Position numbers and translations under genes: made by a program
In this document: positions 1 through 44,591 of the stretch, one piece after another
How positions within the stretch are numbered: position 1 is the first letter of the stretch
How the letters are laid out: the number at the start of each line of letters is the position of its first letter
Assembly: GCF_013376105.1 (NCBI RefSeq)
Contig: NZ_JAAMFM010000034.1
Span: 1-44,591, forward strand
Length of the DNA stretch: 44,591 nucleotides
Direction of reading: 5' to 3'
Source of the DNA: Arthrobacter wenxiniae
GTDB taxonomy: Bacteria > Actinomycetota > Actinomycetes > Actinomycetales > Micrococcaceae
Notes under the pieces: generated by a model
Seen by the model: the letters and a program-made list of their open reading frames with translations, nothing else
What the model was told of the DNA's origin: nothing
Database searches by the model: none

Positions 1-133
1 TCTGGTGTTCAGTTCTCGCATGCCCGCCACGACCTATCGTGACTGGCATAGATTTTTTATAACACGACAGGCATACTGATGCAAGGGGCATTTCTTCCAG
101 CAATCAAGGATGGCAACTAAGGAGCGGACTATC

Positions 134-475
134 GTGGCACTCAATCCGAACACAGGTGGCGTGTATGCGATCTCCGTCGCGGCAGAACTCGTCGGCACAG
201 GCCAGCAAAACCTCCGGCTCTACGAACGCAGGGGGCTGCTGGAACCGGGGCGCACCGAAGGCGGCACGCGCCGCTACAGCGAGGAGGACCTGGTGACCCT
301 GCGACGGATCGCGGAACTGCTCGGCCAAGGGCTCAACCTCTCCGGCATCCGCCTCGTCCTGAGCCTGGAGGCCGAAAACCAGGCACTCCGGGCAAAACTC
401 TCGAACACGACCGCCAACCCCGGGGCCGCGCCACGGCAAACCCGGAACAAGACAGGCAACCCTGCGCTCCAATAA
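134..475 (+). CDS. MerR/HspR-like transcriptional regulator
   Basis: Small DNA-binding regulator of the MerR superfamily, closest in layout to HspR-type chaperone repressors. The N-terminal winged HTH reads YAISVAAELVGTGQQNLRLY, followed by ERRGLLEPGR and TRRYSEEDL, the usual MerR recognition helix and wing. A helix around residues 50-80 would be the dimerisation segment, and the last 25 residues are low complexity. There is no effector-binding domain and no cysteine pair. I chose the GTG start at 134 because AAGGAG (119-124) sits 9 nt upstream. The ATG at 110 would give 8 more residues but has no spaced ribosome site. No chaperone gene lies next to it, so its target is unknown. The family assignment is firm; HspR function is inference. 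Confidence 0.8.
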   Translation: MALNPNTGGVYAISVAAELVGTGQQNLRLYERRGLLEPGRTEGGTRRYSEEDLVTLRRIAELLGQGLNLSGIRLVLSLEAENQALRAKLSNTTANPGAAPRQTRNKTGNPALQ

Positions 476-629
476 TGGCCCGGCCAGTGGCCAAAGCCGG
501 GGAAAACGTGTCCACATGGTGATGCGCCAGTGCGCCACATTCCGGTGGCGCGGGAAACTTGGCCCGCGAAGGGGCCACGGTCATGCTCAGCCACCCCGCC
601 GGGGTCGGGACCTTCAGGCAAGATCCTTC

Positions 630-661
630 GTCGTCGATGTTCAGTGTCGTCGATGTTCAGT
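630..661. repeat. 16-bp perfect tandem duplication
   Basis: GTCGTCGATGTTCAGT occurs twice back to back (630-645 and 646-661). The second copy contains the stop codon of the minus-strand gene at 657-920, so the duplication lies just beyond that gene's 3' end. It looks like a recent slippage event. Confidence 0.8.
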
Positions 662-920
662 CTTGAATGGCTGCAATGGCTGCCATAAACGTGGGAGTGA
701 CCTCCGCATCCCGGACGACATGCCCGTAGAAGCTGTCACACTTGGTGCAGAAGTAGTCAACGTCCCAGAAGCCCTCCCCGCGGCGCATACGCCACCGGGC
801 TCGCTCAACGAGAATAAACTCGTCTGTACCGCACCTCAGACACCAGATCCGATCAACAGGGGATTCCTCGACCTTTCCCAGAAATTTCGGATCCACCTTT
901 GAAGAGCATCGATTGTCCAT
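657..920 (-). CDS. Small zinc-ribbon protein, function unknown
   Basis: An 87-residue soluble protein with two CxxC knuckles, WCLRCG near residue 27 and FCTKCD near residue 57. This is the pattern of a four-cysteine zinc ribbon, and the second knuckle is followed by FYGH. Both knuckles are flanked by aromatic and acidic residues. The start at 920 has GGGGTGAG upstream. No enzymatic domain is visible, and it has no operon partner. It may be a zinc-binding regulator or adaptor; I do not recognise the family. Confidence 0.55.
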   Translation of the reverse strand: MDNRCSSKVDPKFLGKVEESPVDRIWCLRCGTDEFILVERARWRMRRGEGFWDVDYFCTKCDSFYGHVVRDAEVTPTFMAAIAAIQD

Positions 921-1493
921 TTTGACTCACCCCTTGCATCAGGCCGCGCAGTCCAAAACAGAAGATGAAAAGATGCCCCATAGTGTAATTCCGGCATCGT
1001 CAATCGTCCAGCAACCGATCGGCATATCAAGCCCGAGGCTTCATCGACATCATTTGCTCCCAGGGCCCACGACCACCCACGGGTAAACGACGGATTTCGA
1101 CGGTTGTCACCTGCAAGACGGTTGTCACCTGCCAGGAGGACGGAACCACGGCAGTCCACATTTTTTGCCTCGTTCGTGGGACCACCTGTTCAGCCAGCCA
1201 TGGGACCGTCCGGCGAGTGTGTTGCGTGTTGCTGTGGAGACCGCGGGTAGGCGCGTTGCGTGCCCATGTACTTACTGTGAATGGTTTTTCCTTTGGGATC
1301 CTGACGTTGTTCGTTGGCGGCGCCAGGTTGACGACAGCCCTTGATTGGAGCGTCCCCGGCGGCTGCCAGAGTGCATGGATCATGACGCACCAACCGCGAT
1401 CCGTGATGCACCGGTCCGGCCGCGACCGGCTCAGGGGGCGGGTCGAAATGGACGGGACCTTCAGCGCCGGGCCCACATTTCGGCCACCGGCGG
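921..1493. other. Intergenic stretch without a supportable gene
   Basis: None of the open frames on either strand here resembles a protein. The only structure I see is a near-tandem repeat of 16 bp (GACGGTTGTCACCTGC at 1099-1114 and 1117-1132). The stretch contains the promoter region of the zinc-ribbon gene at 657-920 and ends at the 3' end of the CDF gene. It may hold an eroded gene, but I cannot name one. Confidence 0.5.
1099..1132. repeat. Two-copy 16-bp direct repeat, 18-bp period
   Basis: GACGGTTGTCACCTGC is present at 1099-1114 and again at 1117-1132, separated by AA. It lies in non-coding sequence and each copy contains a GTTGTCAC element. It could be slippage or a pair of protein-binding half sites. 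Confidence 0.6.
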
Positions 1494-2099
1494 TCAGTGC
1501 ATGTGCCTCAGGATGTGCCAGGCCTCGCGGACCGCATAGTAGACAATGACCAGGCCTGCCACGGGATCGGCCCACCACCAGCCCGCCAGGTCGTCGAGCA
1601 ACACGCCGGTCAGCACGGCCGTGGCCAGGAGACCGTCGATGAACGTCACCCGGCCCTCGGCTGCCAGCACCGGGTTTCCGAGCGTCCTGCCGGTGCGTGC
1701 CTTGCCGGCCGCCAGGGAAAACATGGCCACCGCGGTGATGGCCGTCCAGCCAATCCCCTGCGGGCTCGGCGCGGCGCGGTGCCCCAGGACGAGCGCGGCA
1801 CCGGATTGAAGGAGCAGATACAGGGCCAGCGACAGGAATGCCCCCGCAATGAGTTTCAGTGCGATCACCTGCCGCCGTTCACCGCTGCCTGACAGTTCCC
1901 AGATCACCACGGTGCTGGCACCGATTTCGATAAGGCTGTCCAGGCCAAACCCCGCCAGAGCCACGGATCCGGACGTAATCGAGGCAAGCGCAAGTACGAC
2001 GACGCCAATCACGTTCCAGCCCAAGGTGATCCCCTCGAGCGCGAAGCCCCGGCGGCGCAGCCGGCTGGCGTCCGCGGCCGGCACGGCCTCAGGCGGCAC
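1494..2099 (-). CDS. Cation diffusion facilitator family membrane protein
   Basis: A 201-residue integral membrane protein of the CDF (ZitB/FieF-like) superfamily, which exports divalent metals in exchange for protons. Five to six hydrophobic helices are visible. The second carries GFGLDSLIEI (D54, E58), the position of the first half of the transport-site acidic pair. A later helix starts FIDGLL (D155) and is followed by WWWADPVAGLVI, a hallmark near the end of the CDF transmembrane domain. The protein stops right after the last helix (EAWHILRHMH) and lacks the cytoplasmic domain of classical CDFs, which is usual for the short actinobacterial branch. The exact metal cannot be read from sequence. 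Confidence 0.8.
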   Translation of the reverse strand: MPPEAVPAADASRLRRRGFALEGITLGWNVIGVVVLALASITSGSVALAGFGLDSLIEIGASTVVIWELSGSGERRQVIALKLIAGAFLSLALYLLLQSGAALVLGHRAAPSPQGIGWTAITAVAMFSLAAGKARTGRTLGNPVLAAEGRVTFIDGLLATAVLTGVLLDDLAGWWWADPVAGLVIVYYAVREAWHILRHMH

Positions 2100-2191
2100 G
2101 GCGGGCCACCCCTTCGCGGGAAGGTGCTCCCACCAGGCCGGCCGTCAAGGTGGAGCACGTCATGAATCCAAACTACTCCACCCCACGTCCA

Positions 2192-2386
2192 ATGGAGATT
2201 GTTGTCCCGTCCCGACTCTGCATGCCCTGGACGACAGCCGGCGAACAATGCTGGATGTGCTCAGGGACGGCCCCTCGCAGGCGTCGACGCCTGGCCCGGC
2301 CAGTACCGAAATCTGTGGGGCAGCGCATGGGAGCCCTGCACACCGAAATTGACGCAGGAAAACACGGGCACGGGAAGACACCATGA
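2192..2386 (+). pseudogene. ArsR-family regulator, internally deleted and frameshifted
   Basis: Fragments of an ArsR-type regulator appear in three frames. First comes LHALDDSRRTMLDVLRDGP, the first helices of the winged HTH. Then GVDAWPGQYRNLWGSA, the C-terminal dimerisation helix, follows in another frame. Last, RMGALHTEIDAGKHGHGKTP ends at 2386 in a third. The recognition helix and wing, about 50 residues, are missing. The final stop overlaps the ATG of the SRPBCC remnant at 2383 (ATGA), the typical coupling of ArsR-SRPBCC operons. What remains cannot bind DNA as an ArsR protein would. Confidence 0.65.
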
Positions 2387-2640
2387 CAACCCAGCACCAC
2401 GGCAGTGCCGTCGTCGGCAGCATGCGCGCGGAGAACGGCAGGGGAACGATCAGGAGGGAGGATGTCTACGACACGACCATTGCGGATTTGTGGTCGGCAT
2501 TGACCGAACCCGAACGGCCTGCGCGTTGGACCGGCGACGTCTCGGGAGACCTGAGGGCCGGCGGAACGATGCGGGCCAGGCTCACCAGCGCCTCGTAAGG
2601 ACCTGCCCTGGTGGACGACTGCGAGGAGCCCCAGGTGTGA
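2383..2640 (+). pseudogene. SRPBCC/AHSA1-domain protein, N-terminal remnant
   Basis: The first about 70 codons encode the start of an activator-of-Hsp90-like SRPBCC domain: REDVYDTTIADLWSALTEPE followed by ARWTGDVSGDLRAGG. An in-frame TAA at 2596-2598 falls where family members normally have Trp-Glu. Past this stop the same frame continues as GPALVDDCEEPQV up to a TGA at 2638-2640, after which homology is lost. Family members are about 150-170 residues, so half of the domain is gone. It overlaps the ArsR remnant by 4 nt, showing that the pair was once an operon. Confidence 0.65.
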
Positions 2641-2779
2641 CGCCGCTGACAGGGAATGACAGACCCTCCCACGGCATGGGCGAACCGACGTAGCGTAAGT
2701 AGTGTTGGATATTCGCAGGGAACCGCTGCTGCGGACCTCCCTCCCCGATCACCCCCTCCCATCAATACCAGGAGAAACC

Positions 2780-3820
2780 ATGTTGACCGTCAACGCCTAC
2801 GCCGCCCCGTCCGCCACGGGCGCACTCATCCCCACCACCATCGAACGACGCGACGTGGGTCCGCACGACGTCCTCATCGAGATCAAGTTCGCCGGCATTT
2901 GCCATTCCGACATCCACACGGTCCGCGGCGACTGGGGCCCGCAGGGCTACCCGCTGGCGCCGGGCCACGAGATCGCCGGCATCGTCACCGAGATCGGCCC
3001 GGAAGTCACCAGGCACAAAGTCGGCGACCGGGTGGGCGTGGGCTGCATGGTGAACTCCTGCGGCGAGTGCGCCAACTGCGTGGCCGGCGAGGAGCAGTAC
3101 TGCCTCAAGGGCAACACCGGCACCTACGGGGCGGTGGACCGCGACGGAACCATCACGCAGGGCGGCTACTCCACCCACGTGGTCGTCACGGAGAACTTTG
3201 TGGTCCGCATTCCCGAGGGCCTGGACCTGGACGTCGCCGCCCCGCTGCTCTGCGCCGGCATCACGACCTATTCGCCGCTGCGGCACTGGGGCGCCGGGCC
3301 CGGGAAGAATGTCGCGGTCATCGGCCTGGGCGGGCTGGGCCACATGGCCGTCAAGCTCGCCCACGCCATGGGCGCCACGGTCACCGTCCTGTCCCAGTCG
3401 CTGAAGAAGCAGGAGGACGGGCTGCGCCTCGGCGCCGACCACTACCGCGCCACGAGCGACGAAACGACCTTTGCCGACCTGGCCGGGAGCTTCGACCTGA
3501 TCATCAACACCGTCAGCGCGGCCATCGACATCAACGCCTACCTGCAGCTCCTCGCGCTCGACGGCGCACTGGTCAACGTGGGTGCCCCGCCGGAACCCCT
3601 GCCCGTGCAAGTCTTCTCCCTGATCGGCGGGCGCCGGTCCTTTGCCGGGTCCGCGATTGGCGGCATCCGCGAAACGCAGGAGATGCTCGACTTCTGCGCC
3701 GAACACGGCCTCGGCGCCGAGATCGAGGTCATCCCGGCCGGCAAGATCAATGAAGCCTACGAGCGCGTCCTGGCCTCGGACGTCCGCTACCGCTTCGTGA
3801 TCGACGCGGCCACGTTCTAG
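2780..3820 (+). CDS. Zinc-dependent NAD(P) alcohol/aldehyde dehydrogenase
   Basis: A medium-chain dehydrogenase of 346 residues, similar to the YahK/AdhC class of NADP-dependent aldehyde reductases. Catalytic zinc ligands are C41 in GICHSD, H63-E64 in PGHEIAG and C158 in LLCAG. The structural zinc site is the cysteine series C94, C97, C100 and C108. The nucleotide-binding Rossmann turn is GLGGLGHMA at 182-190. I chose the ATG at 2780 because GGAG (2771-2774) precedes it; a longer frame upstream has no ribosome site. It is monocistronic, preceded by the ArsR/SRPBCC remnants and followed by a strong hairpin. The likely role is reversible reduction of aldehydes to primary alcohols; the natural substrate is unknown. 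Confidence 0.9.
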
Positions 3821-3865
3821 GCTGGCGGGGTGGTCGGCGGACGCCACGGAATGGACGACGCCGCC

Positions 3866-3910
3866 ACGCCGGCTCCCTCGCGCCGCCCACCTGGCGGCGG
3901 GAGCCGGCGT
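3866..3910. terminator. Bidirectional terminator-like hairpin between convergent genes
   Basis: ACGCCGGCTCCC (3866-3877) pairs perfectly with GGGAGCCGGCGT (3899-3910). Inside the loop a second stem, GCCGCC/GGCGGC (3882-3887, 3893-3898), closes on a 5-nt loop. It lies between the ends of the dehydrogenase (+) and the membrane protein (-). There is no U tract, as is common for GC-rich actinobacterial terminators. Confidence 0.6.
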
Positions 3911-3921
3911 CGTCGGCGCCC

Positions 3922-4431
3922 TCAGCCCGGGGGGCGCTCCGCGAGCCGCCTGGGGCTGGGGTAGGCGTCGCGCATGTGGTCGCTGGTGAGGAAGTCGGCG
4001 ACCCCGATCATCAGGACGGCGAAGATGATCTGCTCCACCACCATCCAGTAGGGATACAGGCCCGGGATGGTGGCCACCACCAGGGTGATGACGGGGAAGA
4101 TCTGGCTGAACAGCCGCAGCCGCTGGTAGCCCCAGTAGTAGCCCTGCCCGGCCCGCCAGGCGAAGAAGAACAGTGTCAGCGTCATGAGCAGGACCACCAC
4201 GCCGCGGAACCACACGGCGAAGCCCACCGGCGTGCCGCGGGTCTCCAGCACCAGGGCAATGAGGATGGCGCTGAAGCCCACCAGCACCTCCAGTCCCAGG
4301 ATCCAGTTGACCCAGCGGAAGGCCCTGCGGGTGCGCGGGTGCACGCGCGCGGTTTCCTCGATCGCGTAGTGGCCGTGGCGCCCGCCGGCCAGTTTGTCGA
4401 TGTCCAGTCCGAACACTTTCAACGCTGTCAT
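3922..4431 (-). CDS. Four-helix membrane protein of unknown function
   Basis: A 169-residue protein with a cytoplasmic N-terminus rich in His and Arg (HGHYAIEETARVHPRTRR), then about four hydrophobic segments near residues 50-70, 76-95, 107-127 and 130-150, and a short polar tail. No motif of a known family is visible. The start is the ATG at 4431; the larger open frame upstream overlaps the sigma-factor gene and is a shadow. It lies immediately downstream of the ECF sigma factor, in the same direction with a 4-bp gap, so it may be the last gene of that operon and a candidate member of the sigma-factor response. Function is not assigned. Confidence 0.6.
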   Translation of the reverse strand: MTALKVFGLDIDKLAGGRHGHYAIEETARVHPRTRRAFRWVNWILGLEVLVGFSAILIALVLETRGTPVGFAVWFRGVVVLLMTLTLFFFAWRAGQGYYWGYQRLRLFSQIFPVITLVVATIPGLYPYWMVVEQIIFAVLMIGVADFLTSDHMRDAYPSPRRLAERPPG

Positions 4432-4435
4432 GGGA

Positions 4436-5767
4436 TCAGCGTAGCGGCAGCGGGGCTGGTCCATTGTCACGACCCTGGCTGTTAGGCCATTGTCCGGCGG
4501 CCCGCTGCCACAGGTACTCGCGGACGACGGGCTGCGGGGCCGCCTCCGCCGCGGCGGCAAAGGCTGCCGCCGCCTCGGACGGACGGCCGTCGCGCGCCAG
4601 CAGCTCCGCCCTGGTGGCCAGATAGGGCTGGAAGCTTTCGACGGCGGACGCTCCGGCCGGTCCCTCTCCCTCGCGTAGGTCGCGGAGGGCGTCCAGCGCG
4701 GACAATCCCGCGGCCGGCGATTCAGTGCTGCCGATGACCGCCGCCAGCGCCACCCGGGCCCCGAGGCTGGGAGCGACCGCCTCGAGGGCCGTGTACAGGG
4801 TGCGCAGGGCAGGGCAGTCGGTCCGGCCCGTCCTTGCGCGGTCGCAGTGCACCGCCTGGATGGCAGCTTCCATTTGAAAGCGTCCGGCGGCTCCGCCCGC
4901 AGCGGCCCGCCGCAGGTGGGCCCCGCCTTCGGCAATGAGCCGGGCGTCCCACAGCGAGGTGTCCTGCTCTTCAAGGGGGATAAACGGTCCGCCGCGCGCA
5001 GGCGCGCGGGCCTGCGAAAGCGTTATCAGGGCAGCCAGCCCCCACGCTTCGGGCTCGGTGCGCAGCAGGGCGGCCAGTGTCACCGCGAGGTAGAGTGCCT
5101 CGCCGGCCAGGTCCTCGGCGTCGGATCCACCGGGCACATCCGGGGCGTCGGCGAAGGACAGCGCATAGCAGCCGTAAATGGCTTCCAGCACGGCGGGCAG
5201 CCGCCCCGGCATGTCGGTCCTGCCCGGGACCGTAAAGGGGATCCGGGCTGTCTTGATGCGCTTCTTGGCCCGCACCAGCCGCTGCGCCATCGCCGTGGCC
5301 GGGACCGCAAAGGCGGCGGCGATCCTGGCGGCGTCGAACCCCAGAACCACCTGCAGCATCAGCGGCGTCCGGATCGAGGCGTCGATGGCAGGGTGGGCAC
5401 AGGTGAACAGAAGTTCCAGGCGCTTGTCGCCAATGGCGTCAAGGTCGAGATCGTCCAGGGCCGCCATCGCGGGACCTCCTCCCAAGGCTGCATCCTCGAG
5501 CGGGCGCGTCGTCCTGCTCGAGGCCGACTTCCACGTGTCGCGCTGCCTGTTGCGCGCCACCGCGAGCAGCCACCCTTCAGGATTGGCGGGGACGCCGCCG
5601 GTCGGCCAGCTGACCAGCGCCTGTTCAAAGGCGGCGGAAAGCGCGTCCTCCGCGAGCGAAAGGTCGCCCGTGGAGGCGGCCAGCAGGGCCACGAGGCGGC
5701 CGTAGGAGGCCCGGGCCGCGTGCTCGGCTGCCTGCCTCGCCGCGGTCCGCGCCTCCGGGGACGTCAT
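4436..5767 (-). CDS. ECF RNA polymerase sigma factor, ECF42 type
   Basis: A 443-residue sigma-70 family protein. Residues 1-90 hold the region 2 helices (GDLSLAEDALSAAFEQAL, then NPEGWLLAVARNRQRD), a typical SigJ/ECF42 start. Residues 115-190 hold region 4 (LLFTCAHPAID, MLQVVLGFDAARIAAAFAVP). The long C-terminal extension has helical TPR-like repeats (YLATRAELLARDGRPSEAAA), which defines ECF42. The start at 5767 overlaps the stop of the DGPF gene (ATGA). ECF42 factors are known to be encoded next to DGPF-domain proteins and usually have no anti-sigma factor; this locus fits exactly. It likely directs transcription of its own operon under an unidentified stress. Confidence 0.9.
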   Translation of the reverse strand: MTSPEARTAARQAAEHAARASYGRLVALLAASTGDLSLAEDALSAAFEQALVSWPTGGVPANPEGWLLAVARNRQRDTWKSASSRTTRPLEDAALGGGPAMAALDDLDLDAIGDKRLELLFTCAHPAIDASIRTPLMLQVVLGFDAARIAAAFAVPATAMAQRLVRAKKRIKTARIPFTVPGRTDMPGRLPAVLEAIYGCYALSFADAPDVPGGSDAEDLAGEALYLAVTLAALLRTEPEAWGLAALITLSQARAPARGGPFIPLEEQDTSLWDARLIAEGGAHLRRAAAGGAAGRFQMEAAIQAVHCDRARTGRTDCPALRTLYTALEAVAPSLGARVALAAVIGSTESPAAGLSALDALRDLREGEGPAGASAVESFQPYLATRAELLARDGRPSEAAAAFAAAAEAAPQPVVREYLWQRAAGQWPNSQGRDNGPAPLPLR

Positions 5768-6141
5768 GCGTTGGGCCTCCAGGCACCGTCCACGGTGTAG
5801 GTGGCCCCGGGGCGGACCTCCACGGCGCCCCAGTCCACGGACGGGGCCTTTCCCGCCCACTCGATGGCGGCGTCCAGGTCCGCGACGTCAATTACGAACG
5901 TCCCGCCCAGCTGCTCCTTGGTGTCGGCGAAGGGTCCGTCCTGCACCCGCAGGGCGCCATCGGACTTGGTCAGCGTGGTGGTGCTCGACGACGGCTGCAG
6001 GACCTCGGCGCTGATCAGGACGTTGGCCTGGTGCAGCGCGGCGGCGTAGCTGCTGAAGGCCCGCTGGCCCGCGGCCAGGGCCTCCTCGCCGAGTGATCCG
6101 GCGTCCATTTCCGGGTAGTGCAAAAGCAGTGTGTAGCGCAT
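5764..6141 (-). CDS. YCII/DGPF-domain protein
   Basis: A 125-residue protein of the YCII-related DGPF family. It begins MRYTLLLHYPEMDA and carries the name-giving motif QDGPFADTKEQLGG at residues 67-80, followed by the FVIDVADLDAAIEWAGKAPS helix. It overlaps the sigma-factor start by 4 nt, so the two are translationally coupled. In ECF42 systems this protein is the constant partner and is itself a predicted target; its biochemical role is not established. The ATG at 6141 is preceded by AAGGAG. A perfect 9-bp inverted repeat lies 21-46 bp upstream in the leader. Confidence 0.88.
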   Translation of the reverse strand: MRYTLLLHYPEMDAGSLGEEALAAGQRAFSSYAAALHQANVLISAEVLQPSSSTTTLTKSDGALRVQDGPFADTKEQLGGTFVIDVADLDAAIEWAGKAPSVDWGAVEVRPGATYTVDGAWRPNA

Positions 6142-6162
6142 GGTTCATTCTCCTTGATCGGG

Positions 6163-6188
6163 GCGATGCCGTCCACGGGCGGCATCGC
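6163..6188. promoter_or_regulatory. Perfect 9-bp inverted repeat upstream of the DGPF-sigma operon
   Basis: GCGATGCCG (6163-6171) and CGGCATCGC (6180-6188) are separated by 8 nt. The element lies just before the DGPF start and could be a leader hairpin or an operator. The rest of 6142-6428 is non-coding. A second imperfect hairpin with arms AAGCACG/CGTGCTT follows at about 6199-6236. Confidence 0.45.
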
Positions 6189-6428
6189 ATCTTGTGCCAA
6201 GCACGACGGCGGCGGGCTTGCCCGGTGGCCGTGCTTCGCAAAGATGACGATTGGACGGCAGCCTGATCGACACCCCGGGGTGAAATCGGGAGAACCTGAA
6301 GAAAACAGCACCACTTTCAGGTGGCTCGGCGGCTGCGTGCCGGGCACCGGGCAGTGCCCGCCGGAACCAAGCCCATCCCGGTGGCCCCTGTCATCGCATC
6401 GGCGGGCTGATCCGCACGGCCCGACGTC

Positions 6429-7079
6429 TCACGCGCCGACGACCGCCGCGGCACCCACCTCGGCCGCGAGAAAGCCGCGGACGTCGTCGAGCTCGGAATT
6501 GTTGATGCTGTGCGCGAGCCCCGGGTACACGCGCTCCACCAGCGAGGTGTGGCCTGGCAGGAACTCGGTGGTGCGGGCGATCGCCACGGGGGCGATGACC
6601 CTGTCCTGGGCGCCGCGGCCCCAGAAAAGCGCGGGCAGGGCGGCGCGCAGGGCATCGTCTCCCGGCTGCGGCGCGCCCAGCACGAAGCCGCCCAGGACCA
6701 CGGGGGCCAGCACGCGTTCGGGCCGGGTGCGCAGCAGCTGGGTGGCCATGAGCCCGCCCTGCGAGAACCCGATGGGCACGATGCGGGCACCGGGGTCCAC
6801 ATTGTCCTCCACCCAGGCCCAGACGGCGTCGGTTGCCTGCTCCACCGGGCCGGCGTCGGGGACGCCGGGCGTGGTGATCTGGAACCACGCCGCCCCGCCG
6901 TTGCCGAGCTCGATCGGTGCGCGGAGCGATGCCCAGGGCAGGTTCAGGCCCAGCGCGGGGGCCAGGGAGGCCAGGTCGTGCTCGTGGGAGCCGAAGCCGT
7001 GGAGCAGGAGCACCACTGCCCCGGGAGCAGGTTCGGCGGTCCAGTCGGGCGGGCGAAAGTCGCGCAGCGTGGGGGTCAT
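6429..7079 (-). CDS. Phospholipase/carboxylesterase-type alpha/beta hydrolase
   Basis: A 216-residue cytosolic serine hydrolase of the carboxylesterase 2 family. The oxyanion segment is LLLHGFGSHEHDL (residues 24-36). The nucleophile elbow is GFSQGG with Ser106. The remaining triad residues are Asp159 in RGAQDRVI and His190 in PGLAHSI. The size is typical for the family. The start at 7079 is preceded by AAGGAG, and there is no signal peptide. It reads in the same direction as the DGPF-sigma pair but is separated from it by 287 bp containing hairpins, so it is probably independent. It likely hydrolyses short-chain or lysophospholipid esters; the substrate cannot be told. Confidence 0.85.
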   Translation of the reverse strand: MTPTLRDFRPPDWTAEPAPGAVVLLLHGFGSHEHDLASLAPALGLNLPWASLRAPIELGNGGAAWFQITTPGVPDAGPVEQATDAVWAWVEDNVDPGARIVPIGFSQGGLMATQLLRTRPERVLAPVVLGGFVLGAPQPGDDALRAALPALFWGRGAQDRVIAPVAIARTTEFLPGHTSLVERVYPGLAHSINNSELDDVRGFLAAEVGAAAVVGA

Positions 7080-7227
7080 GCAATCTCCTTGGGAGCGGGA
7101 ATCCGGACTATTGGCCAGTTTCAAGGTACACCAACTACTTGTAGCTTCAACTATTTGCTCCGAGGCGGCCGCCGTGTTTCTGCGGGCGGCCCGATCCGGC
7201 CCGTCCGTTCCGGCCCGCCCGTGCCCC

Positions 7228-7491
7228 TCAGCCGCCCATCCCGGCGCTGACGGGCACCAGGCCGACGGCGTTGCGGCGGTGGACCTTGGCGGGCACCCTG
7301 TCGAAACCCTTCGCGTCCAGGTTGTTGCCCAGGCGGTACGCGGACAGGGCCTGGTCATAGAGGCCGTTGAGCCGGGCGCCGGAATATTCACCCGTGCTGC
7401 CGTCGGTGAAAATGATGGAGATGGCCATCTTTTGCGGGAAGTGCCGGCTCATATGGATGAAGCCGTCGGTGTCCTGCCGGAGGGTGAGCAT
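7228..7491 (-). CDS. Small conserved-looking hypothetical protein
   Basis: An 87-residue protein without membrane segments. A beta-rich stretch (KMAISIIFTDGSTGEYSGA) is followed by a helix (YDQALSAYRLGNNL). Codon use and third-position G+C match the neighbouring genes, which argues for a real gene. The alternative start at Met14 (SRHFPQKM region) is possible. No family is recognised. It sits alone between the esterase and the divergent envelope genes at 7658. Confidence 0.45.
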   Translation of the reverse strand: MLTLRQDTDGFIHMSRHFPQKMAISIIFTDGSTGEYSGARLNGLYDQALSAYRLGNNLDAKGFDRVPAKVHRRNAVGLVPVSAGMGG

Positions 7492-7609
7492 TGTCGTGCC
7501 GCCTTGTCATGGTGAACCTCAAGTGTCCCCCATTTCCCTGGGCTCTCAGGCGGCGGCATGCCCGGCGGCGTCGGAGTCGCGGCAGCAGGTGCATCCAGCC
7601 ACCTCTATC

Positions 7610-7648
7610 GTTACCGTTTTGTGACAGAGGCTGCCCGTCACCTAGAAT
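7610..7648 (+). promoter_or_regulatory. Predicted near-leaderless promoter with direct repeat
   Basis: GTGACA (7621-7626) and TAGAAT (7643-7648) with a 16-bp spacer form a plausible sigma-70 promoter. Its transcription start would fall within a few bases of the ATG at 7658, where no Shine-Dalgarno is present. GTTAC (7610-7614) and GTGAC (7621-7625) form a direct repeat with 6 bp between, resembling the GTnAC-type sites of the actinobacterial cell-envelope regulator MtrA. The promoter call is moderate; the regulator is a guess. Confidence 0.4.
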
Positions 7649-7657
7649 CAGTGACTG

Positions 7658-8215
7658 ATGCCAGCTATTCATGAAGCCCCAGACCGGACACTGTCCATGC
7701 CGCAGCACGGACCAATCTTTGTCGACGCATCCGGTCGGCGCCTGCGGCGGATCAAGGTCATGGGCCTCGGGGTCCTTGGGCTGGCGGCGGGTTATGTCGT
7801 GCTCCTGCTGGTGGCGTTCATCGCCGGGCCGAATTCCGCCGCACCCTTCCTGCCACTGGGCGCCGCACCCGCCGCTGCACGGGCAGCGGCCCCGGCCGCG
7901 ACGGCTGCCCCGGCGGCAACTCATCGCCCGCCAACTGCAGCGACGGCGTCATCCAATGGGGTGGCGCTGCCCGTCGGTGAACGTCAATTGGCGGCAGCCC
8001 CCGCCGTCCAGGGTCCGGACGCCACGTCCGCCGTGACCGCCGCCCCCGCAGCGCCCCCGGCTGCGAGCCCTGCCACGGGCGCCGCCAGTCCCACGCCCCA
8101 GCCCGCGGCCCCCACCTTGCCGGCCGCCGCCCCGAGCGCCCAGCCCACCGCCCCGGGCAAGAGCGGTTCGGCCCCCGGCCGGGCCGCCCGGCCGTCCCCT
8201 CCCCTGCACCCGTAA
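7658..8215 (+). CDS. Single-pass membrane protein with Ala/Pro-rich extracellular tail
   Basis: A 185-residue protein with a short basic cytoplasmic segment (SGRRLRRIKVMG) and one transmembrane helix at about residues 33-57. The remaining two thirds is low complexity, dominated by Ala, Pro, Thr and Ser, and is likely extracellular or embedded in the wall. It ends 2 bp before the GTG of the deacetylase-glycosyltransferase fusion, so the two are translationally coupled. The context suggests an accessory scaffold or wall anchor for that polysaccharide enzyme. No catalytic motif is visible. The low-complexity tail makes homology searches weak, which may be why such partners are overlooked. Confidence 0.65.
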   Translation: MPAIHEAPDRTLSMPQHGPIFVDASGRRLRRIKVMGLGVLGLAAGYVVLLLVAFIAGPNSAAPFLPLGAAPAAARAAAPAATAAPAATHRPPTAATASSNGVALPVGERQLAAAPAVQGPDATSAVTAAPAAPPAASPATGAASPTPQPAAPTLPAAAPSAQPTAPGKSGSAPGRAARPSPPLHP

Positions 8216-8217
8216 GC

Positions 8218-10425
8218 GTGCGCCGCCAGACCAGCCGCCGGAACAGCACCAACACCCCCGTCAGCGTCAGGGCCCACTGGCTGGTCCTGACGGTCGTGAT
8301 CCTCGCCCTGGGCGTTGCCCTGGTGGTGCAGGGGTACATGAACCACCTGGCCGGGATCGGCGACGACTCGGTGGCGGGGGGCAGTTCCGCCAGTGCCGTC
8401 CCCCACGCCGTCTCGCGGGGCGGCCCGGTGGTGGATGCCCGCGGCGGGGCCGTCCGGACCGTCAGCCCGCCGGACCGCACGCTTGCCCTGACCTTCGACG
8501 ACGGCCCGGACCCGGTCTGGACCCCCAAGATCCTGGACGTCCTGCGGAAGCACCACGTCCACGCCACGTTCTTCGTGGTCGGCTCAGCGGCCATCGACCA
8601 CCCCGGCCTGGTGCGCCGCATCGTCGCCGACGGCAACGAGCTCGGCGTGCACACCCTCACCCACACGGACCTCGGGAGCGCGCCGGCCTGGCGCCGCCAG
8701 CTTGAGGTCCAGGGCGCCCAGAGCGCCATCATCGGCATCACCGGCCAGGCCGCGTCCCTGCTGCGCCCGCCCTACAGTTCCGAGAACAACGCCGTCACCA
8801 ACGGCACATGGTCCGCCATGCAGGCCGTGGCGGACCAGGGCTACCTCACCGTGCTGAGCACCATCGACAGCGAGGACTGGCGACGTCCCGGGGTGGCCGC
8901 GATCGAGCGGAACCTCTCCCCGTCCGGCTCCCGCGGACAGGTGCTCCTGATGCACGACGGCGGCGGGAACCGGGCACAGACGGTCGCCGCCCTCGACTCC
9001 GCCCTGTCCCAGTTTGCCGCGAAGGGGTACCACGTCACCTCGGTGGGCAGCGCCGTGGGCATTGACAGCATGCGTCCGGCCACGACGGCGGAGAAGGCCA
9101 GCGGCACGGCCTTCGTCTGGGGCATCCGGCTCAGCGACTTCATTGTCACCGCCATTACCTGGGCGCTGCTGGCAGCAGGAATCGTCACCTTGATCCGGGC
9201 CCTCCTGGTGGTGGGCTTTGCCGCCAGGCACCGGCGCGCCGCCCTCCGGACCAAGGCCGCCGGCAGCGGCCGGCGCCGGGTGGACGTGCCGGCCCGCGAG
9301 GCGGTCACCGAGCCCGTCACCGTGATTGTCCCTGCATACAACGAGTCGGCAGGCATCGAGGCCGCCGTTCGGTCCATCGCCGCCTCGAGCCACCCAGTGG
9401 AGATCATCGTCGTGGACGACGGCTCCACCGACGGGACTGCCGACGTCGTCGACGCCCTGGGACTGCACGGCGTCAAGGTGATCCGCAAGGAGAACGGCGG
9501 CAAGCCCTCGGCGCTGAATGCCGGGCTGGAGGCGGCCAGCCACAATCTGGTGGTCATGGTGGACGGGGACACGGTCTTTGAACCGGGCACCGTCCACTCC
9601 CTTATCCAGCCTTTCACCGACCCGCGGGTGGGTGCGATATCGGGAAACACCAAGGTGGCCAACCGCGGCGGGATGCTCGGTGCATGGCAGCACATTGAAT
9701 ACGTGGTGGGCTTCAACCTTGACCGGCGGCTGTTTGACGTCGCGGAGTGCATGCCGACCGTCCCGGGGGCCATCGGCGCCTTCCGCCGCGATGCGCTTGC
9801 CGGCGTCGGCGGGGTCAGTGACGACACGCTCGCCGAGGACACGGACCTGACCATGGCGCTGTGCCGCGACGGCTGGCGCGTCGTGTACGAGGAGGACGCG
9901 CGGGCCTGGACCGAGGCGCCCGCCACTCTGGGCGCGCTGTGGAAGCAGCGCTACCGCTGGTGCTACGGCACGCTGCAGGCCATGTGGAAGCACCGCGGGG
10001 CGATGGTGCAGGGCGGGCAGGCCGGCAAGCTGGGCCGCCGCGGACTGAGCTACCTCCTGGTCTTCCAGGTGCTGCTGCCGCTGTTTGCGCCCGTCGTCGA
10101 CGTCTTTGCCGTCTACGGGCTCATCTTCCTCGACCCGGTCCGCATCGGGGCGCTCTGGCTGGCCTTCCTGCTGGTCCAGTGCCTCATGGCGGCCTATGCC
10201 TTCCGGCTGGACAATGAACGGCTCCGGCCGCTGTGGACGCTGCCGCTCCAGCAGTTCGTGTACCGCCAGCTCATGTATCTGGTGGTGATCCAATCGGTGG
10301 TCACCGCCGTGGCCGGCGTGCACCTGCGGTGGCACCGGATGGAGCGGTACGGGAGCCTGCGCGTTCCGGCGGGGGGCCAGCCCGCCTCGAACCCGGCCGC
10401 CACTTCACCGGAGATTTCGGGATAG
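8218..10425 (+). CDS. Polysaccharide deacetylase-glycosyltransferase 2 fusion
   Basis: A 735-residue bifunctional membrane enzyme. Residues 20-42 form the first membrane helix. Residues 88-280 are a NodB (CE4) deacetylase outside the cell: TFDDGPD (92-98, catalytic and metal Asp94/Asp95), metal ligands H145 and H149 in HTLTH, RPPY (183-186), DSEDW (217-221) and LLMHDGGG (243-250). A second helix at about 307-335 leads back to the cytoplasm. Residues 365-600 are a processive GT2 domain: IVPAYNES, VVDDGSTDG, DGD (449-451), TLAEDTD (537-543) and QRYRW (577-581). Two to three further helices end the protein. Known relatives synthesise and trim beta-linked N-acetylglucosamine polymers (PgaC/NodC-like). 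Polymerase and deacetylase in one chain would couple synthesis, export and deacetylation. Start GTG, coupled to the upstream gene. Confidence 0.9.
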   Translation: MRRQTSRRNSTNTPVSVRAHWLVLTVVILALGVALVVQGYMNHLAGIGDDSVAGGSSASAVPHAVSRGGPVVDARGGAVRTVSPPDRTLALTFDDGPDPVWTPKILDVLRKHHVHATFFVVGSAAIDHPGLVRRIVADGNELGVHTLTHTDLGSAPAWRRQLEVQGAQSAIIGITGQAASLLRPPYSSENNAVTNGTWSAMQAVADQGYLTVLSTIDSEDWRRPGVAAIERNLSPSGSRGQVLLMHDGGGNRAQTVAALDSALSQFAAKGYHVTSVGSAVGIDSMRPATTAEKASGTAFVWGIRLSDFIVTAITWALLAAGIVTLIRALLVVGFAARHRRAALRTKAAGSGRRRVDVPAREAVTEPVTVIVPAYNESAGIEAAVRSIAASSHPVEIIVVDDGSTDGTADVVDALGLHGVKVIRKENGGKPSALNAGLEAASHNLVVMVDGDTVFEPGTVHSLIQPFTDPRVGAISGNTKVANRGGMLGAWQHIEYVVGFNLDRRLFDVAECMPTVPGAIGAFRRDALAGVGGVSDDTLAEDTDLTMALCRDGWRVVYEEDARAWTEAPATLGALWKQRYRWCYGTLQAMWKHRGAMVQGGQAGKLGRRGLSYLLVFQVLLPLFAPVVDVFAVYGLIFLDPVRIGALWLAFLLVQCLMAAYAFRLDNERLRPLWTLPLQQFVYRQLMYLVVIQSVVTAVAGVHLRWHRMERYGSLRVPAGGQPASNPAATSPEISG

Positions 10426-10444
10426 CGGCTTCGCAGGCCGCCAG

Positions 10445-10891
10445 CTACGCGCCCTCCCACAAGGGCTGCGCCACCTCGAGGATCAGCCCCTCCGGGCCGC
10501 GGATGTAGCCGAGGCGGAAGACGTCCCCGTAGTTCACCACCTCCCCCACCAGCCCGTAGCCGGCGGCCGCGGCCTTCACCACCACCGCGTCCACGTCCTT
10601 CACCTGGTAGGCAATGTGCCGCAGGCCGTGCGCATTGGAGGGCAGCACCTGATAATCCGCGGCCGGCGCAGGCTCCATGAACTGGCTGATTTCCATCTGG
10701 CCGCTGCCGTCCGGCGCGCTCACCATGACCATCTTCGCGTGCGCGCCGTCCAGCCCGATGACCCTGTCCATCCACCGCCCGCTGACCTCCGCGGACCCCC
10801 GACGGACAAACCCCAGATCCAGGAAGAACTGCACGGCCGCGTCCAGGTCGTGCACAATGAAACCCATGTGGTCGAACGTGATTCCTTCCAT
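10445..10891 (-). CDS. VOC-family (glyoxalase/dioxygenase fold) protein
   Basis: A 148-residue protein made of two beta-alpha-beta-beta-beta modules. The first opens FDHMGFIVHDLDAAVQFFLD and the second opens HGLRHIAYQVKDVDAVV. Potential metal ligands are His8, the His residues of HGLRHIAY near position 90, and Glu near position 139 in LILEVAQP. The layout resembles methylmalonyl-CoA epimerase-like or lactoylglutathione lyase-like VOC proteins, but the substrate cannot be assigned. Its 3' end faces the deacetylase-glycosyltransferase gene with only 19 bp between. It lies 102 bp downstream of the FadR regulator on the same strand, so it may share that transcript. Confidence 0.8.
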   Translation of the reverse strand: MEGITFDHMGFIVHDLDAAVQFFLDLGFVRRGSAEVSGRWMDRVIGLDGAHAKMVMVSAPDGSGQMEISQFMEPAPAADYQVLPSNAHGLRHIAYQVKDVDAVVVKAAAAGYGLVGEVVNYGDVFRLGYIRGPEGLILEVAQPLWEGA

Positions 10892-10993
10892 CCCGACAGG
10901 CTAAAACACCGTCCCGGCCGTTGGGAAGGATGGGATGCACGACGCCGTCACCCCCTCGCGCGGGCGGGCGGCGGTCCCCGCCGGGACGCCCCC

Positions 10994-11698
10994 CTACTTG
11001 AGCAGGTCCACGTCCGAGACGAGCTCGATATGCGCCTGCATCGCCGCCGCCGCAGCCTTGGAATCCTTGGCCCTGATGGCTTCGGCAATACTCCGGTGGG
11101 AAGCCAGGGATTGTTCTGGCCGGCCCGGCTGCCCCAGGGACTCCATGCGCGTCTCGAGGACCATTTCCGCGATGAACGTCATGAGCTGTGCCAACACCGC
11201 TGAATGCGCCGCCGCCGTGACGGCCTGGTGAAAGAGCTCGTCGCCGTTGAGGCCCTTGCCGCCGTTGGCAATCTCGGCCGCCATGACGTCCAACGCCGCA
11301 TCCATCGCCTCCATTTCGCTGTCCGTGCGGCGCGCGGCCGCGAGGCCGGCAAGCTTCACCTCAATGGTGCTGCGCGCCTCCACAATCTCGGGGAGCCGGT
11401 TCCTGTGCTCCCGCAGCCCCTTGATGACCGTGGCAATGCTGGGGCGGTAGACCAGTACGGCGCCGTTGCCGTGCTGGACGTCGATGACACCGAGCACTTC
11501 AAGCGCCACGAGCGCCTGGACCAGGGTGGCCCGGGACACGCCCAGGCGCTGCGCAAGCTCCCGCTCCGCAGGAAGCAGATCCCCCGGCCCCAGCTGGGCA
11601 GACTCAATGTACCCCAGCAGCAGCGTCACCAGCTGCTCGTACAGGCGCGGCTTAGCCACCCGCCCCAGCGGATCTGCCTCTGCCGCTTCGCTCACCAT
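10994..11698 (-). CDS. FadR-subfamily GntR transcriptional regulator
   Basis: A 234-residue repressor-type regulator. Residues 15-85 form the GntR winged HTH (DLLPAERELAQRLGVSRATL, then ALVALEVLGVIDVQHGNGAV). Residues 95-230 form the all-helical FCD effector domain (EIVEARSTIEVKLAGLAAAR and FHQAVTAAAHS, whose His and acidic residues usually hold a metal and a carboxylate ligand). The start at 11698 has AGGAG 3 nt upstream, better than the start 30 nt earlier. It is divergent from the transporter-CoA-transferase-crotonase operon and very likely controls it in response to the substrate or its CoA ester. Confidence 0.9.
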   Translation of the reverse strand: MVSEAAEADPLGRVAKPRLYEQLVTLLLGYIESAQLGPGDLLPAERELAQRLGVSRATLVQALVALEVLGVIDVQHGNGAVLVYRPSIATVIKGLREHRNRLPEIVEARSTIEVKLAGLAAARRTDSEMEAMDAALDVMAAEIANGGKGLNGDELFHQAVTAAAHSAVLAQLMTFIAEMVLETRMESLGQPGRPEQSLASHRSIAEAIRAKDSKAAAAAMQAHIELVSDVDLLK

Positions 11699-11746
11699 TG
11701 ACTCCTCATGACGTTCACCTGTCACCAAGAATACATGCCGGCGGTA

Positions 11747-11774
11747 TTGACAAAGTGACCCAGTGCGCTAGAGG
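11747..11774 (+). promoter_or_regulatory. Candidate promoter of the MHS transporter operon
   Basis: TTGACA (11747-11752) is followed after 16 bp by TAGAGG (11769-11774) in the 157-bp space between the divergent FadR gene and the transporter. About 80 bp of leader would separate it from the ATG at 11856. A loose palindrome ATGGTTAGCTACAT lies downstream at about 11789-11802 and could be the regulator's site. Moderate at best. Confidence 0.35.
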
Positions 11775-11855
11775 CTAGTCCAGTGGAATGGTTAGCTACA
11801 TCACATTCGGTCCCACCGGGCGCCCAGCCCGAATCATCAGAGCAATGGAGTTGCA

Positions 11856-13175
11856 ATGACAGTTCAAGAAGTGACCCGGAAGCAGGCTGCGCGGCGGGCG
11901 ACCGTGGCCAGCGTGGTTGGCACAACAATTGAGTGGTACGACTTTTTTCTTTACGGGACGGCGGCAGCCCTGGTCTTCCCGCACCTGTTCTTTCCCGGCC
12001 AGTCCGCCTTTGCCGGCATCCTGGCGGCGTTCGGCACCCAATTTGTGGGCTTCGTGGCCCGCCCCGTCGGAGCGGCCATCTTCGGCCACTTCGGCGACAG
12101 GATCGGACGCAAGACCACGCTGATGGCCACGCTGTTCCTCATGGCCTTCGGAACTGTCCTGATCGGGCTGCTGCCCACCTGGCAGAGCATAGGTGTGGCC
12201 GCCCCGGTGCTGCTGGTGCTGCTGCGCATCATCCAGGGAATCGGCGTCGGCGGCGAATGGGGAGGTTCGGTGCTGCTCAGCATGGAATGGGGCAAAGAGG
12301 GACGGCGGGGCCTGTCTGCCAGCTGGCCCCAGCTGGGAGTCCCCCTGGGGCTGGCACTGTCCACCGGCGTCGTCCGCCTGACATCCGGATTGACAGGCAG
12401 CGCGGGCTTTGCCGCCTACGGCTGGAGAATCCCGTTCATCCTGAGCATCGTCCTGATCGGGGTGGGCGTCTGGGTGCGGGCCCGGGTGGTGGAGAGCCCG
12501 GAGTTTGAGGCCATGCGGAAAGGGCAAAAGGTGGTCAAGAATCCCATTCTTGAAGCCATCCGGCGCCAGCCGCGGCAGATCCTGCTCTCCGCCCTGGTCA
12601 GGACATCCGAGCAGGCACCGTTTTACCTGTTCATCACCTTCGTCCTCACTTACGCGGTCAAGCACCTGAAACTGGACAGCAACTCCATTTTGGACGACAC
12701 GCTCATCGCGGCCGCCCTGGGGCTCATCAGCATCCCCGTCTTCGGGCGGCTCTCGGACAGGTTCGGCCGGCGGAAGGTCTACGGGACGGGCATCGTGTTG
12801 ACGGCCCTGTTCGCCTTCCCCTACTTCGGCTTGCTCAACACCGGCAATGCCCTGCTCGTCGCCGTTGCCATCATCATCAGCCTGGCGCTGCACGACATGC
12901 AGTACGGCCCGCAGGCAGCACTCATTGCCGAGGGCTTCGACGCGGACATCCGCTACACGGGCGCAGGCCTGGGCTACCAGCTGGCGAGCGTGGTGGCCGG
13001 CGGCCCGGCGCCGCTCATTGCCGCCGCCCTCCTGGCGCACTACGGCAACTCCACCGCCATTTCCGTCTACATCATCACCTGCGCGGCGGTCAGCATGGCC
13101 GCGCTGATCCTGCTTCCCCGGGCCGCGGGCGCCCTGGCGGGCACCACCCCCGAGGCCGTCAGGAGCGCCGCATGA
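11856..13175 (+). CDS. MFS transporter, metabolite:H+ symporter (MHS) family
   Basis: A 439-residue, 12-helix major facilitator protein of the MHS branch (ShiA/ProP/KgtP-like), which import organic acids, betaines or aromatic acids with protons. The N-terminus carries the branch signature GTTIEWYDFFLYGTAAAL. The loop between helices 2 and 3 reads GHFGDRIGRKTTL, and the symmetrical loop in the second half reads GRLSDRFGRRKV. GGEWGGSVLL in helix 4/5 is also typical. The stop overlaps the CoA-transferase start (ATGA), so uptake and CoA activation are made together. The substrate is inferred to be a carboxylic acid. Confidence 0.9.
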   Translation: MTVQEVTRKQAARRATVASVVGTTIEWYDFFLYGTAAALVFPHLFFPGQSAFAGILAAFGTQFVGFVARPVGAAIFGHFGDRIGRKTTLMATLFLMAFGTVLIGLLPTWQSIGVAAPVLLVLLRIIQGIGVGGEWGGSVLLSMEWGKEGRRGLSASWPQLGVPLGLALSTGVVRLTSGLTGSAGFAAYGWRIPFILSIVLIGVGVWVRARVVESPEFEAMRKGQKVVKNPILEAIRRQPRQILLSALVRTSEQAPFYLFITFVLTYAVKHLKLDSNSILDDTLIAAALGLISIPVFGRLSDRFGRRKVYGTGIVLTALFAFPYFGLLNTGNALLVAVAIIISLALHDMQYGPQAALIAEGFDADIRYTGAGLGYQLASVVAGGPAPLIAAALLAHYGNSTAISVYIITCAAVSMAALILLPRAAGALAGTTPEAVRSAA

Positions 13176-14389
13176 CGATTCACGGAGACCAGCTCGACGA
13201 CGGCGGGGCCCTGGCGGACCTGGTGGTGCTGGACCTGACCCGCATCCTGTCCGGCCCGTTCGCCACCATGACCCTGGCGGATCTTGGCGCGGATGTCATC
13301 AAGGTCGAACAGCCGGGGCACGGGGACGACACCCGCCAGTGGGGGCCGCCGTTCCAGGGCGAGGAGGCAGCCTACTTCCTGTCCGTCAATCGCAACAAGC
13401 GCAGCCTGGCCGTTGACCTGAAGTCCCCCGACGGCCTTGCCGCCGTGAAGGAGCTGGCATTGAAGGCGGACGTGCTCGTGGAAAATTTCCGGCCCGGCAC
13501 GGCCGCCCGCCTGGGCCTGGGCTATGACGAACTGTCCGGCCTGAACCCGGGCCTGGTCTACGCCTCCATCAGCGGGTACGGCCAGACGGGGCCGGATGCG
13601 CACCGCCCCGGCTACGACGCGATCGCCCAGGCCCGCAGCGGCATCATGAGCGTGACCGGCGAGGCGGCCGGGCCGCCTGTCAGGGTGGGCGTCAGCAGCG
13701 CCGACCTCACGGCCGGCATGTGGGCCGCCATAGGCATCCTCGCGGCGCTTCACGAGAAGGGCCGCACGGGGCGCGGCCAGTGGGTGGACATCAGCCTGCT
13801 GGACGGTTCCGTGTCCTGGCTGACGTACGTGTCCAGCGGCTACTTCGCCAGCGGCCGCACGCCCCGGCGCCACGGATCCGCGCACCCCACCATCGTCCCC
13901 TACCAGGCGTTTGAGACGGCCGACGGATTCGCCATGGTGGCCGTGGGCAATGACGGCCTGTGGCGGCGCTTCGCCCACGCGATCGGCCGATCGGACCTCG
14001 CCGCGGATCCACGGTTCGCGGGCAATCCGGACAGAGTGGCGCACCGGGACGCCCTCATCCCCCTCCTCGAGGGAATCATGCGCACCCGGACCACGGACGA
14101 ATGGATCAGGGAGCTGGATGCCGCCGGCGTGCCCGTCGGCCCCATCCAGACCGTGGACCAGGCACTCGCGGATCCGCAGGTCATTGCACGCGGCATGGTG
14201 GCGAAGGTGCAGCACCCCACGGAAGGGGAACTCAGCATGGTCGGCTGCCCTGTCAGGCTGTCCCGGACCCCCGCCACGGTCAGGACGGCCCCTCCCCTGC
14301 TGGGCCAGCACACGGACGGCATCCTCGCCGGCCTGGGCTTCAGCGGGAGCCGGATCGCATCCCTGCGCCAGGAAGGGGCGGTCCAGTGA
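13172..14389 (+). CDS. CaiB/BaiF family (type III) CoA-transferase
   Basis: A 405-residue class III CoA-transferase, moving CoA from an acyl-CoA donor to a free acid. The N-terminal signature DLTRILSGPFATMTLADLGA (21-40) is followed by DVIKVEQPG, NRNKRSLAVDLK and VLVENFRPG. SGYGQTGP (134-141) and PGYDAIAQA contain the expected catalytic aspartate, D149. The length is normal and no domain is missing. It overlaps the transporter gene by 4 bp and the crotonase gene by 4 bp, forming a tight operon under the divergent FadR-type regulator. Acceptor candidates include carnitine-like, dicarboxylic or aromatic acids; nothing in the sequence settles this. Confidence 0.9.
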   Translation: MTIHGDQLDDGGALADLVVLDLTRILSGPFATMTLADLGADVIKVEQPGHGDDTRQWGPPFQGEEAAYFLSVNRNKRSLAVDLKSPDGLAAVKELALKADVLVENFRPGTAARLGLGYDELSGLNPGLVYASISGYGQTGPDAHRPGYDAIAQARSGIMSVTGEAAGPPVRVGVSSADLTAGMWAAIGILAALHEKGRTGRGQWVDISLLDGSVSWLTYVSSGYFASGRTPRRHGSAHPTIVPYQAFETADGFAMVAVGNDGLWRRFAHAIGRSDLAADPRFAGNPDRVAHRDALIPLLEGIMRTRTTDEWIRELDAAGVPVGPIQTVDQALADPQVIARGMVAKVQHPTEGELSMVGCPVRLSRTPATVRTAPPLLGQHTDGILAGLGFSGSRIASLRQEGAVQ

Positions 14390-15189
14390 CGCCCACCAGC
14401 CAAGTGGACCTTGACACCGTCACCCCGGGTGGCGAAATAGCTTTGGGTGGCGACGGTCCCGTCGCAACCCTGACCCTCGGGACGGGCCAGCGGCTCAACG
14501 TCCTGCGGCGGGACGATTGGGCCGCCCTGGAACGCGCGGCCGTTTCGCTCGCAAGCCGCGAGGAGCTGCGGGCGGTGGTGGTCCTGGGCCGGGGCGGGGT
14601 GTTCTGCGCGGGCTCCGACCTGCGGGAGTGGGACGGGGCCACGCCGGAAGACGTCAGCGCAAGCTTCGCCGGCATGGAAGCCGCGCTTCAGGCCATCGAG
14701 GACCTCCCGGCCCCCACCGTGGCCGTGGTGGAGGGCTTCGCGGCCGGCGCCGGCTGCCAGCTGGCGCTGGCCTGCGACCTCCAGCTGGTGGGCCGGTCGG
14801 CCAGGATCGGCATGCCCATCGGCCGGCTGGGCCTGCTGGTCCCGCCCACCTTTGCCACCCGGATGTCGCTGCGGATCGGCCCCGGACGGACCAAGGATCT
14901 GCTCTACGGCGGCCGGCTGCTGGCTGCGGGCGAAGCCCACCGCATGGGCCTCATCACCACGGTGGTGGACGATGGCGCCGTCGATGCCGCCCTGGCCGAA
15001 CTCCTCGCCCACTGGGACGGACTTTCCGCCGCATCCCTGCGGGCGTCCAAGGCCGCGGTGAATTACGGGCTGGACGCGCTTGTGCAGCCCGCCCGGCGCG
15101 CACCGCAGGGACGTGCCTGCGACCCCTCGGAGTTTGCGTGGCGGCTGGACACCTTCCTCCACCGCCACCGGACACTCCCGCCGAGGTAG
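14386..15189 (+). CDS. Crotonase-fold protein lacking both usual catalytic glutamates
   Basis: A 267-residue enoyl-CoA hydratase/isomerase superfamily member starting at a GTG that overlaps the CoA-transferase stop (GTGA). CoA-binding and oxyanion elements are present: FCAGSDLREW (73-82) and AAGAGCQLALACDL (119-132). In hydratases the glutamate of GGGCEL acts with a second one in PExxLG. Here these positions are Gln125 (AGCQL) and Ile145 (MPIGRLG). It should therefore not be a conventional hydratase. Crotonase relatives with other residues act as isomerases, dehalogenases, hydrolases or decarboxylases. It presumably acts on the CoA ester made by the neighbouring transferase. Confidence 0.8.
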   Translation: MTPTSQVDLDTVTPGGEIALGGDGPVATLTLGTGQRLNVLRRDDWAALERAAVSLASREELRAVVVLGRGGVFCAGSDLREWDGATPEDVSASFAGMEAALQAIEDLPAPTVAVVEGFAAGAGCQLALACDLQLVGRSARIGMPIGRLGLLVPPTFATRMSLRIGPGRTKDLLYGGRLLAAGEAHRMGLITTVVDDGAVDAALAELLAHWDGLSAASLRASKAAVNYGLDALVQPARRAPQGRACDPSEFAWRLDTFLHRHRTLPPR

Positions 15190-15312
15190 CGGAACCGGGT
15201 CGAGACCGCCATAAATTTCTCGCGGTATCGGCGCGGACCAACTACCCGACTACCTCAGCGCTGGAAGCACGACGCTGGCCCTCCCCTCTCGTGGGCGGGC
15301 AGCGGTCACGCC

Positions 15313-15335
15313 GGGGCCGGGTGGGCGGCGGCCCC
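15313..15335. terminator. Candidate terminator hairpin between convergent genes
   Basis: GGGGCCG (15313-15319) pairs with CGGCCCC (15329-15335) around a 9-nt loop, between the end of the crotonase gene and the end of the DUF4190-like gene. No U tract follows. The flanking 15190-15377 contains nothing else I can identify. Confidence 0.45.
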
Positions 15336-15377
15336 AGCTACAGGGATCGGACCGAACCGGAGCGGTGCGAGAAGACG

Positions 15378-15674
15378 CTAGATTGCCGTTGCATGAAGCA
15401 GCGACCAGCTGTAGGCAAACGCGTTGATCAGGGCCAGCGTGCCCAGGCCGTACCCCACGGCGAGTGCCATCACGGCCAGCCAGCGGCCCCTGCACCCGCG
15501 CAGCTTGATCTGGTTCAGCGAAACATGCCCGGCTCCCACGGCGAAGACGGCAAGGACGCCGATACCGAAAGTCGTCATGCCGGCTGCGGCAACCGCCGCC
15601 AGAATTACGGCCACGACCGACAGTTTGTTCAGCCGGCCGGCGTCCGGCAGGGCTGGCATGGCATTCGCACTCAT
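15378..15674 (-). CDS. DUF4190-like small membrane protein
   Basis: A 98-residue protein with two or three hydrophobic helices. A glycine-rich loop between them contains GHVSLNQIKLRGCRGRWLAV, matching the hallmark of DUF4190 proteins (a His-Ile/Val-Ser-Leu-x-Gln-Ile-Lys turn before the last helix). The start at 15674 is preceded by AAGGGGAG. It is monocistronic and convergent with the crotonase gene. The function of the family is unknown; members are often found in Gram-positive envelopes. Confidence 0.65.
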   Translation of the reverse strand: MSANAMPALPDAGRLNKLSVVAVILAAVAAAGMTTFGIGVLAVFAVGAGHVSLNQIKLRGCRGRWLAVMALAVGYGLGTLALINAFAYSWSLLHATAI

Positions 15675-15879
15675 GTGGCTCCCCTTGCCTCGTCGATAGG
15701 AACCAAGTCTAGGCGAATCCGCTTTGGCGAGACGGCGGCATCACGACGAGACCACATGGAATCTCCCGCTGTCTCGACGCGGACCCGCTGCCTCGGCGGT
15801 CGAGGCAGGACTCCGCCTTCGACTGGCGTCGACGGGCGCGACAACTCCTCGATGGGGTGCCCCGGGACCATTGCATTGC

Positions 15880-15913
15880 ATTGCGTGACAATACATATGT
15901 ATCGTTGTGCAAT
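15880..15913. promoter_or_regulatory. 34-bp palindrome, likely operator/promoter of the HEPN-MNT pair
   Basis: Arms of 17 bp match at 13 positions around the centre CAT|ATG: ATTGC..AC.ATACAT on the left mirrors ATGTAT.GT..GCAAT on the right. A possible -35 TTGCAT (15871-15876) and -10 TACATA (15893-15898, 16-bp spacer) place the palindrome over the -10 region, as expected for autorepression. ATTGC is additionally repeated just upstream. It lies 31 bp before the MNT start. Confidence 0.55.
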
Positions 15914-15943
15914 ACGGAAAGTCCGCTAATGAAATGGAGGCTG

Positions 15944-16561
15944 ATGGTGGATTTATCGGCACCGTTGTCGTCATTCATGAATGGCTTGGACGCCGTGGCC
16001 CTGCGCGTCGTGGCCAGAGCCGGCACCGGGCTCACTGGTCGACAGGTTGCGCGTCTCGCCGGGACAGGAACGCCTGCCAACATTCGGCTGGCCCTTCTCC
16101 GACTCGTCGAGATAGGCCTCGTCTCGGCAACTCCTGCACCCCACGCAACCATGTATTTAGCCAACCGCTCGCACATCCTCTGGCCAGCCGCCGAGCTTGC
16201 CATGAACGCACGCCAGGAATTGAACCGGCGCATAGCTTCGTTTGCTGCCGCGAGCGCTCCGGTGGGCGTTACTGTTGCCTTGTTTGGCTCCGTGGCCCGG
16301 GGCGAGTCGAACAAGACGAGCGATGTTGACCTGCTCGTGGTTTTTCCCGATACCGTTCCGCTTGATGACCGTGACCAATTCGTCACCCAGTTAAGGAACA
16401 ACGTCCAACTATGGACGGGGAATGACGCGCAGGTTTACGACCTCACTGATTCTGCGCTGGACGGGCAGCGCCGGGAAGGCGATCCAATCATCCAGAGTTG
16501 GGCTTCTGACGGGATTGTAGTCTTCGGGAAACGCAGACTGGGGATGCGGAAGGCCGCATGA
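15944..16561 (+). CDS. Winged-HTH MNT nucleotidyltransferase (probable antitoxin)
   Basis: A 205-residue protein. Residues 15-75 look like a winged helix (LTGRQVARLAGTGTPANIRL, then LVEIGLVSATPA). Residues 105-170 are a minimal nucleotidyltransferase with GSVARG (115-120) and the metal aspartates D127 and D129 in SDVDLLVVF; D166 in QVYDL may be the third acid. MNT proteins neutralise HEPN toxins, in studied cases by adenylylating them. Here the downstream gene is a HEPN-type protein overlapping by 4 nt (ATGA). GGAGG (15936-15940) favours ATG 15944 or GTG 15947 over upstream starts. The fused HTH suggests that it also represses the operon through the 34-bp palindrome. Confidence 0.75.
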   Translation: MVDLSAPLSSFMNGLDAVALRVVARAGTGLTGRQVARLAGTGTPANIRLALLRLVEIGLVSATPAPHATMYLANRSHILWPAAELAMNARQELNRRIASFAAASAPVGVTVALFGSVARGESNKTSDVDLLVVFPDTVPLDDRDQFVTQLRNNVQLWTGNDAQVYDLTDSALDGQRREGDPIIQSWASDGIVVFGKRRLGMRKAA

Positions 16562-16965
16562 ACGCGCGGATTAAGCGGATGACAGTAGCGGAAGTTCGCG
16601 TACGAGCCGAACATGCCCGTGATTCCCTACTCACCGCGCAGGCCAGGTTCGAGCCCGGAGGGCCCATGGCCTCGAACAATACTACGGGGCTGAACGCAGT
16701 GAACGCCGGGATCGCGGCGGCCGACGCCATTTGCGGCTCCAAACTCGGATATCGATCAAACGGCCAAGACCATAGGCAGGCGATTCAACTTCTCACCCAA
16801 GCCCTTCCCGAAAAGAAGACTGCCGCGAGAGACTTGGGCCGGCTCCTGGAAGCAAAGACTTTGACGTCCTATGGTTCCAGCCACATCACGGCGTCCAGGG
16901 CAAGTGAACTCCTCAAATACGCCGCCAGACTTGTCGATGAAATGGAGGCGGCCCTCTCCTCCTGA
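16558..16965 (+). CDS. HEPN-domain-like protein (probable toxin partner)
   Basis: A 135-residue all-helical protein. The central helices (LNAVNAGIAAADAICGSKLG) lead into R66-SNGQD-H72, an Rx5H arrangement as used in HEPN ribonuclease sites. The C-terminal helices (ITASRASELLKYAARLVDEM) complete the bundle. The overlap with an MNT gene is the classic organisation of HEPN-MNT toxin-antitoxin modules. The Rx4-6H motif lies more central than in the most studied toxins, so the family call rests on both motif and context. No other gene shares the operon. Confidence 0.6.
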   Translation: MNARIKRMTVAEVRVRAEHARDSLLTAQARFEPGGPMASNNTTGLNAVNAGIAAADAICGSKLGYRSNGQDHRQAIQLLTQALPEKKTAARDLGRLLEAKTLTSYGSSHITASRASELLKYAARLVDEMEAALSS

Positions 16966-17042
16966 CGCCTGCCACGCCCTCCACCGCGAAGGTACGCTTG
17001 GGGGGAACGCGCTGTTTCGCCTGGCCCGGGAGGGGAATGGAC

Positions 17043-17828
17043 ATGCCCACCTTTAAGGAACTCCACCACGCAGGAACCCCGCTGGTGCTGCCGAACGCGT
17101 GGGACCTCGGCTCCGGCCTGGCCTTTGCGTCGGTGGGCTTTCCCGCCGTCGGCACCACCAGCTTTGGCATCGCGGCGAGCGCCGGCATGCCCGACGGCGG
17201 TCGCGCCAGCCAGCGCGCCACGGTCGCTCTCGCGGGGCAGCTGTGCCGCCTGCCCGTGCACGTCACGGCGGACATTGAGGACGGCTACTCCGCGGATGCG
17301 GCCGCCGTGGCGGACCTCGTGGCCGAGCTGGCAGTGATCGGCGTGGCTGGTGTCAATCTCGAGGACAGCACGGACGGGCACCTGGTGGATCCGGCCGCGC
17401 ACGCTGCCAAGCTGGCGGCCGTCAAGCTCAGCGCCCCGGGCGTATTCGTCAATGCGCGCGTGGACAACTTCTGGTTCGGGCAGGAGACAACGGTGGACGC
17501 CGTGCTGCGGCGGGCCCGCGCCTATGCCGACGCCGGGGCCGACGGCATTTTTGTCCCCGGCGTCGCGGCCGCGGGAGACATCCGGGGCATCGCGGCGGGG
17601 ACCGCCCTGCCGGTCAACGTGCTGGCGCATCCCACGCTGACCGTGGCCGAGCTCGCCCAGCTGGGCGTCCGGCGCGTAAGTTCCGGCTCGCTGCCGTACC
17701 GGTGTGCCGTGGACGCCGCGGTGGCCGCGGCCAACGCCCTGCGCGACGGCATGCCGGTGCCGAAGGCCACCTCCTACTGGGACATGCAGGCCCGGCTGGA
17801 GGCCTTCCAGCAGGGCCCGGAGGCTTGA
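17043..17828 (+). CDS. Isocitrate lyase/PEP mutase superfamily protein
   Basis: A 261-residue TIM-barrel enzyme of the ICL/PEPM family. It opens FKELHHAGTPLVLPNAWDLG, typical of the carboxyphosphonoenolpyruvate mutase-like branch. Metal and substrate elements are TADIEDGY, VNLEDS and FVNARVDNFW, the last corresponding to the NARTD loop. GMPDGGRAS replaces the KKCGH catalytic loop of true isocitrate lyases, so it is not a glyoxylate-cycle enzyme. The start at 17043 is spaced 7 nt from GGGAGGGG; the ATG at 17037 would be too close. Likely activities are C-C or C-P bond chemistry on oxaloacetate-like substrates. It is monocistronic. Confidence 0.82.
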   Translation: MPTFKELHHAGTPLVLPNAWDLGSGLAFASVGFPAVGTTSFGIAASAGMPDGGRASQRATVALAGQLCRLPVHVTADIEDGYSADAAAVADLVAELAVIGVAGVNLEDSTDGHLVDPAAHAAKLAAVKLSAPGVFVNARVDNFWFGQETTVDAVLRRARAYADAGADGIFVPGVAAAGDIRGIAAGTALPVNVLAHPTLTVAELAQLGVRRVSSGSLPYRCAVDAAVAAANALRDGMPVPKATSYWDMQARLEAFQQGPEA

Positions 17829-17890
17829 GCGGTTCCGGCACGTGGCCGTTGGCCGGCGTCCGGACCTCCCTGTGCAGGCGGCCCGCGGTG

Positions 17891-18292
17891 TTACTTCCCG
17901 TTGAAGTCGGCGTCGGTGATGTGCTCGGCCCAGGTGGTGGTCGTGGCCGGGTCCTCGGCGTTTTGCAGCATGGCGATGTGCTCCATGAAGCAGCCCGGCG
18001 CCGCGGCGTGCCAGTGCTCCTCGCCGGGCGGGGTGTAGAGAGTCTGGCCGGGGTGGACGTCGACGACCTTGCCGTCCCGGGTGCCGAAGCGGCCCACGCC
18101 CTGGGTGACGCGGATGTACTGGCCGTGGGCGTGGGAGTGCCAGGCAGTCCGCGCGCCGGGGGCGAAGCGGACGGTGGCCACCACCATGGTCTGGTCGCTT
18201 TCGTGGGGCACGGCGATGGGGTCGAGCCAGACGTCGCCGGAGAACTGGGCCGGCGGATTCTTGGCGGTGGGGACTGCGGGTTCGATGTTCAT
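17891..18292 (-). CDS. Cupin-domain protein
   Basis: A 133-residue single-domain cupin. Cupin motif 1 is TAWHSHAHGQYIRVTQGVGR (50-69, ligands H52, H54 and possibly H56). Motif 2 is PPGEEHWHAAAPG (88-100, H93 and H95). The glutamate of motif 1 is replaced by Gln58, common in this quercetinase/cyanuric-like subgroup. It presumably binds a divalent metal. The start is 9 bp downstream of the stop of a truncated upstream gene (18301), so an operon once existed. The function is probably small-molecule oxidation or isomerisation; no substrate can be named. Confidence 0.8.
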   Translation of the reverse strand: MNIEPAVPTAKNPPAQFSGDVWLDPIAVPHESDQTMVVATVRFAPGARTAWHSHAHGQYIRVTQGVGRFGTRDGKVVDVHPGQTLYTPPGEEHWHAAAPGCFMEHIAMLQNAEDPATTTTWAEHITDADFNGK

Positions 18293-18300
18293 CGTCTGCC

Positions 18301-18459
18301 TTACTTGTTGTTGGTGAAGGGTTCCTTGGCCACGCCCATGGCCGCCCTGCCGTTTTCCACGGCGCGGCCCGGGTGGAAGCCCAGCTGTCCGGTGTTCCGG
18401 CCCGCGGCGAGCACGTCGTCGGTGAGCCCGGCGAGCCTCGGGCGAAGCCGCCTAACATG
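18301..18459 (-). pseudogene. 3' remnant of the gene that preceded the cupin
   Basis: The minus strand reads LRPRLAGLTDDVLAAGRNTG, then QLGFHPGRAVENGRAAMGVA and KEPFTNNK, ending in TAA at 18301, 8 nt before the cupin start. The coding character fades above about 18460. The end loosely resembles the C-terminus of carboxymuconolactone decarboxylase-type proteins, which often accompany such cupins, but this is weak. It is a truncated gene whose 5' part is lost. Confidence 0.4.
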
Positions 18460-18489
18460 TTGCGGCCGCCGCCCACCTGTTGGGGTTGT

Positions 18490-18824
18490 TCAGTCGTGGG
18501 GTTCCTTCTTCCGGAGCTGTCGAGACTGGTCGGATGGTGCCGTGGGTCGGCGATGGCGGTAGACGTCGGACCGATGGTCGATGCGGTGAATGTGGATCGC
18601 CCGGGCCCCCCGTCCAAGGAAAAGAGAACCCGGTAATCGCCGCGTCGGGCCGTGCGCATCCCGGCCAACTCGTGGCTCAGCGGTTTGCTCAGCCGGTTGT
18701 GGTTGTCGCGGAGCGGGCCGGTGATGAACGCCGCAACAACGGCAGCTGTTCTTCCCGGCAACCGGTCGGGCCCGCGCATGGCCGGACCGGTTGCTTCGAC
18801 CGTCCAGGGCGTTTCAGCAATCAC
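18490..18824 (-). pseudogene. RelE-family toxin, frameshifted
   Basis: A GTG start at 18824 opens a RelE/ParE-type toxin: VVAAFITGPLRDNHNRLSKP, then LSHELAGMRTARRGDYRVLF. The frame is lost at the G6C3G3 tract near codons SLDGGP. Adding one base there restores RAIHIHRIDHRSDVYRHR, the normal C-terminal core, with a stop at 18490. Either a real 1-nt deletion or a sequencing error in a GC tract explains it. The upstream antitoxin is damaged too, which favours true decay. Confidence 0.65.
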
Positions 18825-18960
18825 TTCTGCGCCAGCCCGAACCGCGGGCGCAGCGCGTCACCGCCGGGTGCCCGTGTTGGGTGATCTGGATGATCTCGTG
18901 CGTGCTGCCTGCCTCCTCCACCAGTGCGGAGAGCTTGTCCTTGGCCTCGCTCAATGCCAT
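18814..18960 (-). pseudogene. Phd/YefM-type antitoxin, C-terminally truncated
   Basis: An ATG at 18960 opens MALSEAKDKLSALVEEAGST and HEIIQITQHGHPAVT, the DNA-binding half of a Phd/YefM antitoxin. From residue 36 the homology stops and the frame ends after 48 residues (normal length is about 85). The toxin-neutralising C-terminus is missing. The stop overlaps the toxin start region, so a deletion probably removed the antitoxin's 3' end. Confidence 0.65.
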
Positions 18961-19048
18961 CGACCTCATTCTCGTATTTTGGCCTGATGTTTGGGCTCTG
19001 ACTAGCCTGGAATCTAGCCGATATACCCACTCCTACGAAGCTAAACGA

Positions 19049-20033
19049 TTACGCGAAGTACGTGGGCGTGCGCGGCACGTATGGCGCCTCCAGCGCCTTG
19101 ACCTCGTCCCCGGTGAGGTGCAGGTCAAGGGCGGCAACGGCGTCGTCCAGGTGGTGCGGCTTGGTGGCGCCGGAGAGGACCGAGCTGACCACGGGGTTGC
19201 GCAGCACCCAGGCCAGGGCCACCTGCGCCATGGACACGCCGCGCCCGGCGGCGATGCGTTCGACGGCGTCGACGATCGCCTTGTCGCTCTCCAGCCAGAG
19301 CGGGTTGCCGAACATGTCCGTGCCGGGATTGCTGCCGGCGCGCGTGGTGCCTTGCATGCCCCAGGGGCGGGCATTGCGGCCGGCGTTCAGCGGGCTCCAC
19401 GGGATGCTGCCCTCGCCCTCGTCGGCGAGCAGGCCGAACATCTCCCGCTCCTCCTCGCGCTGGGTCAGGCTGTACTGGTCCTGCATGGAGATGAACCGGG
19501 TCCAGCCGTGGAGCGCGGCCGCGTGCTGCAGCTTGGCGAACTGCCACGCCCACATGGAGGACGCGCCGAGATAACGGACCTTGCCGGCCTTGACCAACGT
19601 CGTGGAGGGCCTCCATGGTTTCCTCGGCGGGGACGTCGGGGTCGAAGCGGTGGATTTGGAGGAGGTCGATGTAGTCGGTGTCCAGGCGGGCCAGGGATGC
19701 GTCCACCTGCTCGAGGATGGCCTTGCGGGACAGTCCGGAGCCGCCGGGGCCGCCGTGCATGGGCCAGAACAGCTTGGTGGCCAGGACAGTGTCCTCGCGG
19801 CTGCCGAACTTGCGGAGGGCGCGGCCGGTGATCTCCTCCGAGCTCCCCCGGCCGTAGACGTTGGCGGTGTCCCAGAAGTTGATGCCGAGGTCCACGGCCT
19901 GGCGGAAGAGGGGCTCCGCGGCGTTGTCGTCCAGGGTCCAGTCGCGGCCCGTGCCGGGCGCGCCGAAGCTCATGCAGCCGAGCGAGATCCGGCTGACCTT
20001 CAGTCCTGAGTTGCCGAGGCGGGTGTATTCCAT
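19049..20033 (-). pseudogene. Aldo/keto reductase (AKR), single-base frameshift
   Basis: The start at 20033 encodes MEYTRLGNSGLKVSRISLGC and an intact N-terminal barrel with the catalytic Asp and Tyr of NFWDTANVYG, the Lys of LATKLF and the His of LLQIHRFD. Near 19600 the frame changes: MEALHDV should continue VKAGKVRYLGASSMWAWQF, which is encoded in the next frame and runs normally to TAA at 19049. One extra T in GACGTTGGTC explains the shift; 985 nt is one more than a multiple of three. Full length would be about 327 residues, typical for YajO/Tas-like AKRs. It overlaps the efflux pump by 34 bp. The C-terminal frame has its own Met but cannot fold alone. Confidence 0.75.
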
Positions 20034-21472
20034 GGTTGCTTCCTTTCGGGAGGGGTTTTGGCTGGCCGGGCCGCGATTTCCGCCGGCACGACCAGGGCCA
20101 GTGAGGCGGCGAGGCAGAGGGCCAGCATGATGCTGCCCGCGGTGAGGGCGGCGCTGACGTGGCCGGCCATGGCCGCCCTGTCCGTGCCGTTTCCTGTGGC
20201 GGTGGCCGCGGCGGCCGTGACAAGGACGGCCAGGCCCACGCTGCTGCCCAGCTGGTGGGCGGTGTTGACCAGGCCGGAGGCGGCACCGGCGTCGGCCGAG
20301 GTGACCCGGGCAATGCCGGCGGACGTCAGCGGCGCGAAGGCCAGCCCCTGCCCGGTGCCCAGCAGCACCATGGGCAGGGCGACGCCGGACATGTAGGAGC
20401 TGTCCACGGCGACGCGGCTGAGCCACACCATGCCGGCCAGCGTCACGGCAACGCCCGCGGCGAGCAGCGCGGCGTTGCCGAAGCGCGCGGTCAGGCGCGG
20501 GATGGCCATTGCGCCGGCGAAGTTGACCACGGTCATGGGGAGGAACGCCATGCCGGCCTGGAGCGGGTTGAAGCCGAGGACGTCCTGCAGGAACTGGGTG
20601 GTGAAGTAGAAGAAGCCGATCATGGCGCCCATGTAGAGCATGCGGGCCAGGTACGCGCCGGAGCGTTCCCGGCTGGCGAAGAGCCGCAGCGGCATGACGG
20701 GCTGCCCGGCCCGCCGCTCATTGGCCACGAACACGGCGAGCAGGACTGCGCCGGCGCCCAGGGCGAGGACGGTCCGGGGAGCCAGCCAGCCGGCGTCGGC
20801 CGAGCTGATGATGCCAAAGACCAGGGCGCCCATGCCGAGGGTGGCGGTGATGGCGCCGGCGCCGTCGAAGCGGCCGGGGGTGCGCGGGGACGCTGGGATG
20901 AAGCGGGGCGCCAGAAGGATCATGGCGGCGCCGATGGGGACGTTGATGAAAAAGCCGGCGCGCCAGGAGATCCAGTGGGCCAGCGCTCCGCCGATGACCA
21001 GGCCCAGGCTGGCGCCGATGCCGGCGGTGGCGCCGTACCAGGCGACGGCGGGGGTGCGCTCGCGGCCGGGGGCGAAGCTGGCGGTCAGCAGGGATAAGGA
21101 CGACGGCGCCACGACGGCCGCGCCCACGCCCTGCAGCGCCCGGGCGCCGATGAGCCATTGGCCGCTGGGGGCCAGGCCGATCAGCAGGGAGGCGGCGGAG
21201 AAGACGGCCAGGCCGATGATGAAGATGCGCCGGCGGCCCAGGAGGTCGCCGGCCCGTGCGCCAAGGAGAAGCAGGCCGCCGAAGACGAGGGTGTAGGCGT
21301 CCTGCACCCAGACCAGGCCCGTGGCGGTGTAGCGCATCTCCGCCTGGATGCCGGGCAGGCCGGTGAAGATGATGGAGTTGTCGAGCAGGATCATGAAGTA
21401 GCTGACCAGGATGATGGCCAGGATGGCGGTGCTCTTGGTTGCTGGTGGGGCTGCGGTTGCGGTGCGGGGCAC
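20000..21472 (-). CDS. MFS multidrug efflux pump, DHA2 (14-helix) family
   Basis: A 490-residue transporter. It opens with a helix ending SYFMILLDNSIIFTGLPGIQ, the LDxTIVNVALP-type signature of DHA2 pumps. The conserved loop GARAGDLLGRRRIFIIG follows, and IGARALQGVGAAVVAPSSLS is DHA2 motif C. About 14 hydrophobic segments are visible. The start is a GTG at 21472 with GAAGGA upstream. Its 3' end runs 34 bp into the frameshifted aldo/keto reductase gene, so the two formed an operon. It probably exports lipophilic cations or antibiotics. No TetR or MarR regulator lies next to it. Confidence 0.88.
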   Translation of the reverse strand: MPRTATAAPPATKSTAILAIILVSYFMILLDNSIIFTGLPGIQAEMRYTATGLVWVQDAYTLVFGGLLLLGARAGDLLGRRRIFIIGLAVFSAASLLIGLAPSGQWLIGARALQGVGAAVVAPSSLSLLTASFAPGRERTPAVAWYGATAGIGASLGLVIGGALAHWISWRAGFFINVPIGAAMILLAPRFIPASPRTPGRFDGAGAITATLGMGALVFGIISSADAGWLAPRTVLALGAGAVLLAVFVANERRAGQPVMPLRLFASRERSGAYLARMLYMGAMIGFFYFTTQFLQDVLGFNPLQAGMAFLPMTVVNFAGAMAIPRLTARFGNAALLAAGVAVTLAGMVWLSRVAVDSSYMSGVALPMVLLGTGQGLAFAPLTSAGIARVTSADAGAASGLVNTAHQLGSSVGLAVLVTAAAATATGNGTDRAAMAGHVSAALTAGSIMLALCLAASLALVVPAEIAARPAKTPPERKQPWNTPASATQD

Positions 21473-22070
21473 GCGGGTCCTTCGGGTTCACGGCCCGATT
21501 TTGGGGCCTTTTCGGAATCATTGGGCCGTTGCGTGGCGCCTCTTTACTTGGGCGCCTTGCTTTCGGCCTTGATTCCAGTGAACACTCTGGCGTGCCGGCG
21601 TGGCAGTGGCTGTTGGTGCAGGTACTGGGAGTACCCCTTTGAAGATCATTTGGCAGGATGGGGCATTTAGACAGCGCCATCGGCCAGATGGCATAGCTCT
21701 CAAGCGCGAACAAACCGGGGGACGCTGAATCCCCCATAATGCATATCCGCCGAATGTTAGATGTGCTCGAACATTTGGGGGAAAGATTAAACGGGGGCTT
21801 CAGAATCCAGAGTGTAGTTTCGGTCTGAATCGGTTGGATGCTGGGAGTGGCCCGGCGACATGGTTGGCGAGTTCCGGTACGCCCGCGCCGATCTGCGAAG
21901 GTCTTCCAGGCGGCCGGTGATGGTCCCTTTGCCGACCCGCCGGTTTGTCGCCATTCGGACACTATTGAGGCCACTCCGCCCCTGACCATGTCACCCGGCG
22001 TATTCGTCGTCAACGCTGGGAGGAGGTCCCGCCGTCGCACTTCATCCACGCCCGGCCGACGCACGGCGGC
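21473..22070. other. 598-bp stretch without a supportable gene
   Basis: The region upstream of the efflux pump and downstream of the second aldo/keto reductase holds no convincing coding sequence. It is noticeably less GC-rich around 21700-21830. It contains the inverted repeat AATGTT-11 bp-AACATT (21753-21775), which could be a regulator site for the pump. I see no remnant I can name. Confidence 0.5.
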
Positions 22071-22928
22071 CTAGCTGTTCCGGCGTCCGCCCAGCCAGCT
22101 GACCATGGCGGGGTCGCGGTGGTCGAAGAAGAGGCTCGCGCCGGTGTCCAGGGTGGCGATCCGGCCCATCTGCTCCGCGGTGAGGGTGAAGCCGAAGACG
22201 TCGAAGTTCTGCGCGATGCGGTCCGGGCGGACCGACTTGGGGATGACGACGACGCCGCGCTGTGTCAGCCACCGGAGTACCACCTGGGCAACGGACTTCC
22301 CAAGGGCGTCGCCGATTTCGCTGAGGATCGGGTTGGTGAACAGGCCGTTCCTGCCCTCGGCGAAGGGGCCCCAGGACTCGATCTGCATGCCGCGCTCAAT
22401 CATCAGGGCCTGGTCGCCGGCACGCTGGTGGAAGGGGTGGGTTTCGATCTGGTTGACGGCCGGGACGATCTCGTTGTGGTCGATGAGGTCGACCAGCCGG
22501 TCGGGGTGGAAGTTGGACACGCCGATGGCCCGGGCCAGTCCTTCCGCGTTCAGCTTCTGCATGGCGCGCCACTCGCTGTAGTAGTCGCCGAGGGGCTGGT
22601 GGATCAGGTACAGGTCGACGTAGTCCAGGCCCAGCCGGCGGAGGGAGTTGTCGAAGGAGAGCTTGGTGTCCTCCTCAACGCTGCCGGCGGGGGCGTGCTG
22701 GATCCACAGCTTGGTGGTGACAAAGAGGTCCTCCCGGGCAATGCCGCTGGCCTTGATCGCGGCACCGACGGCCTCCTCGTTGCCGTAGGCGGCCGCTGTG
22801 TCCAGGAGGCGGTACCCGGCCGCGAGCGCGGCTTCGACGGCGGCCTGGGTTTCGGCGTCGGGGATCTGGTAGACGCCGAAGCCGAGGATCGGCATCTGGA
22901 CGCCGTTGTTGAGTGTCACGTTTTGCAT
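22071..22928 (-). CDS. Aldo/keto reductase, 2,5-diketo-gluconate reductase type
   Basis: A 285-residue NADPH-dependent reductase of the AKR5/DkgA-like group. It opens [20 protein letters not shown]. The catalytic tetrad is D43 and Y48 in [12 protein letters not shown]73 in TTKLW and H110 in [10 protein letters not shown]. The substrate-loop region and the NADP-binding VVVIPKSV-R segment near residue 240 are intact, and the length is normal. The ATG at 22928 is spaced 6 nt from AAGGGAA; the open frame upstream is not coding. It is monocistronic. It probably reduces sugar-derived or small aldehydes and ketones. Confidence 0.88.
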
Positions 22929-23058
22929 GGTTTTCCCTTGATCGCGTGTGAACATGTCCTCCATCAAGAAAACCAGCCCCGGATCCCGCTGGGAAGTATC
23001 TGCCGTGCGGTGTACTGCCAGTTCCTGCTGGGCCCGGCACAACGACCGTTCCCACCGC

Positions 23059-23418
23059 TCAGCCACCACGACGCTGCGCAGCCAGCTGGAGCGAGGGGTC
23101 TTTGCGACCGGCACCCGCGGACACCCACGCCGACGCGGGCGCGCCGGCGGCGCCCAGGAATTTCCCGGTGCCGCCCCTGATGGTCGGCGTGAACGACGGG
23201 TCCATGCTGACCAGTCCGGCGAGCTGGACGGTGCCGCCGTCCCGGACCATGGTGGCGTTGGACTCGCTGAGCTTCTTCTGGTGGTCAACCACCACGGAGC
23301 TGACGTGCACCTGACCCGCCATGTTGCCGTCGACGTCGCTGGCAACGAAGGTGAGCGTGCCCGTCTTGTTCGACGCCGCCCGGACCCCGGCGGGTGCGGC
23401 GCTACCACCCCGGAATGG
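23059..23418 (-). pseudogene. Beta-barrel protein fragment, allene-oxide-cyclase-like
   Basis: The frame after the stop at 23419 encodes [20 protein letters not shown], then [20 protein letters not shown] and [14 protein letters not shown]. The last element matches the GGTGxYxGAxG turn of allene oxide cyclase barrel-like bacterial proteins. There is no start codon, ribosome site or signal peptide, and after GAAG the sequence drifts into low complexity before the stop at 23059. Both ends seem lost. The family call is tentative. Confidence 0.35.
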
Positions 23419-23470
23419 TCAATCGAGCGATGGACGACACACCGGCAGCGGCGGGCCAACCCTTGGCCTC

Positions 23471-23769
23471 ATGAAGTTCTTGGGCCGCCACGGGCTCGAC
23501 ATGTTCCTTGTGGCGCTGGCCGCCGGCCAGGGTTCCGCAATCGTGATCGGCGACGCGCCCGCGGGATTCTCCGGCGGCGGCGTTGAGGGGGGGTCCCAAG
23601 TGTGGGAGCCCGGGGTGTGGGCGCCCGGGGTGTGGGCACCTTGGGTGTGGGCACCTTGGGCGTGGGCACCTTGGGCGTGGGCGGGCCGGGCCTGCTGGGG
23701 ATGCGCGACAGGGCGCAGGCCGTGGTTTACGCGTACGGGACCGGGTTCATCCTGGCGGCAGGGCGTTAA
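23471..23769 (+). pseudogene. Possible sensor-kinase N-terminal membrane fragment with repeat insertion
   Basis: MKFLGRHGLDMFLVALAAGQ followed by GSAIVIGDAP resembles the first transmembrane helix of actinobacterial NarX/DUF7134-type histidine kinases. In another frame, after a 15-bp tandem repeat, GLLGMRDRAQAVVYAY and GFILAAGR resemble a later helix boundary and end in TAA at 23767-23769. No kinase domain follows. Read as one frame, the region gives only a low-complexity Trp-Ala-Pro repeat. A weak call. Confidence 0.25.
23603..23692. repeat. 15-bp minisatellite, five units plus a degenerate sixth
   Basis: Units of the form TGGGC(A/G)CC(C/T)(G/T)GGG(T/C)G start at 23603, 23618, 23633, 23648 and 23663, with a divergent sixth from 23678. 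The length is a multiple of three, so it expands any reading frame in steps of five codons. Confidence 0.8.
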
Positions 23770-23855
23770 GGTTTCCGTGGGCGGCTCCGTCGGCGCCGGA
23801 AAGTGGCAATCTCCTGAATATTCACCTTTATTCTGCGGGTAATCGCGTTGGCAGG

Positions 23856-24050
23856 CCCGGTCTCCCGGGTCTCGACGCGCTCGCAGGGCTCGCTGCTCGA
23901 CCACCGGGGCGGCTCGACCACCCGGTCTCCCGGGTCTCGACGCGCTCGCAGGGCTCGCTGCTCGACCACCGGGGCGGCTCGACCACCCGGTCTCCCGGGT
24001 CTCGACGCGCTCGCAGAGCTCGCTGCTCGACCACCGGGGCGGCTCGACCA
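23856..24050. repeat. Three tandem 65-bp units
   Basis: Units start at 23856, 23921 and 23986 and end at 24050. They are identical except for one base in the third (GGG to GAG near 24016-24018). Each contains CTCGACGCGCTCGCAGGGCT and the motif CTCGACCACCGG, the same core found as a single copy at 34568-34595. The array stops 7 bp before the AarF stop codon. It resembles dispersed REP-like elements of the Micrococcaceae. Confidence 0.85.
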
Positions 24051-24057
24051 CTGGGGC

Positions 24058-25770
24058 TCACCGCCGGCGGCGGCCCTCCCACAAACCGACCAAGAGCGGC
24101 ACGATTGACCCCACCATCAGCACGCTGCCCAGCACGGCGTCGCTGGCCCTGACCACGGCGCCGGCGATGAGCAGGGCGCCGAAGACCAGCGCCCACCCGG
24201 CCCGCTGCGCCGAGCGGTTGAGCCGGACCAGCTGCCGTTCCAGGCGCGGGACGGTCACCGACAGCGAGCCGTCCTCAAGCCGGGTGACAAGGCCGTCCAG
24301 GCGCTTGGGCAGGCGCAAGGCGACGGACGCGGCGTCGAGCGCCTGCGCGGCCACGTCCTGCACAATGTTGCCGCGCTCGTCGTGCAGGAGCTGCGCCGCA
24401 AAGGGCTCCACCGAGTCCCACAAATTGAAGCGGGCGTCCAGCGAACTGCAGACGCCGGACGTCAGGGACATGGCGCGGACGATGAGCAGGAAATTCTCTG
24501 GCAGCTGGAACGGCAGGGAGCGGACCACGTCCCCAAACTCCAGCCCAAAATCGCGGAACTCCCGCGGGTCCACCTCGCGCAGCTCCGCAAAGCCCATCCC
24601 GCCAAACCGGGCGAAGAGGTGCGTCATGGCGCGCTCGAGCCCGGCGGTGTCGGCCGACTCCACCAGCACGCCCACCTCGCTGATGGCCGCCACCAGCCCC
24701 TTGCCGTCACGCGCGGCGGCCGCGATCAGCAGCTTACGCAGGCCGCTGCGTGTCTTCGGCGGGACCTCCCCCATCATGCCGAAGTCGATGAACGTCAGCT
24801 TCCACGGATGCTCCGCGGACGCATCCACGGCGGGGGTGATGAAAATGTTGCCGGGGTGCGGGTCGGCGTGGAAAAAGCCGTTCGTGAACAGCTGGTCGAA
24901 CATGACGGACGCGAAAACCGGGGCAACCTCCGCCGGGTCGATGCCCGCCGCCAGCAGCCCCCGCGCGTCGGTGATCTTGATGGCCGTGACGTCCTCGAGG
25001 GTGAGCACGCGGCGGCTGGTCCGTTCCCAGACGACGGCGGGCACCGCCACCCGTGCGTCGTCCGCGAAGTCGACGGCAAAGCGCTCGGCGCCGGCGGCCT
25101 CGTGGTGATAGTCGATCTCCTCCAGGCTGGTCTTCGCAAACTCCTCGACCAGGGCTGGCGCGTCGGCGCGCCTGGACACGAAGCGGATGCGGCTGAGCCA
25201 GCCGGCCACCTTGCGCAGCGCGGCCAGGTCGACGTCCACAATGGCGCCGATGCCCGGCCGCTGCACCTTCACCACCACACTCTGCAGACCCGTGTCCGCG
25301 GCATCGCCGGGCCGCAGCTGCGCCCGGTGCGCCTGGCCCAGGGACGCGGCCGCGAGCGGCACCTCCTCGATCGAGGCGAACACGGCATCCAGCGGCGCAC
25401 CCAGCTCCGCCTCCGCCAGGGCGCGGATGGCAGGGAACGGAACGGGCGGCACCTCGTCCTGCAGCCCGGCCAGCTCCTCGGTGATCTCCGGCGGGAGCAC
25501 GTCCAGCCGGGACGACATGAACTGGCCCACCTTGATCATCAGCCCGCCCAGCTCCACCGCCAGCACATGAAAGCGCTCGGCAAAACGCCGCATCCTCGCG
25601 GGCCGCGTGCGGTTGGCAATCCGTACCAGCCCGATCCGCGGGAGCAGCAGCTCATACCACCACGTCACGGCCAGATGCCACGCCGCGAAGCGCAGGATGC
25701 GCCGGTACCGGGCCCGGGTGTCCCCCGCCCCAAGGCCCGGATCCGTGCGGCCGGCAGACTCCGACGCCAA
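24058..25770 (-). CDS. AarF/UbiB (ABC1) family atypical kinase
   Basis: A 570-residue UbiB-type protein. Hallmarks are the KxGQ element in LMIKVGQFMSSRLDVLPPEI, the Ala-rich nucleotide loop AAASLGQAHRAQL, an EEIDYHHEAAGAERF segment, and the catalytic-site motif FFHADPHPGNIF followed by FIDFGMMGEV. Two hydrophobic helices at the C-terminus would anchor it in the membrane. Relatives act in isoprenoid quinone or lipid metabolism as ATPases rather than protein kinases. The frame opens with TTG 25770, directly preceded by AAGGGG, so the exact start is uncertain. It follows the PadR gene by 5 bp and likely shares its transcript. Confidence 0.88.
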   Translation of the reverse strand: MASESAGRTDPGLGAGDTRARYRRILRFAAWHLAVTWWYELLLPRIGLVRIANRTRPARMRRFAERFHVLAVELGGLMIKVGQFMSSRLDVLPPEITEELAGLQDEVPPVPFPAIRALAEAELGAPLDAVFASIEEVPLAAASLGQAHRAQLRPGDAADTGLQSVVVKVQRPGIGAIVDVDLAALRKVAGWLSRIRFVSRRADAPALVEEFAKTSLEEIDYHHEAAGAERFAVDFADDARVAVPAVVWERTSRRVLTLEDVTAIKITDARGLLAAGIDPAEVAPVFASVMFDQLFTNGFFHADPHPGNIFITPAVDASAEHPWKLTFIDFGMMGEVPPKTRSGLRKLLIAAAARDGKGLVAAISEVGVLVESADTAGLERAMTHLFARFGGMGFAELREVDPREFRDFGLEFGDVVRSLPFQLPENFLLIVRAMSLTSGVCSSLDARFNLWDSVEPFAAQLLHDERGNIVQDVAAQALDAASVALRLPKRLDGLVTRLEDGSLSVTVPRLERQLVRLNRSAQRAGWALVFGALLIAGAVVRASDAVLGSVLMVGSIVPLLVGLWEGRRRR

Positions 25771-25775
25771 CCCCT

Positions 25776-26318
25776 TCAGTCCTGGGCGAGGATCGAGTAC
25801 AGCCGCCGCCGGGCGTCTTCGAGCACGGCCACGGCCTCCTCGACCTGCTTCTTCGTCCCGGTGCGGCCCACCTGTGCCGCTGCCTGGGCAAGTTCGACGC
25901 CGGCCCTGGGCAGTGCGGCAAACCCGCCGCCCGACGCCGGCCCCGTCGACTCCCAGGGTGCCGTGCCCTCGGAATGGGCCACTTCTTCCCGGCCGGCGTC
26001 CGTCAGCGAGTAGACCTTGCGCCCGTTGGATTCCTCGGCAGTGATGAGGCCCTCGTCGGCCAGCAGCTGCAGTGTTGGGTAGACGGAGCCCGCGCTGGGC
26101 TTCCAGCTTCCGCCGCTGCGCTCCTCGATTTCGTGGATGATCTGGTAGCCGTGCATCGGCTGCTCCGCGAGCAGCGCCAGCACCGCGGTCCGCAACTCGC
26201 CCCGCCCCGCCCGGGTGCCGGTGCGCTTGTCAAACTTGGACCGCAGGTCCTCAACGGCCTGCCAGAGTCCGTCGAAGCCGGGCCCGCCAAATCCGCCTGT
26301 TTGGAATGAATTGTGCAT
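25776..26318 (-). CDS. PadR-family transcriptional regulator
   Basis: A 180-residue regulator. The winged HTH occupies residues 40-115 (LRTAVLALLAEQPMHGYQII, then GSVYPTLQLLADEGLITAEE and GRKVYSLTDAG). A C-terminal helical dimerisation arm follows (KKQVEEAVAVLEDARRRLYS). The N-terminal 35 residues are Gly/Phe rich, as in several actinobacterial PadR-like proteins. The start at 26318 has AAGGAG 6 nt upstream. It sits first in an operon with the AarF kinase. Three phased CGATA boxes upstream are candidate autoregulatory sites. Confidence 0.88.
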   Translation of the reverse strand: MHNSFQTGGFGGPGFDGLWQAVEDLRSKFDKRTGTRAGRGELRTAVLALLAEQPMHGYQIIHEIEERSGGSWKPSAGSVYPTLQLLADEGLITAEESNGRKVYSLTDAGREEVAHSEGTAPWESTGPASGGGFAALPRAGVELAQAAAQVGRTGTKKQVEEAVAVLEDARRRLYSILAQD

Positions 26319-26341
26319 CACGCTCTCCTTCATCAATCGCG

Positions 26342-26368
26342 AACGATATACAGCGATAGTTAACGATA
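26342..26368. promoter_or_regulatory. Three CGATA boxes with exact 10-bp period, probable PadR operator
   Basis: (A)(A/G)CGATA occurs at 26342-26348, 26352-26358 and 26362-26368, one helical turn apart, 24 bp upstream of the PadR start. A further GCGATA lies at about 26441. All boxes would face the same side of the DNA, suited to cooperative binding. The intergenic region is AT-richer than its surroundings. Confidence 0.5.
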
Positions 26369-26532
26369 CGTCCGACCCCGGCTATAAATCCATAGTTTGT
26401 TTCACTCAAGTTTGAGGCACCGGATGATCCGTGATTACTTGCGATAGCGAGCGACATAGTCACTTGGTGCAGTCGCCCGACGGCTGGAATCACGCCCCTT
26501 GACATGCCCGGTGGCGTTGCCACCGTGGGGCC

Positions 26533-27336
26533 ATGGCGGACACCGGCGGGTCCATCCCGTCCAGGCGCACCGTTCGCGTCCGCAGGATGTCAATCGCCTG
26601 CCAGCTCACGGCGGCCGGCCTGTTTGTGGTCCCGGCCGCCCTTCAGTTCGTTGCCTCGCTCCAGCGCGGGGTCTGGTTCAGCGGATCACGGGCGCCCGCC
26701 CAGGTCTCGATTGAGGACCACCGCTTTGACTACTACCGTGCGTGGGATCCCTGGGAGCACATCGGGACCGCGGGCCAGTTCTTCGGATCAGGGATCCTGC
26801 TCCAGGTGCTCGGCTTATTGGCCATGGCGGCCGGTGTCCTGGCCCAGCCGGTCGCGGCTGCTCGGCGTGTGACAGCAGCAGCCCTGGCCGCCGTCGAGTC
26901 GGTGCTCGTCCTCCTCGTCGCCGCGACGTTCGGGGTCATCGGGACGCATGCCCTCGTCTCGGGGATGAACGGCACGCCATCTCAGCTGCAAGGATCATCG
27001 GCACTGTTCCGGGCGCTGATGGTGGTGGGATCCGCCGGCCTGGTTTCCCTTGGGCCGCTCTGGCGGGCCAAGCTCCGCGCGGCCATGGCCGCGTGCGCCT
27101 TTCGGTTCGGCTCAACCGTGATGGGCTACTTGATAGCCACCTACGTCATGGCGCCCGTCATCAGCGGTGGCCAGCATGACACGGCCCCCGGGCCCGAAAC
27201 GGTTGTCGCGGCGTCAACGGGCCTGGCGGGTGTGGCAATGCTGTTCGCCGTCAGCGCGCTGGCTGGCCGGGGGCCGGCGGTTCCGCCGGCCTTCGGCGCA
27301 GCAGGAAACCGCTCAACACCGCCGCCACGGCTATGA
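26533..27336 (+). CDS. Multi-helix membrane protein of unknown function
   Basis: A 267-residue protein with about six hydrophobic segments separated by short loops. One larger polar loop (residues about 55-80) contains DHRFDYYRAWDPWEHIG. No family is recognised. The start at 26533 has no clear ribosome site; Met19 (RRMSIACQLTAAG) is an alternative. The gene is divergent from the PadR operon across 214 bp and could be its target. Its 3' end overlaps the convergent MFS exporter gene by 86 bp, so the extreme C-terminus may be misassigned. Confidence 0.5.
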   Translation: MADTGGSIPSRRTVRVRRMSIACQLTAAGLFVVPAALQFVASLQRGVWFSGSRAPAQVSIEDHRFDYYRAWDPWEHIGTAGQFFGSGILLQVLGLLAMAAGVLAQPVAAARRVTAAALAAVESVLVLLVAATFGVIGTHALVSGMNGTPSQLQGSSALFRALMVVGSAGLVSLGPLWRAKLRAAMAACAFRFGSTVMGYLIATYVMAPVISGGQHDTAPGPETVVAASTGLAGVAMLFAVSALAGRGPAVPPAFGAAGNRSTPPPRL

Positions 27337-28495
27337 GGAGCGCGAGCGTCCCCAGCCCGGCGGCGAGGCCGGCTGCCGTGGCAACGGCGCCGACTATCAG
27401 CGGTCCCCCGGCGTCGCCGACTTCCCTGCCGATTTCGGCGGCGCCCATGGTCCGGCCCATCCGCTCCGCCGGCGTCGTGCTGGCGAGATGCGCGAAGCCA
27501 AGCGGCGTGGTGATGCCAATCCCGAAGCCGACGACCACCGCGGAAACGTACAGCGTTGCCGGCAGCGGAAGTACGGCCAGCAGCCCGAGTCCCGCCGCGA
27601 TCATGGCCAGCCCCAGCCCCATGCCGCGCGGGGCGGAAAGGCGCCCGCGGTCCCGCATCCTGCCGGCCAGCGGCTGGGTCAGCGTGGAGGAAAGCGCGAG
27701 GAGGGCCACCACGGCCATGCTGGCGAACAAGTTCAGGTGCAGGCCGCTGCCCAGCAGCGGCAGGAAGCCGACGGCCGCGCCCAGTGCTCCCGTGGCGCCG
27801 GCCAGCGCCAGGGTGGGCACCAGGAAGGAACGCCGGGTGCTTTGGCGCAGCAGCTCGGCCACGGTGTAACGAGGGCGCGGGAGGACCGGCAGCCAGGGCA
27901 TGGCAATCCAGACCCACACGGCAGCCACGGCCGAGATGACGGCCATGGACCAGAACAGTGCCGGGAAGCCGCCGGCCCAGATAAGCCCGGCGCCGATCAG
28001 CGGGCCCAGCACATAGCCCATCCCCTTCCACGAACCGTACCTGCCGAAGTAGCGGCCCGCCGCTTCCGGGCCCGCCAACCGCGCCACCGCCGCCGAGGAG
28101 GCCGGGGAGAACGCGGAGGCGGCCGCGCCCTGGCCCAGACGGGCCAGCCCCAGCATGAGGGGGGTGGCCGACGTCGTACCCAACAACGACGCGAGCGCGA
28201 AGCCCACCAGGCCGGCGACGATGACCGGCTTGGCGCCGATCCTGTCGCTGAGGGATCCGAAGAGGGGCTTGAGGACCACCTCCGCGACGTCGTACAGGGC
28301 CAGCAGCACTCCAAAGGTGAGCAGCCCCAGCCCGATGCCGCCGCTTTCCGCACCGAGCCCTGCGGCTATGCTGTGGGCGCCGAAGGCCGTGGTGAATCCC
28401 GCGGCGTAGAGCGGGGCCAGGGTCCGGGCCGAGGGGCTGGTCCCTGGTCCCGACACCGCGCCGACGGCAGCTTTTCTGCGCAACGGGGCGCTCAT
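27251..28495 (-). CDS. MFS transporter coupled to ChrB
   Basis: A 414-residue, 12-helix major facilitator. The loop after helix 2 reads KPLFGSLSDRIGAKPVIVAG, and motif C-like LGLARLGQGAAASAFSPASS follows, both typical of drug:proton antiporters. The second half contains STLTQPLAGRMRDRGRLSAP. The start at 28495 overlaps the ChrB stop (ATGA). A ChrA transporter would be the usual ChrB partner; here an MFS protein occupies the position. It probably exports an oxyanion or toxic compound, but the substrate is inferred from context only. Confidence 0.85.
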   Translation of the reverse strand: MSAPLRRKAAVGAVSGPGTSPSARTLAPLYAAGFTTAFGAHSIAAGLGAESGGIGLGLLTFGVLLALYDVAEVVLKPLFGSLSDRIGAKPVIVAGLVGFALASLLGTTSATPLMLGLARLGQGAAASAFSPASSAAVARLAGPEAAGRYFGRYGSWKGMGYVLGPLIGAGLIWAGGFPALFWSMAVISAVAAVWVWIAMPWLPVLPRPRYTVAELLRQSTRRSFLVPTLALAGATGALGAAVGFLPLLGSGLHLNLFASMAVVALLALSSTLTQPLAGRMRDRGRLSAPRGMGLGLAMIAAGLGLLAVLPLPATLYVSAVVVGFGIGITTPLGFAHLASTTPAERMGRTMGAAEIGREVGDAGGPLIVGAVATAAGLAAGLGTLALLIAVAAVLSGFLLRRRPAEPPAPGQPAR

Positions 28496-29094
28496 TCGGA
28501 GGGGTCCCGGGGTCCGCCCGGCGAAGCGGCACCTGAAGGGCCGCCACCACCCGCCGCGCCGTGCACGGCCTGGTACACCTGCTCGGCATAGCCGTCCAGG
28601 GCGGAGACGCAGGCGCGCAACCGGGTGTCCGCGGCCCTGGCCTGCGGCAGTTCCAGGACGTCGCGCTTCTTCAGGTCGCGGTACCAGCGGCGCAGTCGTT
28701 CCAGGCTCTGCTCCTCCTCCTCGAGCTCGGCGAAGGTGAACTTCCGCTTGTCGATCTCCTTGGCGATCTCGGCCTCGAACTTGCCGCAGTCGGCCGTGAA
28801 CTCGGCCCATTCATCCACGCGCACCGCGGTGAACGCGTCGCGGAGCATGGCGGCCGAGGCCTCATCGCGCGGGGACGCGTCCAGGACGGCCAGGGTCCCG
28901 CCGCCCTTGCGGCACAGCTCGCCGGCGCGGTCCAGGTCCGCCTGGAAGGCCGGGCCCGCGGGCAGCGCCCAGGCCCCGGAGGCGACCGGCACGGCGCCGG
29001 CCTTGCGAAGCTGGCGCCACACGGCCACGCGGTGCCGGGACGGTTCGGAAGGAACCTGAGGCAGGATCAGGACCCACCGGATATGTTGTGTCAC
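28492..29094 (-). CDS. Chromate resistance protein ChrB, N-terminal domain type
   Basis: A 200-residue protein matching the ChrB N-terminal domain: WVLILPQVPSEPSRHRVAVW, then LRKAGAVPVASGAWALP, and a coiled-coil-like stretch (FAELEEEEQSLERLRRWYRD) near residues 120-140. The C-terminal ChrB domain is absent and replaced by a short Gly/Pro tail, which is common in actinobacteria. The GTG at 29094 is preferred; a longer open frame runs into the divergent promoter. ChrB proteins sense chromate and control export operons. It overlaps the MFS transporter gene by 4 bp. Confidence 0.82.
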   Translation of the reverse strand: MTQHIRWVLILPQVPSEPSRHRVAVWRQLRKAGAVPVASGAWALPAGPAFQADLDRAGELCRKGGGTLAVLDASPRDEASAAMLRDAFTAVRVDEWAEFTADCGKFEAEIAKEIDKRKFTFAELEEEEQSLERLRRWYRDLKKRDVLELPQARAADTRLRACVSALDGYAEQVYQAVHGAAGGGGPSGAASPGGPRDPSE

Positions 29095-29104
29095 AATGGG
29101 AATT

Positions 29105-29118
29105 GTAACAGTCGTTAC
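29105..29118. promoter_or_regulatory. Inverted repeat GTAAC-AGTC-GTTAC in the divergent promoter
   Basis: Perfect 5-bp arms (29105-29109 and 29114-29118) lie in the 38 bp between the divergent ChrB and DUF2127 starts. Such a short region must carry both promoters, so a regulator binding here would control both. ChrB itself or a TetR/MarR-type protein are candidates. Confidence 0.45.
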
Positions 29119-29132
29119 GATTCGGAGGAGCG

Positions 29133-29669
29133 ATGGCCAAGTCAATTTCCAAAAGCACGCCCCTGAACACAACGTTCAGGGTCAGTCTGGTCTTGAAGGG
29201 ACTGGACGGCGTGCTGGAACTCGTGGGCGGGATGCTCCTGCTGCTGGTTTCGCCCAGCCACATGAACTCGGTGGTCCGGTTCCTGACACAACACGAACTC
29301 TCCGAGGACCCCCACGACCTGGTGGCCACAACGCTGGTGCACCTGGCAGGAAGCCTGACCGTCTCCGCCACCTTGTTCGGGGCCATCTACCTCCTGCTGC
29401 ACGGCCTGGTGAAGGTGGCGCTGGTTTGGGCGGTCTTGAGGGACAAGCTCTGGGCATATCCGTGGATGGTCGCGTTCCTGCTGGTCTTCATCGCCTACCA
29501 GGGCTACGAACTGGTGGTTTCCTTCACCTGGGGCATGGCGCTGCTGACCGCCTTTGACATCTTCATCGTTTGGCTCACGCTGCACGAGTACCGCGAGCAC
29601 CGGGAGCGGAAGGCCCACCGCAGGGATGAACGACAGCCGCCCACCCAGAATTTACGGGAATACCCCTAG
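29133..29669 (+). CDS. DUF2127-family membrane protein
   Basis: A 178-residue protein with four hydrophobic helices: KGLDGVLELVGGMLLLLVS, HLAGSLTVSATLFGAIYLLL, YPWMVAFLLVFIAYQGYELV and the helix around TAFDIFIVWLTLHEYREH. The LHGLVKVALVWAVLRDKLWA segment between helices 2 and 3 is diagnostic of DUF2127. A basic tail follows. GGAGGAG precedes the ATG. Its TAG stop (29667-29669) lies in the centre of the CsoR-type operator, so this gene abuts the copper island. The function of the family is unknown. Confidence 0.8.
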   Translation: MAKSISKSTPLNTTFRVSLVLKGLDGVLELVGGMLLLLVSPSHMNSVVRFLTQHELSEDPHDLVATTLVHLAGSLTVSATLFGAIYLLLHGLVKVALVWAVLRDKLWAYPWMVAFLLVFIAYQGYELVVSFTWGMALLTAFDIFIVWLTLHEYREHRERKAHRRDERQPPTQNLREYP

Positions 29670-29677
29670 GGGGTATT
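29659..29677. promoter_or_regulatory. CsoR-type copper operator
   Basis: AATACCCC-TAG-GGGGTATT is a perfect 8+3+8 palindrome matching the consensus bound by the copper sensor CsoR upstream of copper export genes in actinobacteria. It is followed by AT-rich sequence (TGTATTTTTATTGTCAA) suitable for a promoter. The downstream remnant is a copper ATPase. No csoR gene is present in the window. Confidence 0.8.
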
Positions 29678-29850
29678 GTATTTTTATTGTCAATGAAGTA
29701 GTCCGTCCCCGGCCAATGCTCGTTCCGGCCGCCGCCACCGTTCAACCCGCAACGCATGAGTTCACCTCGTTCAAGGCCGGTGTGGCTACGCCCGGGAAAT
29801 CCGCCTCCGGGAGTGGAAAGCACGCCGCCCAAGCGGACCACGGGAGCGTC

Positions 29851-30504
29851 ATGGACCACGACGACCATGCCGGGCACACGGCCGGCCAGCATGCCGGGCA
29901 CAGCACGGCCATGTTCAAGAACCGTTTTTGGCTGACACTGCTCCTCTCCGTCCCGGTGGTGTTCTTCAGCCCCATGGCGGGGCACTTGCTTGGCTACGCC
30001 ACACCGCGGTTCCCCGGCTCCGCGTGGATCCCGCCGCTGCCCGGGACCGTGATCTTCGTCCATGGAGGCCAGCCGTTCCTCAAGGGCGGTTGGCAGGAGC
30101 TCAACGCCCGGCAGCCGGGCATGATGCTGCTGATCTCCATGGCCATCATGCTGCTGGGCCACTGGATCGAAATGCGCGCCCTGGGTTCCGACCCCGGAGC
30201 CCTTGACGCCCTCGCCGTGGGCGACCCTGTGGTGGCGGGGACCGTCGCCACGGACAATTCCCTGCGCGTCAGGGTCACCGCCGTCGGTGCCGGGACTGAC
30301 GTGGCCATGGAATCAGCCGGGGTGGCGCCGGCCGGCAACGACCCCCGGGCCGTTCTGTCCATGGCGGACCTCTCCCACGCCAGCTACCGCAAGTGGTGGC
30401 AGAACCTCGTGTGGGCCACGGGCTACGAGGCCATCTCCGTGCCCCTTGGCCGCCGGTGTGCCCGCCTCGGCCGGAGTGGGGCTCTCCCCGCGGAGGTCCG
30501 GTAA
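29851..30504 (+). pseudogene. CopB-type copper P-type ATPase, core deleted
   Basis: A His-rich start (MDHDDHAGHTAGQHAGHS) leads to the first membrane helices (FWLTLLLSVPVVFFSPMAGH) and GTVIFVHGGQPFLKGGWQEL. Then SMAI joins directly to MLLGHWIEMRALG (residue 99/100), LDALA joins to VGDPVVAGTVATDNSLRVRV (122/123), and TAVGAGTDVAMESAGV joins the A-domain end to the hinge after the P domain. The CPx motif, DKTGT phosphorylation site and nucleotide domain are absent. All three junctions keep the frame. The tail (LSMADLSHASYRKWWQNLVW) is lost by a 1-nt insertion after SVPL. About 217 residues remain of roughly 700. Confidence 0.75.
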
Positions 30505-30578
30505 TTCGGCTTGGTGCAGCCGGCCTCGTAGAGTGCTCGACCAGCCGACCCCCTTGCCTCCCACGGAAAGGATCCGCC

Positions 30579-30740
30579 GTGCCCGCACTCCGTCATCTGC
30601 CCGCGGCGGGGTCCGTGCTGCGCTTGGGCGGCCTGCTGGTCAGGGTCCTTGCCATGATCGCGGGGATCCCGGGCATGCACGTGACCGGCGGTCCGGCAGC
30701 GGCCATGGTTCCCGCCGGCCGCTGTTCCCACCCGAATTGA
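30579..30740 (+). pseudogene. DUF6153-like protein, truncated
   Basis: A GTG at 30579 with AAAGGA upstream encodes PALRHLPAAGSVLRLGGLLV, then RVLAMIAGIPGMHVTGG and PAAAMVPAG. This matches the N-terminal membrane anchor of DUF6153 proteins, which sit beside DUF305 and copper genes in actinobacteria. Homology stops after PAG and the frame ends at 53 residues, where about 140 are normal. The His/Met-rich exported part is lost. Confidence 0.5.
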
Positions 30741-30741
30741 G

Positions 30742-31032
30742 ATAGCGTCCAGCTGCGCGCCGTCCGGCAGCCCCGGCCCCATGGCAGTGCACGGCGCCTG
30801 TGTGCTGTCCTTCGGAGTCGGGGCTGTGTCCGTGTCCCCGTCCGGAACCATCGCCAAACCCGCTGACGTCATGTTTGCCCAGATGATGGCCAACCACGAG
30901 GGCGCCGTTGAGATGGCCACAACCGAGGTCGGCGGCGGCACGAACGCCGACGCCGTCGTGCTGGCCAAGGGCATCGTTGCCCCGCAGGAAACTGAGATCA
31001 AGGCCATGAAGCACTTGCCCGCCGCACTCTAA
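30742..31032 (+). pseudogene. DUF305 lipoprotein, 5' truncated
   Basis: The frame carries a residual lipobox-like IASSCAPSGSPGP but no hydrophobic signal helix. It then has the DUF305 core ADVMFAQMMANHEGAVEMAT, EVGGGTNADAVVLAKGIV and a normal end (ETEIKAMKHLPAAL). The family's metal-binding MMIPHH motif reads MMANHE, losing a residue and one His. DUF305 proteins are exported copper-binding proteins. A single deletion may have removed the end of the DUF6153 gene together with the start of this one. Confidence 0.6.
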
Positions 31033-31110
31033 CGGCCCCATGCGGTCCTCTTGAGGTGGTGGTTCCGCAACCGTGTGGAGCCACCACGTCGCATCCATTC
31101 CAAGCCCCCG

Positions 31111-31560
31111 GGGGGCGCACAGCTCGGTCATGTCCACGGCATCAGCGTGGATCCGGCCACGAGCAGGATCTTGCTCGCCACCCACAACGGCCTCTTCGAC
31201 GCCGGGAAAACCTGGCATGTCGTGTCCCGTGCAGGCGAGCAGGACTTCCAAGCCCCGCCGGTCAGCGGCAACGGCCTGGCCGGCTTCGACGGGCAGCTGC
31301 GCACCTCCGTTGACGGGATCATGTGGACGAAGCCCACAGCAACGTTTGCCCTGGCCGTGCTGGCGGGGAGCCCGGCGTCCGCCGTCGTCCTGGCCACCAC
31401 ACACGAGGGCCTGCAGAGGTCAACCGACCACGGAAACGCGTGGCACCTTGCCGAAGGGGCCCCGTCATGCAGTTTGTTGCCTTCGCTTCCGGCAGCGACA
31501 CGGCTCCCGCGATCGCCGCCGGCCGGGACTGGATCCGCGGCGAACTGCCCATGATGGAGT
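31111..31560 (+). pseudogene. F510_1955-type glycosylhydrolase/sialidase-like beta-propeller, fragmented
   Basis: Recognisable pieces are LGHVHGISVDPATSRILLAT followed by HNGLF, then GKTWHVVS, NGLAGFDGQLRTSVDGIMW, and STDHGNAWHLAEGAP. In the next frame the sequence continues VMQFVAFASGSDTAPAIAAG, a frameshift in a C/G run near 31463. The order matches F510_1955-type proteins (BNR-repeat propellers) found in actinobacterial copper clusters, but several blades and the C-terminus are missing. There is no start codon with a ribosome site. The tail 31561-31727 has no assignable gene. Confidence 0.6.
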
Positions 31561-31727
31561 CGCGCCAGCGGGCGCCTCGGTTCCGGCCGCGGAGGCCGCC
31601 CGGTCCCGGGCCATGGAGCGGGAGTGGCAGCGAGCGCAGCTCCCCGCGGCCATCCGCGAACTGGTGCTCGGGGACCAGCAAAACCGCAGCGCCATCTGCT
31701 GGCACGCCTTCGACGGCTGAGTGGGCC

Positions 31728-32495
31728 CTACAGCACCTTGGACAGGAATGCCTTGGTGCGCCCGTGCTGCGGGTTGGAAAGCACCTCGCGGGGGTTGCCG
31801 GATTCCACCACCACGCCGCCGTCCATGAACACGAGCGAGTCGGCCACCTCGCGTGCAAAGCCCATCTCGTGCGTCACCACGATCATGGTCATGCCGGTGC
31901 TGGCGAGTTCCTTCATGACATCGAGCACCTCCCCCACCAGCTCGGGGTCCAGCGCGCTGGTCGGCTCGTCAAAGAGCATCAGCTTGGGGTCCATCGCCAG
32001 CGCCCGGGCGATGGCCACCCGCTGCTGCTGGCCCCCGGACAGGTGGGCGGGGTAGTGTCCGGCCTTGTCGCCCAGCCCCACCCGCTCCATGAGTTCGACG
32101 GCGCGCTTGCTCGCCTTTGCCTTTGACATCCCCTTGACCCGCATGGGGGCCTGGATGATGTTCTCCAGCGCCGTCAGGTGGGGGAAGAGGTTGAAGCGCT
32201 GAAACACCATGCCGATCTCGCGCCGCTGGAAGGCGGCCTCCCTGGGCCTGAGCTCATAGAGCTTTTCGCCCTTTTGGCGGTATCCCACCAGCTGCCCCTC
32301 GACGGACAGGCGGCCGGCGTCCACCCGTTCCAGGTGGTTGATGCAGCGCAGGAAGGTCGACTTGCCGGACCCGCTGGGGCCCACCAGGCACAGCACTTCG
32401 CCGGTGTTGACGGTCAGGCTGATGCTTTTGAGCACCCGGTTGGATCCGAAACTCTTGGAGACGCGGTCCGCGTGGACCATGGGCGTGCCGTTCAT
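31728..32495 (-). CDS. Polar amino acid ABC transporter, ATP-binding subunit
   Basis: A 255-residue ATPase of the GlnQ/HisP (PAAT) family. Walker A is GPSGSGKS, the Q loop is [18 protein letters not shown], the signature is LSGGQQQR, Walker B is [14 protein letters not shown] and the H loop is [19 protein letters not shown] and MGFA are typical of amino acid importers. The start at 32495 overlaps the permease stop (ATGA). Together with the permease and binding protein it forms a complete importer with a single permease gene, implying a permease homodimer. Confidence 0.93.
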
Positions 32496-33424
32496 TGCTT
32501 GTCTGCCTTCCGCTGCCCGGAACCGCGGGCAAACCGCTTTTCGATGAAATGCTGGCCCACCATCAAGACCGAGGTGAACAGCAGGTACCACAGGGAGGCC
32601 ACAATCAGCAGCGGCACCGGCGTGAACGTCACGGCGGAGATGCCCCGCGACACCCCATACAGGTCGATGCTCAGTGGAATGGCCGCCACCAGGGACGTTG
32701 TCTTGAGCATGGAGATGACCTCGTTGCCCGTGGGCGGAATGATGATCCGCATGGCCTGCGGCACTACCACGAAACGCATCGTCTGGCCCCACGACATCGC
32801 CAGGGCCCGTGATGCCTCCTCCTGTCCCTCGTCGACTGAGAGCAGGCCCGCGCGGACAATCTCGGACATGTAGGCGGCCTCGTTGAGGGCCAGGCCAATC
32901 ACCGCCGTGACGAACAGGTTCGTGAAAATGTCGTTGTGGAAGGAGACCCACGGCGCCATGAACGGCACGCCGATGGTCAGGACGGGGTAGATCAGCGAAA
33001 CGATGCCCCAAAAGACCAGCTGCACATAGACCGGCGTGCCGCGGAAGATCCAGATGTACAGCCAGGCGACGCTCTTCACCACGGGGTTCGGGGAGAGCCG
33101 CATGATGGCCAGCAGCAGGCCAAGGACAATGGCAATGACCATGGCGTAGACCGTCAGCTGGAGCGTGACCAGGGCGGCCTGGCTGATCCTCTTGTCGAAA
33201 ACATACTTGCCGACGTCGGCCCAGCCAAAGTCTTCGCGCTGGGCCGCGTCCAGGACAAACACGGCCAGCATGAGGACCAGGACCACCGCGACCAGGACCC
33301 GCCACGGGTGGCGCAGCGGGATCGCCTTGATGGCCTCCCCCTCCTGGTCGGCAGCCAGCGGCCCGCTCCCCGCCGCGGCCGGGGCGCCCTGCCCGGGAGC
33401 ATCCTGCCCGGGAGTATTCAGCAC
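32492..33424 (-). CDS. Polar amino acid ABC transporter, permease subunit
   Basis: A 310-residue inner-membrane protein of the His/Glu/Gln/Arg/opine permease family. A Gly/Ala/Pro-rich cytoplasmic N-terminus and an extra helix near residues 40-60 precede the core. The core starts [20 protein letters not shown], then [20 protein letters not shown], and the EAA loop is [21 protein letters not shown]. The GTG at 33424 lies 3 bp after the binding-protein stop. N-terminal extensions of this kind are common in actinobacterial versions. Confidence 0.92.
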
Positions 33425-33427
33425 GGG

Positions 33428-34330
33428 CTAGCCCTTCGCAGCCACGTTGATGGTTGCCGTTTTCACGCCACCGCTTTCCACGCCCCACTTCGCGAGGATC
33501 CGGGCGTAGCTGCCGTCGTCGATCAGGGACTGCAGGGCCTTCTGAAGCACCGGCTTGAAGGCGGAGTCCTTGGCCACCGGCATGCCGTACGGGGCAACCT
33601 CGAATGCGTCGCCGGCAGTCTGGAGCTTCTTCTTCGTCTGCGAAATCGCATACAGGGTGACCGGCGAATCGGCGCTCATGGCGTCAACCTGCCCCACCAC
33701 CAGGGCGTTTGTTGCCTGGTCCTGCGCATCGTACTTGAACACGGTGATGGCGGGCTTCCCGGCGTCGGTGCAGGCCTTGGACTTGGCGGGGACCTCATGG
33801 GTGTCCTCATAGGTCGTGGCCTGCACGGCCACCTTGAGTCCGCAGGCGTTGTTGGGGTCGACGGTCTTGCCCGCCGGGGACGCCCACTGGATGCCGGCCG
33901 AATAGTAGTTGACGAAGTCGACCTGCTTTTCGCGTTCCACGGTGTCCGTGAAGGATGACATGCCCATGTCGTCCTTGCCGGCCTTGATGGCGGGCAGGAT
34001 GTTGTCAAAGGTGCCGATGTCGAAGTTGACCTTCAGGCCCAGGACCTGGCCCAGGGCATTCGTCAGGTCCACCGACCACCCTGCGGGCTGGCCGTTGGCG
34101 TCCTTGAATTCATTCGGCGGGTAGTTGTTGGCCATGCCAACGTTGAGGACGCCGGCGCTCTTGATTTTCTCCGGAAGGGCGGCCGCGATGGCGCTGTCCT
34201 TCTGGACGACGGCGTCCTCCGGGGCCGCCGCGCTGCCGCTGCCGGGCGCGGACGCGCTGTTGTCGACGCAGCCCGTCAGCATCAGGGCGGCGACCGCGGC
34301 TGCGGCGGGAAGGAGGTAGATGCGGCGCAT
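33428..34330 (-). CDS. Amino acid ABC transporter substrate-binding lipoprotein
   Basis: A 300-residue family 3 solute-binding protein. The signal peptide [21 protein letters not shown] ends in the lipobox LTGC with Cys21. The domain starts [20 protein letters not shown], continues [17 protein letters not shown] and contains the hinge segment [20 protein letters not shown], typical of SBP family 3. [16 protein letters not shown] segment forms the second lobe. AAGGA is spaced 7 nt before the ATG at 34330. Ligand specificity, probably a polar amino acid, cannot be read directly. Confidence 0.92.
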
Positions 34331-34413
34331 GGTGAAGTCCTTAATTCTTGGTGTTGCCGGACAAGCCGGAGGGTGGGTACGCTTCCGCCCGGACCAAAAA
34401 ATGATGGTGCGGG

Positions 34414-34437
34414 ACCGAACCTCTCCCCCAGGGTTCG
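34414..34437 (-). promoter_or_regulatory. Hairpin with downstream T run in the ABC operon leader
   Basis: On the minus strand CCGAACC and GGTTCGG form a 7-bp stem with a 10-nt loop. After 14 nt a TTTTTT run (complement of 34395-34400) follows, about 65 nt before the binding-protein ATG. It may be an attenuator or a processing hairpin. The separation between stem and T run weakens a plain terminator reading. Confidence 0.35.
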
Positions 34438-34567
34438 GCGTTAGGTGAAGCATCTCCACGGATCACGGTGCGCGGCGCGTCGGCGAAATTGCCTGTTGTC
34501 CGGGTCACACCGGGCCACCCGTTGAATCCAAACATACAGGCATGGCCCATCAACCGGGCCCCAGCCA

Positions 34568-34595
34568 CTGGGTTTCGACAGGCTCAACCACCGGG
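34568..34595. repeat. REP-like element, single copy
   Basis: CTGGGTTTCGACAGGCTCAA followed by CCACCGGG matches the core of the 65-bp units at 23856-24050 and resembles short palindromic elements scattered in Arthrobacter-like genomes. It lies in the 323-bp space between the divergent ABC operon and mycothione reductase. Nothing else coding is seen there. Confidence 0.55.
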
Positions 34596-34653
34596 CGCGG
34601 TAGCCTGACAAGCAGGTACGACCACCATGCGCAGCTGACGAAAGCAGGCACCC

Positions 34654-36057
34654 ATGCCCCACTTCGACCTGGTCATCATCGGCACAGGCTCCGGCAACTC
34701 CATCCCCGGACCGGAATTCGACGACTGGTCCATCGCCATTGTCGAGGACGGCCTCTTCGGCGGCACCTGCCTGAACGTGGGCTGCATCCCCACCAAGATG
34801 TTCGTCCACCCGGCGGAGCTGGCCGACGCCGCCCGCCACGGCAGGGCGCTGGGCGTCAACGCTCAGCTGAACTCCGTCGACTGGCCGGGCATCCGCGACA
34901 GGATTTTCGGCCGCATCGATGCCATCGAGGCCGGCGGGCGGCGGTACCGCGAGGGCCCCGAGTGCCCCAACACCACCGTCTTTGCCGGGCGCGGGCGGTT
35001 CACCGGGCCCAAGGCGCTCCACATTGACCTGCACGACGGCGGCACCTCCTCGGTGACCGCGGACAGGTTCGTCCTGGCGGCAGGTTCGCACGCCGTGGTC
35101 CCCGACATTCCCGGACTCGCCGACGGCACGGTCCCGTTCCACACCTCGGACACCATCATGCGCCTGGACCGCCTGCCGGCGAGCATCGCCATTCTGGGCG
35201 GCGGCTACATCGCCGCCGAGTTCGCGCACGTGTTCTCCTCCTTTGGCGTGGCCGTCACCCAGATCGCCCGGGGGGCCAGGCTGCTCAAGTCCCAGGACCT
35301 CGACGTGTCCGCCCAGTTCACCAAGGAGGCCGCGGCGCGCTACCAGGTCCTGCTCAACACCAAGGTGGGCGGCGTGGCAAAGGCGGGTGACGGCGTCGAA
35401 CTTCAGGTGGAGGGGCCGGACGGCCAGCACGCCATCAAGGCGGAGCTGCTGCTCGTGGCCACGGGCCGACGCCCCAACGGGGCGGGCCTGGACGTGGGGA
35501 AGACCGGGGTGGGGCTGGACGGGCACGGCCGCGTGGTGGTGGATGAGTTCCAGCGCACCTCCGTGGACGGAATCTACGCGCTGGGCGACGTCTCCTCCCG
35601 GTACCAGCTCAAGCACGTGGCCAATCACGAGGCGCGGGTGGTCAGGCACAACCTGGCCCACCCGGACGCGCCCATCAGCTCCGACCACCGCTTTGTGCCG
35701 GCCGCCGTGTTCTGCGACCCGCAGATCGCGTCCGTCGGCATCACGGAGGCGCACGCGGTCAAGGCGGGCATCCCGCATGCTGTCAAGACGCAGCTGTACG
35801 GGGACATCGCGGCGGGTTGGGCGCGTGAGGACACGGGCCACTTCCTGAAGGTGATTGCGGACCCGGCGACGGGACTGCTGCTGGGCGTGCACGCCATCGG
35901 CCCGGAGGCCGCCACGGTGATCCAGCCGCTGATCCAGGCCATGCACTTTCGGCAGACGGCCCACGATGTGGCGCGGAAGCAGTACTGGATCCACCCCGCG
36001 CTGTCCGAGCTCGTGGAAAACGCGCTGCTGGGCCTGCCGGAGGCGACCGGAAGATGA
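34654..36057 (+). CDS. mtr: Mycothione reductase
   Basis: A 467-residue flavoprotein disulfide reductase that regenerates mycothiol from mycothione with NADPH. The FAD-binding start is FDLVIIGTGSGNSI, where Mtr-type proteins have the SGNS variation. The redox-active disulfide is GGTCLNVGCIPTKMF with C39 and C44. The NADPH-binding motif is ILGGGYIAAEFA, and the second FAD contact is VDGIYALGDVSSRYQLKHVA. The C-terminal HPALSELVENALL carries the His-Glu dyad. The length is as expected. Mycothiol is restricted to actinobacteria, which supports the host assignment. No ribosome site is obvious beyond GCAGGC; the ATG at 34654 fits the family start. Confidence 0.93.
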   Translation: MPHFDLVIIGTGSGNSIPGPEFDDWSIAIVEDGLFGGTCLNVGCIPTKMFVHPAELADAARHGRALGVNAQLNSVDWPGIRDRIFGRIDAIEAGGRRYREGPECPNTTVFAGRGRFTGPKALHIDLHDGGTSSVTADRFVLAAGSHAVVPDIPGLADGTVPFHTSDTIMRLDRLPASIAILGGGYIAAEFAHVFSSFGVAVTQIARGARLLKSQDLDVSAQFTKEAAARYQVLLNTKVGGVAKAGDGVELQVEGPDGQHAIKAELLLVATGRRPNGAGLDVGKTGVGLDGHGRVVVDEFQRTSVDGIYALGDVSSRYQLKHVANHEARVVRHNLAHPDAPISSDHRFVPAAVFCDPQIASVGITEAHAVKAGIPHAVKTQLYGDIAAGWAREDTGHFLKVIADPATGLLLGVHAIGPEAATVIQPLIQAMHFRQTAHDVARKQYWIHPALSELVENALLGLPEATGR

Positions 36058-36216
36058 CGCACAGCACTGCCATGCCGACGCCTGCCCGCGAGCGCCTCGC
36101 ACAACTTCTTGCAGACGTTGGGCCGGGCGGCTCGGACAGCGCCGTAACGTCAAGGTAGCCGCGAGCGCGCACCCCGGCCGCACTTTGCCACCCGATTCTG
36201 CGCTGACGTGCCGGAG

Positions 36217-36756
36217 CTAGGCCAGGCCGAGGGTGTCAATGATATTCCGGGCAATGTCCGCGGGGGCGGGGCCAATGTCGAACCGGGCCCCGGGTTCGTC
36301 CGGGCCCGGTTCCTCGAGGGCGGCGAACTGGCTTGCCAACAGCTCCGGAGGCATGAAATGGCCGTGCCGCGACGCCAGCCGGGCCGCAATGGTCTCCTGC
36401 GTCCCGGCCAGGAAAACAAACTCGACCCCGGAGCCCCGGCGGTTGATCACCTCCCGGTAGGAGCGTTTAAGCGCCGAGCACGTAATGACGCCGTTTTCCC
36501 GCCGGTCGAGGCGCTCCCCGACCCACTGCGCCACTTTCTCCAGCCACGGCCACCTGTCGTCGTCATTCAGCGGGTGCCCGGCAGCCATTTTGTCGATGTT
36601 TGCCTGGGGATGCAGGGCATCGCCTTCCTCAAACGGCCAGCCCAGGCGGTCGGCCAGGAGGGCCGCCACCGTGGTCTTGCCGCAGCCTGAAACGCCCATG
36701 ACCACCAGCACCACGGGTTCGGCTGCATTTTCGTGGACGGGCTCCGGGATCTGCAT
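36217..36756 (-). CDS. gntK: Gluconokinase, GntK type
   Basis: A 179-residue P-loop kinase phosphorylating D-gluconate to 6-phosphogluconate for the pentose phosphate pathway. Walker A is GVSGCGKT (21-28). Substrate-site elements are FEEGDALHPQANIDKMAAG and PLNDDDRWPWL. A later helix reads CSALKRSYREVINRR, and the lid region is RHGHFMPPELLASQFAALEE. All are diagnostic of thermoresistant gluconokinase. The C-terminus is complete. It is monocistronic and convergent with mycothione reductase, with 159 bp between; a short plus-strand frame there (36072-36158, MPTPARERLAQLLADVG) may be a 5' gene remnant. Confidence 0.92.
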   Translation of the reverse strand: MQIPEPVHENAAEPVVLVVMGVSGCGKTTVAALLADRLGWPFEEGDALHPQANIDKMAAGHPLNDDDRWPWLEKVAQWVGERLDRRENGVITCSALKRSYREVINRRGSGVEFVFLAGTQETIAARLASRHGHFMPPELLASQFAALEEPGPDEPGARFDIGPAPADIARNIIDTLGLA

Positions 36757-36863
36757 GCTCCGATCATTGCACCACGGACCCGGCGGTGTCTGCACCAGGC
36801 GTGTCGGCCCGGCGCCGGAGGCAAAGGCCACGCACACCCGCCCCGTGCCATAGGGTGGGGACA

Positions 36864-39455
36864 ATGCACACTTTTGACGCCGCCCCGCCCACGCAACCGG
36901 CCGCCGAGGACGCACCTGACGGATTCGTCCGGGTACGGGGCGCGCGCGAGAACAACCTGAAGAATGTCGACGTCGATGTTCCCCGCGATGCCATCGTGGC
37001 CTTCACCGGTATTTCCGGCAGCGGCAAGTCCTCCCTGGCCTTCGGGACCATCTTTGCCGAAGCCCAGCGCCGCTATTTCGAGTCCGTGGCGCCGTACGCG
37101 CGCCGGCTGATCCAGCAGGGCAACAATCCCAGGGTGGAGGCGATCACGGGACTCCCGCCCGCCGTGGCATTGCAGCAGCGCCGCGGCACGCCGAGTGCGC
37201 GCTCCTCGGTGGGAACGGTGACCACGCTGTCCAACTCCCTGCGCATGCTCTTTTCCCGGGCCGGCGACTACCCCGAAGGCGCCGGGATCCTGTATTCGGA
37301 TTCCTTCTCCCCCAACACGGCCACCGGCGCGTGCCCGGTGTGCCACGGCCTGGGCACGGCACACACGGTCAGTGAACAATCTCTCGTGCCGGATCCGACG
37401 CTGAGCATCCGCGACGGGGCGGTCGCCGCCTGGCCGGGCGCCTGGCAGGGGAAGAACCTGCGGGACATCCTCAGCCACCTCGGCTACGACGTCGACGTGC
37501 CTTGGCGGGAGCTGCCGAAGAAGGACCGGGACTGGATCCTTTTCACCGAGGAACGGCCCGTCGTGGAAGTCACGCCGAAGCGCGACAGGGTGGAAAAGCC
37601 CTACAAGGGACAGTTTTGGAGTGCCCGCAGCCACGTCCTGCACACCCTGGCGGACTCCAAGAGCGCTGCCATGCGCGACCGCGCCCTGTCCTTCATGCAT
37701 TCCGGCCCGTGCCCCAACTGTGCCGGCAGCGGACTCAAGCCCGACGCCCTGGCCGTGACGATCGACGGGCGCAACATCGCCGCCATGAATGCGCTGTCCC
37801 TGACGGAGCTCGCGGCCGCCCTGCAAACGTCCGGCACCGCCGGTCCGCACGCGGACGGCTCCCGGGAGGCCGTTGCCGACGCCATTTCCAAGGACCTGCT
37901 CCAGCGCGTGGGCGTGCTCGTGGACCTGGGGCTGGGCTATCTCAGCCTGGGACGCGCCACTCCCACGCTCTCCCCCGGCGAGATGCAGCGGCTGCGCATT
38001 GCCACCCAGCTGCGCTCCGGGCTTTTCGGGGTGGTCTATGTTCTGGACGAGCCTTCGGCCGGCCTGCATCCCGCCGACGCCGAGCCCCTGTTGGAGGTGC
38101 TGGTCCGGCTCAAGGCCTCCGGCAACACCGTGTTCCTGGTCGAGCACAACATGGATTTGGTGCGCCGTGCGGACTGGCTGGTGGATGTGGGCCCCCGCGC
38201 CGGGGACGACGGCGGCCAGGTCCTCTACAGCGGGCCGGTGGCGGGCCTGGCTGATGTCCAGGAATCCGTGACCCGGCCCTACCTGCTTGGGGGGCCCACG
38301 CCGTCGCTTCCCCCTCGCCCCGCTGACACGGACGACGACGGCACCCCGCCTTCCCCGGACGACCGCGCCGAAGGGGACCGCCGGGCCGCCCGCGGCGGCC
38401 TCCAACTCAACGGCATCACGCTGCACAACCTCCAGGACCTTGACGTCACCGTCCCGCTGGGCGTCCTCACGTCCGTGACAGGGGTGTCCGGTGCGGGGAA
38501 GTCGACGCTGTTGGAGGTGGTCTCCCGCGCCGTCGACCCGCGGCCGCGCCCCGGGGCGGCAGATGGACCGGAGGAGCCGTCCGGTCCGGCCGGTCCGGCC
38601 GGCGTCGCGCGGCAGCTTCCCGTTGCCGCGGTGCCCGGTCTCGAGGTGGTGGACAGGCTGGTCCAGGTGGACCAGCGGCCCATCGGCCGCACCCCCAGGT
38701 CAAACCTGGCAACCTACACGGGCCTGTTTGATTCCGTCCGCCGCGAATTCGCGGCCACGGAGGCGGCCCGCGCCCGCGGCTTCACGGCCAGCCGGTTCTC
38801 CTTCAACGTTGCCGGCGGCCGGTGCGAAAATTGCCTTGGCGACGGATGGGTGGCGGTGGAGCTGCTCTTCCTGCCGGGAAGCTACGGGCCGTGCCCGGTC
38901 TGTCACGGCGCCCGGTTCAATGATGAAACCCTCGAGGTGGAGTACCGCGGCAGGAACATAGCCGGCGTGCTGGGCCTGAGCGTGGACGCAGCCTCCGACT
39001 TCCTGACGGACATCCCCGCCGCCGCCCGCAGCCTGGCAACCTTGCGCGAGGTGGGCCTTGGCTATCTGCGCCTCGGCCAGCCCGCCACGGAACTGTCCGG
39101 CGGCGAGGCACAAAGGATCAAACTGGCCACGGAACTCCAACGGGCCCGCCGCGGCCACACCCTCTACCTGCTGGACGAACCGACCACAGGGCTCCACCCG
39201 GCCGATGTCCGCCTGCTGCTGCGCCAGCTCAACCGCCTGGTCGATGCCGGCAACACAGTGGTGGTGGTGGAACATGACATGGACGTGGTGGCCGCTTCCG
39301 ACTGGGTGCTGGACATGGGCCCGTCCGGAGGCGCGGCCGGGGGCCGGGTCATGGCCGCCGGCACGCCGGAAGACGTAGCCGCCGACGCCGGCAGCCGAAC
39401 CGCGCCGTACCTCGCCAAGGCGCTGGCGGACGGTGGCGCGGGACGCGGGGCGTAG
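36864..39455 (+). CDS. UvrA-like excinuclease ATPase (UvrA2 type)
   Basis: An 863-residue tandem ABC ATPase. The first half has Walker [11 protein letters not shown] (49-58), a zinc knuckle region [11 protein letters not shown] and CPNCAGSG, and the signature [15 protein letters not shown]. The second half has Walker [14 protein letters not shown], the zinc module [10 protein letters not shown] and CPVCHGARF, and the signature [15 protein letters not shown]. Classical UvrA is about 950 residues; this protein is shorter in the region that contacts UvrB. That places it with UvrA2/DrrC-like paralogs linked to tolerance of DNA-binding drugs rather than with the housekeeping protein. It is monocistronic. 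Confidence 0.88.
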
Positions 39456-39456
39456 T

Positions 39457-39482
39457 GTGGCCGCAACAGTCCTGACGGCCAC
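39457..39482 (+). terminator. Candidate terminator hairpin after the UvrA-like gene
   Basis: GTGGCCG (39457-39463) pairs with CGGCCAC (39476-39482) around a 12-nt loop, starting just past the stop codon. No U tract follows. Confidence 0.45.
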
Positions 39483-39575
39483 GGCTCTGGTGCGGCGCGG
39501 GCCGGTGTGTTTTGCTTGTCTTGGCCCATGCGGACCGCGCCGTTATTTGTCCATCCGCACCAAAGGAGAACACCA

Positions 39576-40121
39576 ATGACCCTGCCCACAGAACTCACCG
39601 CAGGTACCTGGACGCTCGACCTTGCCCACAGCGAGATCGGCTTCACGGTCCGCCATGCGGGCATCAGCAAGGTCCGCGGCCGCTTCACGGACGCCACGGC
39701 CGAGGCCCGGGTGGGCGACTCGCTGGCCAATTCGACCCTGCACGCCGTAGTGAAGACCGCCAGCTTTGATTCCGGCGACGCCAACCGGGACCAGCACGTC
39801 CGCGGCGCCGACTTTTTCGACGTCGACCAATACCCGGAAATGAAGTTCCGGGCCACCAGCATCGAAGGCTCCGGTGAGGAGTACACGCTGACCGGCGACC
39901 TCACCATCCGCGACATCACCAAGCCCGTGGAACTGGAAGTGGAATTCACCGGCGTGGCCGTGGATCCCTTCGGCGCCACCCGCGCCGGGTTCACCGCCGA
40001 AACCGTGATCAGCCGCAAGGAATTCGGCCTGACCTGGAACGCCGCCCTCGCAGCCGGCGGCCTCCTGGTCAGCGACAAGGTCAAGATCGAACTCGACGCC
40101 GCGCTGGTCAAGCAGGCCTGA
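39576..40121 (+). CDS. YceI-family lipid-binding lipocalin-like protein
   Basis: A 181-residue YceI-type beta-barrel that binds isoprenoid or other lipids in its cavity. It opens LTAGTWTLDLAHSEIGFTVR, continues KVRGRFTDATAEARVGD, and has HVRGADFFDVDQYPEMKFRA and YTLTGDLTIRDITKPVELEV, all hallmarks. There is no signal peptide, so it is cytoplasmic, as common in actinobacteria. AAAGGAG precedes the ATG. The 160 bp that follow hold no gene I can name, although a short open piece (INSELPEADAGDAFKAFNGG) is seen. Confidence 0.92.
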   Translation: MTLPTELTAGTWTLDLAHSEIGFTVRHAGISKVRGRFTDATAEARVGDSLANSTLHAVVKTASFDSGDANRDQHVRGADFFDVDQYPEMKFRATSIEGSGEEYTLTGDLTIRDITKPVELEVEFTGVAVDPFGATRAGFTAETVISRKEFGLTWNAALAAGGLLVSDKVKIELDAALVKQA

Positions 40122-40281
40122 CGGCGGGCGCCATCGCCATCAACTCCGAACTGCCCGAGGCAGACGCCGGGGACGCCTTCAAGGCTTTCAATGGAGGATC
40201 CTGACACCGGAGAACTGGGACCTGGCCTCACGTCGGCGGCTGAGGTGTCCGCCTTGGCGGCAGCGAGCCGGTGCGCGGCAA

Positions 40282-40869
40282 TTACGCGGGAGTTCGGGCG
40301 GTAAGGGACTTAATGGTGGCGGGAAGAGCCTTTGCCGCGTCGGACTCCGTGAGCCGACCTGCCCGAATTTCCGCCGCCGCGCCGTGAAGCAGGGAGAAGA
40401 AGCACCCGGTGAGCCACTGGGAGGTCAGGTCGGTCCGAAAGATGCCGGCCTCCTGGCCCCGTTCGATCAGCGCCCTGACGCGCAGCAGGGTGGCGTCATG
40501 GTGCTCGCGAATGCGGTCGGATCCCAAGTCATCGTCGGCCACCGCCAGCAGCCCGTGGAAATTGTCCACTATCCGCCAGGAGGACCGGACGAGCAGGTCG
40601 AGCGCTTCGGAGGGGTCGCCGTCGAGCTTCAGCGGAGCAAGTTCCTCCTCAACACGGCGCATGGTTTGGGCCGCGGCCGCGTCAAGCAGTTCCCCGCGCG
40701 ACGAGAAATGGCCGTAGAGGGTCACCCGGCCCACCCCCGCCGCCTGCGCGATTTCGGTCATGCTGGCCCTGGCATTGGCTGCGAGGCAGGCCGATGCTGC
40801 GTCGAGGATTGCCGCGCGATTGCGTTGGGCGTCGGCCCGGCGGTTCTGGCCGGCCGGTTCTTCGGTCAT
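40282..40869 (-). CDS. TetR-family transcriptional regulator
   Basis: A 195-residue repressor-type regulator. The HTH occupies residues 15-60 (RAAILDAASACLAANARASM, then TEIAQAAGVGRVTLYGHFSS). An all-helical ligand domain follows (SWRIVDNFHGLLAVADDDLG, QWLTGCFFSLLHGAAAEIRA). I prefer the ATG at 40869, with AGGAG spaced 9 nt upstream, over the TTG 9 nt earlier. The nearest same-strand gene is the decayed alpha/beta hydrolase upstream, which may have been its target. Confidence 0.88.
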   Translation of the reverse strand: MTEEPAGQNRRADAQRNRAAILDAASACLAANARASMTEIAQAAGVGRVTLYGHFSSRGELLDAAAAQTMRRVEEELAPLKLDGDPSEALDLLVRSSWRIVDNFHGLLAVADDDLGSDRIREHHDATLLRVRALIERGQEAGIFRTDLTSQWLTGCFFSLLHGAAAEIRAGRLTESDAAKALPATIKSLTARTPA

Positions 40870-40920
40870 GGACTCCAACTCCTCTCCAACTGTCCTGCAG
40901 GTTGTATCACCGCGGCGGAG

Positions 40921-41770
40921 CTACGTTGTGCCGCCGTGGCCCAGAAAGGCGCGGATTGTGTGGGCCATGGCCTTGGACTGCGTCCAGTGCAGGTAATGCC
41001 CGCCCTTGAGGACAACCAGTTCATGGTGCCTGACGTTGGCCAGCTGGCGTTGGTGCGCGCCGAGCCGGTCCGCATTCTGGTCAATGCTGTCCTGGGACAG
41101 GAAGTCCAGCACGGGAAGGCTGTCGGCATACCGGACATCCCGGAGTTTCGCAGCGTTCTCTCCCACCCTAAGGGTTTCGCCGGTGACGGCCTGGTTCCCA
41201 AAGGTCCAACTGGTCAGCTGGCGCATTTTTTGGCGTTCAGTTTTGGTGAAGCCCCCTCCCGCTGGCTCTCCATAGCCAAGGGCGGTGGACCAGCGGACCA
41301 AGCCCGTGGTCGATGGGATATGTGCCCAGGAGTACTTCCGGGCCGGCGCCACGGGTGCGGTTGGCGTTTTGCCTGTGGTGGTTTTGCTGGCCGGAACGGT
41401 GGGGTCGAGGCCGACGACGCTGGAGACTTCCCACTGTTTGGAAGCCGCCCAGTTCCCGGATCAGCGGGGCAAAGTCCAGCGCCGGGGCCGGGGTCCCCAG
41501 CCCGCTGAGGAACACTATCGTCGGACCGGTGCGGCCGCTCCGGGAGACGTTGATGGAGCCTTCCTTGATCTGGACCTTCTCCCCGCAGGGGGCGGCGTGG
41601 GCCTTCCCACCCCCTTCCAACATGAGGTTTGCAGCGGTGGAAAGGAGCAGCAGTGCGGCGAGGGACATCGCCACAGCCCCTGCCGCCTTCAGGGTCCGGC
41701 GGCGCGGACGCGGGTGGGGACGTTGATCGGGGGCCAAGGGGGTGCGGTGGGAGAGTGGGCGCGATGGCAT
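40921..41770 (-). pseudogene. Exported alpha/beta hydrolase lacking its nucleophile region
   Basis: The 5' part encodes a basic, hydrophobic signal-anchor (LKAAGAVAMSLAALLLLSTA) and the start of the hydrolase fold (SGRTGPTIVFLSGLGTPAPA, LDFAPLIRELGGF). The sequence then jumps, in another frame, to WEVSSVVGLDPTVPASKTTT and on through YSWAHIPSTTGLVRW to the C-terminal GHYLHWTQSKAMAHTIRAFL with the catalytic His, ending at 40921. The segment between, which carries the GxSxG nucleophile, is deleted and the frame is broken. Family members are about 330-350 residues. Confidence 0.65.
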
Positions 41771-41935
41771 GACAGGACTCCAGGAAGTACGGGGGATTTA
41801 GGTGTGCGGTGCGATGTCTCCGCGCTGAAATGCCGTCCGGTGGGCCGTTTGCGGGCATGGATAAATCACACAATGGTGTTTGAGTAAATAAAAGTGTCCC
41901 TACTCCACGCTTCGAACCCCGCGACACCAACCGGG

Positions 41936-42367
41936 TTACGGGCACCGCTTGGCGTCCCAAGCTGGCGCATCCAGGCCCACCAGGTCCGCGCTGACGCGCC
42001 AAAGCCGCGCCGCCGCCCCCTCGTCATGGGACCGGACGAAGGATTTGCGGCCCTTTCCGTGGGCGAAGCAGCAGCCCGTCACCCCCTCCAGTTCGGGCGC
42101 GGTCGCCAGCAGCACCGAAGTCGCCGCGCCGCGCCGGGGAGTTCATGAGGGGCCGCAGGAAGGGATCCGGCAGACGTTGGATGGTGCCGGGATCCCCGGC
42201 CCCGCATTGGAGTGTTCGCCCTGCAGGTCGCCGAAGTCAATCCGCCCCAGCGCCTGCGCGTTGGGCGCCACCGTGTCGACCCGCGCTGTGTCCGCTTCCA
42301 GCATCCGCTCCATCAGCAGGTTCGCGAGCGGGAACGGCGCCAGGAGCTCCCCCACCAGGCGCCGCAC
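41936..42367 (-). pseudogene. Short-chain dehydrogenase, fragmented
   Basis: LLMERMLEADTARVDTVAPN followed by AQALGRIDFGDLQGEHSN corresponds to the mid-part of retinol-dehydrogenase-like SDRs, normally VVTVSS then GRIDFDDLQ. The YxxxK active site that should follow is missing. Further on, in other frames, TIQRLPDPFLRPLMNSP and GAATSVLLATAPELEGVTG, then ARLWRVSADLVGL, reproduce the SDR C-terminus, stopping at 41936. Point changes in conserved positions indicate long decay. Confidence 0.6.
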
Positions 42368-42380
42368 AGTTCCGCCCGGC

Positions 42381-42781
42381 TCAGGCGGCTTCGGGCCCCG
42401 CCACGCGGGCTGGAGGATCGAACGGCCCCTGGTCCAGGCGGAACGTCGGGTACTTGTCCGTCATCATCCACCGGGACAGCCCCGGGTCGAGCTGCCCGGC
42501 CAGTTGTGCGGGCATGGAGACCCCGCTTCCGGTCCTCCCTGCCTCCGTCGGCGAGCCCGGGCTGATGCCCCGGCCGAGCCAGGCGGCCCCGAGAAGGATC
42601 ACGGTTGCGCCGAGGGCCATTCCGAGCAACGTCCAGGGAAGGGGAAGGGACGTGCCCAGCGCCCCCAGCGAGGCCGCACCCAGGAGGGCGCCGGCGACGA
42701 GTGCGAACATGTGCATCCCCGGCATGCGGCCCGCAGGCGGGCCCGGCTTTGAGGGGTTTCAAACGGAACCGATGTTGACAT
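42381..42781 (-). pseudogene. DUF4389-like membrane protein, core deleted and frameshifted
   Basis: MSTSVPFETPQS (start 42781) must shift by one base to continue PGPPAGRMPGMHMFALVAGA and LLGAASLGALGT. Later QLAGQLDPGLSRWM joins directly, in frame, to TDKYPTFRLDQGPFDPPA. In DUF4389 proteins the LSRW segment starts the membrane core and the TDxYPPF segment follows its end, so about 80 residues of helices are absent. Confidence 0.5.
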
Positions 42782-42900
42782 GGCTTGCTTCTTTCATGGG
42801 GTGTTGGGGGTGCAGGCACGAAAGGCCTGCCGTTGGACTGCCGTTGCATGGCTGTTGACGCGCCGAGTGGACAGCCGTTCTTGGCGCGCCGGGCAGCGGC

Positions 42901-43110
42901 CTATTGAGGTGGCGGGATGGTGATGGCGACTTTTCCGCGCACCTGTCCGGACTCGAAATAGCGCATGGCGTCCTGCACCTGGTCTAACGGGAAGGCCCGA
43001 TCCAGGCACGGCCGCACCTTTCCCGCGACGATCAGTTCCGTGAGCTGTTCACGGTCCACGGCCCGGCCAAACCACTTCTCAGCTGGATCGGCCGAACCCC
43101 CGGTACCTGC
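42901..43110 (-). pseudogene. C-terminal fragment of a zinc-type quinone oxidoreductase
   Basis: WFGRAVDREQLTELIVAGKV, then RPCLDRAFPLDQVQDAMRYF and ESGQVRGKVAITI, is the unmistakable end of a medium-chain NADPH:quinone reductase, ending with TAG at 42901. Above about 43110 the similarity fades, with only loose pieces up to the ArsR promoter. The cofactor-binding domain is lost. Confidence 0.65.
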
Positions 43111-43248
43111 GGACCCACGTGCGCCCAACCGTCCCACTGCCGTTTCGCACGATGGACGACGGCGGACGGCACCAGGATGAAAACCTTGTTGGCGGCGCCA
43201 GCTTCCTGCCCGTTGACATGCAAGTGGCTGCTTGCCTAAGCTGGGGCC

Positions 43249-43527
43249 ATGGGCGACGTTTTTAAGGCATTGGCAGACGAAACACGCCGCGCCATCCTTG
43301 ATGAATTGGCTGAGCGGGACGATCAGACACTGTTTGAGATCTGCTCCCGGCTGGCCATGAACCACGGCCTGGGGTCCACGCGGCAGGCGGTTTCGCAGCA
43401 CTTGGACGTGCTGGAGGAAGCCGGCCTGATCCACAGTGAACGCCGCGGCCGCTACAAATTCCACACGCTTGACACCTCACCGCTCGCGCAGATCGCCGAG
43501 CGCTGGCACCCAAAGGACTCGCCATGA
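43249..43527 (+). CDS. ArsR-family transcriptional regulator
   Basis: A 92-residue winged-HTH regulator. It opens VFKALADETRRAILDELAER, and the recognition region is GLGSTRQAVSQHLDVLEEAG followed by the wing HSERRGRYKFHTLD. No metal-binding cysteines are visible, so it is probably a non-metal ArsR of the kind paired with VOC or SRPBCC genes. The stop overlaps the VOC start (ATGA). It is divergent from the quinone reductase fragment, which may once have been controlled from the same region. Confidence 0.88.
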   Translation: MGDVFKALADETRRAILDELAERDDQTLFEICSRLAMNHGLGSTRQAVSQHLDVLEEAGLIHSERRGRYKFHTLDTSPLAQIAERWHPKDSP

Positions 43528-43916
43528 AAATCACCCTCTTGAGCATCTTTGTCGACAACCAGGATGCGGCACTGGCGTTCTACATCGAAAAGCTCGGCTT
43601 CCTGCCGGCCGCCGACGTCCCGATGGGTGAGCACCGCTGGCTCACAGTGGTCTCACCGGAGGCCCCGGACGGCACGCAGATTGTCCTGGAGCCCTCCGAC
43701 CACCCGGCCGTCAAGCCGTTCCGGGACGCCATCGTTGCCGACGGGATCCCGTTCACGTCGTTCGGTGTGACGGACGTGCAGGCCGAATACGACCGACTGC
43801 TCGCGATGGGTGTGACGTTCACGCAGGCGCCCCTGGTCCAGGGACCGGTCACGACGGCGGTCCTGGATGACACCGTCGGCAACCTCATCCAGATTGCTGC
43901 CATGGCCGGCGCGTAG
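43524..43916 (+). CDS. VOC-family protein (glyoxalase-like)
   Basis: A 130-residue VOC protein with two beta-alpha-beta modules: ITLLSIFVDNQDAALAFYIE at the start and TSFGVTDVQAEYDRLLAMGV in the second half, ending DDTVGNLIQIAAM. It is translationally coupled to the ArsR regulator. Such ArsR-VOC pairs are common in actinobacteria, often in detoxification of electrophiles or antibiotics. The usual metal ligands are not complete (there is no clear first His), so catalysis is uncertain. Confidence 0.85.
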   Translation: MKITLLSIFVDNQDAALAFYIEKLGFLPAADVPMGEHRWLTVVSPEAPDGTQIVLEPSDHPAVKPFRDAIVADGIPFTSFGVTDVQAEYDRLLAMGVTFTQAPLVQGPVTTAVLDDTVGNLIQIAAMAGA

Positions 43917-43970
43917 ACGTTCCGGTGATCGATCTGGTCCCGTTTGCCGGGGGCCGCCCGTCCAAGCATC

Positions 43971-44050
43971 GCTCGGTTGCAAGCGGGGCGCTTTCCTCCA
44001 CCGCTCGGTTGCAATCGGGGCACTTTCCTCCACCGCTCGGTTGCAAGTGG
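43971..44050. repeat. 32-bp tandem repeat, about 2.5 copies
   Basis: GCTCGGTTGCAA starts at 43971, 44003 and 44035 with an exact 32-bp period, and GCTTTCCTCCACC-like sequence fills the unit. It lies just after the VOC gene. The rest of 43917-44422 is non-coding and rich in G runs (for example 44270-44320). Confidence 0.8.
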
Positions 44051-44371
44051 GGGTGAATGCTGGAACGCTCCCGCAATCGCTGTGAGTGCAGTCCCTGGTG
44101 GGTGGGCCCGGCGGACGGGCCTGTCGAGATCCCGTGGCCGGGCTTGTCGGATGCCCCCGGTTGTACACGTCCGGCGGGCGGGGCCCGCCGCACCCTTGCT
44201 ACAGGTGGCCGGGCCCGGTGACCAGCAGCGTCGAGGTCCAGGCCAATGCCCCGAAGATTACGCCCGGGACAACCGGGCCGGGCGGGCCGGGGCCGGCGTG
44301 GCCGGGCCCTGGACGGGGCTTTTCTGGTGGTGCTCCCTGCACAGGGGGACCCACACAAAAGGTAGTACACA

Positions 44372-44381
44372 TATTCGAATA
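44372..44381. promoter_or_regulatory. TATTCGAATA palindrome upstream of the DUF222-like gene
   Basis: A perfect 10-bp palindrome in an AT-rich island (44366-44400), 41 bp before the ATG at 44423. It could be an operator overlapping the promoter. It shares TCGA with actinobacterial SOS boxes but is shorter than a full LexA site. Confidence 0.35.
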
Positions 44382-44422
44382 ATCATCTGGTTTTGTCGGT
44401 GGCACCCCGTAATGTGGGGGAC

Positions 44423-44591
44423 ATGGAAGCAACGGCACGGACACCGGGACACCCCGGATCCACACGGGAGGGCAGGGACGGCGGCGGGCACGTCCGCCGC
44501 CTCATCGCCCTGGCCGAAACCCTGGCCCGCGCCGCCACCACCCCGTCCACCGGACCGTCCCCCCGCCCCGGCGCCGGTTCCGGTCCCGGCG
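44423..44591 (+). CDS. Start of a probable DUF222/HNH endonuclease gene (partial)
   Basis: The open frame begins MEATARTPGHPGST and continues VRRLIALAETLARAATTPST with a Pro/Gly-rich stretch up to the window edge. GTGGGGG lies 5-11 nt before the ATG. The composition and the RLIALAETLARA helix fit the N-terminus of the DUF222 (13E12-like) HNH proteins that are numerous in Arthrobacter-like genomes. The diagnostic domain lies beyond the window, so the call is tentative. Confidence 0.45.
   Translation, partial: MEATARTPGHPGSTREGRDGGGHVRRLIALAETLARAATTPSTGPSPRPGAGSGPG

Follow-up and report, generated by a model that had tools for sequence, protein, structure and literature searches.

Does an exact CsoR-type operator that stands in front of shortened copper genes still serve the cell, or has it merely outlasted its operon? 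The question is raised by a locus of Arthrobacter wenxiniae, in which a preliminary description recognized a dead copper cluster behind a perfect CsoR-type palindrome and considered that the perfection of the operator amid so much decay was telling. The window, that is, the whole stretch of DNA that was analysed (44,591 nucleotides), corresponds to contig C28 in an 88-contig draft assembly of 4.33 Mb; the near relatives of this genome are Arthrobacter. The reading put forward here, to which a probability of about 0.88 is given, is that of a dead CsoR-type copper operon, broken in this lineage by internal deletions and neutral drift. Its leader RNA, a decaying copy of an element that is conserved in relatives, raises a second question, which is considered separately.

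The locus and its intact counterpart

In relatives, the cluster runs in the order promoter/operator, leader, copZ (encoding an HMA domain), copB, DUF6153-like gene, DUF305/CopM gene and F510_1955 propeller gene, as read gene by gene in L041, L043 and L044; in L044 a multicopper oxidase comes after the propeller gene, and the DUF305 frame was missed by the frame picker. Of the 11 relatives aligned, ten have copB as one uninterrupted frame. When aligned to the clusters of nine relatives, the window is collinear with them from 29660 to ~31490, with large gaps between the matched pieces (L049 was chained from 29850 in this alignment, and from 29660 in the other one, with 11 relatives). The remnants thus lie in the order of the intact clusters, and their collinearity and large internal losses bear out the description of the locus as a dead copper cluster behind a CsoR-type operator. 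The features are collected in Table 1.

Table 1. Features of the copper remnant and its borders, in window coordinates
Feature	Position	Strand	Evidence
DUF2127 gene, upstream neighbour	29133..29669	+	Pfam PF09900, 108 bits
Promoter remnant: -35 TTTACG, 17-nt spacer, -10 TATTGT	29651..29679	+	8/12 matches
CsoR-type operator ATACCCCTAGGGGGTAT	29660..29676	+	Exact palindrome ATACCCC-TAG-GGGGTAT
Decaying copy of the leader RNA element	29686..29754	+	cmsearch with R1, 56.8 bits, E 1.1e-14
Scar: copZ and start of copB gone	29755..29850	+	382-465 bp lost in alignments of nine relatives; boundaries approximate
copB remnant, 217-aa ORF	29851..30504	+	Alignment to 11 relatives
DUF6153-like remnant, low confidence	30595..30713	+	Weak blastn matches to L042, L043, L044, L050; boundaries approximate
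DUF305/CopM remnant	30833..31032	+	PF03713 41.6 bits (cut-off 27); CopM 44.2 (cut-off 90)
F510_1955-type propeller remnant	31123..31523	+	NF045728 89 bits (cut-off 175)
Flanking DNA, remnant of small frame; right edge	31524..31727	+	86-87% blastn to L119

The DUF2127 protein encoded upstream is 79-80% identical to those of G010 and G004. MFS, ChrB_N and DUF2127 genes (window 27251-29669; L041 11324-13781) are adjacent in several relatives. In G015 the MFS/ChrB_N/DUF2127 genes neighbour an intact copper cluster on a contig of 385 kb, the cluster lying ~2.4 kb downstream from DUF2127. In G004 a Mtr gene follows DUF2127 after 116 bp, and copper genes are absent between them. The window also carries an amino-acid ABC transporter operon (31728-34459) between the copper remnant and the Mtr gene; the transporter operon is absent from this place in G004. 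The copper material ends at ~31523; beyond it, 31524-31567 and 31595-31759 match DNA that lies between padR and gntK in G021. The small frame found there in G021 (L119 4889-5277) is shortened in the window too. The cluster may have been imported at this place or lost elsewhere.

Remnants of the copper genes

No intact copper efflux or chaperone gene is left in the cluster. The first gene, copZ, is absent, 382-465 bp being missing between the leader and copB. Within copB, deletions of 93 bp (~30140-30148), 195 bp (~30209-30217) and 993 bp (~30276-30287) are seen against all 11 relatives, together with one additional base near 30441 in 9/9 alignments; ~85 bp are missing near 30485 in 3/9 alignments, the others placing this gap differently. 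What remains is one open frame from its ATG (29851) to the copB stop of the relatives, the frameshift cancelling out. The catalytic motifs of P-type ATPases (DKTGT, TGES and GDG), as well as CPC and CPH, are missing from it, and it reaches 57.9 bits against TIGR01511 (cut-off 397).

The four genes that had been named in the preliminary description are the right ones, with two reservations: copZ had been missed, and DUF6153 is borderline. This is the weakest of the names: L044, the only intact relative compared with the profile, reaches 27.2 (cut-off 27.7), and the piece in the window gave no family match in the profile search; its position and weak DNA matches suggest the assignment, at low confidence. 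The DUF305 gene has lost 267 bp relative to L047, and 270 bp relative to L043, L045, L049 and L050, the gap being placed otherwise in the other five of the nine-relative alignments. By this deletion the two internal repeats of DUF305 appear to have been joined. The propeller gene carries an internal deletion of 150 or 153 bp near 31197-31203 in all nine relatives with both flanks matched, and 93-151 bp (mostly 131-144) are lost before 31124, the boundary of this loss at the start being approximate.

The window thus resembles the CsoR-type copZ-copB operons of Arthrobacter and relatives in gene order, in an operator placed between the -35 and -10 hexamers, in the leader and in DNA similarity, but it differs from them in that copZ is gone, the other genes are internally deleted and no whole copper gene is left.

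Relaxed constraint and neutral time

The strength of constraint on copB was assessed over 177 codons, comparing the window with 11 references and each relative with 10. Second codon positions that are otherwise invariant have changed in the window in 10 cases out of 157, against 0-3 in ten relatives and 6/163 in the most divergent one, L051. For invariant amino acids the corresponding counts are 6/127 in the window, 0-4 in the ten relatives and 14/141 in L051, and, taken alone, the amino-acid counts set the window apart less clearly, since that of L051 is higher still. Branch lengths point the same way. The branch leading to the window measures 0.071 at second and 0.275 at third positions, whereas the other branches sum to 0.172 and 3.47, respectively; given the ratio of these other branches, the third-position length of the window would predict only ~0.014 at second positions. 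Purifying selection on copB is relaxed in the window.

The same 177 codons, on a tree in which the window and L051 are grouped with a support of 0.86, yield a neutral era of ~0.06 substitutions per site, a rough figure obtained by arithmetic on branch lengths. Under this value, 14 bases of the operator would stay unchanged with a probability of ~0.43, and all 17 with one of ~0.36.

Operator and promoter

The palindrome is exact, as had been described, and it is the only site in the window at up to two mismatches (shuffles give a mean of 0.04). Five exact operator sites occur in the draft genome, with 0 for the reversed-pattern control. It lies between the -35 hexamer (29651-29656) and the -10 hexamer (29674-29679) and overlaps the promoter, a position in which CsoR would be expected to bind. 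The promoter, with 8 of 12 matches, falls below the threshold of the promoter scan (L132 has 10/12) and is weaker than in most relatives: among 83 of these, 60 score 9-10, 13 score 8 and 10 score lower.

The survival of such a perfect operator is unremarkable and no sign of selection, contrary to what had been supposed, since the estimated neutral era is so short that 14 bases persist by chance with the probability given above. Its position within the neighbouring gene could suggest another cause. The stop codon of DUF2127 (TAG, 29667-29669) falls within the operator, and the palindrome together with its T-rich tail (29659-29686) reads as a terminator. It could be argued that the palindrome survived because it is the intrinsic terminator of DUF2127, with GTATTTTTAT after its 8-bp stem and the stop codon in the loop. 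A terminator scan does match at 29659-29677 and gives no match in L132, the sole relative scanned, and T makes up 7 of the 9 nt that come after the palindrome, a content that only one of 80 relatives attains. One scan match is, however, the level of shuffled sequence (mean 0.9), a stop codon in the loop would place ribosomes on the hairpin, and the survival of the palindrome is explicable without selection. This explanation is consequently regarded as unlikely.

Deletion junctions and the reading frame of copB

Bacterial pseudogenes can decay by deletions between short repeats, through slippage. Direct repeats were sought at the junctions, as the preliminary description had advised. Two of the three copB junctions have them. 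At junction 1, 8 of 11 relatives have an exact 9-bp repeat, and no longer one was seen at this spacing (0.4% of positions); at junction 3 the repeat measures 6 bp in three, 4 bp in six and 2 bp in two of the 11, and is again the longest at its spacing (0.7% of positions); the junction sites themselves are included among the positions counted for both percentages. Junction 2 has little repeat (1-5 bp). At the propeller junction the overlaps amount to 6-19 bp in 6 of 9 alignments, with 7 bp in L041, L042 and L043, as measured by the overlap of the aligned pieces.

All four cleanly sized deletions, the three of copB and that of the propeller gene, are multiples of three. It could thus be proposed that selection has made the 217-aa copB remnant into a new membrane protein, inducible by copper, which kept the His-rich start and the hydrophobic segments and shed the ATPase domains. 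Its frame indeed stays open to the old stop through three deletions of multiples of three and a cancelling frameshift, the His-rich start is retained and the operator is present. The phase of the repeats themselves accounts for this in-frame loss. In the copB genes of relatives, 218 of 254 repeats of at least 9 bp (86%) and 4734 of 7292 of at least 6 bp (65%) are in phase, an excess that codon-position bias predicts; since most repeats are already in phase, in-frame loss needs no selection, and in-frame deletions as a sign of selection are ruled out by this test. The excess of change at invariant second positions, the loss of the catalytic motifs and the decay of the other genes of the cluster also speak against a new protein, which is considered very unlikely.

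The dead operon shares with known pseudogene decay the repeats at two of the three copB junctions, the loss of constraint and the restriction to one genome. It differs in that several genes lost blocks and the copB frame is still open, which the phase-biased repeats explain.

Copper genes in other genomes and elsewhere in this one

A search of the genus found matches in 15 of 23 genomes, the window's own included, that is, in 14 of 22 others. The copB matches in these other genomes stop at the same junctions; a few continue beyond junction 3 for up to ~40 nt, with 74-77% identity, the right-hand piece being matched separately. As the matches break at the same junctions, none of the genomes seen shares the deletions, and a decay common to relatives is not seen in this search. 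Among plasmids, none of the 59 matching records (6 in near mode) covers 80% of the remnant.

Within the draft genome, the search for csoR that had been advised led to an intact CsoR-CopA locus on contig C15, with an operator of its own. In the CsoR of this locus the Cys, His and Cys positions are as expected, by a residue rule that we take to mark it as a copper sensor. CopA elsewhere in the genome shows 39% identity. The accompanying search for a second copper cluster yielded CsoR-like proteins, CopA and other P-type ATPases; no second copB of the same kind and no other DUF305 match were found in the draft genome. Three further CsoR-like proteins (C33, C14; L039, L040) lack the copper histidine, and we assume them to be CstR-like; those on C33 are encoded near rhodanese-like frames, as judged by eye. 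Three more exact ATACCCC palindromes lie on C33 and C14, the contigs of these CsoR-like proteins.

Titration of CsoR by the operator, or a new copper-induced transcript from it, had been suggested in the preliminary description, and both are conceivable but conjectural. It is a stronger claim that the operator was retained as a decoy that titrates CsoR. It is exact and an intact CsoR is encoded elsewhere in the genome, but it is one of five exact sites and its chance survival is as high as ~0.43, so that retention for this purpose seems highly improbable. That the short genes are an assembly artefact is scarcely credible: the genome is a draft in many contigs and the assembly is the only basis, but the many deletions lie in the contig interior, they are accompanied by substitutions at conserved sites, and the repeats at their junctions are far shorter than the usual assembly k-mers.

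Proposed course of the decay

Under the preferred reading, that of a dead operon, a series of internal deletions would have cut the promoter/operator-leader-copZ-copB-DUF6153-like-DUF305-propeller operon. Some of these deletions probably arose by slippage between short direct repeats, one may have joined the two internal repeats of DUF305, and substitutions and small indels would have come alongside them. The operator and leader may persist because little neutral time has elapsed; nothing shows selection on either of them in the window. If the promoter is still active, CsoR would be released in the presence of copper and a short transcript, beginning with the leader hairpin, could be made; it would encode only the 217-aa copB fragment, devoid of catalytic motifs. 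We infer this order of events, the residual transcription and the binding of CsoR.

A leader RNA beneath the operator

In relatives, the leader extends ~105 nt from promoter to start codon and is strongly conserved. RNAalifold (21 sequences) predicts a long hairpin with helices P1 (GUUG/CARC) and P2 (UGAA/UUCA), a short helix in the middle and a tip stem that varies. The covariation term of this structure is small, and 4 of 16 pairs have changed on both sides somewhere. The local alignment has a structure score of -8.1 against -0.6 when shuffled (0/100 shuffles as low), and a global MAFFT alignment gives weaker support (-2.5 against -0.5, with 5/100 as low). The middle helix is tentative; the pairs that fit it best seem to differ between genera.

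R1, a model of the 67-nt element with no operator sequence in it, matched 71 of 395 genomes of the family, a count that takes in the genome of the window; they are spread over 5 of 32 genera. An order-level draw searched with R2 gave 7 of 396. Six of these belong to this family and include the genome of the window, and the seventh is a marginal match from elsewhere; strict filters were used for R1 and R2, and weak matches can be lost under them. Of 85 matches with R1, 83 were examined; the copy in the window and one duplicate were set aside. A strict operator lies just upstream of the element in 80 of these 83 copies, at a spacing of 10-12 nt. This spacing puts the first G of the element ~7 nt past the -10 hexamer (in L132), so that the element probably begins at the transcription start. 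The next ORF is an HMA or P-type ATPase gene in 61 of the first 76 copies by automatic pick; 15 are unresolved, some of them visibly copZ that was misread (short or out of frame).

Covariation in the element is moderate, and its folding z-scores are good. In 72 distinct rows, 95.6% of cells are paired (93.0% when shuffled, 16-56% when slid), 24 cells have changed on both sides (8.2 when shuffled), as have 4 pairs (2.2 when shuffled, the observed number being reached by 19 of 500 shuffles), figures to be read with the fact that this alignment was fitted to the model. The mean folding z-score of the whole element is -2.0 (n=77, dinucleotide shuffles), with 64/77 below -1; that of the tip region alone is -1.7, with 55/77 below -1, although the automatic cut of this region is poor in a few copies, such as L230.

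The copy in the window is decaying, too. One non-standard pair is flagged by cmsearch, and by eye it differs at 3 of the 23 columns that are invariant in alignment A2.

The leader was also sought outside this kind of cluster. G025 and G029 match copB and give no match to the leader model, so the leader is not obligatory for the cluster. No leader match was found at the CsoR-CopA locus of the window's genome, nor at the 39 DUF2127 loci searched out of 56 named. Similar leader DNA is found by blastn on seven plasmids of Paenarthrobacter, Arthrobacter and Pseudarthrobacter. Rfam has no match in the element at gathering, its one glutamine riboswitch hit being at chance level and outside the element. 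In the titles and abstract openings of the matches listed, mostly from open-access literature, no description of the leader or of the copper island was found.

As to its function, a leader peptide (a short GTG/TTG...TAG frame where the leader begins) was rejected, because the spacing to the second conserved block shifts the frame among relatives, as judged by eye. In 60 of 83 copies CTGACA, CTGACATG, is found at the start codon, complementary to the UGUCAG at the 5' end of the leader. Sequestration of the start codon by this pairing is a lead and no more, because the 5' variants TGCCAG, TGACAG and TATCAG mostly come without a compensating change in CTGACA. A stabilising 5' hairpin or a regulatory switch would fit the modelled structure.

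Metal-related cis-regulatory leader RNAs include riboswitches. The element resembles these in being a 5' hairpin with a conserved core and a variable tip, upstream of metal genes, but it differs in that it has no Rfam match and no known ligand, lies nearly always beneath a repressor operator, and occurs in one family with one marginal match outside. By its predicted structure and distribution, the leader is a good candidate for a new cis-regulatory RNA family. On a narrow balance of probability, it would be a 5'-terminal family of the Micrococcaceae whose closing helix would take in the first bases of the transcript, and which would add, beneath CsoR, a second layer of copper control acting on mRNA stability or on access to the start codon; the copy in the window would be a dying one.

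Implications

The dead operon is real and ordinary, but instructive. In these copB genes a frame that stays open across deletions says little for selection, and a short operator that is perfect among decayed genes says little for function. The leader could be of greater consequence. Within a single actinobacterial family, a 5' end that is conserved and structured and lacks an Rfam counterpart lies below CsoR operators, and a second layer of copper control can thereby be put to a direct test.
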